Shown: positions 1-64,000 of the stretch, in pieces
How positions within the stretch are numbered: position 1 is the stretch's first letter
Layout: every line of letters begins with the position of its first letter
Source: Anaeromyxobacter diazotrophicus
GTDB lineage: Bacteria; Myxococcota; Myxococcia; Myxococcales; Anaeromyxobacteraceae
Reading direction: 5' to 3'
DNA: 64,000 nt
Assembly (NCBI RefSeq): GCF_013340205.1
Contig: NZ_BJTG01000001.1
Location: 248,001 to 312,000 of the forward strand
Program-made: the position numbers and the translations under genes
The notes under the pieces: model-generated
The model's input: the letters and a program-made list of their open reading frames with translations, nothing else
What the model was told of the DNA's origin: nothing
Database searches by the model: none

Positions 1-1728
1 GCGCTGGCGGTCTTCGCGTTCCTCCTCGGGCTCCGCTACCTGACCTGGCGGTGGACGTCCTCCTTGAACCCGTCGGCGCTCGCGTTCGCGGTGATGATCG
101 CCGCGGCCGAGTCGCTCGCCTTCCTGGGCGACGTCCTGTTCTTCCTCTCGATCTGGCGCATCACGCCCGTCGCCTCCCCGCCGCCTCCCGCGACGCTCCG
201 CGAGATCGGCGCCTCGCCCGCGACGCCGGATCGCGAGCTCCGCGTCGACGTCTTCATCGCGACGTACGACGAGCCGGTCGAGCTGGTCGCGCTCTCGGTG
301 CGGGACGCGAAGCGCCTGCGCTATCCGCACCCCCTCACGCTCCGGATCCACGTGCTCGACGACGGGCGGCGGGGCGCCATGCGGGACATGGCCAGGGAGG
401 AGGGGGTGGGCTACCTCACCCGCCCCGACAACGCCGGCTACAAGGCGGGAAACCTCCGGAACGGCCTCCAGCACACCGACGGCGACCTCGTCGTCATCTG
501 CGACGCGGACACGCGCCCGCTCCCGGGGCTGCTGGAGGAGACGCTCGGCTACTTTCGCGATCCGCGCGTCGCCTGGGTGCAGACACCGCAGTGGTTCTAC
601 GACGTCAGCCCGGGGACGCCGCTGCCGGAGTGGCTGGCGAGCCGCCTGCGGCTCGGGCCGGCCGGCGGCGCGCTCGGGCGCGGCATCGAGCTCCTGCTCG
701 GGCCGATCACGGTCGGCGGGGACCCCCTCGGCAACGACGCCAGCACGTTCTACGGCGTGATCCAGGCGAGCCGGAACTGGTGCAACGCCGCGTTCTGCTG
801 CGGAGCCGGGAGCATCCACCGCCGCGAGGCCGTGATGGAGTCGGCCCTGAAGCAGTTCGCGCAGGAGGTGACCGCGGCGACGCGTCGCTTCGCCGACCGG
901 GTGCCGGATCGAGCGCTCCGGCGGCCGCTCGCCGCCGCCGTCGCCGGGGCGGCGGCGCGTCGCACGGAGCTCATGCCTTACCGCTTCCACGTCTCCGAGG
1001 ACATCTACACCAGCATCATCGTCCACGCGGATCCCCGGCGGCGCTGGCGCTCGGTTCACCACCCCCGCCCGCTCACGCGCATGCTCTCGCCGCAGGACCT
1101 GCTCGCCTGGACCATCCAGCGGTTCAAGTACGCGAGCGGCACGCTCGACATCGGGTGGCACGACAACCCGCTCAAGCGGCCGGGGCTCACCGCCTGGCAG
1201 AAGCTGATGTACCTCGCCACCATCTACTCCTACCTGTCGCCGCTCTGGCTCGTCCCGCTGCTGCTCGCGCCGGTCGTCTTCTTCTTCGCGGGCGTCACGC
1301 CGGTGGTCGCCTTCGACCCGGAGTTCTTCGCGCAGATCGTGCCCTTCCTGGTCGCCAAGCGGCTCGCCTTCATGGTCGGGACCTGGGGCTTCCGCACCTG
1401 GCGCGCGGAGCAGTACCACCTGGCCTCGGCCTGGCTCCACCTGAAGGCGCTGCTCCACGTCCTCGCGGGCAAGCCCCTCCGGTTCCCGGTGACCCCGAAG
1501 ACGCGCGCCGAGCGCCGCTTCCTGCGCCTCGTCGCGCCGCACGTGCTCCTGGTCGCGGCGATGGCGGCGGGGCTCGTGTACCGCGGCAGCCTCATCGCCT
1601 CCGGGCGCGCGCCGGCCGACACCACCGCGTACCTGGTGAACGTCTTCTGGAGCCTGTACGGCACCCTGTGCCTGCTGCCGATGATCGCGGCGGGACTCGG
1701 GCGCCGTCCCGGAGCCGCGCTCGCATGA
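1..1728 (+). CDS. Cellulose-synthase-like GT2 membrane glycosyltransferase (5' end cut by window)
   Basis: Processive family-2 glycosyltransferase of the inner membrane, expected to polymerise a sugar nucleotide and pass the chain through its own membrane channel. The frame is open from base 1, so the N-terminus lies outside the window; 575 residues are visible. Catalytic landmarks are present: VLDDG, the metal-binding CDADTRP, and an SEDIYTS segment where cellulose synthases have TED. The acceptor-site QxxRW motif is replaced by QRFKY. N-terminal and C-terminal hydrophobic helices flank the soluble domain. The chain ends after the last helices with no PilZ domain, so c-di-GMP control through PilZ is not expected. 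Its stop overlaps the next start (ATGA), indicating translational coupling to the DUF3131 gene. The fold assignment is firm; the polymer made is unknown, and the motif changes argue against assuming cellulose. Confidence 0.85.
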   Translation, partial: ALAVFAFLLGLRYLTWRWTSSLNPSALAFAVMIAAAESLAFLGDVLFFLSIWRITPVASPPPPATLREIGASPATPDRELRVDVFIATYDEPVELVALSVRDAKRLRYPHPLTLRIHVLDDGRRGAMRDMAREEGVGYLTRPDNAGYKAGNLRNGLQHTDGDLVVICDADTRPLPGLLEETLGYFRDPRVAWVQTPQWFYDVSPGTPLPEWLASRLRLGPAGGALGRGIELLLGPITVGGDPLGNDASTFYGVIQASRNWCNAAFCCGAGSIHRREAVMESALKQFAQEVTAATRRFADRVPDRALRRPLAAAVAGAAARRTELMPYRFHVSEDIYTSIIVHADPRRRWRSVHHPRPLTRMLSPQDLLAWTIQRFKYASGTLDIGWHDNPLKRPGLTAWQKLMYLATIYSYLSPLWLVPLLLAPVVFFFAGVTPVVAFDPEFFAQIVPFLVAKRLAFMVGTWGFRTWRAEQYHLASAWLHLKALLHVLAGKPLRFPVTPKTRAERRFLRLVAPHVLLVAAMAAGLVYRGSLIASGRAPADTTAYLVNVFWSLYGTLCLLPMIAAGLGRRPGAALA

Positions 1729-3074
1729 CGTTCCTCCGGGGACTGCTCGCCGCCCGCTCGCACCTCGCCGTCCTCGCCGGCATCGTCGCCGCGCTCGTCA
1801 CGATCCGGCTCGCGACACGCGTCGTCCGCCTCGGCACCCCGGCGCACTACCCGTCGGCCGCGGCCTGGGAGCGACAGTTTCCGCTCCGCCCGCCGCGGCC
1901 GCCGACGAGCGCCGAGCTCGCGCAGGCGCGCGAGGCGTGGAGCTACTTCACGCACAACACCGACGCGCGCACGGGGCTCACCTCGACGGTCGAAGGGTAC
2001 CCCTCCACCACGCTCTGGGACCTGGGCTCCCAGCTCCTGGCGACGCTGGCGGCGGAGGATCTGCGGCTCATCTCGCCCGAGGACTCGGCCCGGCGCCTGA
2101 GCTCGGCGCTCGTCAGCCTCTCGGCGCTCGAGCTCGTGGGAGGGCTCCTCCCGAACAAGGCGTATCACACGCAGACCCTCCAGATGGTGAGCTACGACAA
2201 CGTCCCCGTGAGCGGCGGCGTGGGATGGTCCGCGCTGGACCTCGGCCGCCTGGCGGTGGCGCTCACCGCGGTCGAGCACCGGCACGCCGAGCTCGCGTCG
2301 CGCGTCCGCCGGGCGGTCGCGCGGTGGGATCTGTCCGCCGCGAGCGACGGCACCGCGATGTTCGGCGCCGCGCGCCGCGCCGACGGCACCCTGGAGAAGC
2401 TCCAGGAGGGCCGCTTCGGCTACGAGCAATACGCGGCGAAGGGTCTCCTCGCCTTCGGCGTGCCCGTCGGGCTCGCGCTCGACTACGGCGCCCACGCCGT
2501 CTACGCGGACGTCGACGGTGACACCGTGGCCTCCGACGACCGCGTCCCGGAGGCGCACGGGGGGACCCCGGCCCCGGTGCTCTCCGAGCCCTGGGTGCTG
2601 GACGGCCTCGAGCACGGCCTGGACGCGCTCACCCTCCCGCACGCGCGCGCCGTCCTGGCGGCCCAGCAGCGCAGGTTCGCCGCCACGGGGAAGCTCACCG
2701 CGGTCTCCGAGGACCACCTCGATCGGCCGCCGTGGTTCGCGTACTCGGCGGTGCTCGGCGGCACCGCCCGCTGGACCGCGTTCTCGGCGGACGGGCGACC
2801 GCGGCCCGACGACCTCACGTTCTCCACCAAGGCGGCGATCGGCTGGTGGGCCCTCTTCGGCGGCGACTACCCCGATCGCCTGTACGCCGCCGCGGCGGAG
2901 CTGGTCGACCCCGGGCACGGGTTCTGGGCAGGCCGGTACGACGCGACCGGGGCGGTGAACCGCGTCCGCTCGCTCAACACGAACGCGGTCGTCCTGGAGG
3001 CGCTCGCCTACCGCGCCCGCGGCCCGGCCCTCGGCACCGCGCACGGCTTCGCCGCGGCGGAGGCGAGGCGCTGA
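1725..3074 (+). CDS. DUF3131-type protein, membrane-anchored
   Basis: 449-residue protein starting at an ATG that overlaps the synthase stop codon. One N-terminal hydrophobic helix (about residues 8-30) would anchor it in the inner membrane with the rest in the periplasm. The body carries the pattern I associate with DUF3131, a family often next to polysaccharide synthases: YPSTTLWDLGS near residue 90, LPNKAY, EGRFGYEQY, SEDHLDRPPWF and a C-terminal LNTNAVVLEAL. Conserved acidic residues in WDLGS and SED would suit a glycosidase-like helical toroid fold, but that is inference. It is paralogous to the N-terminal part of the next gene. A role in trimming or handling the nascent polymer is the simplest guess. 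Confidence 0.75.
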   Translation: MTFLRGLLAARSHLAVLAGIVAALVTIRLATRVVRLGTPAHYPSAAAWERQFPLRPPRPPTSAELAQAREAWSYFTHNTDARTGLTSTVEGYPSTTLWDLGSQLLATLAAEDLRLISPEDSARRLSSALVSLSALELVGGLLPNKAYHTQTLQMVSYDNVPVSGGVGWSALDLGRLAVALTAVEHRHAELASRVRRAVARWDLSAASDGTAMFGAARRADGTLEKLQEGRFGYEQYAAKGLLAFGVPVGLALDYGAHAVYADVDGDTVASDDRVPEAHGGTPAPVLSEPWVLDGLEHGLDALTLPHARAVLAAQQRRFAATGKLTAVSEDHLDRPPWFAYSAVLGGTARWTAFSADGRPRPDDLTFSTKAAIGWWALFGGDYPDRLYAAAAELVDPGHGFWAGRYDATGAVNRVRSLNTNAVVLEALAYRARGPALGTAHGFAAAEARR

Positions 3075-5072
3075 GTGACCACCCTGGCCGCGATCGCCCT
3101 GGCGCTCTCGGCGGCGTCCTCCGCGCCGGCGTCCTCCGACGCGGCGCCGCCGCCGCGGTGTGACCTGGCGGCCGGCCCTCCCACCCGCGCCCAGCGCGAC
3201 GCCGCCAGCCTCGCCTGGCGCTACTTCGAGCGGAACTACCAGCCGGGCACGGGCCTCGTGAGCTCGGTCGACGGGTATCCCGCCACCACGATGTGGGACC
3301 TCGGCTCGACGGTGTTCGCGACGCTCTCCGCGCGCGCGCTCGACCTCATCCAGCCGGAGGAGTTCGAGCGCCGGATCTCGACCCTGCTCCGGACGCTCGC
3401 CACGATGCCGCTGTTCGAGGACGAGCTGCCGAACAAGTCGTACGACGCGGCGAGCGGCGCGATGACCGACTACGCGAACCGGCCCGCGCCGCGCGGCCTC
3501 GGCTTCTCGGCGCTGGACGTGGCGCGGCTGGTGTCGTCCCTGCACGCGCTCACGTGCCTCCACCCCGAGCACCTGGCCGAGGTCGAGCGCGTCCTGAGGC
3601 GCTGGCGGACCTGCAACCTGGTCGGCGACGGCCAGCTGTACGGCGCGTCTCGCGACGCCAGCGGAGCGGTCGAGCACCACCAGGAGGGCCGGCTCGGCTA
3701 CGAGCAGTACGGGGCGCGGTCGCTGGCGCTGCTGGGGTTCTCCCTCGACGACATCCAGCGGTTCGACCACCTCGCGGTGGAGGAGCCCGTCGAGGGGATC
3801 CCCATCGCTCGCGACCGCCGCGATCCCGCCAGGTTCGGAGCCCGCACCCCGGTCCTCGTCGAGCCGTGGGCGCTCCACGCCATCGAGTTCGGCCTCGCGG
3901 GCGTGGGCGCGACGCAGCTGCGGCGGATCTACGACGTCCAGCGACGCAGGTGGGAGCTGACCGGCATCCCGACGGCGGTGAGCGAGGACCACGTCGACAC
4001 CGCGCCGTGGTTCGTCTACGACGCGATCGTCGAGGGCGGCGTCGCCTGGCGCACGATCACGCCGGAGGGCCAGGAGGTCCCCGCCCTGCGCAGCCTCTCG
4101 ACGAAGGGGGCCTTCCTCCTCGCGACGCTCTACCCGGACGACCCCTACTCGCGCGTCCTCCTCGACGCCATCGCGGACGCGCGCGACCCCGAGCGCGGGT
4201 GGTACGCGGGCGTCTACGAGCGCGGCGGGCTGAACCGCTCCCTGAACGCGAACACGAACGGCGTCATCCTCGAGGCGGTCCTCTACCAGCTGCTGGGACC
4301 GCTACACGGTACGTGCGCGTCCTGCGGCGTGCGCTGGCCGCCGGGGCTCGCCGCCGGGGACTCGTCGGGGCGATGCGTCTCCGCGGTGGGGCGCGCCGCG
4401 ACGGGGGCTCCGCCGGTCGCCAGCACGGTCGAGGGCGGCGGCCTCGTGACGAAGCACGAGCTGCAGCCCTCGTCGAGCCTCCACCTCGGCGGCTCGCTGT
4501 TCAGCTCTTACCGGCAGGTCGACGGGCCCGCCGCGGGCGCGGTCGCGCAGTGGACGCCGTTCTCGTACTTCTTCCTGCGGCTGGGCGGCGCGGTCACGCC
4601 GCTCTGGCAGGGGGGCGCCACCCGGGCGCTGTGGGGCTTCGGCTACGACGACTGGCACGACAACACCTTCTCGATCCAGGTGAACAACTGGGGGCCGATC
4701 CAGCCGTACGCGTCGGACGTCGGGCCTCGCGGCGCCCAGCTCGACCTCTCGTACAAGGTGCCGCGCCTCTGCGCGGGCCCGGTCTGCCTCTCCACCATGG
4801 CGTTCGCGACCGTCCCGTACGTGGGAGGTCCCTACGTGGGGGCGCGTGGCTACCTCAGGTTCTGGGAGCGGTGGTTCGTCTTCGGCGGCATGGGCTGGGT
4901 GATCCCGAACGTCTTTCCGGGACCTGCCGGCACGCCGCGCTGGCGCCCGATGTTCGGCGTCGGGGAGTGGGATTGGCGACCGGGGTCGATCTTCTTCCAG
5001 TACTACAACTGGGGACCCGACCGCTCGTGGCGCAACGGAGTCTTCAGCGTGGGGATGAACTGGTCCTACTGA
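3075..5072 (+). CDS. DUF3131-type domain fused to C-terminal outer-membrane beta-barrel-like domain
   Basis: 665 residues, GTG start directly after the previous stop. A signal peptide is visible (residues 1-24, Ala-rich hydrophobic core). Residues about 35-415 repeat the DUF3131 pattern of the upstream gene: YPATTMWDLGS, LPNKSY, EGRLGYEQY, SEDHVDTAPWF, LNANTNGVILEA. A Cys-containing linker (about 415-460) follows. The last 200 residues are rich in alternating aromatic and Gly residues (for example QYYNWGPDRS) and end in ...MNWSY with a terminal aromatic residue, as in outer-membrane barrels. The natural reading is a periplasmic domain tethered to an outer-membrane pore or anchor. Length and order set it apart from the upstream paralogue, which has no barrel. 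Confidence 0.7.
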   Translation: MTTLAAIALALSAASSAPASSDAAPPPRCDLAAGPPTRAQRDAASLAWRYFERNYQPGTGLVSSVDGYPATTMWDLGSTVFATLSARALDLIQPEEFERRISTLLRTLATMPLFEDELPNKSYDAASGAMTDYANRPAPRGLGFSALDVARLVSSLHALTCLHPEHLAEVERVLRRWRTCNLVGDGQLYGASRDASGAVEHHQEGRLGYEQYGARSLALLGFSLDDIQRFDHLAVEEPVEGIPIARDRRDPARFGARTPVLVEPWALHAIEFGLAGVGATQLRRIYDVQRRRWELTGIPTAVSEDHVDTAPWFVYDAIVEGGVAWRTITPEGQEVPALRSLSTKGAFLLATLYPDDPYSRVLLDAIADARDPERGWYAGVYERGGLNRSLNANTNGVILEAVLYQLLGPLHGTCASCGVRWPPGLAAGDSSGRCVSAVGRAATGAPPVASTVEGGGLVTKHELQPSSSLHLGGSLFSSYRQVDGPAAGAVAQWTPFSYFFLRLGGAVTPLWQGGATRALWGFGYDDWHDNTFSIQVNNWGPIQPYASDVGPRGAQLDLSYKVPRLCAGPVCLSTMAFATVPYVGGPYVGARGYLRFWERWFVFGGMGWVIPNVFPGPAGTPRWRPMFGVGEWDWRPGSIFFQYYNWGPDRSWRNGVFSVGMNWSY

Positions 5073-5082
5073 GGAGGTGGGC

Positions 5083-6069
5083 GTGGAGGCGAGAGAGCAC
5101 CAGGCCGCCGGGGCGCGCCGGCGAGGCGCGGGCGCGGCGCGGCGCGCGCGGGGCGCGACCGCCGCGCGCGCCGCCGCCCTGCTGGCGCTGATCGCCGGCG
5201 CCTGTGGCTGGGAGCCGCCCGGAAGCTCCAGCCCACCGGCGTCGAGCCTGGGCAGCACACCCGCCGCGCCGCCTGCGAGCGGCCCACCCGCGTCGCCGCC
5301 GCCGTCGAGCGACGGGGGCCCGCCCGCGACGAGCGACGGGCTCCAGCCCACCGGCTATCGGCTCGCGTGGCGCGAGGAGTTCGACGGCTCGGCCCTCGAC
5401 GGCTCGCGCTGGTCGGCGTCGTCCGACCCGCGGCGCGACGCGGTGAACACCCCCGACGCCGCCGCGGTGGCGAACGGCGCCCTCACCCTCACGACGTACA
5501 CCCAGGACGGCGTCCACCGGACGGGGTTCCTCTCGACGGAGGGGAAGTTCGACTTCACCTACGGCTACGTGGAGGCCAGGATCCGCCTCCACGGCGCGCC
5601 GGGCACGTGGTGCGCGTTCTGGCTCAATTCGCCGACCAACGGCACGCCGCTGAACGACCCGTCCGCCGCCGGCACGGAGATCGACCTGCTGGAGAACCGG
5701 GTCGTCGATCAGTACGGGAACGACGTCAGCGACATCGACGCCATGAACGTGAACTGGAACGGCTACGGCGTCGAGCACCAGGACCGCCAGCGGACCGTCC
5801 AGGGCTCACCGTCGCTGCAGGGCAACTGGCACGACTACGGGGTCCTGTGGACGCCCACGGGATATACGTTCTACCTGGACGGCAGTCCGATCTGGACGCC
5901 GGCCGCCGATGTCCCGGTCTCGCGCCGCAGCGAGACGCTGTACCTCACGTGCGAGGTCCACGACCACGACTGGGCCGGGAACATCCCGGCGGGTGGCTAC
6001 GGGACCCGTGACGCGAGCGCGAACCGGATGGAGGTGGACTGGGTGAGGGTGTGGCAGCCCGCGCCCTGA
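5083..6069 (+). CDS. Family 16 glycoside hydrolase, probable lipoprotein
   Basis: 328 residues. GTG at 5083 is chosen because GGAGG lies at 5073-5077, five bases upstream; an in-frame GTG at 5077 lies inside that site. The N-terminus is Arg/Ala-rich, followed by a hydrophobic run ending in LIAGAC, a plausible lipobox, then a Pro/Ser linker (about residues 45-85). The catalytic domain has the GH16 signature EIDLLEN around residues 198-204, with the two Glu as nucleophile and acid/base, preceded by EEFDGSALD and GYVEARIRL. GH16 enzymes cut beta-1,3 or mixed beta-1,3/1,4 glucans and some galactans. Placed directly after the synthase and DUF3131 genes, it probably edits or releases the polymer made here. 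Confidence 0.85.
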   Translation: MEAREHQAAGARRRGAGAARRARGATAARAAALLALIAGACGWEPPGSSSPPASSLGSTPAAPPASGPPASPPPSSDGGPPATSDGLQPTGYRLAWREEFDGSALDGSRWSASSDPRRDAVNTPDAAAVANGALTLTTYTQDGVHRTGFLSTEGKFDFTYGYVEARIRLHGAPGTWCAFWLNSPTNGTPLNDPSAAGTEIDLLENRVVDQYGNDVSDIDAMNVNWNGYGVEHQDRQRTVQGSPSLQGNWHDYGVLWTPTGYTFYLDGSPIWTPAADVPVSRRSETLYLTCEVHDHDWAGNIPAGGYGTRDASANRMEVDWVRVWQPAP

Positions 6070-6082
6070 AGCCGAGCGCTCC

Positions 6083-6703
6083 TCACAGCTCCAGGCCCAG
6101 GCGCCCGGCGACCCCGAACGTCGGGCCCCTGCCCGCGCGGTAGATGGTGGCGCCGACCGCGGGCGCGGGCGCCGGCACCGCGACCTCCTCCGCCGAGAGG
6201 TTCCACCGCGAGAAGCCCCAGACCCCGAGGACCCACCGCACCGAGCCGGCGAGGGGGAGCCGGACGGAGAGGCCCGGCCGGGCGCCCACGAAGCCGACCG
6301 TCATCCGCTCGCCGGAGCCGCCCACCGTGCCGTAGCGGTGGCCGCCCCACTCGGCCAGGAGCTCGAAGCGCAGCACGGAGACGTCGAAGGCGAGCCCGGC
6401 GAGCGGCGCCAGCGTCGAGACCTTCGTCCTCGGCGACGAGAAGGAGGTGTCGAACGAGAGGCCCACCTCGAGGAACGAGGCCTTCGCGATGACCGACGCT
6501 CCCGCGAGGCCGAAGTCGCCGCTGAGGCGGTCCTGCTCGGTGGGGGTCACGGAGGCCGTGCCGCCCGCGAGCTGGAGCGGATCCGTACGCTGGGCGCCGC
6601 CAAAGCCCTCCAGCGTCAGCGAGACCGGCCCGAGCGCGTCCGCCGCCGACGGGGCGGCGAGCAACGCCACGAGGAGCAGCGCAGGGTTCCCGGGGCGGAT
6701 CAC
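6083..6703 (-). CDS. Small outer-membrane beta-barrel-like protein, function unknown
   Basis: 206 residues, GTG start. Residues 1-23 form a clear signal peptide (LLLVALLAAPSAADA). The mature part consists of short alternating hydrophobic/polar strands and ends in GVAGRLGLEL, a pattern typical of eight-stranded outer-membrane barrels. It is convergent with the GH16 gene, with only 13 bases between stops. I recognise no family-specific motif. It could be an accessory pore or sensor for the glucan locus, or simply a resident barrel protein. Confidence 0.65.
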   Translation of the reverse strand: MIRPGNPALLLVALLAAPSAADALGPVSLTLEGFGGAQRTDPLQLAGGTASVTPTEQDRLSGDFGLAGASVIAKASFLEVGLSFDTSFSSPRTKVSTLAPLAGLAFDVSVLRFELLAEWGGHRYGTVGGSGERMTVGFVGARPGLSVRLPLAGSVRWVLGVWGFSRWNLSAEEVAVPAPAPAVGATIYRAGRGPTFGVAGRLGLEL

Positions 6704-6753
6704 GTCGTTGCCTTCGAGAACGTTTGCCAGTCCCCGCCCGGAAGCGTAGCGAC

Positions 6754-6890
6754 CTAGGAGGGTGCTCGTCCCGCGATGGGGCGCGAGAGCACCTGCGCCA
6801 CCCCTCCCAGCGCCAGGTTGCCGTAGTCGACGACGAGCACGCGCCGTGCGCGCGCACCGGCCCTGCGAGGGGTGACGTCACCGCGGGGCA
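6754..6890 (-). pseudogene. Possible response-regulator receiver remnant
   Basis: On the minus strand this interval reads RRVLVVDYGNLALGGVAQVL then stops at TAG (6754-6756). The first part resembles the first beta-strand and acidic pocket of receiver domains (normally VLVVDD), but the second acidic residue is Tyr and the frame ends about 30 residues in. It lies in the divergent gap between the barrel gene and the GH3 gene. It may be a decayed receiver fragment or chance. Nothing else coding is seen in 6704-6899. Confidence 0.25.
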
Positions 6891-6899
6891 AGGCACAAC

Positions 6900-9803
6900 T
6901 TGGTCCGCGTGGGCGCGGATGCGCGGCGCGGGCGGGGCGGGGCGAGCGGCGACCGGAGGCCGGAGCACGCGCGGAGAGGACTGCGGTGCGCGTCGGCCGC
7001 GGCGCTCGCGCTGCTGTGGGCGGCGCCGGCGCCGGCCCAGCCGAGCGCCTGTCCGGGCCCTACCCTCACCACCAGTGCTCCACCCCCGTCGGCGCGGCCT
7101 TGGATGGACGCCTCGCTCGCTCCGGACGCGCGGGCGGACCTCCTCCTCTCGGCGATGACGCTGGAGGAGAAGGTCGACCTGGCGACCGGGGAGTCGTGTC
7201 TCCTGTACGGCTTCTACAACGCCCCCATCGCACGGCTCGCCATCCCCGCCCTGACGATGACCGACGGCCCGGCCGGCATCCGCATCCCCTACCGGCGCGT
7301 GAACGACGGGCGCGCGACGCTGCTTCCGGCGCCCATCGCGCTCGCGGCGACGTGGGATCCGGACCTCGCCGCGGTGCAGGGGGACGTGCTCGGGAGCGAG
7401 GCGTTCTCGACCGGACACAACGTCCTCCTCGGGCCGACGCTCGACCTGGCGCGCCTGCCGCTCGCCGGGCGGAACTTCGAGACCTTCGGCGAGGATCCGC
7501 TGCTGGCGAGCCGGATGGCGGTCGCGGTGATCCAGGGCATCCAGCGACATCCGGTACTCGCCACCGCGAAGCACTACTCGACCTACACGCAGGAGAGGGA
7601 TCGCTTCACGGTCGACGAGCGCGTCGACGAGCGATGGCTGCACGAGCTCTACCTCCGGCCGTTCGAGTCCGCGGTCCGCGACGGGCACGTCGCGGCCGTG
7701 ATGTGCGGCTTCAACCGCGTCAACGGGGTCTTCGCCTGCGAGGACCGCGCCCTGCTCAGGGACGTCCTCGACGGCGAGCTCGGCTTCGACGGGTACGTCA
7801 TGAGCGACTGGGGCGGCACCCACACGACCCTCGGCGCGGCCGCGGCCGGGCTCGACCAGGAGCTCGCGTTCGGCAAGTACTTCGGGTGGGCGCTGTTCGA
7901 CGCCGTGCAGGGCGGCGCGGTGGCGGCGCCGATGGTGGACGCCAAGGCGCGGCGCATCGTGAGGTCGATGCTCGGGCACGGGCTGTTCGATCAGCCCGTC
8001 CAGGAGGGGCCGCTGCCGGACGCCGAGCACGGGCAGCGCTCGCGCGAGATCGGGGAGCAGGGGATCGTGCTCCTCCAGAACGCCGGGGGCCTCCTGCCCC
8101 TCGACGCCTCCGCTGTCCATTCCATCGCCGTCATCGGCGCCGACGCCGCGAACGCGAGCACCGAAGGCGGCGGGGCCGCGCGCGTGGAGCCCACCTACGC
8201 CGTGACCCCGCTCGACGGCGTCCGGGAGCGCGCGGGAGGCGGCGTCCGCGTCGACTACGCTGCCGGCACGGACCCCATCACCGCGGCACACCTCCTCCCC
8301 GGGCTGCCGCCCGTCCCGTCCTCGGTGCTGTCGCCCCCCGGCGCCAGCGCGCATGGGCTCGAGGCGGAGTACTGGTCGAACACGCGCTTCGATGGCGACC
8401 CGGACATCCGGCGCGTGGACGGCCAGGTCGCGGTGTCGCTCGGGTTCTTCAGCTACCAGAGCGTCAACGCCTCGTCGGTGCCGCAGTCGCTCGTCCAGTA
8501 CACGCTGTCCAGGTTCTCCGCGCGCTGGACGGGGACGCTGACCGCGCCCGCCACCGGTCCGTTCCAGTTCTCCCTGACCACCCGGGGACGAGGCTGGCTC
8601 TGGATCGACGGCAGCCTCGTGATCGACGACTCGGTCTCGCACGATCTCGGCTCGAAGACGGCGACGGTCCAGCTCGTCGCAGGTGAACGGCACGCAATCC
8701 GCATCGACTACGCAGCGGACGCGGACGCCATCGGCACCAAGACCGACGTCGGGGGCGACGTGATGCTCGGCTGGGAGGTCCCGGCGGGCACCGTGTTCCC
8801 ATCGGTCCGGGAGGCCGCGCGCCTCGCCGCCGCGGACGACCTCGCGATCGTGGTGGTGCGCGATTACGGCACCGAGGAGCGCGACCGTCCGAGCCTGGCG
8901 CTGCCGGGCGATCAGGACCAGCTCGTGCGCGAGGTGGCCGCGGCGAACCCGCGCACGATCGTGGTCCTCATGACGGGACAGCCGGTGGACATGCCGTGGC
9001 TGGGGAGCGTCGCCGCCGTCGTCGAGGCCTGGTATCCCGGCCAGGAACAGGGCCGCGCCATCGCCCGCGTGCTCTTCGGGGACGTGAACCCTTCGGGCAA
9101 GCTCCCCATCACCTTTCCGCGCACCCTGGCCGACACCCCGGCCGCCTCGCAAGGGGTCGCGTCGGACGCCGTCGGCCCCGTGCTGACCTTCTCGGAAGGT
9201 GGGCTCCTCGGCTACCGCTGGTACGACGCCAGGGGCCTCGGCCCGCTCTTCCCCTTCGGGCACGGGCTCTCGTACACCTCGTTCCGTTACGACGGGGCGG
9301 AGCTGACGTCGCCGGCGTCCCCCGCCGACGCGTGGCGCGTCGGGTTCACGATCACGAACGCAGGCCCGCGCGACGGGACCGAGGTGGCGCAGGTGTACGC
9401 GGAGGCGTGCGGCGGCGACCCGGAGGCGGCCCCGAAGCAGCTCGCCGGCTTCGCGAAGGTCTCACTCCGAGCAGGCGAGTCGAGGCGCGTCTCGGTCGAC
9501 GTCGACCCGCGCTCCAGGTCGTCCTGGAGCGCGACGGCTCACGCCTGGCAGCCGGCATCGTGCACCCCCACGGTGTACGTCGGGAGCTCCTCGCGCGACC
9601 TGCGGCTCACGGCCGGAGCGGCTGCGAGCTCCGGCGGGGCGCCCGGCCAGGCGCCACCCACCGGGACGTCGCCCACCGGGACGTCGCCCGGCGGCGGAGG
9701 CCCCGCCGGTGGATCGCGGGGCGGCTGCGGACAGAGCGGCGACGGCGGGCTCGGCGTGGGGCTCGCGCTCTGGGCCCTCTTCAGCCGCAGGCGGAGGCGC
9801 TGA
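6900..9803 (+). CDS. Family 3 glycoside hydrolase (beta-glucosidase type) with PA14 insert and MYXO-CTERM tail
   Basis: 967 residues if TTG at 6900 is used; the start is uncertain because the signal-peptide core (ASAAALALLWAAPAPAQ) begins only near residue 31. Order: GH3 barrel from about residue 60 with TDGPAGIR and nucleophile Asp in VMSDWGG (about 303); the alpha/beta sandwich, interrupted by a PA14 domain (about 480-630); a C-terminal fibronectin-III-like domain (about 805-885); a PTGTS-repeat and Gly-rich linker; then a tail with GCGQSGDGG, a hydrophobic helix and a run of Arg. That tail matches the myxobacterial MYXO-CTERM sorting type, so the enzyme is probably displayed on the cell surface. 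GH3 enzymes remove terminal beta-glucose, which complements the GH16 endo-enzyme upstream. PA14 inserts in GH3 usually shape oligosaccharide specificity. Confidence 0.9.
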   Translation: MVRVGADARRGRGGASGDRRPEHARRGLRCASAAALALLWAAPAPAQPSACPGPTLTTSAPPPSARPWMDASLAPDARADLLLSAMTLEEKVDLATGESCLLYGFYNAPIARLAIPALTMTDGPAGIRIPYRRVNDGRATLLPAPIALAATWDPDLAAVQGDVLGSEAFSTGHNVLLGPTLDLARLPLAGRNFETFGEDPLLASRMAVAVIQGIQRHPVLATAKHYSTYTQERDRFTVDERVDERWLHELYLRPFESAVRDGHVAAVMCGFNRVNGVFACEDRALLRDVLDGELGFDGYVMSDWGGTHTTLGAAAAGLDQELAFGKYFGWALFDAVQGGAVAAPMVDAKARRIVRSMLGHGLFDQPVQEGPLPDAEHGQRSREIGEQGIVLLQNAGGLLPLDASAVHSIAVIGADAANASTEGGGAARVEPTYAVTPLDGVRERAGGGVRVDYAAGTDPITAAHLLPGLPPVPSSVLSPPGASAHGLEAEYWSNTRFDGDPDIRRVDGQVAVSLGFFSYQSVNASSVPQSLVQYTLSRFSARWTGTLTAPATGPFQFSLTTRGRGWLWIDGSLVIDDSVSHDLGSKTATVQLVAGERHAIRIDYAADADAIGTKTDVGGDVMLGWEVPAGTVFPSVREAARLAAADDLAIVVVRDYGTEERDRPSLALPGDQDQLVREVAAANPRTIVVLMTGQPVDMPWLGSVAAVVEAWYPGQEQGRAIARVLFGDVNPSGKLPITFPRTLADTPAASQGVASDAVGPVLTFSEGGLLGYRWYDARGLGPLFPFGHGLSYTSFRYDGAELTSPASPADAWRVGFTITNAGPRDGTEVAQVYAEACGGDPEAAPKQLAGFAKVSLRAGESRRVSVDVDPRSRSSWSATAHAWQPASCTPTVYVGSSSRDLRLTAGAAASSGGAPGQAPPTGTSPTGTSPGGGGPAGGSRGGCGQSGDGGLGVGLALWALFSRRRRR
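9658..9687 (+). repeat. Two perfect 15-bp direct repeats in the GH3 linker
   Basis: The unit CCACCGGGACGTCGC occurs twice back to back and encodes PTGTS-PTGTS in the linker before the sorting tail. Perfect identity in a flexible linker suggests recent slippage duplication. Confidence 0.8.
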
Positions 9804-9922
9804 AGCAGCGATCGCGCGGCGCGCGCCCCGGCGCCACCGTTCGCCGGGCCTAGCGCCGGCCGACCCTCCCCGGCCGAGCGGAGCACGCGGCGAAGTGACT
9901 AAAGTCATGGGAGGAGGTACGC

Positions 9923-10129
9923 ATGCCCCATCGTTCCTGGAGCCCCGCAGCCAGCCGCGACGCGGCGCCCGAGCAGCGTCCGCCCGCGCCCGCCTCCGTC
10001 CACCCGGACGGGAGCGTCGATCGCGAGCTCTGGGCGCCCAGCGAGGGGCCGTGCCGGCACGAGGTGGGCGGCGCGGGCGGCGAGCCCGAGGGCCGGAGCC
10101 TGCCGATCAGGAAGGTGTGCTGGGATTGA
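9923..10129 (+). CDS. Small protein of unknown function (68 aa)
   Basis: ATG preceded by the strong ribosome-binding site GGGAGGAGGT (9909-9918) with four bases between, which is why I accept this short frame. The product is polar, rich in Pro, Ala, Arg and Glu, with one conserved-looking end, PIRKVCWD, and two Cys. It has no signal peptide or membrane helix. A TAAAGT hexamer, like the -10 of groES and rpoZ, lies at 9900-9905. No function can be assigned. Confidence 0.5.
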   Translation: MPHRSWSPAASRDAAPEQRPPAPASVHPDGSVDRELWAPSEGPCRHEVGGAGGEPEGRSLPIRKVCWD

Positions 10130-10176
10130 GGCGGGCGACCGCGTAGCTCGCGCTGCTCACCGCGAAGGGAGGCCAG

Positions 10177-11439
10177 GTGGCGCACGAACCCGCAGCACCC
10201 GAGCTGCTCGCGCCGCTCGACGGGCTGCTCCCCGACCTGGAGCGGCTCTACACCGATCTCCACGCGCACCCCGAGCTCTCGATGCAGGAGACCCGGACCG
10301 CGGCGCTGGCGGCGGAGCGGCTGCGGGCGGCCGGCTACGAGGTGACGGCGGGCGTCGGGAAGACCGGCGTGGTGGGCGTGCTGCGCAACGGCGACGGTCC
10401 CACCGTCATGCTGCGCGCCGACATGGACGCGCTGCCGGTGAAGGAGCTGACGGGCCTGCCCTACGCCAGCGCGGCCACGTCCACCGACCGCGAAGGCAAG
10501 GTCGTGCCGGTGATGCACGCCTGCGGCCACGACCTCCACGTCACCTGGCTGGCGGGCGCGGCGGCGCTGTTCGGACGCACCCGCGGCGGGTGGCGGGGGA
10601 CGCTGCTCGCCGTCTTCCAGCCGGCGGAGGAGATGGCCGCCGGGGCCCAGGCGATGATCGACGACGGGCTCTTCACCCGGTTCCCGAAGCCCGACGTCGT
10701 GCTCGGGCAGCACGTCATGGTCGGCGCCGCGGGCGTCCTCGGCTGGCGCGCCGGCGTCATGACCTCCGCCGGCGACAGCCTGCAGCTCCGGCTCTTCGGC
10801 CGGGGCGCGCACGGGTCGATGCCTCAGGCGAGCATCGACCCGGTCGTCATGGCGGCGGCGACGGTGCTCCGCCTGCAGACCATCGTCTCCCGCGAGGTGG
10901 CGGCGACGGAGGCCGCCGTGGTGACCGTCGGCGCGCTGCAGGCGGGCACGAAGGAGAACGTCATCCCCGACGAGGCCCTCATCAAGCTCAACGTCCGCAC
11001 CTTCGACGAGGGGGTCCGCGCCCGCGTGCTCGCAGCCATCGAGCGGATCGCGAAGGCGGAGGCCGCGGCGTCCGGCGCCCCCAGGCCGCCGGAGATCACG
11101 CCGCTCGACCGCTACGGCTCCGTCCGGAACGACCCGGAGGCGACCCACCGCGTGGTCGCCGCCTTCCAGCGGCGCTTTCCCCCCGAGCGCGTGCGCGAGG
11201 TGGAGCCGACGTCGGCGAGCGAGGACTTCGGGTGCTTCGGCGCCGGGTGGCACGTGCCGTCGGTGTTCTGGTTCGTGGGCGGGACCGATCCCGAGACGTA
11301 CCGGAAGGCGCGGGAGGCCGGCCGCCTGGGCGAGCTCCCCACCAACCACAACCCGCGCTTCGCGCCGGTGCTGCACCCCACCCTCCGCGCCGGGGTGGAG
11401 GCGGCCGTCGCCGCCGCGCAGGCGTGGCTCTCGCCGTGA
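10177..11439 (+). CDS. M20-family amidohydrolase (hippurate / IAA-amino-acid hydrolase type)
   Basis: 420 residues; GTG start four bases after AAGGGAGG. Cytoplasmic metal-dependent hydrolase that removes an acyl group from N-acyl amino acids. Visible landmarks: RADMDALPV, the metal ligands in HACGHDLH (about residue 112), QPAEE with the catalytic Glu, a dimerisation insert containing GRGAHGSMPQ, and SEDFG near the C-terminus. Length is usual for the family. The stop overlaps the start of the next gene (GTGA), so the two are co-translated. Exact substrate cannot be read from sequence. Confidence 0.9.
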   Translation: MAHEPAAPELLAPLDGLLPDLERLYTDLHAHPELSMQETRTAALAAERLRAAGYEVTAGVGKTGVVGVLRNGDGPTVMLRADMDALPVKELTGLPYASAATSTDREGKVVPVMHACGHDLHVTWLAGAAALFGRTRGGWRGTLLAVFQPAEEMAAGAQAMIDDGLFTRFPKPDVVLGQHVMVGAAGVLGWRAGVMTSAGDSLQLRLFGRGAHGSMPQASIDPVVMAAATVLRLQTIVSREVAATEAAVVTVGALQAGTKENVIPDEALIKLNVRTFDEGVRARVLAAIERIAKAEAAASGAPRPPEITPLDRYGSVRNDPEATHRVVAAFQRRFPPERVREVEPTSASEDFGCFGAGWHVPSVFWFVGGTDPETYRKAREAGRLGELPTNHNPRFAPVLHPTLRAGVEAAVAAAQAWLSP

Positions 11440-12113
11440 CCGTCACCCGCTTCGCCGTCGACCTGGGCGTGCTGCCCGTGGCGCTCGACCTCGGCGGCAC
11501 GTTCGTGTTCGCGCTCAGCGGCGCGGCGGCAGCCGTGAAGCACCGGCTCGACGTCTTCGGCGCCCTGGTGCTGTCCCTGGTGGCCGCCAGCTCGGGCGGG
11601 ATCGTGCGCGACGTGCTCATCGGCGCCGTGCCCCCCGCGGCCCTCGACGACTGGCGGTACGTCGCGATCTCGCTCCTCGCCGGCCTGGTCGTGCTCCTGC
11701 GGCACTCCGCGGTGGAGCGCCTCCGGAACCCGGTGCAGCTCTTCGACGCCGCCGGCCTGGCGCTCTTCGCGGTCGCCGGCGCACACAAGGCGCTCGTCTT
11801 CCACCTCGGCCCCCTCTCGGCCGCGCTGCTCGGCATGGTGAGCGGGATCGGCGGCGGCATCGTGCGCGACCTGCTGGTGACGGAGGTCCCCGCCGTGCTC
11901 CACGCCGAGATCTACGCCGTCGCCGCCCTCGCCGGCGCGACGGTGGTGGTCGTCGGGAGCCGCCTCGGGATCCCCTCCCCGGTGGCCACGACGGTGGGCG
12001 CGCTCCTCTGCTTCGGGCTCCGCTTCCTGGCGCTCCGGCGCCGCTGGCGCCTGCCCATCGCCGGCGAGGCCGCGCTCCCCGCCGGCGAAGCGAAGCGGCG
12101 ACGAGGAGCGTGA
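11436..12113 (+). CDS. TRIC / UPF0126-type seven-helix membrane protein
   Basis: 225 residues. GTG start overlaps the amidohydrolase stop by four bases. The sequence is a tandem duplication of a three-helix unit, each ending in a GG-I-V-R-D motif (SSGGIVRD and GIGGGIVRD), plus a seventh helix. This is the hallmark of bacterial TRIC-type cation channels, some of which are annotated as amino-acid transporters. The C-terminal 20 residues are basic. Coupling to an N-acyl amino acid hydrolase would fit transport of the released amino acid or a counter-ion, which is inference. Confidence 0.85.
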   Translation: MTVTRFAVDLGVLPVALDLGGTFVFALSGAAAAVKHRLDVFGALVLSLVAASSGGIVRDVLIGAVPPAALDDWRYVAISLLAGLVVLLRHSAVERLRNPVQLFDAAGLALFAVAGAHKALVFHLGPLSAALLGMVSGIGGGIVRDLLVTEVPAVLHAEIYAVAALAGATVVVVGSRLGIPSPVATTVGALLCFGLRFLALRRRWRLPIAGEAALPAGEAKRRRGA

Positions 12114-12159
12114 CGGGTCACGCGCCGGCGCGCTCCCGCCGCTACTCGCCGGCGCCGCC

Positions 12160-13898
12160 TCAGGCCTGCGGCGCCTCCGCAGGCGGCGCCTCGGTGAAGA
12201 GCCGCTCCAGCTGCTCGGGATCGGCCGGCTTGACGAGGTGGCGCTGGAATCCGCTCTCCCGGGCGCGGCGCAGGTCGTCGGGCTGGGCGTAGCCGCTGAG
12301 GGCGATGAGGTAGGCCCCCCGGAGCGCCTCGTCCTCGTCGGCGCGGATCGCGCGCGCGACCTCGCACCCGTCCATCCCCGGCAAGCCGATGTCGCAGATC
12401 ACGATCTCGGGGCGGAGCTCGTGCGCCTTGGCGAGCCCCTCCGGGCCGCTGAACGCGACCCCGACCTGGTGCCGGTGCAGCTCCAGGAGCTCCCGCAGCG
12501 CCTCCGCCGCGTCGACGTTGTCCTCGATGATGAGCACGCGCCGGTGCGCGCGGGCCCGGTCGGGCGGCGCCGGGTGAGCCGGCTCGGCCGGCGGGCCCGC
12601 GAGCGGAAGTCGCACCTCGAACTCCGAACCCGCGCCGAGCCCTTCGCTCCGCGCGGCGATCCGGCCGCCGTGGAGCTCGACCAGCCCCTTGGAGAGCGCC
12701 ATCCCGAGGCCGAGGCCGCCCTTGCTCCGGTCGAGGGTGGTGTCCGCCTGCATGAAGGGCTGGAACAGCCGCGCCAGCATCTCGGGCGCCATGCCGACGC
12801 CGTCGTCCGACACGCGGACGACGGCGCACCGCTCCCGCCGGCTCGCGGCGACGGTGACCCGGGTCTTCCCGCCGCGCCGGCAGAACTTGGCCGCGTTTTG
12901 CAGGAGGTTCCCGATCACCTGCGCCAGCCGATCCCAGTCGCCCTCCACCACCACCGGGGCCGGCGGCGGCGCGAGCTCGAGCCGCACGCCGCTGCGCTCG
13001 AAGAGCGAGCGGTGGTCCTCGACCATGCAGCCCGCGAGCTCGTAGAGGTCGAGGCGCTGGCGGCGCAGGTGGATCTTGCCCTGCGTGATCCGCGTGACGT
13101 CGAGCAGGTCGTCGACGAGGTGGACCAGGTGGCCGATCTGCCGGTGCATCACCTCGCCGGCGCGCCTCGCCTGGTCGCTGCCCGCCTCCGCCTGCTCCAG
13201 GACGGACAGGCTGTTGCTGATGGGGGCGAGCGGGTTCCGGAGCTCGTGCGAGAGCGTGGCGAGGAACGCGTCCTTCGCCCGGCTCGCCTCCTCGGCGCGG
13301 GCGCGCGCGTCCTGCGCGACCTGGAGCAGCTCCGTCCGCTCCTGCAGGAGCCGCCAGCGCTCGGTGACGTCCTCGATCGTGAGCAGGATCTCCGGGTCCC
13401 CGTGCCACAGCAGGGAGGTCGTGAGGCGGGCGCGCCGGACCCCGCCCTGGACGAGCGCGAGCTCGCGGCACGATCGCCCGTCCTCTCCGCCCTGGAGCGC
13501 CTCGGCCAGGAGCTCCCGCAGCGCCGCCTGGTCCGCCGGCGCCACGAACCACTCGAGCGGCTTCCCTACCAGGCGGGAGCGCTCGGCCCCCAGCAGGCGG
13601 GCGCCGGCGAGGTTGAGGGCGCGGAGCCTGCCGTCGCCCGAGAGCGTGGCGTACCCGAGCGGCGCGAACTCGTAGAGCTCGGCGTAGCGCTTCGCGGCCG
13701 CCTCGGCTTCGAGCCGCGTCGCGCGGAGCTCCTCGTTCTGCAGCTCCAGCTCGACCTGGTGCACCTCGAGCTCGTGGACGAGCCGCCGCGCCGCCGCGCG
13801 GGGCGGCGGGGTCCGAGCGGGCTTCTGCCGCTCGAGCCGCTCCTCGGCGCGGCGCCGCAGCGGGGCACCGTCGTCCTGGCCGGCCATGCCCGTCTCTC

Positions 13899-13902
<4 letters not shown>
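12160..13902 (-). CDS. Hybrid sensor histidine kinase (PAS-HisKA-HATPase-receiver)
   Basis: 580 residues, soluble. Start GTG at 13902 overlaps the upstream stop (GTGA); an ATG five codons in is possible. Order: Arg-rich coiled coil (15-75), PAS (75-185), HisKA with the phospho-acceptor His219 in LSHELRNPLAP, HATPase_c with NLLQNAAKF and DDGVGM/GGLGLGMAL, and a C-terminal receiver with IIEDN, phospho-Asp in ICDIGLP, and KPAD. It has no membrane helix, so it should sense an internal or protein-borne signal. It is translationally coupled to the CheB-CheR-PAS gene and is a paralogue of the kinase at 18416-20143. With a receiver but no DNA-binding output, it probably passes phosphate onward. Confidence 0.92.
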
Positions 13903-17015
<3,113 letters not shown>

Positions 17016-17160
17016 CGCGACGCTCCTCCGTCCGTATACGCCGGCGCCGGGTGGAGGCCCGGGGCCAGGCACGCCCCCCTGCCCTCCCGGACCGCCGGAC
17101 CATACGCTACCCAACCGTGGATCGGCGGCCTTCGTGGACGCTCCGTCCGGCCCCTCGCGC

Positions 17161-18177
17161 TCACCCCGGGTGGCCAGGCGCGGCGGGGGCGTCGCCCTCC
17201 GCGACGTCGCTCCGCTCCTTCGCGCGCCCGTGCAGGAGCATGCCGCGGATGAGGTCGGCCTGCTGCAGCTGCACGTCCTCCTTCTCGCCCAGGCGACCCT
17301 GGAGATCCCCCGTCGCGCGCGCGCGCGCCCGCCGGGTGATGGCGGCGCTCTCTTCCAGGGATCGCACCGCTGCCCAGAGCGCGCGCTCGACCTCCTCGGA
17401 CTGCTCGATGGCGAGGCTCTCGAACGAGAACGCGTGCCCGACGTGGCAGCGGAACACCTGGAAGCCGCCGACCTCGCCCAGCGTGAGCGATCCCTGGCAC
17501 TGCGGGCAGACGATCTCCGCCGGGAGCCCTGGCTCTTCCCCCTCGAGCTCGCCGAGCGCGACTGGCTGACGCGCCGGGCGGGAGCTGGTGACGGGCTCGG
17601 CCACGAGGCGCTCGAGGAGGCTCGGCAGCTCGGGGAGCCGCGCCACGTGGTCCACCGCGACGTACTGGATCGCGCTCGCGGGCATCTCCGGGGCGGCGGC
17701 GTCGTCCGGGTCCTGGACGACGGCGATCCCGCCCCGCGCCTTCACCGAGAGCAGGCCTGCGGTCCCGCAGTCGAGGTGCCCCGTGAGCACGACCCCCACG
17801 ACGCGCGGGCCGTAGGCGGCCGAGGCGCTCCGGAACAGCGCGTCCACGGAGGGCCGGTGGCCATTCTCCTTCGGGCCGCGCACGACGTGGACGTAGCCGG
17901 GGCGCACGAGCAGGTGGTTGTCCGGAGGGGCGACGTAGATCCGCCCGGGGACGATCTCCTCGCCGTGGACCGGGTGTACGGCGCGGGGGCCTCCGCGGCG
18001 GGAGAGCAGCTCGGGCAGCGCGCTCGGGAAGGCGGGCGCGAGGTGCTGGACGACGAACACCGCCGCGGGTAGATCGCGAGGGAGCTGGGAGACCAGGGTG
18101 GAGAGCGCCTCGACTCCCCCCGCCGACGCTCCCACCACGACGATGTCATGCGTCTGGACCTTCGCAGCCGTCGCCAT
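17161..18177 (-). CDS. Stand-alone CheB-type methylesterase with C-terminal zinc-binding segment
   Basis: 338 residues, ATG start. Residues 10-195 form a CheB catalytic domain without a receiver: Ser in VVGASAGGVEAL, His in VVQHLAP and Asp in GHLDCG, the triad of chemotaxis methylesterases. The GMG-DG loop is altered to GHLDCG. The C-terminal part carries CPQC...CHVGH, a likely zinc site, followed by a helical region. Lacking a receiver, it is either constitutively active or controlled by the C-terminal module. It lies upstream of, and in line with, the CheB-CheR-PAS gene (145 bases apart), so the window encodes two CheB domains in tandem genes. Confidence 0.88.
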   Translation of the reverse strand: MATAAKVQTHDIVVVGASAGGVEALSTLVSQLPRDLPAAVFVVQHLAPAFPSALPELLSRRGGPRAVHPVHGEEIVPGRIYVAPPDNHLLVRPGYVHVVRGPKENGHRPSVDALFRSASAAYGPRVVGVVLTGHLDCGTAGLLSVKARGGIAVVQDPDDAAAPEMPASAIQYVAVDHVARLPELPSLLERLVAEPVTSSRPARQPVALGELEGEEPGLPAEIVCPQCQGSLTLGEVGGFQVFRCHVGHAFSFESLAIEQSEEVERALWAAVRSLEESAAITRRARARATGDLQGRLGEKEDVQLQQADLIRGMLLHGRAKERSDVAEGDAPAAPGHPG

Positions 18178-18415
18178 GTGGAAACGATCCGTCGGCGGGC
18201 GCCCCGGTGCAGCGAGCTTTCGCGGGAGATCTCAGGCGCAGGGCGGCATGGAGGGAGAGGGAGGCCCGAGGTGCACCCTGGCTAGACCCCTTGGGGGGAT
18301 GCGGTCCGAGGACCTTCCTGACCTAGAGTGCATGGAGCTCACGCGACGATGGTGGTGTCGCGCGCTCCAGCACCGCGCGCCGGAGCTGCACGGCTCCAGG
18401 AAGGCTGCTGCGGGG

Positions 18416-20143
18416 ATGGCACGGGCGAGGAAGCGGCCGGGGAGCCGAGCGGCGAGCGGCGCGGTGCACGCGCGCGCCGGGCAGCGGACGCAGCGGGCGC
18501 AGCAGGGCCCGCCCGTGAAGCGGCGGCCCGCCCGCCCGGATCTGGAGCGCGTCGTGGGCGAGCTGGAGCTCCACCAGCTCGAGCTGGAGAAGCAGAACGA
18601 CGAGCTGCGCTCGGCCCGGAGCGGGCTCGAGTCCGCGCTCCAGCGGTACCGGGAGCTCTTCGACTTCGCCCCCGTCAGCTACTTCGTCATCGACCGCGCC
18701 GGAGCCATCCGCGAGGCCAACCTCGCCGGCGCCCGGATGCTGGGGCTGGAGCGCCGCGCCGCGATCGGCCGCCCCTTCGCGCTGTTCGTGGTCCCGCGCC
18801 ACCGCCGCGAGCTCGACGAGCTGATCCGGCGGGTGCTCTCCGGCGAGCCTGGGCCAGCCCTCGAGTCGCGCGAGCTCACGATGACCCCTCGGCAGGCGGA
18901 GCCGCTCGAGGTCCGCGTCACCGCCACGGTCCTCGAAGAGCCGGCGCCCGGCGTGCTGCTCGCCTGCGAGGACGTCACCCGCCGCAAGCAGGCCGAGGAG
19001 GCGCTGCGCCAGGAGGGCCGCCGCAAGGACGAGTTCCTGGCGGCGCTCTCGCACGAGCTCCGCAACCCGCTGGCGCCGCTCCGCAACGGCCTCTTCGTGC
19101 TCGAGCGCGCCGAGCCCGGCAGCCAGCGCGCCCGCGACGCGGCGAGCATCATCCGGCGCCAGGCGCATCACCTCACCCGCATCGTGGACGACCTCGTCGA
19201 CACCGCGCGGCTCGCGCGCGGGACGATCCGCCTGGAGCGCGAGCGGCTCGAGCTGAACGAGCTGGCGCGGCACGCGGCCGAGGACCACCGGCCGCTGTTC
19301 GAGACGCGCCAGGTCCAGCTCGCGGTGCACGCGAGCGGCGAACCGCTCTGGGTCGACGGCGATCCCATCCGCCTCGCCCAGGTGGTCTTCAACCTCCTCG
19401 GGAACGCGCTGAAGTTCACGTCGGCCGGAGCCAGCGTCCAGCTCGTCCTGCGGCGCGAGGGCGCCGCGGCCCAGCTGACCGTCGCCGACACCGGCATGGG
19501 GATCGCGCCCGAGGTCCGCGAGCAGCTCTTCAAGCCCTTCCGCCAGGGGCCGCAGTCGCTCGATCGCAGGCAGGGCGGGCTGGGCCTCGGGCTGGCGATG
19601 GTCAAGGGGCTCGTCGAGCTCCACGGCGGGACGGTGAGCCTCGCGAGCGCGGGTATCGGCCAGGGCGCCCAGTTCACGGTGCGCCTGCCGCTCGCCGAGC
19701 CCGGCCCCGCGGTCGCGGCGCCTCCTCCGCAGCCCTCCGCCGTCCGGGCTCAACGGGTCCTCGTGATCGAGGACAACACGGACGCCGCCGAGAGCCTCCG
19801 GATCGCGCTGGAGCTGATCGGGCACTCGGTCGAGGTGGCGTACGACGGCGCGGCGGGGCTCGAGCTCGCCCGAAAGGCGCCGCCCGAGGTCATCATCTGC
19901 GACCTCGGCCTGCCGACCCTGAACGGCTACGAGGTCGCCCAGCTCGCCCGGGCCGACGAGGCGCTCCGGGGCGTCTACCTCGTCGCGCTGAGCGGCTACG
20001 CGCTGCCGGAGGACGTCGAGCGTTCGCTCCGCGCCGGGTTCGACTGCCACGTCGCGAAGCCGGCGACGCTCGAGAGCATCCAGCAACTCCTGGGCGAGAA
20101 GCCGTCGTGGGCGTCTCGCGGCTTCACGCGAGGCCACGGTTGA
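18416..20143 (+). CDS. Hybrid sensor histidine kinase (PAS-HisKA-HATPase-receiver)
   Basis: 575 residues from ATG 18416; an earlier ATG at 18332 in the same frame is also possible and no clear ribosome site decides. Basic N-terminus, coiled coil, PAS (YRELFDFAPVSYFVI onward), HisKA with LSHELRNPLAP, HATPase with NLLGNALKF and GGLGLGLAM, and a receiver with VIEDN, CDLGLP and KPAT. It is the close paralogue of the minus-strand kinase at 12160-13902, sharing domain order and long stretches around HisKA. It is divergent from the CheB gene, so the 18178-18415 gap should carry both promoters; I see no convincing consensus there. No membrane helix. Confidence 0.92.
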   Translation: MARARKRPGSRAASGAVHARAGQRTQRAQQGPPVKRRPARPDLERVVGELELHQLELEKQNDELRSARSGLESALQRYRELFDFAPVSYFVIDRAGAIREANLAGARMLGLERRAAIGRPFALFVVPRHRRELDELIRRVLSGEPGPALESRELTMTPRQAEPLEVRVTATVLEEPAPGVLLACEDVTRRKQAEEALRQEGRRKDEFLAALSHELRNPLAPLRNGLFVLERAEPGSQRARDAASIIRRQAHHLTRIVDDLVDTARLARGTIRLERERLELNELARHAAEDHRPLFETRQVQLAVHASGEPLWVDGDPIRLAQVVFNLLGNALKFTSAGASVQLVLRREGAAAQLTVADTGMGIAPEVREQLFKPFRQGPQSLDRRQGGLGLGLAMVKGLVELHGGTVSLASAGIGQGAQFTVRLPLAEPGPAVAAPPPQPSAVRAQRVLVIEDNTDAAESLRIALELIGHSVEVAYDGAAGLELARKAPPEVIICDLGLPTLNGYEVAQLARADEALRGVYLVALSGYALPEDVERSLRAGFDCHVAKPATLESIQQLLGEKPSWASRGFTRGHG

Positions 20144-20229
20144 TGAAGGGGTACGAGGTGCTGGCGGCGGCCCGCGGCGCCCCGCTCCGGCAAGACCTGA
20201 TGCTCGGCCGGCTCGGGCCGGAAGGTCCG

Positions 20230-22397
20230 TCAGAAGTCGCTGAACTTCGTGTCGCCTTCCATGGGGAAGGTCTCCTCCGGCCGGAGCGGGATCGCCTGCG
20301 AGGCGGGCGCGGGCGTGTTCTTCTGGAGCTTCGCTTGTTGTAGCTGGGCAGCTGCGACCTTCGGGCGGTGCCGTGCAGTCGCCGCGCCGTCCAACTGGAA
20401 CATGGCGACCATCGCGCCGAGTTCCTGCGCCTGCCCGGACAGCTCCGTGGCCGCCGACGACGACTCCTCTGAGTTCGCGGCGTTCTGCTGAGTCACCTGG
20501 CTCATCTGTGCGACGGCACGGGTGACCTGGTCGATCCCGGCCGCCTGCTCCTTCGCGGCGGCCGCGATCTCCGCCACGATGTCGGTCACCTTCGAGACCG
20601 AGGTCGCGATGTCCCCCAGGACCCGCGTCACGTGCTTGGCCGTGACCTCCCCCTCGCCGGCCTGCGTCACGGAGTCGCGGATGAGCCCCTCGGTCTTGTT
20701 GGCCGCCTCCTTCGCCCGGAGCGCGAGCGACCGCACCTCCTCCGCCACCACGGCGAAGCCCCGACCCGCCTCGCCCGCGCGCGCCGCCTCGACCGCGGCG
20801 TTGAGGGCGAGGAGGTTCGTCTGGAACGCGATCTCGTTGATGTCCTTGATGATCTGCGAGGTGCCCTCGGCCGACGCCTTGATCTTCCCCATGGCGCCAA
20901 CCATCTGCTCGACCGCGGCGCCGCCCTCGGCCGCCGAGGTCTTGGCACGCTGGGCGAGCCCGTTCGCCTGCTGGGCGTTGTCGGCCGACTGCTTCGTCAT
21001 CGTCGTCATGGACTCGAGGCTCGACGATGTCTCCTCGAGCGAGCTCGCCTGCTCCGACGCGCCGGAGGCGACGGTCTGGCTCGAGGCGGCGATCTGCCCA
21101 GCAGCCGAAGATACCTGCCCCACGGCGCGCGCGACCTGCGCGAGCGCACCGTGCAGGGCCTCGGCGGTGGCGTTCACGGCGGCGGCGATTCGCGCGTGCT
21201 CGCCCTGGTACTGGCCGTCGGCGCGCGCCCGCAGGTCGCGGTCCGCGAGTCGCCGCAGCACCTGGGTCGCGTCGTGCACGGGCGCGAGCATCGAGTCGAG
21301 CGTCCGGTTGACGCCCTCCAGCACGCGCCGGAAGTCGCCCTGGTGCCGGGTCGCGTCGGCGCGCGCCCCGAGCTGGCCTGCGGTCGCGGCGCGCGACAGC
21401 GCGTCGGTGTCGGCGACCAGCGCCTGGACGGTCGTGATGCAGGTGTTGACGGCCTCCTTGATGCGGTTGAAGTCGCCGCGGAAGTCCTCCGCTGTGGGCG
21501 CCGGGATCTTGCCCGCGGCGATGCCGTCGAGCCGCGCCGCCGTGATCTGGATGGGCGCCACGAACGCGTCCATCGTCGCGTTCAGGCCGTCGACGATGGG
21601 ACGGAACTCCGGGTGGATCGCGGCGGCGTCGCCGCGGACGTCGAGCCGGCCGTCGGCGACCGCCTCGCGGAGCCGGCGCGCCTCGTCCCCGACCGCCTGG
21701 ATCTGGCGCCGGACGCTCCGCGTGATGAGCCCGCCCATGAGGGCGAGGAGCGCCGCGGTGGCGAGGCCCGCGCCGAGCGTGATCGCCCGCGCGCCCCTGG
21801 CGGCGCTCCCGGCCTCGCCGTACGACTCCGTGGTCCGCGCGGCGATGGCATCGACCTTCTGAGAGAGCGCCGCCGCGAGCTTGTTCTGCGAGGTCTTGGC
21901 CGCGCGCAGCGCCGCCTGGACGGTGCGGTCGATCTCCGCCGCCGCCGGGCTCTGGCCGAGCCCGTCGGCGACCAGCACGTCCCGGTCGCGCTCGTTGCCG
22001 ACGATCACCATGATGTCGTGCTTCCAGGCCCGCCAGGCGGGTCCATCGCCTTCCACTCGCGCCACCCGGAGTCGGTGTGAGGGAGCGCCTCCCACGCCTC
22101 GCGCGCGTCCGCCACGAGCCGCGCACCGTCGTCGATGTCGGCGTACGCACGGGCGCGCTCCTCGTCGGTCGCCTGCCGGTTCGCGAGCCGCTCCAGCGCG
22201 GCGCCGATCGCGAGCGTTCCATTCTCGAAGCGCAGGAGGGCGACGTTCGACGGAGCGTACTGCGACAGGATGACGTCGGTGGCGCCCTGGAGGCGCTGCA
22301 GGCCGAGCCAGGCGGCCGCGCCGATGGCGGCCGCGGCGGCGAGCGCGACGGCGTAGGAGAAGACCAGCTTCTGGCCGATGGTGACGCGAGAGAGCAT
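20230..22397 (-). CDS. Methyl-accepting chemotaxis protein, frame broken near 22030-22045
   Basis: The N-terminal part is read from ATG 22397: one transmembrane helix and a four-helix-bundle-like ligand domain, up to REWKAMDP. It then runs out of frame and stops at 22005. The remainder continues in the frame that opens at 22095 with AWRAWKHD, the expected continuation of this family, followed by a second membrane helix, HAMP-like segments and the strongly conserved signalling hairpin ([20 protein letters not shown]). It ends in [12 protein letters not shown]. Restoring one missing base joins both halves into a normal receptor of about 720 residues. The break lies in a perfect hairpin sequence, so a base-calling compression is as likely as a real mutation. 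It is 38 bases downstream of a periplasmic binding protein gene and probably co-transcribed with it. Confidence 0.85.
22028..22044. repeat. Hairpin-forming palindrome at the chemoreceptor frame break
   Basis: The stretch contains CCCGC-CAG-GCGGG, a perfect five-pair GC stem with a three-base loop. The receptor frame changes by one base exactly here. Such GC hairpins are classic sites of sequencing compression and of deletion by slippage. Confidence 0.6.
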
Positions 22398-22435
22398 GAG
22401 CGTTCCGTCCGGGAGAGGTGAGAGGGTGCGCCCGC

Positions 22436-23569
22436 TCAGCGCGAGGCGGCCACGATCTTGCCGTCGCGCACCACGCCGACCCGGCCGGTGCGGATGGCCT
22501 CGTGCTCCGTCGGGCTCCACGGCTTCTCGAACTCCCCGAGTGCGCCCACGTAGCGGGTCCTCAGGTTCTCGAGCGCGGTCTTCACGCGCGATGCGTCGGT
22601 CGTCCTGGCCTGCTGGATGGCGAGGGCCAGCAGGTGGAGCGCGTCGTAGCCCTGCGCCGCAGCCGAGGCGGCTGACATCGGGCGCTCGTTGAACGTGCGC
22701 CGGTACAGGTCGACGAAGCGCTGGGCGGCGGGCGTGCCGGCCTCCTCCTCGATGAAGCAGGTGACGGTGATGGCGCCCTCGCCGGCCGCGCCGGCCTGCT
22801 TCAGGAACGCCGACTGCGAGATGCCCCACGGCCCCACGACGGCGGGCGGCTTCCAGCCGGCCGCGGCCGCGGCGAGCACGAAGGCGGCCTGGTCGGCGCT
22901 GACTGCGTAGATCACGACGGCATCCGGCTTGGCCTTGCGGGCTTCCGCGATCCAGGAGGGCAGCTCGGGCGACTTGCCCTTGAACGCGCGGACGTAGACG
23001 GGGGCCACGCCGCGGCGCTCGAAGCCGGTCGCGAGCTTCGCCTGGCCCGACCGGCCAAACGGATCGTCGGCGTAGAACACGGCGGGGCGGCGCGCGCGCA
23101 GCACGTCGACCACCTCGCGGACCACGGAGGCCGCCTGCGCCGCGTCCGGTAGCGCGAGGCGGAACACGTAGTTCTCGGGCGACCGGACGAACAGCCCATC
23201 GACCGTCGAACCGGTGGCGGCCGCGACGATGAGCGGGATCTCCCGCTCGTTCGCGATGTGCGTGGTGGCATCCGCGACCGCGGTGTAGGACGGGCCGAAC
23301 AGGAAGCCGACGTGCTCGCGCTCGATGAGCTCGGTGACGGCCGCCACGCCGCGGTCCGGCACCCCGCCGTCGTCGCGCTCCACCAGCTCGATCTTCCGGC
23401 CGAGCACGCCGCCCGCGGCGTTGATCTCTTCGGCGGCCAGTCGCAGGCCGTTCCGCAGCGACGTCCCCGACGGCGCGGTCATGCCGGTGAACGAGGCGTA
23501 CACACCGACCCGAATCGGCTCCGCCGAGGCGGCGGCGAGCACCAGGGCACAGAGGGAGGTCGCGAACAT
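22436..23569 (-). CDS. Periplasmic solute-binding protein of the branched-chain amino acid (Leu/Ile/Val) type
   Basis: 377 residues. ATG 23569 is chosen because the signal peptide [18 protein letters not shown] starts there; the longer frame adds 31 unlikely residues. The mature protein opens with [17 protein letters not shown] and has [20 protein letters not shown], the usual start of the type I two-lobed binding proteins of ABC transporters. No permease or ATPase gene is close by. The next gene downstream is a chemoreceptor, so it may serve as a ligand-binding partner for signalling rather than uptake. The ligand is unknown. Confidence 0.88.
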
Positions 23570-23836
23570 GCGCCCGCCACAGGCATGGGACGTGCCAGGG
23601 GGCCGCGCGACGATAAGGCAAACGCGATGGCTCCGCGCGTCGATACGCGGAACGGGTCGCAAGGGCCTCGCGGGTCCGGCCGCGGCGGTGCATCGCCCGG
23701 CCGGACGCCTCGCGGAGGAGCAGGACCCCAGTCACCTTGGCGGCGCGCGTGCGGCCGCATCGGTGTACGTGGTCGTTCGGAACATCCCGCGACTGCGGGA
23801 ATCTCGCTGATCGCAGTATTCGGTACCTTCGGCGCC
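23570..23836. other. Gap upstream of the binding-protein gene
   Basis: Open frames cross this stretch, but none has a convincing start or product. It should carry the promoter for the minus-strand binding-protein/receptor pair and one for the small plus-strand gene. I see no clear consensus elements. Confidence 0.4.
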
Positions 23837-24052
23837 ATGAAAGACATCTCTGCGCGTCCGACGGCCGATCTCCTCGCTACGGCAGGGCAGCGCGCAGCCG
23901 ACCTGTGCCGCGCACTGTCGCCGGACTCGTCGCCGCGCCGATCGCGCGATTCGGAGGTGGACGTCGCGGAGCTCGCGCAGGAGTTCCTCGCCGACGCCCG
24001 CGCAGCCGTCGCGCGCATCGAGTCGCTCCTGTTCGACGTCCGGACCGAATAG
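23837..24052 (+). CDS. Small helical protein of unknown function (71 aa)
   Basis: ATG at 23837, no obvious ribosome site. The product is acidic in its second half, helical and without a signal peptide: VAELAQEFLADARAAVARIESL looks like a single amphipathic helix. Codon third positions are GC-rich like the neighbours, which supports coding. It is divergent from the binding protein. I recognise no family. Confidence 0.4.
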   Translation: MKDISARPTADLLATAGQRAADLCRALSPDSSPRRSRDSEVDVAELAQEFLADARAAVARIESLLFDVRTE

Positions 24053-24398
24053 CGCGCCACCGGGAGCATCTCCTCGAAACGTCACTCCATGACCCGCTGG
24101 TGGGCGCTGCCCGCGGGGCTCCGCTCCCAAGCAGCGGACGGCCGAATCGTCGAAGAAGGCGTGACGAGCGAACCCGAGCCGGCGTGGAGAGATCGCGCCA
24201 TGACGCGCGAGCGCCCCGGCGCGGCGTGAGTTCCGCACCGGGGCGCTCGCGTTGTCGCTGCTGCGGGTGGGCCGAGCGGCCCGGGACGTCAGCCTTCGCG
24301 CTTCCTGACGTGGCGGACCAGCAAGGAGCCCGACGCGCCGTCGTCGGGTCCCAACGGCAACCTGACGGCAACGGAGCCGGCCCGCTGGGGACGGGCAC
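24053..24398. other. Mostly non-coding stretch with two stem-loops
   Basis: No gene is convincing here; a 46-codon frame at 24089-24229 (starting MTRWWALPAG) has no ribosome site and a weak case. Two inverted repeats stand out: a 13-bp perfect stem at 24207-24219 / 24238-24250, and a 7-bp ACGTCAG/CTGACGT pair at 24286-24311. A transcribed structured RNA or terminators are possible. Confidence 0.4.
24207..24250 (+). terminator. Strong stem-loop downstream of the 71-aa gene
   Basis: GCGAGCGCCCCGG pairs perfectly with CCGGGGCGCTCGC across an 18-base loop. No T-run follows, so it may act as a factor-assisted terminator or mRNA stabiliser rather than a classic intrinsic terminator. Confidence 0.4.
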
Positions 24399-24433
24399 GA
24401 AAAAGCCCCGGTAACCGAGGTGGTTACCGGGGC
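24399..24433 (-). terminator. Intrinsic terminator of the tRNA-Gly gene
   Basis: Read on the minus strand, a perfect 12-bp stem (GCCCCGGTAACC with its complement, loop ACCTC) is followed at once by TTTTT. It starts six bases past the tRNA CCA end, so it is the tRNA gene's terminator. Confidence 0.85.
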
Positions 24434-24438
24434 CTAGA

Positions 24439-24513
24439 TGGAGCGGGAAAAGGGATTTGAACCCTCGACCCTCGCCTTGGCAAGGCGATGCTCTACCACT
24501 GAGCTATTCCCGC
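24439..24513 (-). tRNA. tRNA-Gly (anticodon GCC)
   Basis: 75 nt including an encoded CCA. On the minus strand: acceptor GCGGGAA pairs with TTCCCGC, D-arm GCTC...GAGC, anticodon stem and loop CCTTGCCAAGG giving GCC, variable region, and T-arm AGGGTTCAAATCCCT. Discriminator base T and CCA follow. The sequence closely follows canonical bacterial glycine tRNA. It stands alone, followed by its own terminator. Confidence 0.97.
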
Positions 24514-24641
24514 GAAACCGCTCGCAAGGCGGCAGTTTATAGAGGTCGCCGGAGGGGGGTGTCAAGGGGGTTTCGACGGGCCTCGGCGGCCGCGCGCGCC
24601 GGCTGGAGGGGCGCGGGCGGGTGGTATCCTCCCGCCCCTTC

Positions 24642-26501
24642 ATGGCCCGGCTCACGGTCACCGTCATCACGCAGGACGAGGAGGCGAACCTGCCGCGGCT
24701 CCTCGAGTCCGTCCGCGGGGTGGCCGACGAGGTGGTGGTCGTCGACTCGGGCTCGAAGGACCGCACGGTCGAGCTGGCGCGGGCGGCGGGGGCGCGCGTC
24801 TTCTCGAACCCCTGGCCGGGGTTCCGGGAGCAGAAGGCCTTCGCCCTGGCGCAGGCGTCGGGCGACTACGTCCTCAACCTCGACGCGGACGAGTGGCTCG
24901 CCCCCGACCTGGCCCGGGCGCTGCGGGCGGAGCTGGACCGGCCGGAAGGCCCGCGGGCGGGCGCCTTCCGCATCCACTTCCGCCACCGCTTCGCGGGCGA
25001 GCCGATCCGGTTCGGGCAGATGTGGCGCGACCGGCGCGTGCGCCTCGTCCGGCGCGAGGGCGCCGCCTGGACCGGCTCCGCGGTGCACCCCAAGCTGCGC
25101 GTCCCGGGCCCGGTCGCCGACCTGCCGGGCCGATGCGAGCACCTGGGCTACCGCGACCGCGCGGAGGCCGAGCGCAAGCTCACCCGCTACGCCGAGCAGG
25201 TGGCGCGCGAGCGCTTCCGCGAGGGGCGCCGGGCCAGGCCCTGGGACCGGCTCCGCTGGCCGCTCGCCTTCCTCCGCCGCTACGTGCTGTGGCTGGGGTT
25301 CCTGGACGGTGCGGCGGGCTTCACCCTGGCGCGGCTCTACGCCCGCTACGACGCGGACAAGGCGCGCTGGCTGCGCCGGCTCGAGCGCGAGGTGGGCGGC
25401 GCCCGCGGCCGCGGGGCGCTCGCCTCCGGGGTGCGCGAGCTCGGCCGCCGGGCGGCGCTGGGCCTGGCGTCGATGCTCCTCCCCCGCTCGCGGCGGCCGC
25501 TCCCGCCGGCGCCCGCGCTGCGCAAGCTGCTCGTCATCCGGACCGACGAGCGGGTCGGGAACCAGCTCCTCACCACCCCGCTCCTGCGGGCGCTCAAGGA
25601 GGGGCTGCCGCAGGCGGAGCTGCACCTCCTCGCGGCGGCGCGGCAGGCGGGCGTGATCGAGAGCCGCCACGTCGACCGGCTCATCCCCTTCGAGAAGCGG
25701 CTCGCCTTCCGGCGCCCGTGGCGCCTCCTGGCGCTCCTCCGCGCGCTCCGGCGCGAGCGCTACGACCTGGTGGTGGAGGCGGGCCACTGGTCCGGCTTCT
25801 CGCTCACCGCCTCGCTCCTCGCGCGCGTCGCGGCCGGGAGCGCGCCGGTGGTGGGCCACCTGCGGGGCGAGAGCGGGCGCTTCCTCTCGCACCCCGTCCC
25901 GCACGACCCGGCCAACGAGAACGAGGTGCGGGCGAAGCTCGAGCTGCTGCGGCCCCTCGGCCTCCTCCCGCGCGGCCTCGCCCCGGAGACGGAGCTCGGG
26001 CGCGAGCCGGAGCTGGCCCGCGCGCTCCTCGCCCAGGCCGGCGTGGCGGGGCCGTTCGCGGTGCTCAACCCGGGCGCGCGCATGGCCGACCGGCGCTGGC
26101 CGCCGGCGGCGCACGCGGCGGTGGCGCGCGGCCTCGCCGAGCGCGGCCTCGCGGTGCTGGTGGTGTGGGGGCCGGGCGAGGAGCCCATCGCGCGCGCGGT
26201 GGCCGAGGGCGGCGGCGCGCGGCTCGCGCCCGCGACCGGGCTGCGGGAGCTGGCGGCGCTCCTGCGCGAGGCGCGGCTCTGCGTCTCGAACAACAGCGGG
26301 CCGATGCACCTGGCGGTGGCGGTGGGCACGCCGGCCGTGGTGGGGGTGTTCCTCTCGGGCGACGCGCGGAGGTGGCGGCACGAGCTGCCGGGGTTCGAGG
26401 CGGCCGAGCCGCGGGGGGAGGACGACGCGCGGGCGGTGCTGGACGCGTGCGACCTCCTGCTGGGCGCCGGCGGGGGACGAGCCCCCGCCCTGCGGGGCTG
26501 A
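24642..26501 (+). CDS. GT2-GT9 fusion glycosyltransferase (LPS core type)
   Basis: 619 residues from ATG 24642; a GTG seven codons upstream, after GGAGGG, is an alternative. Residues 1-250 form a family-2 transferase of the WaaE type: TVITQDEEANL, VVVDSGSKDRT and LNLDADEW with the metal-binding DxD. After a linker, residues about 295-610 form a family-9 heptosyltransferase-like domain: KLLVIRTDERVGNQLLTTPL, LNPGARMADRRWP, and SNNSGPMHLA. Both activities decorate the lipopolysaccharide inner core, so one polypeptide may add two sugars in sequence. The extreme C-terminus is encoded by a dispersed palindromic repeat shared with two intergenic sites. Confidence 0.88.
   Translation: MARLTVTVITQDEEANLPRLLESVRGVADEVVVVDSGSKDRTVELARAAGARVFSNPWPGFREQKAFALAQASGDYVLNLDADEWLAPDLARALRAELDRPEGPRAGAFRIHFRHRFAGEPIRFGQMWRDRRVRLVRREGAAWTGSAVHPKLRVPGPVADLPGRCEHLGYRDRAEAERKLTRYAEQVARERFREGRRARPWDRLRWPLAFLRRYVLWLGFLDGAAGFTLARLYARYDADKARWLRRLEREVGGARGRGALASGVRELGRRAALGLASMLLPRSRRPLPPAPALRKLLVIRTDERVGNQLLTTPLLRALKEGLPQAELHLLAAARQAGVIESRHVDRLIPFEKRLAFRRPWRLLALLRALRRERYDLVVEAGHWSGFSLTASLLARVAAGSAPVVGHLRGESGRFLSHPVPHDPANENEVRAKLELLRPLGLLPRGLAPETELGREPELARALLAQAGVAGPFAVLNPGARMADRRWPPAAHAAVARGLAERGLAVLVVWGPGEEPIARAVAEGGGARLAPATGLRELAALLREARLCVSNNSGPMHLAVAVGTPAVVGVFLSGDARRWRHELPGFEAAEPRGEDDARAVLDACDLLLGAGGGRAPALRG
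26468..26489. repeat. Dispersed GC-rich palindrome inside the GT2-GT9 3' end (copy 1)
   Basis: Reverse complement of the motif GGGCGGGGGCTCG(T/C)CCCCC found after rpoZ and between groES and groEL. It encodes the last residues of the glycosyltransferase and could also end transcription between the two convergent genes. Confidence 0.6.
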
Positions 26502-26515
26502 AGGGAGCGCGGCGG

Positions 26516-27157
26516 TCAGCGCGCCGCGCGCCGCCGCGCCTCATCCTCGTCGCGCGCGGCCTGCGCGTCCTTCCGGTACACCGCGTCGATGAAGCCGGCG
26601 AAGTACTTCCAGGCCGACCACACCGAGAAGAAGACGCTCAGGTAGAGCAGCGTCGTCCCGACGCGGTTCGCGTCCACCACCCCGGTCGCCACCACGAAGT
26701 CGATGGGGTACGGGTAGTGCAGCAGCAGGAAGACGATCGCCACGAGCTGGAGCGCCGTCTTGTACTTCCCCTCCTGCCCGGCCGCGATGACGATCCCCTC
26801 GCTCATGGCGATGGTGCGCAGGCCGGTGACGGCGAACTCGCGCGCCATCACCACGATGACCACCCAGGCCGTCACCCGGCCGAGGTGCACCAGCATCACC
26901 AGCGCCGCCATGGCGATGAGCTTGTCGGCGAGCGGGTCGAGGAACTTCCCGATGACGGTGACGAGGTTCTTGCGGCGCGCCAGCCAGCCGTCGAGGAAGT
27001 CGGTGGCGGCGGTGGCCGAGTAGACGAGCGCGGCGATGAACGAGTTCGCGCGCGACTCGTAGTACGTGAAGACGAGGAAGACCGGGATGGCCGCGATGCG
27101 GACCAGCGTGATGAGGTTGGGGGAGCTCCAGAGCTCCTTGCGCAGCGATCGTGCCAC
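26516..27157 (-). CDS. pgsA: CDP-diacylglycerol-glycerol-3-phosphate 3-phosphatidyltransferase
   Basis: 213 residues, GTG start. Inner-membrane enzyme that makes phosphatidylglycerol phosphate, the first step to phosphatidylglycerol and cardiolipin. It carries the full CDP-alcohol phosphotransferase motif D-x2-D-G-x2-A-R-x8-G-x3-D-x3-D (DFLDGWLARR... then GKFLDPLADK) near residues 60-85 and the family-typical GKYKTALQ. Several membrane helices follow. The C-terminus is charged (DEDEARRRAAR). It begins 14 bases after the TPR gene in a three-gene minus-strand operon. Confidence 0.95.
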   Translation of the reverse strand: MARSLRKELWSSPNLITLVRIAAIPVFLVFTYYESRANSFIAALVYSATAATDFLDGWLARRKNLVTVIGKFLDPLADKLIAMAALVMLVHLGRVTAWVVIVVMAREFAVTGLRTIAMSEGIVIAAGQEGKYKTALQLVAIVFLLLHYPYPIDFVVATGVVDANRVGTTLLYLSVFFSVWSAWKYFAGFIDAVYRKDAQAARDEDEARRRAAR

Positions 27158-27171
27158 GAGCCTCGGCGGCG

Positions 27172-28356
27172 CTAGGCCGCCGCCCCTTCGTCCACGAGCA
27201 CGCGCCCCTGCCCGATGAGCTCCACCACCCGGGGCGCGCCGGCGTCCTCGTGGAGCGCGACGAGGCGCGGCGTGAGCGCGCCGGCGAAGCCGACCAGCGC
27301 CGCCGGCGGGATCCGCACCGGCGCCCCGGTCCGCACCTCGAGGCCGCGCAGCGGGCCGCGCGAGGCGACGAGGAGGTCGCCCGAGCCGCGCAGGTGCACG
27401 AGGTCCAGGTCGGGCACCGAGGTGCCGGCCACCCGCCCGTTCTCGAACCCGAGGCCCGCCTCGAAGGCGAAGAGCGTCTCCTCGCGGAGGTAGGCGGCGT
27501 CGTCGGCCAGCCGGAGCACGGTCAGGAGCGCCGCGCCGGGCCGGAGCAGGAGCGAGCCCTCCCCCGTGGCGCGCAGCATCTGGAGGGCGCCCTCCCCGAA
27601 CGGCCGGTCGGTGGCGCGGCCGCGGAAGCGCTTCAGCTCGGGCGCGAGGCGGGCCGCGCCGCGGACGGCGAGCAGCCCCTGCCCCCGGACCAGCACCTCG
27701 CGCGCGGTCGAGACGGCGAGCAGCCCGTCGCGGACCGCGAAGACGTCCGCGCCGGGCTCGGGGGCGCGCCGCGCGGCGGCGAGGTCGCGCAGCGCGGGCG
27801 GCGCCGCCGGGACGGGGCTCGGGGGCGGGAGCGCGTCGTCGGCCGCGTGCGCGGCGGCGGCCGGCTCGGGCGCGGCGGTGGCGAGCGCCAGGAGCTCGTC
27901 GCACTTCGCCACCATCTGCTCGCTGCCGGCCCGCTCGAACCAGGCCCGCGCCTGGCCGAAGTCGCCCTGCTCCAGCCAGGCGAGCCCGAGGTAGCCCATG
28001 GCCTTGCGGTGCTCGGGGTTCAGGTCGAGCGCGATCTCGAGCTGGCGCACGGCGTCGGCGTGCCGCTTGGCCTTGAGGCTCGCGAGCCCCAGGTTCACCC
28101 GGGCCGCGGCCTCCACCGGGCTCTCGTCCACGAGCCGCGCGTAGACCTCCACCGCCTCCGGGTAGCGGGCGAGCTTGTAGAGCGCCTGCCCGAGCAAGCC
28201 CAAGACCTGAGGATCCTTCGGGCGCAGCTCGCGGGCGCGGGAGAGCGACTCGCGCGCCGGCTCGAGCTCGCCGCGGGCCAGCTGCTCCGCGCCGCGGTTC
28301 ACGCGGAAGACGACCTCGTCGTCCACGCCCTCGACCTCGCCCGTGGCGCGCGCCAA
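27172..28356 (-). CDS. TPR protein with C-terminal AIM24-like domain
   Basis: 394 residues; the start is probably TTG one base after the upstream stop, since no better codon is near. Residues 15-160 contain about four tetratricopeptide repeats (for example LGLLGQALYKLARYPEAVEV). A Pro/Ala-rich linker (165-200) leads to a beta-rich C-terminal domain of repeated short strands (VLVRGQGLLAVRG, VHLRGSGDLLVAS), which resembles the AIM24 family. No signal peptide, so cytoplasmic. Tightly packed between a lytic transglycosylase and pgsA. Role unknown; scaffold for an envelope complex is a guess. Confidence 0.7.
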   Translation of the reverse strand: MARATGEVEGVDDEVVFRVNRGAEQLARGELEPARESLSRARELRPKDPQVLGLLGQALYKLARYPEAVEVYARLVDESPVEAAARVNLGLASLKAKRHADAVRQLEIALDLNPEHRKAMGYLGLAWLEQGDFGQARAWFERAGSEQMVAKCDELLALATAAPEPAAAAHAADDALPPPSPVPAAPPALRDLAAARRAPEPGADVFAVRDGLLAVSTAREVLVRGQGLLAVRGAARLAPELKRFRGRATDRPFGEGALQMLRATGEGSLLLRPGAALLTVLRLADDAAYLREETLFAFEAGLGFENGRVAGTSVPDLDLVHLRGSGDLLVASRGPLRGLEVRTGAPVRIPPAALVGFAGALTPRLVALHEDAGAPRVVELIGQGRVLVDEGAAA

Positions 28357-28357
28357 G

Positions 28358-28990
28358 CTAGCGGCCCCCCAGGTAGGCCTGGTACAGCGCCAGCACCTTC
28401 TTCACGTAGGCCTGCGTCTCCGGGATGGGCGGCACCGCGCCGCCGGAGCGGCGCACCGCCTCCGGGCCGGCGTTGTAGGCGGCCAGCACCTTCTCGAGGT
28501 CGTTGCCGAACCGATCCTGCAGGTGGCGCAGGTAGCGCGCCCCCCCGTCGATGTTCTGGCGCGGGTCGTACAGGTCGTCCACGTACATGTCGCGCGCGGT
28601 GGCGGGCATGAGCTGCATGAGGCCGGTGGCGCCCTTCTCCGAGACCGCGGTGGGGTTGAAGTTCGACTCGGCCGCCATGACCGCCTTGAGCAGCGGCGGC
28701 GCGAGCCCGTACTTCTCCGCGGCGGCCTGGATGTGCTCCTCCCAGGGCGAGGCGCGGCGGAGCGGCGCGGGCGCGGTGCGCGCGCGGACGGGGCGGCCCT
28801 GGATCGAGATGCGGTGCACGCCGCCCGGCGCGGCGGGCTTCTCGCGCAGGCGATGGTAGCGCGCGTCCTGCGGGACGTTGGTGACGTGGATGACCCCGTC
28901 GGCGTCGACGAACGAGTAGAACTCGTCCGCAGCCGCCGGGCGCGCGAGGAGTGCGGCGGCGAGCGCCAAGCCGGCGAGCAGACGGGCCAT
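28358..28990 (-). CDS. Lytic transglycosylase (SLT domain) with N-terminal DUF4124-like segment
   Basis: 210 residues, ATG start with a clear signal peptide (LLAGLALAAALLARPAAA). Residues 22-50 (FYSFVDADGVIHVTNVP) match the short DUF4124 segment common in periplasmic proteins. The SLT domain spans about 85-200 with catalytic Glu in AAESNFNPTAVS, then GLMQLMPATA and NAGPEAV, as in soluble transglycosylases that cut peptidoglycan to 1,6-anhydro products. It is the first gene of a minus-strand operon and divergent from nadB. Confidence 0.92.
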   Translation of the reverse strand: MARLLAGLALAAALLARPAAADEFYSFVDADGVIHVTNVPQDARYHRLREKPAAPGGVHRISIQGRPVRARTAPAPLRRASPWEEHIQAAAEKYGLAPPLLKAVMAAESNFNPTAVSEKGATGLMQLMPATARDMYVDDLYDPRQNIDGGARYLRHLQDRFGNDLEKVLAAYNAGPEAVRRSGGAVPPIPETQAYVKKVLALYQAYLGGR

Positions 28991-29071
28991 TCCAGAGGAG
29001 AACGGTAACAGGGACCCTCGCGTCCCCACAACTTCCTTCCCGGCCGCGGCGTCGGTGGTAGAGGTACCGAC

Positions 29072-30676
29072 ATGAGCCCTCTTCCACGGCGAGAGCACGT
29101 CGACTTCCTGGTCCTCGGAGGGGGCGTGGCCGGCCTCTCCTTCGCGCTCGAGGCCGCCTCGGCCGGCTCGGTGCTGGTCCTCGCCAAGCGCCAGCGCTCG
29201 GAGGGCTCCACCCAGTACGCGCAGGGCGGCATCGCCTCGGTGCTGGGCCCGGACGACGACTTCTCCCAGCACATCCAGGACACCCTGGTGGCCGGCGCCG
29301 GCCTCTGCCACCAGGACGCGGTCGAGGTGACGGTGCGCGAGGGCCCCGACCGCATCCGCTGGCTGCAGTCGCTCGGGATCGAGCTCGACCGGGAGGGGGA
29401 GCGCCTGCACCTCACCCGGGAGGGCGGGCACTCCCGGCGGCGCGTGGCGCACGCCAAGGACACCACCGGCCGGGAGGTCGAGCGCGCGCTCCTCGCCGCC
29501 TGCGACGCGCGCGGCATCCGCATCGTCGAGGACGCGGTGGCGGTGGACCTGCTCTCCTCCGGCCGCCTGGGGCTGGGCGGGCCGAACCGGGCGCTCGGGG
29601 CCTACGTGCTCGACCGCGACACGGGCGAGATCGCGACCCTCACCGCGGGGGTGACCGTGCTCGCCACCGGCGGCGCGGGCAAGGTGTACCTCTACACCTC
29701 GAACCCCGACGTCGCGACCGGCGACGGGGTGGCCATGGCGTTCCGCGCCGGCGCCGCGGTGGCCAACATGGAGTTCTTCCAGTTCCACCCCACTTGCCTC
29801 TTCCACCCGGCGGCGAAGAGCTTCCTCATCTCCGAGGCGCTGCGCGGCGAGGGCGGCATCCTCCGCAACCGGGCCGGCGAGGCGTTCATGTCGCGCTACG
29901 ACGCGCGCAAGGAGCTGGCGCCGCGCGACATCGTGGCCCGCTCCATCGACGCCGAGATCAAGCGCCGCGGCGACGACTGCGCCTACCTCGACATGACGCA
30001 CCTGCCGAAGGCGTTCCTCATCGAGCACTTCCCCAACATCTACGCGACCTGCAAGGAGTTCGGAATCGACATGGCGGTGCAGCCCCTGCCGGTGGTCCCG
30101 GCGGCGCACTACCAGTGCGGCGGGGTGGTGACCGACCTCGCCGGCGCCACCACCGTGCCGCAGCTCCTGGCCGTGGGCGAGGTCTCCTGCACCGGGCTGC
30201 ACGGCGCGAACCGGCTGGCGTCCAACTCGCTGCTCGAGGGGCTCGTCTTCGGCCGCCGCGCGGCGCTGCACGCCAAGGAGCTCATCGGCGGCCTGCGCGG
30301 GCCGGCGCCGGCGGTGCCGGACTGGAACCCGGGCCACGCGCTCGATCCGGACGAGGGCGTGGTGGTGACGCACAACTGGGACGAGGTGCGGCGCCTGATG
30401 TGGAACTACGTCGGGATCGTCCGCAGCATGAAGCGGCTCGACCGCGCCCGCACCCGGCTGCAGCTCCTGCGCACCGAGATCCGCGACTACTACTGGCAGT
30501 ACAAGCTGACGCCCGACCTGGTCGAGCTGCGGAACCTCGCCGACGTGGCCCTGCTCATCGTGGAGTGCGCCCGCCGCCGCAAGGAGTCGCGCGGCCTGCA
30601 CTACCTCATCGACTTCCCCAAGGCCGACGCGCAGCAGCTGCACGACACGGTGCTGACCCGGGGCGACCTGGACTGA
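29072..30676 (+). CDS. nadB: L-aspartate oxidase
   Basis: 534 residues. Flavoenzyme that oxidises L-aspartate to iminoaspartate, the first step of de novo NAD synthesis. The FAD-binding start LVLGGGVAGLSFALEAA, the GSTQYAQGGIASV segment, HAKDTTGREVERAL, EFFQFHPTC and the C-terminal RLASNSLLEGLVFG all fit the family. Length is normal. The ATG lies seven bases after a TAGAGG -10-like hexamer (29059-29064) with no ribosome site, suggesting a leaderless message. No nadA or nadC is adjacent. Confidence 0.96.
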   Translation: MSPLPRREHVDFLVLGGGVAGLSFALEAASAGSVLVLAKRQRSEGSTQYAQGGIASVLGPDDDFSQHIQDTLVAGAGLCHQDAVEVTVREGPDRIRWLQSLGIELDREGERLHLTREGGHSRRRVAHAKDTTGREVERALLAACDARGIRIVEDAVAVDLLSSGRLGLGGPNRALGAYVLDRDTGEIATLTAGVTVLATGGAGKVYLYTSNPDVATGDGVAMAFRAGAAVANMEFFQFHPTCLFHPAAKSFLISEALRGEGGILRNRAGEAFMSRYDARKELAPRDIVARSIDAEIKRRGDDCAYLDMTHLPKAFLIEHFPNIYATCKEFGIDMAVQPLPVVPAAHYQCGGVVTDLAGATTVPQLLAVGEVSCTGLHGANRLASNSLLEGLVFGRRAALHAKELIGGLRGPAPAVPDWNPGHALDPDEGVVVTHNWDEVRRLMWNYVGIVRSMKRLDRARTRLQLLRTEIRDYYWQYKLTPDLVELRNLADVALLIVECARRRKESRGLHYLIDFPKADAQQLHDTVLTRGDLD

Positions 30677-30688
30677 CGGCGGCCCGGC

Positions 30689-31300
30689 TCAGCGCGTGGC
30701 CTGCGGCGGCGCCCCGTAGTCGAGGTCGACCCGCCCGCGGGCGCCCGCCAGCCGGAGCGTGAAGGGCCGGCCCACCAGCGGCTCGGGCTGCTTGGGGAAG
30801 CGCACGCGGTAGACGGCGTCGAAGTCGCCGACGTTGGGGTAGAGCTCGCGGACGTTCGCGTCGATGCGCTGGAGCTCGATCTTCTCCGGGAGCACCTCGC
30901 CGCCGCCGGGGACGACCAGCGCCACGTGCCAGATGCTCCGCCGGGTGTCGAGGTCGTTGTCGGCCCGGTCGGTGGTGAAGAGCGAGACCAGGAACTCCTC
31001 GTACCGGGCGGCGTCGGCGCGCTCGCTCGCGAGCAGCGCCTCGCGCTCGGGGGCGGTGAGCGCGCGCCAGGTGGCGAGCCGGTCCACCCGCGCCTCCCGC
31101 ACCTCGGCGGGCTCGTAGACCGCGCTCACGAAGGCGTTCGTGGCGAGCCCGTCGTAGATCTTGCCGGAGCGCGTGAACCGGGCGCGCTCGGCCCCCCAGG
31201 CGCCCTCCCGGGCGGTCGGGTTGGGCTGGGGCTCGGTGAGCGGCAGCCGCACGCAGGCGAGCAGCGCCGCGGCGGCGAGGAGCGCGAGTGGCGGCCTCAT
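30689..31300 (-). CDS. Lipoprotein of unknown function (203 aa)
   Basis: ATG start overlapping the pyrE stop. A lipoprotein signal with LLAC box lies at residues 5-16, so the mature protein is membrane-anchored. The body (ERARFTRSGKIYDGLATNAFVSAVY... and VPGGGEVLPEKIELQRIDAN) has no motif I recognise; it looks like a soluble alpha/beta domain. It ends the bactofilin-pyrE operon. Confidence 0.7.
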   Translation of the reverse strand: MRPPLALLAAAALLACVRLPLTEPQPNPTAREGAWGAERARFTRSGKIYDGLATNAFVSAVYEPAEVREARVDRLATWRALTAPEREALLASERADAARYEEFLVSLFTTDRADNDLDTRRSIWHVALVVPGGGEVLPEKIELQRIDANVRELYPNVGDFDAVYRVRFPKQPEPLVGRPFTLRLAGARGRVDLDYGAPPQATR

Positions 31301-31857
31301 GCGAGGAAGTCCTCCCGCGCGAAGAGCGCGTCCAGCGCGACGCCCTGCGCCTCGATGGCCTCCCGCCCGCCCTCGCCGCGGTCGACGAGCGCGAAGCAGC
31401 CCACCACCACCAGCTGCTCGGCGCGGCAGCGCTCGATGGCCTTGAGCGCGCTCCCGCCGGTGGTCACCACGTCCTCCAGCACCGCCACCCGGCTCCCGTC
31501 GGGGATGGTCTTGCGCCCCTCGATCCACTGCCCGGTGCCGTGGCCCTTCGGCTCCTTGCGCACGATGAAGGCGTCGACCGGCTCGTGCTCGAGGAACGAG
31601 GTGAGCGCGATGGCCGAGGCGAGCGGGTCGGCCCCGAGGGTGAGGCCCCCCACCCCGCGCACCAGCGGGCGCAGCTTGCGGACGCGGTCGAAGAGGCAGC
31701 GGCCGATGAGCGCGTGCCCCTCGGCGGTGAGGGCGGTGCGCTTGCAGTCGATGTAGAAGTCGCTCTGCTTCCCCGAGGCGAGCGTCACCTGGCGCCGCTC
31801 GAAGGAGAGCTCGCGCAGGAGCTGGAGCAACCGCGCGCGATCCGCCGTCAGGCTCAT
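31297..31857 (-). CDS. pyrE: Orotate phosphoribosyltransferase
   Basis: 186 residues. Converts orotate and PRPP to orotidine 5'-phosphate in pyrimidine synthesis. Signature elements: TLASGKQSDFYIDCK at the N-terminus, IVRKEPKGHGTG flexible loop, and the PRPP motif VAVLEDVVTTGGSAL. The ATG overlaps the ParB-like gene stop (ATGA) and its stop overlaps the lipoprotein start, so translation is coupled on both sides. A biosynthetic gene inside a bactofilin/ParB-like operon is unusual company. Confidence 0.95.
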   Translation of the reverse strand: MSLTADRARLLQLLRELSFERRQVTLASGKQSDFYIDCKRTALTAEGHALIGRCLFDRVRKLRPLVRGVGGLTLGADPLASAIALTSFLEHEPVDAFIVRKEPKGHGTGQWIEGRKTIPDGSRVAVLEDVVTTGGSALKAIERCRAEQLVVVGCFALVDRGEGGREAIEAQGVALDALFAREDFLA

Positions 31858-32588
31858 TTCGTCTCCATGTAAGGGAGGGCGGCCGCCAGCCAGCGCGCCT
31901 GCTCCACGAGGAGCCGCTTCCCCTCCGCGGGGAGATCCTCCCAGGCTTCGAGCGCCGTGGCGAGATCCTGGTTGAGCGCCGCGAGCCGCGCCCCCAGGTC
32001 GGCCACCAGCTCCTCGGGGGTGACCTCGACGACGTCCGCCGCGTTCTCGGGGGCCCTGGCGGGGAGAGGACCGGGGAGAGGGGCCGGCGACGCGGCCAGG
32101 AAGGCGAGGAACCGCTCGCGCTCCTCCGGCGCCACCGGCGCCTTCGCCAGCGCGTCCTCCACGAGCTCCTCCGCCCAGGGGGCGACCCCGCTCGCCTGGA
32201 GCCGCTCGCGGAGCGCGTCGAGCTCGCCGGCGGCGAGCGGCTCGCGCAGGAGCGCGTCGGACAGCGCGAGCCCCCAGGCGTCGTCGTCGGAGAGCTCGCG
32301 GTGCAGGCGCGCCAGCACCCGCTCGCGCGCGAGCATGCGGACCGCGGCGAGGCGGCGGAACCCCGCCACCACCTGGAAGCGCGGCCCGTCCGTCGCCGCG
32401 CCGGGCCACGGCCGCAGCTCGACCGGGGCGAGCTGCCCCAGCCGGCCCACGCTCGTGGCGAGGTCCGAGACGTCGCCCTCCGGCCGGAGCCGGAAGGCGT
32501 CGTCGGGCGCGATGTCCTCCAGCGCGACGAACTCGACCGCGCCGGTGGCGTGGGCGGGCGCCGCGCGCTGCTCGAGCTCGAGCGGCAC
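31854..32588 (-). CDS. ParB/Srx-like N-terminal domain protein beside bactofilins
   Basis: 244 residues, GTG start. Residues 18-95 resemble the ParB N-terminal (ParB/sulfiredoxin) domain: VALEDIAPDD, DLATSVGRLGQLAPVELRP, and VVAGFRRLAAVRML in place of the usual GERRxRA nucleotide-binding box. There is no clear helix-turn-helix DNA-binding domain; the rest is helical and ends in ALPYMETK. A Pro-rich stretch (PAPLPGPLPAR) is encoded by a dispersed repeat. In Myxococcus xanthus a ParB/Srx protein, PadC, links ParA to bactofilins; the location here, right after two bactofilin genes, makes a similar adaptor role plausible but unproven. Confidence 0.7.
   Translation of the reverse strand: MPLELEQRAAPAHATGAVEFVALEDIAPDDAFRLRPEGDVSDLATSVGRLGQLAPVELRPWPGAATDGPRFQVVAGFRRLAAVRMLARERVLARLHRELSDDDAWGLALSDALLREPLAAGELDALRERLQASGVAPWAEELVEDALAKAPVAPEERERFLAFLAASPAPLPGPLPARAPENAADVVEVTPEELVADLGARLAALNQDLATALEAWEDLPAEGKRLLVEQARWLAAALPYMETK
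32061..32087. repeat. Dispersed GGGGAGAGG-type repeat inside the ParB-like gene
   Basis: This copy matches 25 of 26 bases of the intergenic copy at 43622-43648. It translates in frame as part of the Pro-rich segment of the ParB-like protein. Confidence 0.7.
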
Positions 32589-32603
32589 GGTGGCGGCCAG
32601 CCG

Positions 32604-33176
32604 CTACTTGCGGCGGACGATGACCTTCCGCTTCACGGCGCCCATCGCCACCGGCACCGGCGGCGCGGGGGGCTTCACGGCCGCGGCGGCGCGCTCGGCG
32701 AGCGAGGCGCCCTCGCCCTCCTCGCTCCGCTCCTGCCGCTCGACGCGCTCGGGGCGCGGGGCGATGGCGTGGCGCGGCGGGGGCGAGCGCAGCGCGGGGC
32801 GCGAGGCGGCGCGGGCGAGGCCCGGGCGCTCCGCGGCCTCCTCCACGTCCACCTCGCCCGTGTCGATGCGGCCGCGGAAGCCGGCGCCGTCGTGGATCAC
32901 GACGCGGGGCGCGGCGATGTCGCCGACCATCCGCCCCTCCTTCGTGATCTCGATGCTCTCGGTGGCGGTGAGGTTGCCCACGAGCGCGCCGGAGACGACG
33001 CAGCTCTTCACCTGCACCTCGGCCTTCACCACGCCGCTCGCCTCCACCAGGAGGTGGCGCGTCAGCGTGATGGTGCCCTCGACGCGGCCGCGGACCGTGA
33101 GGTCCTCGTCGCCGTTGAGGTTGCCGTTGATGACGATCGACTCACCGATGATGGTGCTGCCGTCGGAGATGGCCAC
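32604..33176 (-). CDS. Bactofilin with long Pro/Arg-rich tail
   Basis: 190 residues, GTG start three bases after the upstream bactofilin stop. Residues 5-110 are the bactofilin core, a right-handed beta-helix of short hydrophobic turns (GSTIIGESIVINGNL, VEGTITLTRHLLVEASG, MVGDIAAPRVVI). Bactofilins polymerise without nucleotides into filaments that position proteins in the cell. The C-terminal 80 residues are Pro/Arg/Ala-rich and end in KRKVIVRRK, likely a binding or membrane-contact tail absent from its neighbour. Confidence 0.92.
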   Translation of the reverse strand: MAISDGSTIIGESIVINGNLNGDEDLTVRGRVEGTITLTRHLLVEASGVVKAEVQVKSCVVSGALVGNLTATESIEITKEGRMVGDIAAPRVVIHDGAGFRGRIDTGEVDVEEAAERPGLARAASRPALRSPPPRHAIAPRPERVERQERSEEGEGASLAERAAAAVKPPAPPVPVAMGAVKRKVIVRRK

Positions 33177-33179
33177 GGG

Positions 33180-33542
33180 TCACTTCCCCTTCACGTCCAT
33201 GTCGACGCTGCCGCGGAACACGGCGCCGTCGGCGATGAGGATGCGGGGCGAGCGGATGTCGCCCACCACCTTGGAATCGGCCTTGAGCTCGACCTTCTCG
33301 CTCGCGACGATGTTGCCGGTCACCTGCCCGGCCACCTCGATGGCGGCGGACTCGATGTCGGCCTCGATCACGCCGGAGCCCTCGACCACCAGGTTCTCCT
33401 TGAGTGAGATGCGGCCCTTCACCGTCCCGAGGACGACGAGGTCCTCGCCGCCCGAGATCTCGCCGTCGATCACGATCGACGAGCCGATGAGCGTGTGCGC
33501 GCCTGCGCGGGAGGCGGGCGCCTTCTCGATACCTGTAGCCAT
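33180..33542 (-). CDS. Bactofilin, short form
   Basis: 120 residues. After a short N-terminal stretch (to about residue 15), the beta-helix core runs from HTLIGSSIVIDGEISG to GAVFRGSVDMD, with the characteristic turns VKGRISLKENLVVEGSG and VVGDIRSPRILIADG. Ends soon after the core (VKGK). First gene of the operon bactofilin-bactofilin-ParB-like-pyrE-lipoprotein; a sigma70-like promoter lies just upstream. GGAGG sits 11 bases before the ATG. Confidence 0.93.
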   Translation of the reverse strand: MATGIEKAPASRAGAHTLIGSSIVIDGEISGGEDLVVLGTVKGRISLKENLVVEGSGVIEADIESAAIEVAGQVTGNIVASEKVELKADSKVVGDIRSPRILIADGAVFRGSVDMDVKGK

Positions 33543-33593
33543 GCGGGAGAGATCCTCCGAGGGGCGCGAGGTGTCCCCGCGCCGCGGGACGCG

Positions 33594-33623
33594 AGAATAG
33601 AGGCGCCCCTGGCGAGGCGTCAA
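33594..33623 (-). promoter_or_regulatory. Sigma70-like promoter of the bactofilin operon
   Basis: On the minus strand TTGACG (33623-33618) and TATTCT (33599-33594) are 18 bases apart. The start ATG is at 33542, leaving a leader of about 45 bases. Confidence 0.65.
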
Positions 33624-33649
33624 CGTCCAACGCGCCGCGCGGCCCGGAT

Positions 33650-34516
33650 TCAGCCGGCCCGCTGCCGGAGCCAGGCGACGGCGTCGCCGATCGGGCGCCC
33701 GGCCTCCCGCTCGTTGAAGAGCTCGTGCCGGAACCCGGGGTAGCGCTGAAACGCCTTGTCCGCCGAGCCGGCCGCGTCGAAGAACGCGCGCGCCGCGCCC
33801 GCGTCCGCCACCCGGTCGGCCTCGCCCACCAGGACGAGCAGCGGGTGCGCGAAGGTGGGCGCGCGGGGCAGGACGGAGCGCTGCGCCCGCTGCGACTCGG
33901 CGAACCAGCGCGGGGTGGTCGCGCGCCCGTAGAGCGGGTCGGCCTCGGTCCAGCGCCGCATGTCCTCGTCGCTCGTCAGGTCCTCCATGCGCAGCCCGGT
34001 GGCGACCGGCAGCCACGGGACCAGGGCGCCGGCGAGCCGCGCCCCCATCACCTTGAGTCGCGGCGGGTCGAGCGCGAGCTTGAAGTAGGGCGAGGAGAGC
34101 ACCACCCCCGCGACCTCGCGCCGGCCCGCCAGCGCCCAGAGCGTCGCGACGAGCCCGCCCTGGCTGTGGCCGACCAGGAACACCTTCCGTCCGGCCGCCC
34201 CGGCCCGCACGTGCGCCATGAAGACGTCGAGGTCGCCCACGTAGTCCGAGAAGGCGTCCACGTGCCAGCGGCGGCCGTCGGACTGGCCGTGCCCGCGGAA
34301 GTCGAGCAGCGCCACCTCGAAGCCGGCCCGCGCCAGCGCCGCCGTGAGCCCCGGATAGCGGCCGGCGTGATCGCCGCCACCGGGCGCGACCGCCACCGTC
34401 GCGCGCGGCGAGGGCGGCGTGTAGCGCTGCCAGTAGAGGCGCAGGTTGTCGCGGGCGTGGAGGAAGCCCTCCTCGCGGCGCGCCTCGCTCGAAGAGGGGT
34501 ACGCGGGCACGGGCAT
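33650..34516 (-). CDS. Alpha/beta hydrolase, monoacylglycerol-lipase type
   Basis: 288 residues, ATG five bases after the TPR gene stop. Cytoplasmic serine hydrolase: oxyanion region APGGGDHAGRY, RGHGQS, nucleophile Ser in VGHSQGG (about residue 117), Asp in VLVGEADRV and His in GFRHELFNE complete the triad. A cap segment lies between. The GHSQG elbow and RGHGxS motif fit monoglyceride lipase/lysophospholipase (Hydrolase_4) members. Substrate not determinable. Confidence 0.9.
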   Translation of the reverse strand: MPVPAYPSSSEARREEGFLHARDNLRLYWQRYTPPSPRATVAVAPGGGDHAGRYPGLTAALARAGFEVALLDFRGHGQSDGRRWHVDAFSDYVGDLDVFMAHVRAGAAGRKVFLVGHSQGGLVATLWALAGRREVAGVVLSSPYFKLALDPPRLKVMGARLAGALVPWLPVATGLRMEDLTSDEDMRRWTEADPLYGRATTPRWFAESQRAQRSVLPRAPTFAHPLLVLVGEADRVADAGAARAFFDAAGSADKAFQRYPGFRHELFNEREAGRPIGDAVAWLRQRAG

Positions 34517-34521
34517 GTCGG

Positions 34522-36183
34522 TCACCGCCGCGTCTGGACGGCGCGGGCGCCGGAGGGCCCCAGCTCGCGCAGCTTGCGCTCCACCGCCGCGCGGCGCGTC
34601 GCGAGCACCTTCTCGTCGTCGCCGCCGGGGTCGGGCGCCGCCAGCGCGCGCTTCCAGGCGCGGGCGGCGTCGGCGGGGCGCTGGGACCGCTGGTACGCGT
34701 CGCCCAGGTGGTCGAGGATGGTGGGCTCGGGCCCCACCAGGCGATCCGCCTTCTCGAGCGCCGCCACCGCGCGCGGCAGGTCGCCCTTCTTGAAGAGCAC
34801 CCAGCCGAGCGAGTCGAGGAAGAAGCCGTTGTCCGGCTCGACCTTGAGCGCGCGCTCGACGTAGGCCTGCGCCTCGTCGAGCCGCTCGCCGCGCTCGGCC
34901 CAGGCATAGCCGAGGAAGTTGAGCGCCTCGGCGTGGTCGGGCTTCACCTTCAGCACCTCGCGCATCTGCGCGAGCGCCGCGTCCCGCTGCCCGGCGCGGT
35001 CGTACGCCTCCCCGAGCGCGTAGCGCAGCCCCGGGTCGTCGGGCTGGGAGGCCAGCCCGCGCTTCACCGCCCGCAGCGCCTCGGCCGGCCGGCCGGCGCG
35101 CGCCAGCACGTACCCGAGCGCGGCGCGGGCGCTGGCGTAGAGCTCGCCCGCGCCGTGCGGCACCTCCGCGAACGCGGTGGCCGCCTCGCCCCAGCGCCGG
35201 AGCTGCTGCAGCGCCAGCCCGCGCAGCAGGGCGAGCCGCGGGTCGTCGCCGCCGGTCGCCGCCTCCAGCGCGTCGGCGGGCTGCCGCGCCTCGAGCCACA
35301 GCGCCGCCACCCGCGCGCGCGCCTCCGCCTCGCCGGGCGCCGACCGCAGGAGCTGCCGCAGCCACCCGCGCGCCGCCGGCAGGTCGCCCTTGCGCAGCGC
35401 GAGCTGGCCGGCCGCGAGCAGCGCGTCCGGGTCGTCGGGGTCGGCGGCGATCGCGCGCTCCCAGGCGGAGCGCGCCTCGGCGTCGTGGCCGCGCGCCTCC
35501 TCGACGCGGGCGAGGAGCTTGAGCGTCTCCGGATCGCCGGGCCCGAGCTTGAGCGCGCGGTCGAGCTCGCGCCGCGCGCCCTCCAGCTCGCGCGCGTCCG
35601 CGAGCCGGCCCGCCAGCTCGCGGTAGGCCTGCGCGCCTTCGCCCGGGTCGAGCGCCGCCAGCTCCTCGCAGGCCAGCGCCGCGCCCGCCTCGTCGCCCAT
35701 CCGGACGCGCTGCCGGGAGAGCTCGCGCCACGGCTCCGGGTCGAGCTCGCGCTCCGCGGCCGGCTCGGCGCGCGCCCGCGCCCCCTCGAGCTGGGCCGCC
35801 TCGGAGAGCTCGCGCACCGCCTCGGCCGAGCGGCGCGCCTGCGCCAGCACCCGCCCGAGCGTCAGGTGTCCGTCGGCGGCGGCGGGACCGGAGGGGGCGA
35901 GCTCGAGCGCCCGGCGCGCCTCGGCCTCGGCCGCCGCGAGGTCGCCGGTGCGCGCCAGCGTCTCGGCGTAGGAGAGGTGCAGCTGGGCGCTCTGCGGGTC
36001 GTGCAGGAGCGCGCGCCGGAGCGCCTCCAGCGCCGCCGCGTGATCGCCGGACGCCTCGGCCAGCCGCGCCCGCACGTAGTCGGCGATGGCCGGCGCCGAG
36101 GCGCGCTGGGGCGCGGGCGCGGCGCGCGCCGGGGCGGCCGCCGCGAGGGCGAGGAGTGGGAGCGCGCGCAGGAGGTGCGACAA
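34522..36183 (-). CDS. Periplasmic or secreted TPR-repeat protein
   Basis: 553 residues, TTG start with a signal peptide (LLRALPLLALAAAAPARA). Almost the entire mature chain is tetratricopeptide repeats, about twelve to fourteen (for example FLDSLGWVLFKKGDLPRAV near the C-terminus), rich in Ala, Arg and Glu. Such repeats mediate protein contacts. The C-terminus is basic (GARAVQTRR). It heads a two-gene unit with the hydrolase and has its own promoter at 36211-36239. No catalytic motif is present. Confidence 0.82.
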   Translation of the reverse strand: MSHLLRALPLLALAAAAPARAAPAPQRASAPAIADYVRARLAEASGDHAAALEALRRALLHDPQSAQLHLSYAETLARTGDLAAAEAEARRALELAPSGPAAADGHLTLGRVLAQARRSAEAVRELSEAAQLEGARARAEPAAERELDPEPWRELSRQRVRMGDEAGAALACEELAALDPGEGAQAYRELAGRLADARELEGARRELDRALKLGPGDPETLKLLARVEEARGHDAEARSAWERAIAADPDDPDALLAAGQLALRKGDLPAARGWLRQLLRSAPGEAEARARVAALWLEARQPADALEAATGGDDPRLALLRGLALQQLRRWGEAATAFAEVPHGAGELYASARAALGYVLARAGRPAEALRAVKRGLASQPDDPGLRYALGEAYDRAGQRDAALAQMREVLKVKPDHAEALNFLGYAWAERGERLDEAQAYVERALKVEPDNGFFLDSLGWVLFKKGDLPRAVAALEKADRLVGPEPTILDHLGDAYQRSQRPADAARAWKRALAAPDPGGDDEKVLATRRAAVERKLRELGPSGARAVQTRR

Positions 36184-36210
36184 GGGAGGTCCTCGGGGTG
36201 TCGGCGTTCG

Positions 36211-36239
36211 ATCCTAGCGGCTGCGGCGGGGGGCATCAA
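36211..36239 (-). promoter_or_regulatory. Sigma70-like promoter of the TPR gene
   Basis: Minus-strand TTGATG (36239-36234) and TAGGAT (36216-36211) with 17 bases between, 27 bases upstream of the TTG start. Confidence 0.6.
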
Positions 36240-36261
36240 TGCGCCGGACGCCGCGGCGGCG

Positions 36262-36858
36262 CTACCCGCGCGAGCGGGCGCCGCGCCTGGGAGCGGCGCC
36301 GGTCGCCGCGGCGAGCGCCTCGGCGGCCGCCTTGACGAGCGCCCCCTCCGGCACCGGACGGGTCAGCACGGCGCAGCAGCCGGCGGCGGCGAGGCGCTCG
36401 GCCGCGTCGGAGAGCGCCACCGCCACCACCGGGACGGCGCCCAGCTCCCGGTCGGCGCGCAGCGCCGAGACCGCCTCCGCCCCGTCGGACGGGCCCTCCG
36501 CGACCACCACCAGGTCCGGCTGGAACCGCGCCGCCGCGGCCCCGGCGGCGAACCCGGGCGAGGCCTGCTCGACCGCGTAGCCCCCCTCCGCGAGCTGGCG
36601 CGCGAGGCCCTCGCGCACGGGCCCGGGCTCGCCCAGCACCAGCGCCTTGCGGCGGCTCGGCGCCGCGCCGGTGAGCTCCTCCGGCAGCGGCATGCCGTGC
36701 CGCACCATGAACGCCGCCAGGTCCTCGCGCGCGATGCGGCGGTGGCCACCCGGCGTGCGGTGGGCCTTGAGCCGCCGCGCCTTGATCCAGTTCACCACCG
36801 TCGGCAAGGACACCCCGAGCAGCCGGGCCGCCTCGTGGGTGGTGTAGAAGCCGCGCAT
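36262..36858 (-). CDS. HTH (BldC/excisionase-type) regulator with degenerate receiver domain
   Basis: 198 residues. Residues 1-50 are a MerR/excisionase-like winged HTH: YTTHEAARLLGVSLPTVVNWIKARRLKAHRTPGGHRRI. Residues 68-180 resemble a receiver fold (KALVLGEPGPVREGLARQL, PDLVVVAEGPSDG, VPVVAVALS), but the acidic pocket and the phospho-Asp position are lost (Ala in VVVAEG). It should therefore bind DNA without control by phosphorylation, perhaps by dimerisation or another ligand. A -10-like TAAGCT ends nine bases before the ATG, and no ribosome site is seen. Divergent from the nitrilase-family gene. Confidence 0.82.
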   Translation of the reverse strand: MRGFYTTHEAARLLGVSLPTVVNWIKARRLKAHRTPGGHRRIAREDLAAFMVRHGMPLPEELTGAAPSRRKALVLGEPGPVREGLARQLAEGGYAVEQASPGFAAGAAAARFQPDLVVVAEGPSDGAEAVSALRADRELGAVPVVAVALSDAAERLAAAGCCAVLTRPVPEGALVKAAAEALAAATGAAPRRGARSRG

Positions 36859-36929
36859 GGGAGGGAGAGCTTAGCGCGCCGCCTCGCGGACGGGGGCGCG
36901 ACGAGGGGGGGCCGTGGTAGAGGAACCGG

Positions 36930-37745
36930 ATGGCGCTCTCGAACTTCCTCGTCGGGGCGGTGCAGATGACCTCGACCGCCGACCGGGCGAGAAACCTCGC
37001 CACCGCGCTCCGCCTGGTGAACGAGGCGGCCGATCTGGGGGCCAAGCTGGTGGGCCTCCCCGAGAACTTCTCCTTCATGGGGCGGGACGAGGAGCGCATC
37101 GCCGGCGCCGAGACGCTGGAGGGGCCTACCCTCTCGGCGCTGCGGGAGCTGGCGCGCCGGCGCGGCGTCCACGTCCTCGCCGGGTCCATCGCCGAGCGGG
37201 TCGAGGCGCCGGGCAAGACCGCCAACACGAGCGCGCTCATCGCCGACGACGGCGCCATCGTGGCGGCCTACCGCAAGATCCACCTCTTCGACGTCGCCAT
37301 CCCCGACGGCGCGCGCTACGCCGAGTCCGAGACGGTGGTGGCGGGCGACCGGGCGGTGCTGGCGCCCTCCTCGCTGGGCCGGATCGGGCTCACCGTCTGC
37401 TACGACCTGCGCTTCCCGGAGCTGTACCGGCAGCTCTCCGCCCTGGGCGCCGAGATCCTGTGCGTGCCGGCGGCGTTCACGCTCTTCACCGGCAAGGATC
37501 ACTGGGAGATCCTGCTGCGGGCGCGCGCGGTCGAGAACCTGGCCTACGTGCTCGCGCCGGCGCAGGCCGGGCGCCACTCGGCGAACCGGGTGACGTTCGG
37601 GAACGCGATGGTGGTGGACCCGTGGGGCGTGGTGCTGGCGCGCTGCCCGGGCGAGGGCGAGGGCGTCTGCGTGGCGCCGGTGCGGCGCGAGCGGCTGGAG
37701 CAGGTGCGGCGGGAGCTCCCGTCCCTGAAGCACCGGCGGCTGTAG
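36930..37745 (+). CDS. Carbon-nitrogen hydrolase (Nit1-like amidase)
   Basis: 271 residues. Nitrilase superfamily with the Glu-Lys-Cys triad: Glu in LPENFSFMG (about 46), Lys in YRKIHLFDV (about 112) and Cys in TVCYDLRFPELYR (about 152). The pattern fits the Nit branch that hydrolyses deaminated glutathione or omega-amides. The ATG follows a TAGAGG -10-like hexamer by six bases, with no ribosome site, so the message may be leaderless. Confidence 0.92.
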   Translation: MALSNFLVGAVQMTSTADRARNLATALRLVNEAADLGAKLVGLPENFSFMGRDEERIAGAETLEGPTLSALRELARRRGVHVLAGSIAERVEAPGKTANTSALIADDGAIVAAYRKIHLFDVAIPDGARYAESETVVAGDRAVLAPSSLGRIGLTVCYDLRFPELYRQLSALGAEILCVPAAFTLFTGKDHWEILLRARAVENLAYVLAPAQAGRHSANRVTFGNAMVVDPWGVVLARCPGEGEGVCVAPVRRERLEQVRRELPSLKHRRL

Positions 37746-37752
37746 CCCGGCG

Positions 37753-38481
37753 TCAGAACGCGAACAGGAGCCCGCCCGCGAAGCTCACCTTGCGGTCGTC
37801 GGAGAGGTTCCAGCTCTTCGACGAGCCGAAGTCCTTCACGTAGCTCTTCGAGAGCTCGACGAAGAAGTAGGTGTGGTTGATGCCGGTGTCGCGGTCCATC
37901 TCGCGCGCCAGCATGGTGTCGATGGCGCCGAGGTCGAGGGCGACGCCGCCGGTCACCGAGTAGCCGTTGGTGGCGCCGGAGCCGGACTTGCCGCTCGCGT
38001 TGGCGGTGCCGCCGGCGCCGTTGTTCACCCACCACCAGTACCGGTCGAGCGCGACCCGCGCGTAAGGCGCGAGCGGGAACCAGCGGTACTGGTTCGAGAG
38101 CACGTCGAAGCGGTAGGTGAGCGAGAGGCGCGTCGGGTAGACCTTGAGCGCGGTGGGGTCGGAGACCCGCGCGCCCGTGTCCTGGGCGAAGCCGTGGCCG
38201 TACTTCTCCCAGTAGCCGGCGCCGAGCCCGACGTCGAGCGTGCCGTAGCTCACGAGGAGCGAGTAGGCGACGTCGAAGCGGAACATGAGGTTCCGCTTGC
38301 CGCCGAAGGCGCGCTCGTAGGGACCAGGGCCCCCGCCGAACTCCGAGTCGATGTTGGGCCGGTAGGTCTCGAGGCTCATCTGGAACGAGCCGTAGCGCGG
38401 CGAGGGCCCGCCGCCCGAGAACTGCGCGGCGGCGGGGAGCGCGGCGGCGAGCGCCAGCGCGGCGGCGAGGGCGCGGATCAC
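37753..38481 (-). CDS. Myxobacterial outer-membrane beta-barrel protein
   Basis: 242 residues, GTG start overlapping the upstream stop (GTGA). Signal peptide residues 1-20 (ALAAALALAAALPAAAQ). The mature chain alternates aromatic/hydrophobic and polar residues with many Tyr and Gly, and ends in VSFAGGLLFAF with C-terminal Phe, as outer-membrane barrels do. It is coupled to the fibronectin-domain/MYXO-CTERM gene. From memory, the pair resembles the adjacent MXAN_2562/MXAN_2561 families of Myxococcus; I cannot check this here. Confidence 0.8.
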   Translation of the reverse strand: MIRALAAALALAAALPAAAQFSGGGPSPRYGSFQMSLETYRPNIDSEFGGGPGPYERAFGGKRNLMFRFDVAYSLLVSYGTLDVGLGAGYWEKYGHGFAQDTGARVSDPTALKVYPTRLSLTYRFDVLSNQYRWFPLAPYARVALDRYWWWVNNGAGGTANASGKSGSGATNGYSVTGGVALDLGAIDTMLAREMDRDTGINHTYFFVELSKSYVKDFGSSKSWNLSDDRKVSFAGGLLFAF

Positions 38482-39359
38482 GGGCGCCTCCTCTTGCGGC
38501 GCAGGACGAGCGGGGCGAGCGCCACCAACGCGGCGAGGCCCGCGGCGCCGCTGGCGCAGCCGCCCTGCTCGCGGCCGCCGGCGTTCTGGTAAAGGCGCCA
38601 GAAGTCGTCGACCGGGATGGGCGAGCCGGTTATCGGATCGGACGGCAGGCTCTCGTTGCCGCCGATGGTCAGGGCCGTGACGGTCACCGTGTACGGCACG
38701 TTGTTCGTGAGCCCGGTGACGCGGCCGCTCCTCGTGCTGGCGCCCGTGAACTCGCGGTACTGCTGCGCCGCCGAGCCGTCCGCGGGGGCGTAGTGGACGC
38801 GGAAGCTGTTGGCCGAGCCGATCGTGCCGGCGGCGGCGCTGCCGGTCCCGAGGTCCCAGTTGGCGTTGAGCGAGCCGTCCCCGGGGGTCAGGCTGAGGAG
38901 GTTCGGCTTCGCGGGCGACGCCAGGTCGAGCTGCACGCTGCCGGTGGCGAGCGGGCTCCCGCTGTTGGCGTTGGTGCCCGCCGCGAACACGCAGATGTAC
39001 GCCACCGAGTTCGTGGTCGACGTGCACTGGATCGGCACCTTGCTGAGGAGCGTGGCCGCGGTGATCCCGGTGTAGCTCGAGGACGCGACGCCGGTGACGA
39101 AGGAGTTCGTGTGCGCGTTGGTGTTGGTGTTGGTGCTGGGGATGGGGCAGCCGGCGGTGTCCGAGACGTAGAGGTCGTAGCTGGCGGCGGTCGTAGTCAC
39201 CGACCACTGCAGCGAGAGCGTGTCGGCGGGCGCGTTGTTGCACTCGCCCGAGTTGATGTAGACGGTGCCGGATCCGGTCGATTCGGACACAACGACCTGA
39301 GCGGCGGCCAGCGCGGGAGCGCACGCGAGGCAGGCGAGGACGGAGAGGCGTCGCGTCAT
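38478..39359 (-). CDS. Fibronectin-III-like surface protein with MYXO-CTERM tail
   Basis: 293 residues, ATG start, signal peptide residues 1-20. The middle contains Ser/Thr/Asn-rich beta domains, the second with a fibronectin-III feel (SFRVHYAPADGSAAQQYREF, VTGLTNNVPYTVTVTAL). A DDFWRLYQNAGG segment precedes GGCASGAAG, a hydrophobic helix and RRKRRRP, the MYXO-CTERM sorting pattern that predicts surface anchoring. A hexanucleotide repeat at 39118-39138 encodes NTNTN. Coupled to the downstream barrel gene, so the two probably form one envelope complex. Confidence 0.82.
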   Translation of the reverse strand: MTRRLSVLACLACAPALAAAQVVVSESTGSGTVYINSGECNNAPADTLSLQWSVTTTAASYDLYVSDTAGCPIPSTNTNTNAHTNSFVTGVASSSYTGITAATLLSKVPIQCTSTTNSVAYICVFAAGTNANSGSPLATGSVQLDLASPAKPNLLSLTPGDGSLNANWDLGTGSAAAGTIGSANSFRVHYAPADGSAAQQYREFTGASTRSGRVTGLTNNVPYTVTVTALTIGGNESLPSDPITGSPIPVDDFWRLYQNAGGREQGGCASGAAGLAALVALAPLVLRRKRRRP

Positions 39360-39467
39360 GCGCGGCCATCCTGCAACGGGGAGGCCACCCGCGCAAGGAA
39401 GGGACCCGCGCCGCGACTGGAGTTTTTCCGGAGGCGCGGGCGGCTCGAGCGGGAGCCCGCCGACTTT

Positions 39468-39506
39468 TTGGCAAGCGCCCGGGCGCGACCCCCGGGGCGC
39501 TGCCAA
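39468..39506. terminator. Inverted repeat 3' of the asd-paralogue gene
   Basis: TTGGCAAGCGCC (39468-39479) pairs with GGCGCTGCCAA (39496-39506), one bulged base, 16-base loop. It lies four bases past the stop of the minus-strand gene, where a terminator is expected, but no T-run follows in that direction. Confidence 0.4.
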
Positions 39507-39510
39507 ATTG

Positions 39511-40542
39511 TCAGCCGAGCTTCAGGTGCTTCTCGGCGAGGAGCTTCGCGAGCTCGATCGCGGTCGAGGCGCCCCCCTGCCGCAGGTTGTCGCCGCACAG
39601 CACGAGGTCGAGCCCGTGCTCCTGGGTCGGGTCGTCGCGCACGCGCCCGACCAGCACCGCGTCGTCGTTCACCGCCAGCATGGGCATCGGGTAGACGCCC
39701 TCCTGCGGCGCGTCGACGAGCTTCACGCCCGGCGCCTGCCGGAAGAGCTCGCGCGCCGCGGCCGCGCCGAGCGCGCGGCGGAGCTTCACCGAGACGAGCT
39801 GGACGTGCCCGTAGAACACCGGGACGCGCACGGCGGTGACCCCGACGCGGAGGGAAGACCCGAGCAGCCGCCGCACGTCGGCGGCGACCGCCCGCTCCTC
39901 CTCGCTCGCGCCGTCGTCGCCGAACGGGCCCACCTGCGGCACCACGTTGAAGGCGGCGCGGTGCGGGAGCGCGGTGGGCGGGGGCGGCTCCTGGAAGGAG
40001 AGCATGGCGCGCAGCTCGGCCTCGAGCTCGGAGACGCCCTTCTGCCCCGCCCCCGAGACCGCCTCCAGGACCACGCTGCTCGCGCGCTCCACCCCGGCGG
40101 CGCGGTGCAGCGGCGCCAGCGCCAGCGCGAGCTGCGCCGAGGCCGGGCCGGGCACCGCCACCACCCCGCGCCGCGCGAAGCCGGCGAGCGCGTCGGCGTT
40201 GAGCGGCGGCAGGACGAGCGGCACCTCGGCGTCGCCGCGGAAGGCGGGGGTGAGGTCGACCACCGCGCACCCGGCCGCGCGCGCGGCCTCGAGGTGCGCC
40301 CGTGAGGTCGCGGCGCCGGCGGCGAAGAAGGCGAGGTCCTTCCCGGCGAAGGCGCCCGGCCCCACCGCGGCGGCGCGGAGGACGTCGTCGCGGAAGTCGA
40401 GCTCGGCGCCGGCGGAGTGCTCGCTGGCGAGGAGCGCCAGCGAGGCGACAGGAAGGTCGCTCTCCTCCAGCGCCTGCACGAGGGCCCTGCCCACGGCGCC
40501 GGTGGCGCCGAGGACGGCGAGGTGCAGCGGTCGGATGGTCAT
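39511..40542 (-). CDS. USG-1-like aspartate-semialdehyde dehydrogenase paralogue, active-site Cys missing
   Basis: 343 residues. The NAD-binding start HLAVLGATGAVGRAL and the overall layout are those of aspartate-semialdehyde dehydrogenase. However, the segment that should hold the catalytic Cys (PNC in the active enzyme next door) reads VPGPASAQLALAL, with no Cys. It is thus probably non-catalytic, like the USG-1 proteins. Start and upstream stop share a base (TGATG), coupling it to the active enzyme. A structural or regulatory partner role is inferred. Confidence 0.8.
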   Translation of the reverse strand: MTIRPLHLAVLGATGAVGRALVQALEESDLPVASLALLASEHSAGAELDFRDDVLRAAAVGPGAFAGKDLAFFAAGAATSRAHLEAARAAGCAVVDLTPAFRGDAEVPLVLPPLNADALAGFARRGVVAVPGPASAQLALALAPLHRAAGVERASSVVLEAVSGAGQKGVSELEAELRAMLSFQEPPPPTALPHRAAFNVVPQVGPFGDDGASEEERAVAADVRRLLGSSLRVGVTAVRVPVFYGHVQLVSVKLRRALGAAAARELFRQAPGVKLVDAPQEGVYPMPMLAVNDDAVLVGRVRDDPTQEHGLDLVLCGDNLRQGGASTAIELAKLLAEKHLKLG

Positions 40543-41627
40543 CACTTGGCCTGGATGAAGCCCTCCGCCGACAGGAGCTCGGCGGTGAGGACGGCGCCGC
40601 CGGCGGCGCCGCGGACGGTGTTGTGCGACAGGCAGACGAACCGCCAGTCGAAGACGGCGTCGGGGCGGAGCCGGCCGATGGTGATGCCCTGCCCGCTCCC
40701 CGCGTCGCGGTCGAGGCGCGTCTGCGGGCGCGCGTCGTCCTCGAAGTAGGTGAGGAAGGGCTTCGGCGCGCTGGGGAGGCCGAGCTGCTGGGGCTTCCCC
40801 TGGTACTCGCGCCAGCGGGCGAGGATCTCGTCCTTGCCCGGCTTGCGCTCGAACCGTGCGAACACCGCCGCCAGGTGGCCGTCGGAGACCGGGACCCGGA
40901 TGCACTGGGCGCTGATGACCGGCGCGGCGGCGTTCACGATCTGGCCGTCCCGGAGCTGGCCCCAGATCTTGAGCGGCTCCTTCTCGCTCTTCTCCTCCTC
41001 GCCCTTGATGAAGGGGATGACGTTGTCGACCATCTCCGGCCAGGTCTCGAAGGTCTTCCCGGCGCCCGAGATCGCCTGGTAGGTGCAGACCGCCACCTGC
41101 TTCGGGCCGTAGTCGAGCAGCGGGTGCAGGGCGGGGACGTAGCTCTGGATGGAGCAGTTCGGCTTCACCGCGATGAAGCCGCGCTTCGTGCCGAGCCGGC
41201 GGCGCTGCGCCTCGAGGACCGCGGCGTGCGCCGAGTTGATCTCGGGGATCATCATCGGCACGTCGGGGGTCCAGCGGTGGGCCGAGTTGTTCGACACCAC
41301 CGGCGTCTCGGCGCGGGCGTAGTCCTCCTCGAGCTTGGCCGTCTCCTCCTTCGACATGTCCACGGCGCAGAAGACGAAGTCCACCTCGCCCGCGATGCGC
41401 GCGACGTCCGAGGCGTTCTGGACGGTGAGCGCGGCGGCGGCGGCCGGCACCGGGGTCTTCATGGCCCAGCGCCCCTGCACCGCCTCGGCGTAGCGCTTGC
41501 CAGCCGAGGAGGCGCTCGCCGCGACGAGCTTCACCTCGTACCAGGGGTGGTTCTCGAGCAGGGAGAGGAACCGCTGACCGACCATGCCGGTCGCGCCGAG
41601 GACGCCGACCTTGAGCTTCTTCGCCAT
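40542..41627 (-). CDS. asd: Aspartate-semialdehyde dehydrogenase
   Basis: 361 residues. Reduces aspartyl phosphate to aspartate semialdehyde, the branch point to lysine/diaminopimelate, methionine and threonine. VGVLGATGMVGQRF binds NADP; catalytic Cys in AVKPNCSIQSY; a QAISGAGKTFETWPEM segment and the substrate-binding His in VPVSDGHLAAVF. The sequence type is the archaeal/fungal-like branch. Translationally coupled to its Cys-less paralogue. GAGG lies ten bases before the ATG. Confidence 0.95.
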   Translation of the reverse strand: MAKKLKVGVLGATGMVGQRFLSLLENHPWYEVKLVAASASSAGKRYAEAVQGRWAMKTPVPAAAAALTVQNASDVARIAGEVDFVFCAVDMSKEETAKLEEDYARAETPVVSNNSAHRWTPDVPMMIPEINSAHAAVLEAQRRRLGTKRGFIAVKPNCSIQSYVPALHPLLDYGPKQVAVCTYQAISGAGKTFETWPEMVDNVIPFIKGEEEKSEKEPLKIWGQLRDGQIVNAAAPVISAQCIRVPVSDGHLAAVFARFERKPGKDEILARWREYQGKPQQLGLPSAPKPFLTYFEDDARPQTRLDRDAGSGQGITIGRLRPDAVFDWRFVCLSHNTVRGAAGGAVLTAELLSAEGFIQAK

Positions 41628-41695
41628 CGCGTGAGGCCTCCGGGCCCGGGAGGGAAAGGGCGAAAGCTTAACATGCCCGCGGCCGTTTTCCCTCC

Positions 41696-42595
41696 CTAGC
41701 GGGCGAGGAGGTCCCGCAGCGCCGGCAGGAGCTCCGGGTAGCGGAACCGGTACCCACCGGCGAGCGCCTTGCGCGGCAACACCCGCTGGCTGGCGGTGAC
41801 GGCGCCCGCCAGCTCGCCCAGCACGAGCTCGATCATCGAGCGCGGCACGGGCAGGACGCTCGGCCGGTGCAGCACCTCGCCGATGGCGTGCGCCAGGTCG
41901 CGGTTGCGGGCCGGCGCGGGCGCGGCGGCGGCGAGCGGCCCGGCCACGGTCCCGTGCTCGAGCGCCCAGGTGATGAGCCCCACCTCGTCGGCGAGGTGGA
42001 TCCAGGGCTGCCAGAACGCGCCGTCGCCGATGTGCCCCCCGGCGAAGTAGCGGAAGGGCCGGAGCAGCTGCGGGAGGGCGCCGCCGTCGCGGGCGAGGAC
42101 GATGCCGGTGCGGAGGAGCACCACTCGCGCCCGCACCGCGGCGGGGGCGGCGGCCGCCTCCCAGGCCACGCACACCTCGGCGAGGAAGTCGCGGCCCGGC
42201 GGCGAGCCCTCGTCGAGCTCCTCGTCGCCGCGCGAGCCGTAGTAGCCGACGGCGCTGCCGGAGACGAGGACCGCCGGCCCGCCGCGCGCCACCACCTCCG
42301 CCACCAGCCGGGTCGAGGCGAGGCGGCTCTCGCGGATGGCGCGCTTGCGCTCCTCGGTCCAGCGCCCGGCGGCCACCGGCTCGCCGGCGAGGTGCACGCA
42401 GGCGTCGCAGCGCGCGAGCGCGTCCTGCCAGGCGCCCGGCCGGGTGGGATCGCCCTGCACCACGGCGGCGCCCGAAGGCGACCGCCCCGGCGCGGCGCCG
42501 CGCGACAGCGCCGTGACCTCGTGCCCGGCCGCGCGCAGCGCCGGGACGAGCGCGCGGCCGATGAGACCGGTCGCGCCGGTGAGGAAGACGTGCAT
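41696..42595 (-). CDS. NAD-dependent epimerase/dehydratase-like protein, TIGR01777/YfcH type
   Basis: 299 residues. Extended short-chain dehydrogenase: VFLTGATGLIGRALVPAL (Rossmann), CVHLAGEPVAAGRWTEERK, SGSAVGYYGSRGDEEL with the active-site Tyr, and the C-terminal DUF1731-like AVTASQRVLPRKAL. This combination is typical of the YfcH/TIGR01777 family, related to cell-division inhibitor SulA-like annotations but of uncertain reaction. Stands alone on the minus strand. Confidence 0.9.
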   Translation of the reverse strand: MHVFLTGATGLIGRALVPALRAAGHEVTALSRGAAPGRSPSGAAVVQGDPTRPGAWQDALARCDACVHLAGEPVAAGRWTEERKRAIRESRLASTRLVAEVVARGGPAVLVSGSAVGYYGSRGDEELDEGSPPGRDFLAEVCVAWEAAAAPAAVRARVVLLRTGIVLARDGGALPQLLRPFRYFAGGHIGDGAFWQPWIHLADEVGLITWALEHGTVAGPLAAAAPAPARNRDLAHAIGEVLHRPSVLPVPRSMIELVLGELAGAVTASQRVLPRKALAGGYRFRYPELLPALRDLLAR

Positions 42596-42669
42596 GCGCC
42601 TCTCCTAGCTCGTGCGCGGACCCGGGGGACGGCCCCGGCGGGGGGCCGCGCGGCGAGGCGGCGCCGCGG

Positions 42670-43314
42670 TCACTTGAGGTCGTACTTCGGGATCGCCTGC
42701 GACTCCTGGCTCGCTCCCGCGACCCACTTCGCCACCGCCGGGTGGCGCCACACCTCCTCCGCGTAGCCGGCCTCCGGCCCGTCGAGCGCGACGCCGTAGG
42801 TGCGGCAGCGCCCGACCACCGGGGCGAAGAACGCGTCCGCGATGCCGAAGCGGCCGAACAGGTACTCGCCCTGGCGCGGCGCGGCGAGCAGCTCGCGCCA
42901 GAGGGCGCGGATCCTCGCGAGGTCGGCCGCGACCTCGGCCGAGGGCGGGGTCGGCCGGTGAAGCCCGAGGTTCATCGGCATCCCGGCGCGCAGGGCCTGG
43001 AAGCCCGCGTGCATCTCGGCCGCCGCCGCCCGCGCCACCGCCCGCCGGGCCGGCGCCGCCGGCCACAGCTCCGCCGAGGGGAACTTCTCCGCCAGGTACT
43101 CGCAGATGGCGAGCGAGTCCCAGACCGTGAGCTCCCCGTCGCGCAGCACCGGGACGCGGCCCGCCGGCGAGTGGGCGCGGATGCGCTCCGCCGTGTCGGG
43201 ACGATCGAGCGCGACCAGGATCTCCCGGTACGGCGCGCCCGTCAGCTCGAGCGCGAGCCACGCCCGCATCGACCAGGACGAGTAGTTCTTGTTTCCGATG
43301 ACGAGCTCGAGCAC
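42670..43314 (-). CDS. Glutathione S-transferase family protein
   Basis: 214 residues. GTG at 43314 is chosen for the GAGGAGG site four bases upstream. Thioredoxin-like N-terminal domain LELVIGNKNYSSWSMRAWL with the Ser pair likely binding glutathione, SPAGRVPVL with cis-Pro, DSLAICEYLAEK, then a helical C-terminal domain with LFGRFGIADAFFAPVV. Typical length. Substrate unknown. Confidence 0.9.
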   Translation of the reverse strand: MLELVIGNKNYSSWSMRAWLALELTGAPYREILVALDRPDTAERIRAHSPAGRVPVLRDGELTVWDSLAICEYLAEKFPSAELWPAAPARRAVARAAAAEMHAGFQALRAGMPMNLGLHRPTPPSAEVAADLARIRALWRELLAAPRQGEYLFGRFGIADAFFAPVVGRCRTYGVALDGPEAGYAEEVWRHPAVAKWVAGASQESQAIPKYDLK

Positions 43315-43459
43315 GGCGCCTCCTCGCGGGTGGACGGCGGAGACGATGTAACCCGTGCGCGCCGGCGCGTCACCAGCGGGATGGCTCCGCTTGGTACCGG
43401 TGGACCTCCGGGATCGAGCGAGTGCTTCCTCCACGATGGGTGGGGAAGGAGATGGCGGG

Positions 43460-43585
43460 CGGCACGGTGTTCTCACCTCCTTGCTGCGGGTGGCCCATTG
43501 ATCTCCTCTCCCTGATACGCCGGTGGCACGGTGATCCCATCCCCCTGATGCCGGCGGCCCGGTGCTCTCATCTCCATGCTGCCGG
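43460..43585. repeat. Four degenerate tandem units of about 31 bp
   Basis: Units at 43460-43490, 43491-43523, 43524-43554 and 43555-43585 (31, 33, 31, 31 bp). Each begins with a variant of GGCACGGTG, has a pyrimidine run (TCTCATCTCC-like) in the middle and ends in TGATGCCGG or TGCTGCCGG. Divergence between units shows an old array. There are no spacers, so it is not a CRISPR. Confidence 0.7.
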
Positions 43586-43607
43586 CGTCCGCGCTATCCC
43601 CTCCCCC

Positions 43608-43648
43608 TCGCCCCGCGAAGCGGGGAGAGGGCCGGGGAGAGGGGCCGC
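43608..43648. repeat. Dispersed palindromic repeat, intergenic copy
   Basis: CTCGCCCCGCGAAGCGGGGAG is a near-perfect stem-loop (CCCCGC-GAA-GCGGGG) followed by GGCCGGGGAGAGGGGCC. A 26-base part recurs with one change inside the ParB-like gene at 32061-32087. Confidence 0.7.
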
Positions 43649-43950
43649 CCGACACCGATCGGCCTCGCAGCATGGAGCGACTGCCTCCGCGACGTCGGCG
43701 GACTTCGGGCAAAGAGGGGGCGCGGCAGGCGGGCAGGCGGCTCCGCGGTGGCGTTCGCCGCCGAAGCGGGGGCGTCGAGCGCGAGGCGTGCCTGCGCGTC
43801 CGCGGCGACAAGGCGTGGCCCGGCTTACGGGGGCGAAGGCGCGCGGGTGCGGGCATGCGGCGGCGACGGAGCTGATGGGCCGCGGGACCGCCCTGATCAG
43901 GTCTACTCTGCGTGCGGTTTGGTTGACTGTTCGTGTCAGACCTCCGTGCG

Positions 43951-45648
43951 ATGATCTCTCCCATGGACGCGGCACCCGACCTCGCTGCGTGCTCGCCCTC
44001 CGAGGCCTGGAGGACGCGCTTCGCGCCGCCGGCCGTCGAGCCCGCGCCGCTCACCGGGCGCGAGCTCGACGCCTGGTTCCGCGGCGGCGAGCCGGAGGCC
44101 GACGCCTGCGAGGCGCTGCTCACCTGGGCGGCCAGGGCGCGGGGCGCGCTCGACGTCGCCATCGCCGAGGGGCTCGACGCGCTCCGGCGGGGCGACCGGC
44201 TGGCCGAGCTCGCGTGCCACCTCGACGACTACGCGCGGGAGGTGCTCGACCTCGGCAAGCGGGCCGCCGAGGGGCTCGCCCTGCTCGGCCGGGAGCTGCG
44301 GACGCGGCCGCTCCTGCGCGAGGCGCTCACGGCGGGGCGGGTCAAGCTCCGCGCCGCGCAGACGGTGCTGAAGGTGGCGGTGGGCGAGGACGAGGCGGCC
44401 TGGGTGGAGCGCGCGGCGCGGATGACCGTCCGCGCGCTCGAGGCCGAGGTCCGCCGGGCGCGCGCGGCGCCGGGCGACGAGGAGGAGCCGTGGCTGCGCC
44501 TCGACGCGCGCCTCGAGCCGGAGGAGTGCGAGGTGGTCGATGAAGCGCTGGCGCTCGCGGGCGAGCTCATGCCGGGCGCGACGCGCGCCGAGCGGCTCGA
44601 GGCGATCGCCCAGGAGTTCGCGGGCGAGTACGCGGGCGAGGGAGACCCGGACGCGGCGCGCGTGCTCGGCGCTTGGGTCCGGCCGTCCGGTGAGCGCACC
44701 GGGGACACGCGCGCCGCAGCGCTCGAGGAGGAGACGGAGCGCTGGGCCGCGCTTCGCGCCCTGCCAGACATCGCGGCCCCGGACGTCCGCTTCTACGAGA
44801 CCGCCACCGCCCAGGAGGTGGACGCCCGACTGCGGGAGCTCGCCGCCCTGCGGGCGGAGTGGGAGGACCTCGTCGGCTACTGCGCCCTCGCGGTCCGGAA
44901 GAGCCAGCTGTACCGGCTCCTCGGGTTCGCGAGCTTCCGCCAGTACTGCGAGGAGCGGCTGGGGCTCGCGGCGCGCTCGATCGAGGAGCGGGCCAAGGTC
45001 GAGGAGCGGCGCTGGGCCTCGCCGGCGCTCCAGGAGGCGAAGCGCGAGGGGCTGCCGTTCGAGAAGCTGCGGCTCCTCTCGAAGCTGCCCGAGCCGGAGA
45101 TCACCCGCTGGGCCGCGCGGGCGAAGGGCCTCACCTGCGTCGCGCTCCGGCGCGAGCTCGAGGGCGAGGCCGAGCGGCGGATGCGTGCGCAGGGGAAGCT
45201 GGCCGTCCCGCTGGCGCTCCGGATGGCGGCGGTGCTCGCCGCCGCGGTGCAGGCCGTCCGCGACCGGACCGGGAAGCGGCTGCCGCTCGGGACCTGCCTC
45301 GCCGTCCTCGCGCAGCACTTCCTCGACACCTGGAAGGGCGGGAAGTGCGCCCGGACCCGCTCGCGGAAGGTCCGGGAGCGGGACGAGGGCCATTGCCAGG
45401 TCCCCGGCTGCAGCCGCCGCGCGACGCACGCCCACCACGTCCTCTTCCGCTCGCAAGGCGGCGGGGACGAGCTCGACAACCAGCTCGGCCTCTGCGCCTT
45501 TCACCACCTCCGGTGCATCCACGCCGGCCACCTGCGCGTGGTGGGGCGGGCGCCTGAGGCGCTGCGGTGGTTCCTCGGCGGGAAGGCGTGGAGCGGGCCG
45601 GAGCCCGCGAAGTGGTCTGGCGGGGGCGTGGAGGTTTCGGCGGCGTGA
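43951..45648 (+). CDS. HNH endonuclease-signature protein
   Basis: 565 residues from ATG 43951; ATG 43963 and GTG 43933 are alternatives and no ribosome site decides. The N-terminal 400 residues are helical, charged and Leu/Ala/Glu-rich without a motif I know. The C-terminal HNH domain has CQVPGCSRRATHAHHVLF, a GGGDELDNQLGLCAFHH segment and CIHAGHLRV, giving the HH, N and H of the fold plus two pairs of Cys for zinc. Such proteins are often multicopy and associated with mobile or repetitive DNA. It sits alone between repeat-rich gaps, which supports an accessory origin. DNA target unknown. Confidence 0.82.
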   Translation: MISPMDAAPDLAACSPSEAWRTRFAPPAVEPAPLTGRELDAWFRGGEPEADACEALLTWAARARGALDVAIAEGLDALRRGDRLAELACHLDDYAREVLDLGKRAAEGLALLGRELRTRPLLREALTAGRVKLRAAQTVLKVAVGEDEAAWVERAARMTVRALEAEVRRARAAPGDEEEPWLRLDARLEPEECEVVDEALALAGELMPGATRAERLEAIAQEFAGEYAGEGDPDAARVLGAWVRPSGERTGDTRAAALEEETERWAALRALPDIAAPDVRFYETATAQEVDARLRELAALRAEWEDLVGYCALAVRKSQLYRLLGFASFRQYCEERLGLAARSIEERAKVEERRWASPALQEAKREGLPFEKLRLLSKLPEPEITRWAARAKGLTCVALRRELEGEAERRMRAQGKLAVPLALRMAAVLAAAVQAVRDRTGKRLPLGTCLAVLAQHFLDTWKGGKCARTRSRKVRERDEGHCQVPGCSRRATHAHHVLFRSQGGGDELDNQLGLCAFHHLRCIHAGHLRVVGRAPEALRWFLGGKAWSGPEPAKWSGGGVEVSAA

Positions 45649-45674
45649 GTCCGCGGGGCAAGGGGAGCAGGGCC

Positions 45675-45722
45675 CGACCTCGACCGCGACTGCGACCTCG
45701 ACCTCGACTGCGACCCCGACCT
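45675..45722. repeat. Hexanucleotide array, left (eight CGACNN units)
   Basis: Eight consecutive hexamers: CGACCT four times, CGACTG twice, CGACCG and CGACCC once each. Variation only in the last two positions. Confidence 0.85.
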
Positions 45723-45742
45723 GCGGACGGCAACGCCCGCCA

Positions 45743-45966
45743 GCGGGCGGCGGGGTGGCCCTCCGAAGGAGCGGAGGTCGACCTGCGTGAGACCGCGCTC
45801 GCCCTACTGCCGCCAGCAACGCCGGTGCCGCGCCGACGCACGGACCTCGTGCGCCGTGTCGGCGCGGCACGTTGCGTTGCCCGGCGTTCGCGCGTTTCTG
45901 CTCCGGCCGCCGTACCTATCCGGTAGGTCGTCCGGAGCGACGCAGGAGGGCCACCCCTCCGCCCGC
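45743..45966. mobile_element. 224-bp element bounded by 22-bp inverted repeats
   Basis: 45743-45764 (GCGGGCGGCGGGGTGGCC then CTCC) is the reverse complement of 45945-45966 with a single mismatch (21 of 22). The interior has no gene. It could be a miniature inverted-repeat element or two inverted copies of a dispersed repeat; no target-site duplication is evident. Confidence 0.5.
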
Positions 45967-46054
45967 TCGGAACCCCCGCCAGCGTTTCGCAGGCACGAGC
46001 GGGCTCGAGCGGCCCTCTCACCGCTGCGCGGGGCGAGGGGGGCAGGCCCCCCGG

Positions 46055-46170
46055 CGACCTCGACCTCGACCTCGACCTCGACCTCCGACCTCCGACCTAG
46101 ACCGCGACCTCGAACGCGATCGCGACCTCGAACGCGAACGCGAACGCGAACGCGAACGCGAACGCGACGA
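46055..46170. repeat. Hexanucleotide array, right (CGACCT and CGAACG units)
   Basis: Begins with five CGACCT units, passes through interrupted copies, and ends with six perfect CGAACG units (46129-46164). The units differ from the left array by small steps, as expected from slippage and point change. Five bases before the lipoprotein gene stop. Confidence 0.9.
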
Positions 46171-46174
46171 GGTC

Positions 46175-46537
46175 CTACCGCTGCGGGTCGCCCGGCGCGC
46201 GGGAGCAGACGGTCCCGATGTCCGGCTGGCGGCGCATGACGTACTCGTAGCGGTCGGCGGCGCGGCCGGTCAGGCCGAGCAGCGGAGAGCCGCCGGGGTA
46301 GGTCGTGCCCTCGGGGTCGCCGAACTCGTTCAGTCGGCGGGCAGTGAGCTCGCGGTCCACGCAGCGGTTGCGCTCGCCCAGCACCGCGCCGGGCGCGAGC
46401 TGCCAGTCTTCGGGCTGGTAGGGGCCGGCGGACCGGCGCGGGAGGCTGACGGCGCCTTGCGCCGGCCGGACGGCCTCGGGGCGGTGGGCACACCCCGCGG
46501 CGAGGAGGAGGGCGAGCAGCGCCAGGCGCGGGGTCAT
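46175..46537 (-). CDS. Small lipoprotein of unknown function (120 aa)
   Basis: ATG start, lipoprotein signal with LAAGC box at residues 12-16. The mature part is polar (EDWQLAPGAVLGERNRCVDREL...) with two Cys that could pair. No known motif. Last gene of the uppS-to-M50 minus-strand series, 69 bases after the M50 gene; its 3' end abuts the hexanucleotide array. Confidence 0.65.
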   Translation of the reverse strand: MTPRLALLALLLAAGCAHRPEAVRPAQGAVSLPRRSAGPYQPEDWQLAPGAVLGERNRCVDRELTARRLNEFGDPEGTTYPGGSPLLGLTGRAADRYEYVMRRQPDIGTVCSRAPGDPQR

Positions 46538-46606
46538 GGAGGGACGATGCCCGAGCGGCGCCGCGCTCGCAACCGCTCCGACGTCGCTGCCCCGGCTGGG
46601 CTCGCG

Positions 46607-48157
46607 CTACTCGAGGATCCGGCTCGCCGCGTCGGCGCCGGGGACGTGGCGCATGAACCAGACGAGCAAGACGAGGGCAGCGGCGAGGGCGGCGTAGGTG
46701 AGCCCCCACCGGACGAGCTGCCCCGCCGTGAGCGGCGCGGCGCGGGCGGCCTTCTCCTGCCGCTCGAGGCCGCGCAGGAACAGCGCCTCGCCCGCCACGC
46801 CCGGGCTGCCGCCGAGGACGGCGCGCAGGTAGAGCCAGTGCGGCGCGCCGAAGCGGGCCGGCGCGGGCAGGAGCCGCAGCGCCCGCGCGCCGGTGCGCGA
46901 CTGCACCTCGCCGGCGAGCTCCATCGCGCCGAGGACAGCGACGAGCCAGATGAGCGAGAAGCCGGCCGCGCTCGCGAGCGCCACCGCGCCGGCGAGGCCG
47001 AGCGCGGAGAGCGCCACGCCCAGGCCCGAGGAGTACGAGTACGCGAACGCCTGCAGCGCCCGCCCGCCGTCGAGCGGCGCGATCGGGAGCAGGTTGAACA
47101 GGTTCACCAGCGCCCAGAAGGCGGCGATGGCGGCCCACTGCGGATCGTGCGTCCACAGCCACAGCCCGGCCGGCGCGAGCGCCGCCAGGGAGCCCCACAG
47201 CGGGCCGTTCAGCGCCACGTAGACCTGCTGGCGGCGCGAGGTGAACGCGTCGTCCGTCACCGCCAGGGCGCCGAGGAGCGGCACGAAGTACATGCCCCGC
47301 ACCCGCATGCCGGTCCGCCGCATGGCGTGCACGTGGCCGTACTCGTGGATGAAGAGCTGCACCATGAGCGCGAGCGCGAACTTCCACGAGAAGAGGAGCG
47401 AGTAGGTGGCGACCGACGCCGCCGCCCAGCCCACGTTGGCGGTCTTCACCGCCTTGAGGCCGGTCGCGGCGAGCTTCCCGAACGAGGCGGCGAGCTTCGA
47501 GCCGAGCTTCGCGGCCAGCGCCCACACGCCCATCCGCGCCCGGCGCGCCTCCCGCCGCGGGCGGAGCACCGGCCCGGCGGCTGCCGGCGCCTCGGGGTCC
47601 ACCGCGGCCGCCGCCGGCGCGGCCTGCAGCGCCTCGGGCAGGATCTGCCAGGCGGGCACCCGCTGCACGAGCAGCGCCAGCAGGAGCGGCGCGTCGCGCA
47701 GCTCCACCACCGGCACGCTGCCGCCGTCCGCGCCCCGCACCGGCGCGCAGGGCGCGGCGCTCGCGGACAGCTCCGCGAAGGCGAAGCTGCGCCCGCGCGC
47801 GTCGGCGAAGACGGCGTACCGCTGGACGGTGCCGTCGGCGCGCTGGGCGAGCCCGAAGCCGAGCCGCAGCTCCCCCCAGGCCGCCTCCACCGCGCCCGGG
47901 GCGGCCGGGGGCTGGCGCGCCGAAGAGGTCGGGGCGGCGGCCGCGCCGGCCACCCGCAGCCCGCGCTCGTCCGCCAGGACCCGCAGCCCCCCGGCGTGCC
48001 GGGCGGTCAGGGCGATGGCGGCCGCCACCGCGCCGAAGAGGACCGCCACGAGCGGCGGGATCTCCGCGGCGAGGCCCACCAGCGCCCCGGCGGCGCCGCC
48101 GGCGAGGAGGTGGGCGCCGAGGCGGCGCAGCGGCGGGCGGAAGGTGGCGGTTTCCAT
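46607..48157 (-). CDS. M50-family (site-2-protease-like) membrane metalloprotease
   Basis: 516 residues, ATG start. Two N-terminal helices, then a soluble region (about 60-220) rich in Ala/Pro with no known fold, then the protease core: HEYGHVHAMRR with the zinc-binding HExxH at about residue 275, GPLWGSLAALAP, and NLLPIAPLDGGRAL with the third ligand Asp. More helices follow. This is the GxxG/LDG topology of intramembrane proteases of group III type without a PDZ domain. It lies in the same operon as rseP, so the locus has two different M50 proteases. Substrate unknown. Confidence 0.88.
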   Translation of the reverse strand: METATFRPPLRRLGAHLLAGGAAGALVGLAAEIPPLVAVLFGAVAAAIALTARHAGGLRVLADERGLRVAGAAAAPTSSARQPPAAPGAVEAAWGELRLGFGLAQRADGTVQRYAVFADARGRSFAFAELSASAAPCAPVRGADGGSVPVVELRDAPLLLALLVQRVPAWQILPEALQAAPAAAAVDPEAPAAAGPVLRPRREARRARMGVWALAAKLGSKLAASFGKLAATGLKAVKTANVGWAAASVATYSLLFSWKFALALMVQLFIHEYGHVHAMRRTGMRVRGMYFVPLLGALAVTDDAFTSRRQQVYVALNGPLWGSLAALAPAGLWLWTHDPQWAAIAAFWALVNLFNLLPIAPLDGGRALQAFAYSYSSGLGVALSALGLAGAVALASAAGFSLIWLVAVLGAMELAGEVQSRTGARALRLLPAPARFGAPHWLYLRAVLGGSPGVAGEALFLRGLERQEKAARAAPLTAGQLVRWGLTYAALAAALVLLVWFMRHVPGADAASRILE

Positions 48158-48174
48158 GGGGGTGGGGCTCGGCG

Positions 48175-48939
48175 CTACGGCCGGTCGGCGCCCGGCCCGA
48201 GGCCGTGCGGGAACTTCACCTCGGCCTCGCTCTTGCGGACGTAGTGCGGCTCCAGCGCGAAGAGCTTCGCCTGGTCGTAGCCGGCGGCGAGCTCCGCCGC
48301 GCACAGCCGCGCGACGGCCAGCGCGGGCGGGCTCGCGGGAGCCCCCTCCGGCGCCGCGAAGGCGGCGAGCGCCTCGGGGTAGGCCGCGCGCCCCGGCCCG
48401 AACGCGACCGGCCGCGCGCCCTCGGCGGCGAGCGCCGCGAGCCGCGCCGCGAGCGCCTCGGGCGGGAGCGCCGCGTCGGGCGCGGCCGCCTCCACGCCGG
48501 CGCCGCCCGCCCGGTAGAAGCCGGCGTAGAGCTCGCCCTTCTTCGCGTCGAGGAGCGGCACGAGCAGCGCGCCCGGCTCCGCCGCCGGCGCGGCCGCCAG
48601 CGCCAGCGCCGCCAGGCTGGAGACGCCGGCGAGCGGGCGGTGGTGGCCGTAGGCGAGGCCCTTCCAGGTGGCGAGCCCGATGCGCAGCCCGGTGAACGAT
48701 CCCGGCCCGAGCCCCACGGCGTACCCGTCGACCTCGGAGAGCCGCCGCCCGGCCGCCGCGAGCACGTCCTGCAGGACGCCCGGGAGCCGGCCGCCGTGCC
48801 CGCCGGTGGGGCCCTGCGGCCCGGCCTTGGCCGGCGCGTGCTCGGTGCGCTCGGCGACGAGGCGCACCTCGCCGCCCGCGAGCTCGCAGAGCGCGCAGGA
48901 GAGCGCGAGGGTGGAGGTGTCGAGGGCGGCGACCCACAT
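48175..48939 (-). CDS. tsaB: tRNA threonylcarbamoyladenosine biosynthesis protein TsaB
   Basis: 254 residues. Partner of TsaD and TsaE that forms the threonylcarbamoyl-A37 of tRNAs reading ANN codons. ASKHA-fold start VAALDTSTLALSCAL, and the conserved AVGLGPGSFTGLRIGLATWKGLAYG. The family usually shows weak conservation after that, as here. It follows rseP by ten bases; the gene pair order is unusual but tight spacing shows co-transcription. Confidence 0.93.
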   Translation of the reverse strand: MWVAALDTSTLALSCALCELAGGEVRLVAERTEHAPAKAGPQGPTGGHGGRLPGVLQDVLAAAGRRLSEVDGYAVGLGPGSFTGLRIGLATWKGLAYGHHRPLAGVSSLAALALAAAPAAEPGALLVPLLDAKKGELYAGFYRAGGAGVEAAAPDAALPPEALAARLAALAAEGARPVAFGPGRAAYPEALAAFAAPEGAPASPPALAVARLCAAELAAGYDQAKLFALEPHYVRKSEAEVKFPHGLGPGADRP

Positions 48940-48949
48940 CCGGCGCGTC

Positions 48950-50626
48950 TTACCCCATCACCCGCACGATGTCGTTCTTGAAGACGGCGATCATGAGCAT
49001 GACGAGCAGGATGATCCCGACCAGGTTCGCGATCTCGCGGGCGCGGATCGAGAGCGGGCGGCGCGTGACGCCCTCCACCAGACAGGTGGCGAGGTGGCCG
49101 CCGTCGAGGACCGGGATGGGGAGCAGGTTCATGAGCCCGAGGTTCACGCTGATGAGCGCCATCGTGAACAGGAAGCTCTGCAGCCCCTCCTCCGCCGCCT
49201 TGGAGGCGATGGAGAAGAGCATGATGGGGCCGCCCACCGTCTTGAAGCTGAGCTGCCCGGTGACGATGTGCGCCAGGCTGACGACGGTGAGCCGCACCGC
49301 CTCGTGCACGCCGGCCAGCGCGGCCCGCCCGGCCTCGAGGGGCCCCATGGCGAGCGGGACGCGCTCGACCAGGAGCGCCGAGCTCTCCACCAGCGCGCGC
49401 TGCTCGGGGAAGAACCCGAGGACGAGCTTCTTCTGCGGCTCGCGCGTCATCTCGTCGAGCTCGGTGCGCTCGCCGGGGACGAGCGTCACCTTGCGCCCGT
49501 CGCGCAGCGCGAGCTCGACCGGCTGGCCGGCCTTGAACTCCGCGGCGCGGGCGTTCACGTCGCGGAACGAGCGCACCGGGTGGCCGTTCACCGCCGCGAG
49601 CGCGTCACCGCGGCGCAGCCCCGCCTGCTCCGCCGGGCCGCCGGGCGCCACCGCCGCGATGAACGTCGACACGCCCGGATCCGCCACGGCGAAGGTGGGC
49701 GCGCCGCCGGCGCAGGTCGGGACATCCGCCAGCGCCACGGGGCGGTAGGTGGAGACGGTCGCGCCGGGGGCGGACACGCCCTGCTCGCGCAGCACCTCCA
49801 GCGCCACCGGGCCGCAGCGCGCCGCGTCCAGCGCGCGCCGCAGCTCGCCCGCGTGCGCCACCTTCTTCCCGTTCACCGAGGCGACCAGGTCGAAGGGCTC
49901 GAGCGGCCCGGCCGCGCCGCGCGCCACCGGCGCCACCACCGCCGGGGAGTACGCGGGCGTGACCCCGATGACCCCGCGCCAGGTGGTCTCGATGGGGTTC
50001 GACTCGCGCTCGCGCGCCGGGGTGAGGGTGAGCGGCGGCAGCCGGCGGCCGTCGCGCTCCACCTCGAAGGTGAGCGGCTCGCCGGGATGCGGCGACACGA
50101 GGTCGCGCAGGTCGTTGAAGTAGCGGACCGGCTTCGGCGCCTCGCCGGGGGCCGCCACGCTCACGATGCGATCCCCCGGCTCGAGCCCCGCCTCGGCGGC
50201 CGGAGAGCCGGGCGAGAGCGACCCGACGCGAGGGCCCGCCACGAGCTGCCCGTTCTGCGCCAGGCCGAGGGCCAGGTAGACCAGGACCGGGAAGACGAGG
50301 TTCATGCCCGGCCCGGCGGCGGCGATGACGAAGCGGCGCCAGGGCTGCTGCTCCAGGAAGCCGCGGCCGCGGTCCTCCGGCTTCACCTCCTCGGAGGGGT
50401 CGTCGCCCGCCATCTTGACGTACCCGCCGAGCGGGAGCGACGCGACGCGGTACTCGGTCTCGCCGCGCGTGAAGCCGAAGAGCCGCGGGCCGAAGCCGAT
50501 GGAGAAGCGGAGCACCTTCACGCCGAGCAGCTTCGCGGCGACGAAGTGGCCCAGCTCGTGGACGAAGATCAGCCCGCCGAGCAGGAGGACGATGGAGCCG
50601 GCCTTGAGGAGGAAGTCGCTGGGCAT
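48950..50626 (-). CDS. rseP: RIP metalloprotease RseP
   Basis: 558 residues, ATG start. Inner-membrane site-2 protease that cuts anti-sigma factors within the membrane. HELGHFVAAKLLG gives the zinc HExxH at about residue 23; FGFTRGETEYRVASLPLGGYVKM follows; NLLPIPVLDGGHL carries the third ligand near the C-terminus. Between them are two clear PDZ domains (AGLEPGDRIVSV and AGLRRGDALAAVNGHPV) and a possible third. Longer than the 450-residue norm because of the extra segment (about 230-330). It sits in the classic uppS-cdsA-dxr-rseP order. Confidence 0.95.
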   Translation of the reverse strand: MPSDFLLKAGSIVLLLGGLIFVHELGHFVAAKLLGVKVLRFSIGFGPRLFGFTRGETEYRVASLPLGGYVKMAGDDPSEEVKPEDRGRGFLEQQPWRRFVIAAAGPGMNLVFPVLVYLALGLAQNGQLVAGPRVGSLSPGSPAAEAGLEPGDRIVSVAAPGEAPKPVRYFNDLRDLVSPHPGEPLTFEVERDGRRLPPLTLTPARERESNPIETTWRGVIGVTPAYSPAVVAPVARGAAGPLEPFDLVASVNGKKVAHAGELRRALDAARCGPVALEVLREQGVSAPGATVSTYRPVALADVPTCAGGAPTFAVADPGVSTFIAAVAPGGPAEQAGLRRGDALAAVNGHPVRSFRDVNARAAEFKAGQPVELALRDGRKVTLVPGERTELDEMTREPQKKLVLGFFPEQRALVESSALLVERVPLAMGPLEAGRAALAGVHEAVRLTVVSLAHIVTGQLSFKTVGGPIMLFSIASKAAEEGLQSFLFTMALISVNLGLMNLLPIPVLDGGHLATCLVEGVTRRPLSIRAREIANLVGIILLVMLMIAVFKNDIVRVMG

Positions 50627-50736
50627 TCTCGGGTCACGGGGGAGCCGCGGACGGGCAGGTGGGCGGCTCCTCTGCTGATCATGCGCGCGGAGGGCGCCGC
50701 CTGCACGCCCTTCCACCCGGCCTGTGGTGCTCGGGC

Positions 50737-51888
50737 CTACCCCGCCACACGCCGCTCGGCCTGGCGCCGGCCCCAGTCGCTGGCGGCGAGCGCCTGCTCG
50801 ACCGAGCCCACCGGCTCCGGCGCGAGCGCCTCCAGCACCTCCGCGCACACCTCGGCGATGCGGGTGAAGCTGCAACGCCCGGCGAGGAAGGCGGCCACCG
50901 CGGCCTCGTCGGCGCCGGAGAGCGCGGCCGGGGCCGTGCCGCCGAGCTCGAGCGCGCGGTAGGCGAGCATGAAGGCCGGGAAGCGCGCCGGGTCGGGGGC
51001 CTCGAAGGTGAGCTTGCCCAGCCGCGGCAGATCGAGCGCGGGCAGCTCGAGCGGGATCCGCTCCGGCCACGCGAGCGCGTAGCTGATGGGCCCGCGCATG
51101 TCGGAGACGCCGAGCTGCGCCACGACCGAGCCGTCCACGTACTCGACCATCGAGTGCACGATGGACTCGGGGTGCACCACGATGTCGATCCGGCGCGGGT
51201 CGACGTCGAAGAGCCAGCGCGCCTCGATCACCTCCAGCCCCTTGTTCATGAGGGTGGCGGAGTCGATGGTGATCTTGGCGCCCATCGACCAGTTGGGGTG
51301 CTTGAGCGCCCGCGCGGGCGTCACGGCCGCCAGCTCGGCGGCGGGGACGGTGCGGAGCGGGCCGCCCGAGGCGGTGAGGAGCAGGCGCCGCACGTGGGGG
51401 CGCTGGTGCCCGGCCAGCGACTGGAAGATGGCGCTGTGCTCGGAGTCGACCGGGAGGATGGCGACCCCCTTCTCGGCGGCGCGGCGCATGAGCAGCTCGC
51501 CCGCCAGCACCATCGACTCCTTGTTGGCGAGGCCGACCGTCTTGCCCGCCTCGATGGCGGCGGCGGTGGAGGCGAGGCCCGCGCCGCCCGAGATGGCGGC
51601 CAGCACCACGTCCACCTCGCCCAGGCTCGCCAGCGCCGTCACGCCGGCGGCGCCCTCCAGCACCTCCGGGCCGCCCGGGCCGAGCAGCTCGCGCGCGCGC
51701 CGGGCCGCGGCGGGATCCGCCAGCGCGACCGCGCGCGGGCGCCAGCGCCGCGCCTGCTCCACCAGCAGATCGGCGTTCGACCCGGCGGCGAGCGCGGCGA
51801 CCTCGAAGCGTCCGCCGGAGCGCGCGACCACGTCGAGCGCCTGGACGCCGATGGAGCCGGTGGAGCCGAGGATGGCGAGCCGCTTCAT
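50737..51888 (-). CDS. dxr: 1-deoxy-D-xylulose-5-phosphate reductoisomerase
   Basis: 383 residues. ATG 51888 is chosen for AGGAG seven bases upstream; the frame has an ATG five codons earlier without one. Makes 2-C-methyl-erythritol 4-phosphate in the isoprenoid pathway. NADPH-binding LAILGSTGSIGVQAL, metal/substrate loops LANKESMVLAGE and PVDSEHSAIFQ, and the flexible loop ASGGPLR with MGAKITIDSATLMNKGLE. It feeds precursors to UppS, encoded two genes upstream. Confidence 0.96.
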   Translation of the reverse strand: MKRLAILGSTGSIGVQALDVVARSGGRFEVAALAAGSNADLLVEQARRWRPRAVALADPAAARRARELLGPGGPEVLEGAAGVTALASLGEVDVVLAAISGGAGLASTAAAIEAGKTVGLANKESMVLAGELLMRRAAEKGVAILPVDSEHSAIFQSLAGHQRPHVRRLLLTASGGPLRTVPAAELAAVTPARALKHPNWSMGAKITIDSATLMNKGLEVIEARWLFDVDPRRIDIVVHPESIVHSMVEYVDGSVVAQLGVSDMRGPISYALAWPERIPLELPALDLPRLGKLTFEAPDPARFPAFMLAYRALELGGTAPAALSGADEAAVAAFLAGRCSFTRIAEVCAEVLEALAPEPVGSVEQALAASDWGRRQAERRVAG

Positions 51889-51907
51889 GGGCGTTCTCCT
51901 CACCCTC

Positions 51908-52765
51908 TCACTGGGCGAGGGTGGCCCAGAGGTAGACCCAGGGCGCCACGAAGAGCAAGGCGTCGATCCGATCCAGCAGCCCGCCGTGCCCGGGGATCAG
52001 GCGCCCGGAGTCCTTGACCCCTGCCGAGCGCTTGAGCATCGACTCGCACAGGTCCCCGAGGGGGCCCAGCACCGACGCGCCCAGCCCGAGGCCGACGCAG
52101 CCCGCCCAGGACAGGAGGAAGGCCTCGCCCTCCGGCTGCGGCAGGACCCCGGGGCCGAAGAGCGCCTTCACGACGAGCGCCCCGAGCACGCTGCCGAGGA
52201 CGCCGCCCCCGAACCCCTCCCAGGTCTTCTTGGGGCTGACGCGCGGGTAGAGCGGGTGCTTTCCGAAGAAGCGGCCGGCGAAGTACGCGAGCGTGTCGTT
52301 GAGCCAGGTGGTGACGAAGGTGAGGATCACCCACGCGAACCCGTGCCGCAGGCGCAGCCCGACCACCGAGCTGATGAGCACGCCGCAGTAGAGCCAGGCC
52401 AGCGCCGAGGCGGCGACCCGCTGCGGCGAGCCCTCGATGGGCCCGGCGCGGAACAGGTTCAGGACGAGCAGCGCCATGGCGGCGACGGCGAGCGCGAGCG
52501 GGACGATGCTGGGGTAGGCGCGCGAGGCGTCCTGCGCCGTCCACCAGGGGACGAACGGCAGGAGCGCGGCCACCGCCACCCCGAACGCCTCGGGGACGCG
52601 CACCGCGGTGAACATGCCGGTGAGCTCGATGGCCGAGATGGCCGCCGCGACGGCGAGGAGCACGGTGAACGGCAGCCCGCCCAGCCAGGTCACCCAGACC
52701 AGCGCGGGGAACAGGAGGAGGGCCGAGACGACCCGCAGCGCGAGGTTCTTGTTCTTCTCGTTCAT
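51908..52765 (-). CDS. cdsA: Phosphatidate cytidylyltransferase
   Basis: 285 residues. Multi-helix inner-membrane enzyme that makes CDP-diacylglycerol, substrate of PgsA elsewhere in the window. The C-terminal family signature is complete: SMLKRSAGVKDSG followed by LIPGHGGLLDRIDAL. Six to eight membrane helices precede it. ATG overlaps the uppS stop (ATGA); dxr starts 19 bases downstream. Confidence 0.96.
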   Translation of the reverse strand: MNEKNKNLALRVVSALLLFPALVWVTWLGGLPFTVLLAVAAAISAIELTGMFTAVRVPEAFGVAVAALLPFVPWWTAQDASRAYPSIVPLALAVAAMALLVLNLFRAGPIEGSPQRVAASALAWLYCGVLISSVVGLRLRHGFAWVILTFVTTWLNDTLAYFAGRFFGKHPLYPRVSPKKTWEGFGGGVLGSVLGALVVKALFGPGVLPQPEGEAFLLSWAGCVGLGLGASVLGPLGDLCESMLKRSAGVKDSGRLIPGHGGLLDRIDALLFVAPWVYLWATLAQ

Positions 52766-53517
52766 GCGCGGTCGCGCGCCGCCACCTGCGCTCCGGTGAG
52801 CCCGAACCGGCGCTCGCGCCTCTGGAAGTCGTCCACGACCTGCAAGAGCTCCAGCTCCCGGAAGTCCGGCCAGAGCAGCTCGGTGAAGGCCAGCTCGGCG
52901 TAGGCGCACTGCCAGAGCAGGAAGTTCGAGACGCGCCGCTCGCCGCTGGTGCGGACGAGCAGGTCGAGCTCGGGCAGCCCCACCGTCCACAGCCGCGCGT
53001 CGAGGGCGTCCCGGTCGAGCGACACGCCCTCGGCCGCGGCGCGGCGCGCGGCCTGCGCGATGTCCTCGCGGGCGTCGTAGGAGAGCGCGAGCGTGAGGAT
53101 GAGGCCGCGGTTGCCCTGCGACTCCTGCCGCATCCGCTCCAGCCGCTCGCGGACGAACCCGGGCAGCCGGTCCAGCTCGCCGATGGCGTGGAGCCGGACG
53201 TCGTTGTCCATGATCTCGGCGCGCTCGGAGTCGAGGTACTCGGCGAGGAGCTGCATGAGCCCCGCCACCTCGTCCGGCGGCCGCGACCAGTTCTGCGCGC
53301 TGAAGGCGTAGAGGGTGAGCGCCTCGAGCCCGATCCGGCGCGCCTCGCGGGTCACCGCGCGCACGGACTCGGAGCCCTCGCGGTGCCCGGCCAGCCGCGG
53401 CAGGCCGCGCGCCTCGGCCCAGCGGCCGTTCCCGTCCATGATGATGGCGACGTGGCGGGGCAGCGGGCGCGCGCGCACCTTCTCCCGCAGGCTCTCGGCG
53501 AGCGTCCTCTCGGCCAC
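52762..53517 (-). CDS. uppS: Isoprenyl transferase (undecaprenyl diphosphate synthase)
   Basis: 251 residues, GTG start. Cis-prenyltransferase that makes the C55 carrier for peptidoglycan and O-antigen. HVAIIMDGNGRWAEARGLPR has the catalytic Asp; GHREGSESVR, TLYAFSAQNWSRPPDEV, and the C-terminal RTSGERRVSNFLLWQCAY and ELLWPDF complete the family pattern. First gene of the envelope operon; a TGCTATGAG extended -10-like element ends six bases before the start, suggesting a leaderless message. Confidence 0.96.
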   Translation of the reverse strand: MAERTLAESLREKVRARPLPRHVAIIMDGNGRWAEARGLPRLAGHREGSESVRAVTREARRIGLEALTLYAFSAQNWSRPPDEVAGLMQLLAEYLDSERAEIMDNDVRLHAIGELDRLPGFVRERLERMRQESQGNRGLILTLALSYDAREDIAQAARRAAAEGVSLDRDALDARLWTVGLPELDLLVRTSGERRVSNFLLWQCAYAELAFTELLWPDFRELELLQVVDDFQRRERRFGLTGAQVAARDRA

Positions 53518-53592
53518 GCGCGGCTCATAGCACGGCGGCCCGGTGGTGGCGAGGGACGCGCGCGGCGCGCCCGGCGGCCCCGGGACCCCCCG

Positions 53593-53621
53593 TTGCCGGG
53601 CCAGAATCCCCCCCGTATGCT
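53593..53621 (+). promoter_or_regulatory. Sigma70-like promoter of the kinase gene
   Basis: TTGCCG (53593-53598), 17-base spacer, TATGCT (53616-53621). The ATG at 53629 lies seven bases after the -10, so transcription would begin at the start codon. Confidence 0.6.
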
Positions 53622-53628
53622 CGACCGG

Positions 53629-54732
53629 ATGCCCCCTCGCGCGGTCGGCCCATACGAGGTCCTGTCGGTCATCGGCCGCGGCGGGATCGGCACCGTCTAC
53701 CGCGCCCGGCACCGGACGAGCGGGGCCGAGGTGGCGGTGAAGCTGCTGGGGCCGCCGCCCGCCTGCGACCCCACTGCCGCGCGGCGGCTGGCGCGCGAGT
53801 TCGAGGCGCTGCGGGGGCTCGATCACCCGAACGTGGTGCGCGTGTACGACGCCGGCGTGCACGAGGGGTACTCGTTCCTCGCCATGGAGCTGGTGGAGGG
53901 GCTCGACCTGCGCAGCTACCTCTCGCCGGCCCTCGACGCCTCCCCCTACGCCGGCGCCGCGCCCGGCGCACCGGCCCCGAGCGGCGACCGCCCCGCGCTC
54001 GACGCCTGGTCCGACGAGCCGGACACGGAGAGCCTGCTCACCCCCGCCCTCGACGTGGAGCCGCCGGCGCAGGGCCCCGACGCCATCCGCGCCTTCGCCG
54101 CGCTCATGGACGAGCCGGAGACGGAGGGGAGCTTCGCGCAGGCCGAGCCGCGGGAGGCCTCGCCGGAGAAGGTCCGGGCCGGGGAGGCGAAGCCGCTCGC
54201 GGACGAGGTGCTCGAGGGCCTGAACGGCCCCTCGCGCCGCGCCCGCCTCGTGGACGCCGTGGCGCAGGTGTGCGACGGCCTCGCCCACGTGCACGCGCAC
54301 GGCCTCGTGCACCGCGACCTGAAGCCGTCCAACATCATGGTGGACGACGCGCGCCGGGTGCGGCTCATGGACTTCGGGCTGGTGAAGCTCGCGACCGACG
54401 CCACCCACCTCACCCTGCACGGCCGGGTGGTGGGCACCTACCGCTACATGGCCCCCGAGCAGGCGCGCGGCGAGGCGGTGGACCACCGCGCCGACCTCTA
54501 CAGCCTGGGCGTCATCCTGTTCGAGCTCCTGTGCGGGCGGCCGCCGTTCCTCTCCAAGCGGCCGGTGGAGCTGTGGAACGAGATCATCTCCCGGCCGCCG
54601 GTGGCGCCCGCCGCGCTCAACCCCGGGGTCGACCCGCGCCTGGCGCGGCTCGCGCTGCGGCTCCTCGCGAAGGACCCGCGCCAGCGCTTCCAGACCGCCG
54701 CCGAGGTGGCCGCCGCCGTGCGCGGCGGCTGA
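53629..54732 (+). CDS. Ser/Thr protein kinase with large insert in the kinase domain
   Basis: 367 residues from ATG 53629, chosen over ATG 53617 because the latter overlaps the -10 element. Eukaryotic-type kinase: GRGGIGTVY loop, VAVK Lys38, HRDLKPSN with catalytic Asp230, DFG Asp248, and APEQ. All key residues are present, so it should be active. A segment of about 100 residues (about 99-202), acidic and Pro/Ala-rich, sits between the hinge (LRSYL) and helix E, where kinases normally have a few residues. The chain ends right after the kinase fold, with no transmembrane helix, so it is cytoplasmic. Divergent from uppS. Confidence 0.92.
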   Translation: MPPRAVGPYEVLSVIGRGGIGTVYRARHRTSGAEVAVKLLGPPPACDPTAARRLAREFEALRGLDHPNVVRVYDAGVHEGYSFLAMELVEGLDLRSYLSPALDASPYAGAAPGAPAPSGDRPALDAWSDEPDTESLLTPALDVEPPAQGPDAIRAFAALMDEPETEGSFAQAEPREASPEKVRAGEAKPLADEVLEGLNGPSRRARLVDAVAQVCDGLAHVHAHGLVHRDLKPSNIMVDDARRVRLMDFGLVKLATDATHLTLHGRVVGTYRYMAPEQARGEAVDHRADLYSLGVILFELLCGRPPFLSKRPVELWNEIISRPPVAPAALNPGVDPRLARLALRLLAKDPRQRFQTAAEVAAAVRGG

Positions 54733-54766
54733 GCGTCAGGGAAGCGGTCCACGATGGGCTGCGCGC

Positions 54767-55429
54767 ATGTCCGATCTCCCGCCCTCCCAGCTCACCTACG
54801 AGGTCGTGGTGGCCGAGTACTTCCTCGGGCTGCGCGGCGCCGGGCTCATGCTGTCGCCGCTCGACCTCGAGCAGGTGCGCGCCTGGGAGCGGCGCGGGCT
54901 GCCGGTGGCGGTGGTCTGCCGCGGGCTCAAGCACGGGCTCGAGGCGGCGCTGCGCGACCGGCCCGAGGGCTCGCCCCCGCCGCGCGCGCTCCGCGCCTAC
55001 CGGCGCGCGGTGGAGGACGCCTGGCGCGCCTACCAGGGCGGGCGGGTGGGCGACGCGCCGCCGCCGCCGGGCGAGGCGGAGGTGGCGGCCGCGCGGCTCG
55101 CCGCGGCACGGGCGCTCCTCGCCGCCGCGCCGGCCGGCGGCCCGGCGGCCGGCGGGCTGGCCGCGGCCCGGGCAGCGCTCGCCGCCTGCGCCGGCGCCGG
55201 CCTGGCCGAGGTGGAGGGGGCGCTCGACGCCGCGGACGCCGCGCTCCTCCGCGGCTGGATCGGCGCCCTGCCCCGCGCCGACCGCGCCGCGCTCGGCCCG
55301 CGCTGCCGGCGGCTCGCCGGCGACCGCCCTCCCTGGACGCGGCCAGCCGCCTACCGCCACGCGCTCCGGGCGCACCTGGCCGACGCCGGGCGGGAGGCCG
55401 GCCTCCTCCGGCTGGCGGCTTCGGTGTAG
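54767..55429 (+). CDS. Protein of unknown function next to a DnaC-like ATPase (220 aa)
   Basis: ATG start, no evident ribosome site. First 75 residues are the conserved-looking part (LTYEVVVAEYFLGLRGAGLMLSPLDLEQVRAWE, VVCRGLKHGLEAAL), helical; the rest is Ala/Arg-rich and of low complexity with Pro patches. No signal or membrane helix. It is 13 bases from the zinc-ribbon ATPase gene, and the two are probably one unit. The N-terminal pattern is reminiscent of helical adaptor domains of replication proteins, but I cannot assign a family. Confidence 0.6.
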   Translation: MSDLPPSQLTYEVVVAEYFLGLRGAGLMLSPLDLEQVRAWERRGLPVAVVCRGLKHGLEAALRDRPEGSPPPRALRAYRRAVEDAWRAYQGGRVGDAPPPPGEAEVAAARLAAARALLAAAPAGGPAAGGLAAARAALAACAGAGLAEVEGALDAADAALLRGWIGALPRADRAALGPRCRRLAGDRPPWTRPAAYRHALRAHLADAGREAGLLRLAASV

Positions 55430-55442
55430 ACTCCCGGGCCCC

Positions 55443-56330
55443 ATGGCCGACCCAGCGCAGAGTGGTCCCTGCCGCGCGTGCGGCGGGGTGGGCTACCTCG
55501 TCGAGCAGGTGCTCGGGCACCCCGCCCGCGCGCGCCGCTGCGACTGCCAGGCCGCCTGCCCCCGCTGCGGCGAGAGCGGCTACGTCCTGGTGCAGAACGG
55601 GCCGTCCGCGGTCGCGCAGCCCTGCGCCTGCCGCCGGCTCGACGAGCGGATCGCCCTCTTCAACCGGATCGGCATCCCGGCCGCGGTGGCGCTCGCCTCC
55701 TTCGACACCTTCCGCGCCTGGTCGCCCGACCACGCCGCCGCCAAGGCGGCCGCCGAGGACTTCGCCCGGAAGTTCCGCGGCGATCGGCCGACGAAGGGGT
55801 TCCTGCTCTACGGCCGCCCCGGGGCGGGCAAGACGCACCTCCTCTGCGCCGCGCTGCGCTGGCTGGCGCTGGAGAAGGGGGTGGGGAGCCGGTACGTCGA
55901 GTTCATGCTGCTCCTCTCCGACATGAAGTCCGGCTTCGACGCGAACCGCAGCCACATGGAGGTGCTGCGGCCGCTCCTCCAGGTCCCGGTGCTCGCCATC
56001 GACGAGCTGGGCAAGGAGCGCGGCACCGACTGGGAGCGGTCGATGCTGGACGAGCTCATCAGCCGCCGCTTCAACGCCGGGCTCACCACGCTCTTCGCAA
56101 CGAACTACTTCCTCGAGGACCGGGCGGTGCCGGAGTCGCCCGGACGATCCGTGAACACCCGCTCGGCCCAGTTCCAGCGCGACGCCGAGAGCATGACGCT
56201 CGCGCAGCGGGTGGGCGACCGCATCTACTCGCGCCTCAACGAGATGTGCGTCTTCGTGAAGCTGGACCCCGGCCATGACCTCCGCAAGGAGCGGGCCGAC
56301 GCGGGCAGCGCCGGGTTCTGGAAGGGGTAG
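55443..56330 (+). CDS. Zinc-ribbon AAA ATPase, DnaC/IstB-like
   Basis: 295 residues. The N-terminal 65 residues hold four Cys pairs or singles (CRACGGVGY, CDC, CPRCGESGY, CAC), like the zinc ribbon of DnaJ. The ATPase domain follows: Walker A GRPGAGKTH (about 122-130), Walker B VLAIDELG, sensor-1-like LFATNYF and an Arg-rich end (RVGDRIYSRLNEMC). DnaC and IstB members load helicase or help transposition. There is no transposase beside it, so a helicase-loader or DNA-repair role with the upstream protein is more likely. Confidence 0.82.
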   Translation: MADPAQSGPCRACGGVGYLVEQVLGHPARARRCDCQAACPRCGESGYVLVQNGPSAVAQPCACRRLDERIALFNRIGIPAAVALASFDTFRAWSPDHAAAKAAAEDFARKFRGDRPTKGFLLYGRPGAGKTHLLCAALRWLALEKGVGSRYVEFMLLLSDMKSGFDANRSHMEVLRPLLQVPVLAIDELGKERGTDWERSMLDELISRRFNAGLTTLFATNYFLEDRAVPESPGRSVNTRSAQFQRDAESMTLAQRVGDRIYSRLNEMCVFVKLDPGHDLRKERADAGSAGFWKG

Positions 56331-56339
56331 GCCGCGCCC

Positions 56340-56367
56340 TTGACAGCGCGCGCGGCTGCGCTATCGC
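56340..56367 (+). promoter_or_regulatory. Sigma70-like promoter of the ABC operon
   Basis: TTGACA (56340-56345), 16-base spacer, TATCGC (56362-56367); ATG 56376 follows by eight bases, consistent with a leaderless or nearly leaderless message. Confidence 0.7.
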
Positions 56368-56375
56368 TCCCCGCC

Positions 56376-57149
56376 ATGATCGAGGTCTCGCATCTCACGA
56401 AGCGCTACCGCGAGCGCCTGGCGGTGGACGACCTGTCCTTCACGGTCGCGAAGGGCGAGGTGATCGGCTTCCTCGGTCCGAACGGCGCCGGCAAGTCCAC
56501 CACCCTGCGCATCCTCACCGGCTTCCTGCCCGCCACGAGCGGCACCGCCACCGTGGCCGGCTTCGACGTGTTCGAGCACCCGCTCGAGGTGAAGCGGCGC
56601 ATCGGCTACCTGCCCGAGAACCCGCCCGTCTACCTCGACCTCACCCCGCGCGCCTGCCTGGAGCTCGTGGCGGGCCTGAAGGCGCTGCCGCGCCGCGCGG
56701 TGAAGGGCGAGATCGAGCGGGTGGCGCACCTGGCCGGCATCGAGGACGTGCTCGACCGCGTGGCGGGGAACCTGTCGAAGGGGTACCGCCAGCGGGTCGG
56801 GCTGGCGCAGGCGCTGGTGGGCGATCCGGAGGTCCTCGTCCTCGACGAGCCCACCGTCGGCCTCGACCCGCTCCAGATCCGGGAGGTGCGCGAGCTGGTG
56901 AAGGGGCTCGCCGAGCGGCATACGGTCATCCTCTCCACCCACATCCTCCCGGAGGTGGCGATGACCTGCCAGAAGGTGCTGGTGCTGAACGCCGGGCGCC
57001 TGGTCGACTTCGACACGCTCGACGGACTCATCGCGAAGCACCTCCCCGGCCGCCAGGTCACGCTCGACGACATCGCCTTCCTGGAGGAGATCTACGGGAA
57101 GCTCGTCTCGCCGTCCGGCGCCGCCCCGGTGGCCGCCGCCGCCCGGTAG
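56376..57149 (+). CDS. ABC transporter ATP-binding protein, GldA-like
   Basis: 257 residues; ATG 56376 is chosen because the promoter occupies the longer frame. Walker A LGPNGAGKSTT (about 36-46), Q-loop region RIGYLPENPP, signature LSKGYRQR, Walker B VLVLDEPTVGLDP and switch His in STHIL. The short C-terminal region and PENPP match the GldA/CcmA-like exporters that pair with a single-ORF permease and a GldG protein. First gene of a four-gene operon. Confidence 0.93.
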   Translation: MIEVSHLTKRYRERLAVDDLSFTVAKGEVIGFLGPNGAGKSTTLRILTGFLPATSGTATVAGFDVFEHPLEVKRRIGYLPENPPVYLDLTPRACLELVAGLKALPRRAVKGEIERVAHLAGIEDVLDRVAGNLSKGYRQRVGLAQALVGDPEVLVLDEPTVGLDPLQIREVRELVKGLAERHTVILSTHILPEVAMTCQKVLVLNAGRLVDFDTLDGLIAKHLPGRQVTLDDIAFLEEIYGKLVSPSGAAPVAAAAR

Positions 57150-57160
57150 GAGAGGACCTC

Positions 57161-57955
57161 ATGCGCAGCACGCTCGCCCTCGCGAAGAAGGAGCTCCAGG
57201 TCTACTTCACGACCCCCATCGCCTACGCCGCGTTCATGGTGATGGCCTTCTTCGCCGCCCAGTTCTTCACCGGCGCGCTCGACGCCTACCGCACCTTCGT
57301 CGTCCGCGTGTCGGGCTCCGAGGCGCAGGGCGTGCTCGAGCACCTCAACCTCACCGACGTGGTGGTGTCGCGGCTGTTCGCCTCGGTGGGCGTCTTCATC
57401 GTCATCTCCGCCCCCTTCCTCTCCATGCGCCTCCTCGCGGAGGAGAAGCGCGGGCGCACCTTCGAGCTGCTCATGACCTCGCCGGTACGCCCGCTCCAGA
57501 TCGTGGCCGGCAAGTACCTGGCGGCGCTGGTCGTGATGGCGGTGTCGGTGGGGATCGTGGCGCTCTTCCCCGCCCTGCTGTCGCTCTTCGCCAAGGGGGC
57601 GCAGGGCGGCCCCGCGGTCGAGTGGCAGACGGTGGGCACCGGGCTCCTCGGCCTGCTCCTGCTCGGCGCGATGTGCATGGCGGTGGGGCTGTTCGTCTCG
57701 GCGCTCACCGAGTCGGTCATCGTGGCGGCGCTCGTGTCGCTCATCGTCCTGCTGGGGCTGTGGGTGGTGACGCTCTTCACGGTCGGCACGGAGGGGCCGC
57801 TGCGCGACCTCGCCTCCGGGATGAGCGCCTCCGAGCACCTGATGCCGTTCCTGCAGGGCCGGATCGAGCTCAAGGACGTCGTCTACTACCTCTCGTTCGT
57901 CGCGCTCGGGCTCTGGCTCACCGACCGCGCCGTCGAGGGGCACCGCTGGGCCTGA
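57161..57955 (+). CDS. ABC-2-type permease, GldF-like
   Basis: 264 residues, six predicted helices, ATG preceded by GGAGAGG. LAKKELQVYFTTPIAYAAFM at the N-terminus and RLLAEEKRGRTFELLMTSPV in the second loop are typical of this permease family. Together with the ATPase it should form the transmembrane pump. Neighbour of the GldG-like gene (five bases on), supporting a joint complex. Confidence 0.9.
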   Translation: MRSTLALAKKELQVYFTTPIAYAAFMVMAFFAAQFFTGALDAYRTFVVRVSGSEAQGVLEHLNLTDVVVSRLFASVGVFIVISAPFLSMRLLAEEKRGRTFELLMTSPVRPLQIVAGKYLAALVVMAVSVGIVALFPALLSLFAKGAQGGPAVEWQTVGTGLLGLLLLGAMCMAVGLFVSALTESVIVAALVSLIVLLGLWVVTLFTVGTEGPLRDLASGMSASEHLMPFLQGRIELKDVVYYLSFVALGLWLTDRAVEGHRWA

Positions 57956-57959
57956 CGCC

Positions 57960-59495
57960 ATGAAGAAGCCCATCCTCTCCCGCGTCCTCGGCGCCGTCGG
58001 CCTCGTCCTCCTGGCGACGAGCGCGGTCACCCTCTTCTTCGGCAACACGCGCTTCCTGGTCGGGAAGCTGGTGCTGGCGGCGGCCTGCGCCGCCGCCTCG
58101 TTCGCGCTCGGCGAGGCGGGCGGGCTGCGCCGGTTCTTCACCGGCCGCGCGCTCCACTTCGGGGCGGTGACGGCGGTCTCCGCGCTGGCGCTGGTGGTGG
58201 CGCTCGGCGCCGCCAACTGGATCGCCTACCAGCGCCCGAAGAGCTGGGACCTCACCAAGAACCGCATCTTCACGCTGCAGGAGGACACGGTCCGGACGCT
58301 CCGGGCGCTGAAGACGCCGGTGAAGGCCCTCGCGGTCTACCGCCTCGACGAGGAGGGCTACGCGCAGGCGCGCGCGCTCCTCGAGCGGTACGCCGCCGTC
58401 ACGCCGCGCTTCACCTTCGAGCTGGTGGACCCCTACAAGAACCCGGAGAAGGCGCGCGCCTACGGCGTCCTCTCCTCCGGCCCGCGCATCCTGCTCCTCT
58501 CCGGCGACCAGCGCGCGCCCGCCTCGGCCGCCGACGAGCAGGGCGTCACGAACGCGCTGGTGAAGGTCACGCGCACCGCCGCCCGCAAGATCTACTTCCT
58601 CACCGGCCACGGCGAGCCCGACCTCGCCTCGCAGGAGCCGCGCGGCTACGGGCTCCTCGCGAAGGCGCTCACGGCGGAGGGGTACGAGGTGGCGCCGCTC
58701 TCGCTGCCGGAGCAGGGCCGGGTCCCGGCCGACGCGGCGGTGCTGGTGGTGGCGGGGGCGAGGAAGGCGCTCCTCCCGCCCGAGCTGAAGCTCCTCGACG
58801 CCTACGCCGACCAGGGCGGGCACCTCGGCCTCTTCCTCGAGCCGGAGGCGGACGCCGGCCTCGACAAGCTCCTGGCGCGCTTCGGCGTGCAGGCCGATGA
58901 CGACGTGGTGGTGGACCCGTCGCCGGCGGCGCAGCTGCTCGGCTCGCCGGTCTCGCCCATCGCCCTCCCCTCCGGCGCGCACCCCATCTCGCGCGAGCTG
59001 GCCGACACCGCGCTCGTCCTCCCCACCGCGCGCTCGCTGGTGGCGCTCACGCAGGCCGGCGTCACGCCGACGCCGCTCGCGCTCACGGGCAGCGAGGCCT
59101 GGGGCGAGACGGACCTCAAGGGCGTCTTCGAGCGCGGCCAGGCGCGGCGCGACGAGGGCGAGAAGGGCGGCCCGCTGCCGCTCGCCATGGCGGCGGAGAA
59201 GCCGGCGGCCGGCGAGGGACAGCGCCCGGCGCGGCTGGTGGCCGCCGGCGACTCCGACTTCTTCACGAACCAGTACCTGCAGCTCGGCGGCAACAGGGAC
59301 TTCGCCATGAACGCGCTCTCCTGGCTCGCCGAGCAGGAGGACCGCATCACGCTCCGGCCGCGGAGCCGCGAGGCGTCGCTGGTGCTGCTCACCGACGCCC
59401 AGGCGACCGCGCTCAAGTTCCTCTCGGTGGACGTGCTCCCGGTGGGGCTCCTGGTGCTGGGCCTGGCGGTGTGGATGGTGCGGCGGTCGCGGTAG
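57960..59495 (+). CDS. GldG-like ABC-associated auxiliary protein
   Basis: 511 residues. Two N-terminal helices, then a large periplasmic region: WDLTKNRIFTL (about 97-107) and VDPYKNPEKA typical of the GldG/DUF7088-like module, ITG-type TGHGEPDLAS, then a C-terminal helix with RRSR tail. In Bacteroidota these proteins belong to the gliding ABC complex; in myxobacteria the function is unproven. It follows the permease by five bases. Confidence 0.88.
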   Translation: MKKPILSRVLGAVGLVLLATSAVTLFFGNTRFLVGKLVLAAACAAASFALGEAGGLRRFFTGRALHFGAVTAVSALALVVALGAANWIAYQRPKSWDLTKNRIFTLQEDTVRTLRALKTPVKALAVYRLDEEGYAQARALLERYAAVTPRFTFELVDPYKNPEKARAYGVLSSGPRILLLSGDQRAPASAADEQGVTNALVKVTRTAARKIYFLTGHGEPDLASQEPRGYGLLAKALTAEGYEVAPLSLPEQGRVPADAAVLVVAGARKALLPPELKLLDAYADQGGHLGLFLEPEADAGLDKLLARFGVQADDDVVVDPSPAAQLLGSPVSPIALPSGAHPISRELADTALVLPTARSLVALTQAGVTPTPLALTGSEAWGETDLKGVFERGQARRDEGEKGGPLPLAMAAEKPAAGEGQRPARLVAAGDSDFFTNQYLQLGGNRDFAMNALSWLAEQEDRITLRPRSREASLVLLTDAQATALKFLSVDVLPVGLLVLGLAVWMVRRSR

Positions 59496-59512
59496 GCCCG
59501 CCCGGAACGGCC

Positions 59513-60109
59513 ATGACCTCGCGCGCCCGCTCGCTCCTCTCGGCCTTCGCGCTGCTCGCCGTCGCGGCGGGCGCGGTCGCCTTCGCCTGGTTCGGCGTCG
59601 CGCGGAAGGACGAGGCCGCGGCGGCGCGCAAGGCCGCCGGCCAGCGGCTCTTCGCGTTCGAGCCCGCCCAGGTGAAGGCGCTCACGCTCCGGGCGAAGGG
59701 CACCACCACGGCCCTCGCCCGCGCGGGCGACGGCTGGCGGCTCGAGGGCGAGCGGCCCGCGCCGGCGCAGCGGCGCGTGGTGGAGGGCCTCCTGGAGGCG
59801 GTCGCCGGGCTCCAGAAGAAGGCGGTGCTCTCTCCGGCGGACGGTCCGGCGCTGGAGCAGTACGGCCTCGCGGCGCCGGAGGCGCAGCTCACGCTGACGC
59901 TCGACGGCGGCCGCCAGGTCGAGCTGGCGCTCGGCGGCGAGAACGCCTACGACGGGACGCGCTTCGTGCGGACCGGCGACGGGACGGTGGCGCTGGTGGA
60001 CGGCGGGGTGGCCTGGCGCCTCACCCGGGACCGCCAGGCCTTCGAGCAGCCGCCCCCTCCCCCGCCCTCCCCGGACGCCGGCGTTGACGCGGGGCGTCCA
60101 CCCCCTTAA
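59513..60109 (+). CDS. DUF4340-containing protein of the Gld-like operon
   Basis: 198 residues; ATG 59513 gives a membrane helix at residues 5-25 followed by a periplasmic DUF4340-type repeat (LFAFEPAQVKALTLRAKG, GWRLEGERPAPA, YGLAAPEAQLTL). DUF4340 proteins often end GldAFG operons. The C-terminus is Pro-rich. The stop codon TAA overlaps the -10 of the rpoZ promoter. Confidence 0.82.
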   Translation: MTSRARSLLSAFALLAVAAGAVAFAWFGVARKDEAAAARKAAGQRLFAFEPAQVKALTLRAKGTTTALARAGDGWRLEGERPAPAQRRVVEGLLEAVAGLQKKAVLSPADGPALEQYGLAAPEAQLTLTLDGGRQVELALGGENAYDGTRFVRTGDGTVALVDGGVAWRLTRDRQAFEQPPPPPPSPDAGVDAGRPPP

Positions 60110-60112
60110 AGT
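60084..60112 (+). promoter_or_regulatory. Sigma70-like promoter of rpoZ
   Basis: TTGACG (60084-60089), 17-base spacer, TAAAGT (60107-60112). The -10 overlaps the stop of the preceding gene. Confidence 0.7.
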
Positions 60113-60145
60113 TCGCCCCTTCGACTTCCGGGAGAGAGATCAGAC

Positions 60146-60412
60146 ATGGCCCGCGTCACCGTAGAAGACTGCCTGCCGATGGTGGACAACCGCTTCGCGC
60201 TCGTCCTCCTGGCCACCAAGCGGACCCGCCAGCTCATGGCGGGCGCGCGGCCGCTCCTCCCCGCCTCCAAGAACAAGCCGGCCGTGCTGGCCCTGCGCGA
60301 GATCGCGACGAGCAAGGTCCGGTTCGACCGCTCGGTGCGCGACGCCCTCTCCGGCAAGTTCGACCAGGAGAAGGTGAACATCGGCGCCGGGCAGACCCGC
60401 ACGCTGAAGTAG
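60146..60412 (+). CDS. rpoZ: DNA-directed RNA polymerase omega subunit
   Basis: 88 residues, ATG six bases after GGGAGAGAGA. Small subunit that helps assemble beta-prime. [30 protein letters not shown] and the central [11 protein letters not shown] are the typical omega pattern. No spoT or gmk is adjacent here, unlike in many proteobacteria. Confidence 0.95.
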
Positions 60413-60434
60413 GGCGGGGGCTCGTCCCCCCGGG
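60413..60434. terminator. GC-rich palindrome between rpoZ and a convergent gene (dispersed repeat copy 2)
   Basis: GGCGGGGGCTCGTCCCCCC forms a strong stem just after the rpoZ stop and before the convergent gene's stop, so it can end transcription from both sides. Nearly identical to 62397-62417 and, inverted, to 26468-26489. Confidence 0.6.
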
Positions 60435-60445
60435 ATCGCCGCGCC

Positions 60446-61102
60446 TCACTGCAGCGCCCGCGCCCCCAGGTACCCCAGCTTCTCCGCCCCGCCCATCCGG
60501 TAGCTCTGCCGCAGCTCGCGCAGGAGCCCGTCGGCGTCGGCCCCATCCACGTAGCGCGCCTCCAGCCACCGCGCGTAGCCGCCCGCCAGGCGGTTCGCGA
60601 GCTGGTAGCGCTCGCGCTCGTCCGGCGCGAGGTGCGGCAGGTACGCCACCCGCTCGAACAGGCGCCGCCGCAGCGCGCGCGACGCGCCCCGGTGGCCGCG
60701 CCGCCACAGGTGCAGGACGAGCAGCGCCCACTTGTCCACCTCGGCCTGGACCTCGAGCTCGAGGAGCGACACCGGCAGCCCGGCCGCGGCGCGGGTCACG
60801 AGGTAGACGAAGTGCGACACGCCCTCGGCCGCGCAGGCGAGCCGCGGCAGCACCTCCGGGGCGGTGAGGAGCGGCCGGCGATCGTGCGGGTCGGCGGCTC
60901 GGGCGGCGAAGAGCACCTCGTCGGCGAGGAAGAGCCCCAGCTCGAGCCCCTCCTCCGACTCGCGCACCAACAGCGCCTCGAGGGCGCGCGGCTCACCCGC
61001 CGCCGCGCGCGCCCGCTCGCGATCGACGAGGAAGTCCTCCACCGCCGGCGCCCGCACGCCGTAGATGGCCTCGAGCTCCGCCTGGAAGAAGGGGATGGTC
61101 AC
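60446..61102 (-). CDS. Conserved-looking protein of unknown function (218 aa)
   Basis: GTG start one base after the upstream stop. Soluble, helical: IPFFQAELEAIYGVRAPAVEDFLVDRE at the N-terminus and ERYQLANRLAGGYARWLE near the end look like real, globular protein with no low complexity. No signal peptide or membrane helix. No motif that I know. Translationally linked with the neighbour and convergent with rpoZ. Confidence 0.65.
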   Translation of the reverse strand: MTIPFFQAELEAIYGVRAPAVEDFLVDRERARAAAGEPRALEALLVRESEEGLELGLFLADEVLFAARAADPHDRRPLLTAPEVLPRLACAAEGVSHFVYLVTRAAAGLPVSLLELEVQAEVDKWALLVLHLWRRGHRGASRALRRRLFERVAYLPHLAPDERERYQLANRLAGGYARWLEARYVDGADADGLLRELRQSYRMGGAEKLGYLGARALQ

Positions 61103-61103
61103 G

Positions 61104-61703
61104 TCACTGCTTCAGGTCGCGGCGCGGCCGGGACGGGCCGGCGAAGAGCGCCACCCCGCGCTCGCGCAGCTGGCGCGCGAGCCGCTCGGAGCCGGTGGCG
61201 AGGAACCGCTCGTAGAGCCGGAGGACGCCGCGGTTCGAGCGCAGCTCGGACTGCTCCGCGATCTCGGCCAGCAGGTCGACGAGCTGCGGGAACCGCTCGG
61301 CCAGCTCGGCGAAGAGGAGCTGCGCGCCCGACGGCCCGCGCGGCTCGCCCGAGAGCGCGTCGTACGCGCGCTCGCCCATGGCGATGTAGTAGTCCACGTC
61401 CACCAGCGACCGCGCGAGCGAGTCGCCGAAGAAGCCGGAGACGAAGAGCGAGGTGTCCCCGAGCTGCTTCAGGTTCCGGTACCGGGCCTCCCGGTCGCCC
61501 TCGAGCGCCCGCTTCAGCATCAGCGCCAGCGGCTCGTCGGGGGCGCCCCGCGCCGCGCCCCCGTGCAGCCGCTCCGCGAGCAGGTTCACGAGGTAGAACT
61601 CGGTCGCCTCTCGCACCCGCAGCCTGCGCTGTGCGAGGCTGTCCGACACCAGCTCCTTGAAGTACTCCTGCGCGCTCTGGCCGACGACGATGGGTTCGCT
61701 CAC
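61104..61703 (-). CDS. Protein of unknown function, groES-divergent (199 aa)
   Basis: GTG 61703 chosen for GGAGGT nine bases upstream. Soluble and helical: AQEYFKELVSDSLAQRRLRVREATEFYLVNLLAERL, DVDYYIAMGERAYDAL. Ends in basic RPRRDLKQ. I recognise no family. It shares its promoter region with groES, so heat-shock co-regulation is possible. Confidence 0.65.
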   Translation of the reverse strand: MSEPIVVGQSAQEYFKELVSDSLAQRRLRVREATEFYLVNLLAERLHGGAARGAPDEPLALMLKRALEGDREARYRNLKQLGDTSLFVSGFFGDSLARSLVDVDYYIAMGERAYDALSGEPRGPSGAQLLFAELAERFPQLVDLLAEIAEQSELRSNRGVLRLYERFLATGSERLARQLRERGVALFAGPSRPRRDLKQ

Positions 61704-61774
61704 CTGGTGGAGACCTCCACACCGCGGGTTCGTCCGCCCGGGCGCCTCCCGTCGCACCGGACGTCCCTTCGAAA

Positions 61775-61803
61775 AAGGTACCCTCGGCGGGTCGCCGACA
61801 CAA
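61775..61803 (-). promoter_or_regulatory. Promoter-like pair for the 199-aa gene
   Basis: Minus-strand TTGTGT (61803-61798) and TACCTT (61780-61775) are 17 bases apart, giving a leader of about 65 bases. Confidence 0.5.
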
Positions 61804-61825
61804 CCCCTCGTGATTTCGTGAGTTT

Positions 61826-61869
61826 TTGGCAGTCGGCGCCTGCGAGCGCCAGCGCGCCTCGACTGCCAG
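61826..61869. repeat. Wide inverted repeat with CIRCE-like half-sites
   Basis: TTGGCAGTC (61826-61834) is identical to the left half of the groES operator; GACTGCCAG (61861-61869) matches its complement in eight of nine positions. The spacer is 26 instead of 9 bases. Confidence 0.5.
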
Positions 61870-61922
61870 CCCGGGGCGAAATCTCCTGCCGCGCCGCCCC
61901 CCTCGCAGGCGGCCGGGCGCGC

Positions 61923-61950
61923 TTGACAGGTGATCGCGCGTGGTTAAAGT
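61923..61950 (+). promoter_or_regulatory. Sigma70-like promoter of groESL
   Basis: TTGACA (61923-61928), 16-base spacer, TAAAGT (61945-61950). Same -10 hexamer as rpoZ. Confidence 0.8.
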
Positions 61951-61961
61951 ACCCCGCGTCG

Positions 61962-61988
61962 TTGGCAGTCGGCTCGGCTGACTGCTAA
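61962..61988. promoter_or_regulatory. CIRCE-type operator of groESL
   Basis: TTGGCAGTC, nine bases, GACTGCTAA. The consensus is TTAGCACTC-N9-GAGTGCTAA; each half has one or two changes, which also preserve pairing. It lies 12 bases past the -10, where HrcA would block transcription. Confidence 0.85.
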
Positions 61989-62051
61989 CGACGTTCCCTT
62001 TTCCCCAGCCGGCCGCCCCCCCGGGCACCGCATCTCAAGAAGGAGGAGTCC

Positions 62052-64000
<1,949 letters not shown>

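Follow-up and report, generated by a model that had tools for sequence, protein, structure and literature searches.

We found that a predicted outer-membrane barrel, fused in Anaeromyxobacter diazotrophicus to a DUF3131 domain, is a widespread, unnamed partner of loci that encode a GT2 glycosyltransferase and DUF3131 proteins; this is a stronger result than the fusion itself. The fusion protein is encoded at positions 3075-5072 of the window, the 64,000-nucleotide stretch of DNA analysed here. The two parts are separate neighbour genes elsewhere and fused in the host family, and therefore enzyme and barrel very likely share their site of action and are needed in a fixed proportion. From the fusion and the co-occurrence together, we conclude that the enzyme and the predicted barrel belong to one undescribed synthase-dependent polysaccharide system.

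The fusion gene is a single open frame of 665 aa on the + strand, whose GTG start stands immediately after, and in the same frame as, the TGA of an upstream DUF3131 paralogue. We dismissed read-through of this TGA from the first DUF3131 gene into the second: all four orthologous loci show a four-base start/stop overlap, an ordinary arrangement. Read by eye, the N-terminus of the fusion is a hydrophobic, signal-peptide-type stretch without a basic residue; the orthologues have Arg there, and the protein is likely secreted. The operon runs in the order STAS, cellulose-synthase-like GT2, membrane-anchored DUF3131, fusion and GH16 lipoprotein. Its gene families were checked against Pfam for the window and for locus L026, and the GH16 motifs were checked separately. 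The features are as follows (window positions, except where locus L003 is named):

L003 9519-9896: STAS-domain gene, preceding the GT2 gene (Pfam).
1..1728, + strand: CelA-like processive glycosyltransferase GT2, beginning about 84 bp before the window (L003 9917-11728; Pfam GT2 families, BcsA match).
1725..3074, + strand: inner-membrane-anchored DUF3131 paralogue, 449 aa, overlapping the GT2 stop codon (PF11329, E 1e-118; N-terminal hydrophobic segment).
3075..5072, + strand: DUF3131 and predicted outer-membrane barrel fusion protein, 665 aa (full-length orthologues in L026-L029).
3075..3143, + strand: N-terminus of signal-peptide type, residues about 1-23 (visual reading; N-termini of orthologues).
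3201..4295, + strand: DUF3131 domain, residues 43-407, predicted (alpha/alpha)6 fold, candidate catalytic E304 (SED) and E210 (YEQY) (PF11329, AlphaFold2, Foldseek, hmmsearch).
4296..4469, + strand: linker, residues 408-465, bearing CxxC and a third Cys (unfused DUF3131 orthologues terminate inside this stretch).
4470..5069, + strand: predicted 12-stranded outer-membrane beta-barrel domain, residues 466-665 (AlphaFold2; Foldseek to FapF, OmpG, OmpC and OmpF; family alignment).
4632..4697, + strand: barrel signature copy 1, WGFGYDDWHDNTFSIQVNNWGP, residues 520-541 (conserved alignment columns).
4953..5018, + strand: barrel signature copy 2, FGVGEWDWRPGSIFFQYYNWGP, residues 627-648 (conserved alignment columns).
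5046..5069, + strand: C-terminal beta-signal SVGMNWSY, residues 658-665 (sequence).
5077..6069, + strand: GH16 laminarinase-like lipoprotein, catalytic motif EIDLLE, lipobox AGAC (PF00722, E 1e-16; PDB laminarinase, E 1e-11).

The initial annotation had named the DUF3131 family, and correctly so: residues 43-407 of the fusion match PF11329 with an E-value of 3.3e-128 (428 bits against a cutoff of 20.3, model positions 2-366 of 367). The upstream paralogue, which it placed as inner-membrane-anchored, has its own PF11329 match and an N-terminal hydrophobic anchor, the latter seen by eye. These two are the only DUF3131 proteins in the host genome. The Pfam entry assigns DUF3131 no function, and a search of the open-access literature found no function reported for DUF3131 or for the GT2-DUF3131 locus. 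In a full-length AlphaFold2 model, pLDDT over the DUF3131 domain was mostly over 90 (310 residues at 90 or above). The model is an (alpha/alpha)6 barrel with its closest fold similarity to members of the SGL clan. The best Foldseek matches in the PDB were Bacteroides 'putative glucoamylases', GH144 CpSGL, EeSGL1, GH162 TfSGL and cyclic beta-1,2-glucan synthases, the last through both the cyclization domain and whole structures; the top 19 were all SGL-clan enzymes, cyclic glucan synthases or 'putative glucoamylases'.

Similarity to this clan extends to sequence. Searched with hmmsearch, the DUF3131 profile matched 8wy1 (GH189 TiCGS) over the first 100 residues (E 4.4e-6), and in related genomes the PF11329 model reaches NdvB-like proteins as well. 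Although the SGL-clan glycoside hydrolases (GH144/162/189/192-194) are the best match of the predicted fold, identity to DUF3131 over the whole domain is low (10-14%), and the catalytic residues map in part. The clan has a conserved general acid Glu (E211 in CpSGL, E262 in TfSGL, E1356 in TiCGS). By hhalign, E304 of the fusion (SED, nearly invariantly acidic) pairs with the TiCGS nucleophile E1442 at low per-column confidence, and E210 (YEQY) can be paired by eye with the general acid E1356, where hhalign has a gap. The TiCGS residues E1356, E1400 and E1442 (PMC10834661) correspond by spacing to SEARL, FEYL and SES in a myxobacterial CGS. DUF3131 has a Lys at the position of TiCGS W1109, which lies near subsite -3. 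The proposal that DUF3131 handles glycans is backed by this similarity of predicted fold and sequence to beta-1,2-glucanases and to the cyclization domain of CGS, which would place the domain near the beta-1,2-glucanase clan.

The C-terminal part had been described as about 200 residues of barrel-like sequence ending in an aromatic residue, and this description held up. AlphaFold2, run on residues 440-665 with two distant relatives, predicted 12 strands (8-12 had been expected) with a mean pLDDT of 66 and a pTM of 0.59. Against the PDB, the best Foldseek match of this model was FapF (5o68, E 2.4e-4, TM 0.57), followed by OmpC, OmpF and OmpG, and outer-membrane barrels made up 50 of the 50 matches listed. 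The region contains 15% glycine and 19% aromatic residues, and its signature is a duplicated motif, FGYxDWxPxT...NWGP. Outer-membrane barrels carry a BamA beta-signal, in which the C-terminal residue is aromatic; SVGMNWSY, the final eight residues here, agrees with this signal, and all five fusions end in F or Y. Residues 466-665 had no sequence match in Pfam, NCBIfam or the PDB. A fold search against viral structures returned no match. DUF3131 and the barrel were modelled apart because a joint MSA misaligned barrel rows with DUF3131 rows; in the full-length model, whose alignment contained no barrel relatives there, the barrel region was not resolved.

It is very improbable that the C-terminus is instead a soluble, beta-rich carbohydrate-binding domain. 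Such a domain would be consistent with the hydrophobic alternation of the region, which was not significantly above shuffles (p about 0.1, single-sequence and profile tests), and with a pLDDT of just 66. The fold matches and the beta-signal argue against it, however, as do a Burkholderia relative that touches PF13505 OMP_b-brl (E 0.0016, below cutoff) and an Edwardsiella phage-plasmid relative that adjoins a gene for a Lom outer-membrane protein. We conclude that the C-terminal part, as modelled, is very likely an outer-membrane barrel.

The fusion is not a chance event, because it occurs at full length in four other genomes, from the same family and two other genera, at about 50% identity (49-53%). 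The order STAS-GT2-DUF3131-fusion-GH16 is kept in five genomes, including the host. Two other families of the order encode DUF3131 and barrel as distinct proteins (L015, L016, L053, L055); in L015 the barrel protein (8897-10159) lies behind a DUF3131 frame that ends at 8900. In L015 and L016 the unfused DUF3131 orthologues are 48-50% identical and stop just past the third conserved Cys, in the part equivalent to the linker, and the separate barrel proteins have an extra N-terminal domain of about 200 aa that is absent from the fusion. Covalent joining is restricted to one family among the genomes searched, and the unfused barrel partner is widespread. In a Thiotrichaceae MAG (L070 14294-17206), a 970-aa frame has the barrel at its C-terminus and contains a FimV-core domain as well.

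A barrel profile (alignment A7) was run on 195 genomes of the phylum. The barrel was found in 14 and full DUF3131 in 10, and all 10 DUF3131 genomes had the barrel, compared with 4 of the 185 genomes without DUF3131 (Fisher p about 6e-14, with genome relatedness ignored). In the four barrel-only genomes, same-family genomes among them, a stand-alone barrel lies beside a GH16 gene without GT2 or DUF3131; the barrel is therefore not exclusive to the GT2-DUF3131 pathway. The loci around the stand-alone pairs of L030, L033 and L034 are biosynthetic and include genes for Wzc, Poly_export/SLBB or Wzi (for L034, judged from L033, which it resembles).

Beyond the phylum, profile matches came from DUF3131-bearing genomes of Thiotrichaceae, Granulosicoccaceae, Desulfobacterales and Burkholderia; among DUF3131-bearing genomes it had no match in three Rubellimicrobium genomes and one Sulfurovum MAG. 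In the Rubellimicrobium loci, a third DUF3131 gene, divergent in sequence, lies on the other strand (L020 7311-8573, L024 7295-8557, L025 7130-8335; 28-29% identity). DUF3131 and barrel occur in the same 2 of 65 Burkholderia genomes, about 11 kb apart, and relatives of the Burkholderia barrel are found on 16 plasmids of Pantoea, Salmonella, Chimaeribacter, Vibrio and Rhodobacterales; among the matches listed, nearly all of these plasmids also appear as DUF3131 matches. The regions inspected, from Pantoea, Paracoccus and a further Rhodobacteraceae plasmid, list the barrel as a 'hypothetical protein' close to glycosyltransferase and DUF3131 genes. Across the lineages with a separate barrel gene (two other myxobacterial families, Burkholderia, Pantoea, Salmonella plasmids, Rhodobacterales and Thiotrichaceae), this gene is mostly unannotated and near GT2 and DUF3131. 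Aligned by hhalign, the Burkholderia/Pantoea-type and Myxococcota-type barrels match over 162 columns (E 1.5e-15). Genes that recur in related loci encode SpoIIE phosphatase, STAS, anti-sigma kinase, OpgC, and GH2-like and GH9 proteins; a Klebsiella locus combines cellulose synthase, three DUF3131 proteins and OpgC (PMC12974863). A barrel relative of 35% identity on Edwardsiella plasmid CP002155 (L076 7737-8609) sits beside the Lom gene in a phage-plasmid tail region, and the barrel is thus carried by phages too.

The operon GT2 matches BcsA (E 8e-31) and scores 209 bits against TIGR03030, below the 699-bit equivalog cutoff. Processive GT2 enzymes usually carry the motif QxxRW; at this position all 12 of the GT2 loci matched read QRFKYA(S/G/C)G. 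On both counts, score and motif, the GT2 departs from a BcsA cellulose synthase, and cellulose should therefore not be assumed as the product. The QRFKYA(S/G/C)G sequence is possibly a marker of a distinct synthase clade. Downstream, on the opposite strand (6083-6703), the window encodes a 206-aa outer-membrane-type protein without a Pfam match, a 213-aa relative of which (31% identity, E 1e-20) is found in L031, some 2.4 kb away from the stand-alone barrel/GH16 pair there. Positions 6900-9803 (+) encode a GH3 beta-glucosidase with a PA14 domain; this enzyme may act in the same pathway, because a secreted protein of GH3 size (L026 10342-13206; family by size) also follows the operon in L026.

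The locus resembles BcsA/BcsC (cellulose) and PgaC/PgaA (PNAG) in pairing an inner-membrane GT2 synthase with an outer-membrane barrel that has a periplasmic domain. Unlike BcsC and PgaA, with their TPR domains and 16-stranded barrels, the fusion has a periplasmic part that is a predicted glycosidase-like (alpha/alpha)6 domain without a TPR family match and a barrel of 12 predicted strands for which we found no sequence relation to theirs; it does not fit a PgaA/BcsC-type export porin, and its GT2 reads QRFKY where BcsA has QxxRW. Cyclic glucan synthase similarly couples a glucan synthase to an SGL-clan cyclization domain, but as one large inner-membrane protein, whereas here GT2 and DUF3131 are separate genes and an outer-membrane barrel is added. 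FapF, the best fold match of the barrel, is also a 12-stranded outer-membrane barrel; it shares no sequence similarity, secretes amyloid protein and has a coiled-coil in place of the enzyme domain. The OPX and 18-stranded barrel translocons of myxobacteria are, similarly, outer-membrane barrels dedicated to polysaccharide export, but they are PgaA-like and serve Wzx/Wzy pathways, with no enzyme fusion described there (PMC9603273).

Our results suggest that the locus is probably a synthase-dependent polysaccharide system with a GT2, an anchored and a fused DUF3131 domain, a 12-stranded barrel as tether and probable exit, and trimming by GH16. Judging from its family, the GT2 would make a glucan-type chain and pass it into the periplasm. 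Going by fold and sequence, both of these DUF3131 domains would then act on the chain as enzymes of the beta-1,2-glucanase clan do, by endo-cleavage or transglycosylation. By way of the barrel, the enzyme would stay at the outer membrane's inner face; the barrel would probably also serve as the exit for the finished chain or oligosaccharide, and the GH16 lipoprotein would trim or release the product. Several observations count against this explanation. Confidence in the barrel model, built from three sequences, is moderate (pLDDT 66), and the full-length model left the barrel unresolved; 12 strands are few and may not pass a polymer; some genomes have the barrel/GH16 pair without GT2 or DUF3131, and the Rubellimicrobium and Sulfurovum genomes have DUF3131 without a barrel match; and DUF3131 carries Lys in place of TiCGS W1109. 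PMC9603273 discusses polysaccharide export barrels of 16 or 18 strands, and conduction of polymer by a barrel of 12 is therefore the main question.

The strand number, together with short predicted loops, would also suit a closed-lumen barrel that anchors the DUF3131 enzyme to the outer membrane while the glucan stays periplasmic, like an osmoregulated glucan, or exits otherwise. OpgC is the succinyltransferase of osmoregulated periplasmic glucans; its presence in related loci and the similarity of DUF3131 to beta-1,2-glucan enzymes are consistent with such a role. We consider a pure anchor rather unlikely, however: the window operon is without OpgC, many lineages keep the barrel as a stand-alone protein, with no DUF3131 for it to anchor, and the GH16 lipoprotein, the STAS regulation and the GH2/GH9 neighbours suit an exopolysaccharide better. 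Less likely still is that barrel and GH16 form an uptake or remodelling module, in which GH16 would cut external or surface glucan, the barrel would admit the oligosaccharides, and DUF3131 and the nearby GH3 would degrade them. With 12 strands and about 200 residues, the barrel described here resembles NanC and KdgM, GH3 genes lie close by, and the barrel/GH16 pair is conserved even where GT2 and DUF3131 are missing. Yet the nearest solved fold is FapF and not NanC/KdgM, the linkage to the GT2 synthase is tight, and the stand-alone pairs with Wzc, Poly_export and Wzi neighbours lie in biosynthetic loci.

The initial annotation had seen in the fusion a new way to couple polymer processing to export. 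The association of enzyme and barrel stands, given the neighbouring genes elsewhere, as does the glycan context provided by GT2 and GH16; 'new way' calls for some qualification, since covalent joining was confined to one family among the genomes searched and the barrel is common as an unfused partner. The TPR domains of PgaA and BcsC are precedents for a periplasmic domain joined to an export barrel; we found none for a glycosidase-like domain. The fusion is natural evidence for the association of the barrel with GT2-DUF3131 loci. As a tentative generalization, about which we are evenly divided at best, GT2, DUF3131 and barrel may constitute a widespread, undescribed Gram-negative machine for polysaccharide secretion, which would place a glucan-cutting or glucan-cyclising enzyme at a minimal 12-stranded export pore and of which the fusion would be a covalent snapshot. 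These findings offer a testable function for the DUF3131 loci of Pantoea, Salmonella plasmids, Burkholderia, Rhodobacterales and myxobacteria, and a compact system for the study of polymer processing and exit in a single polypeptide.
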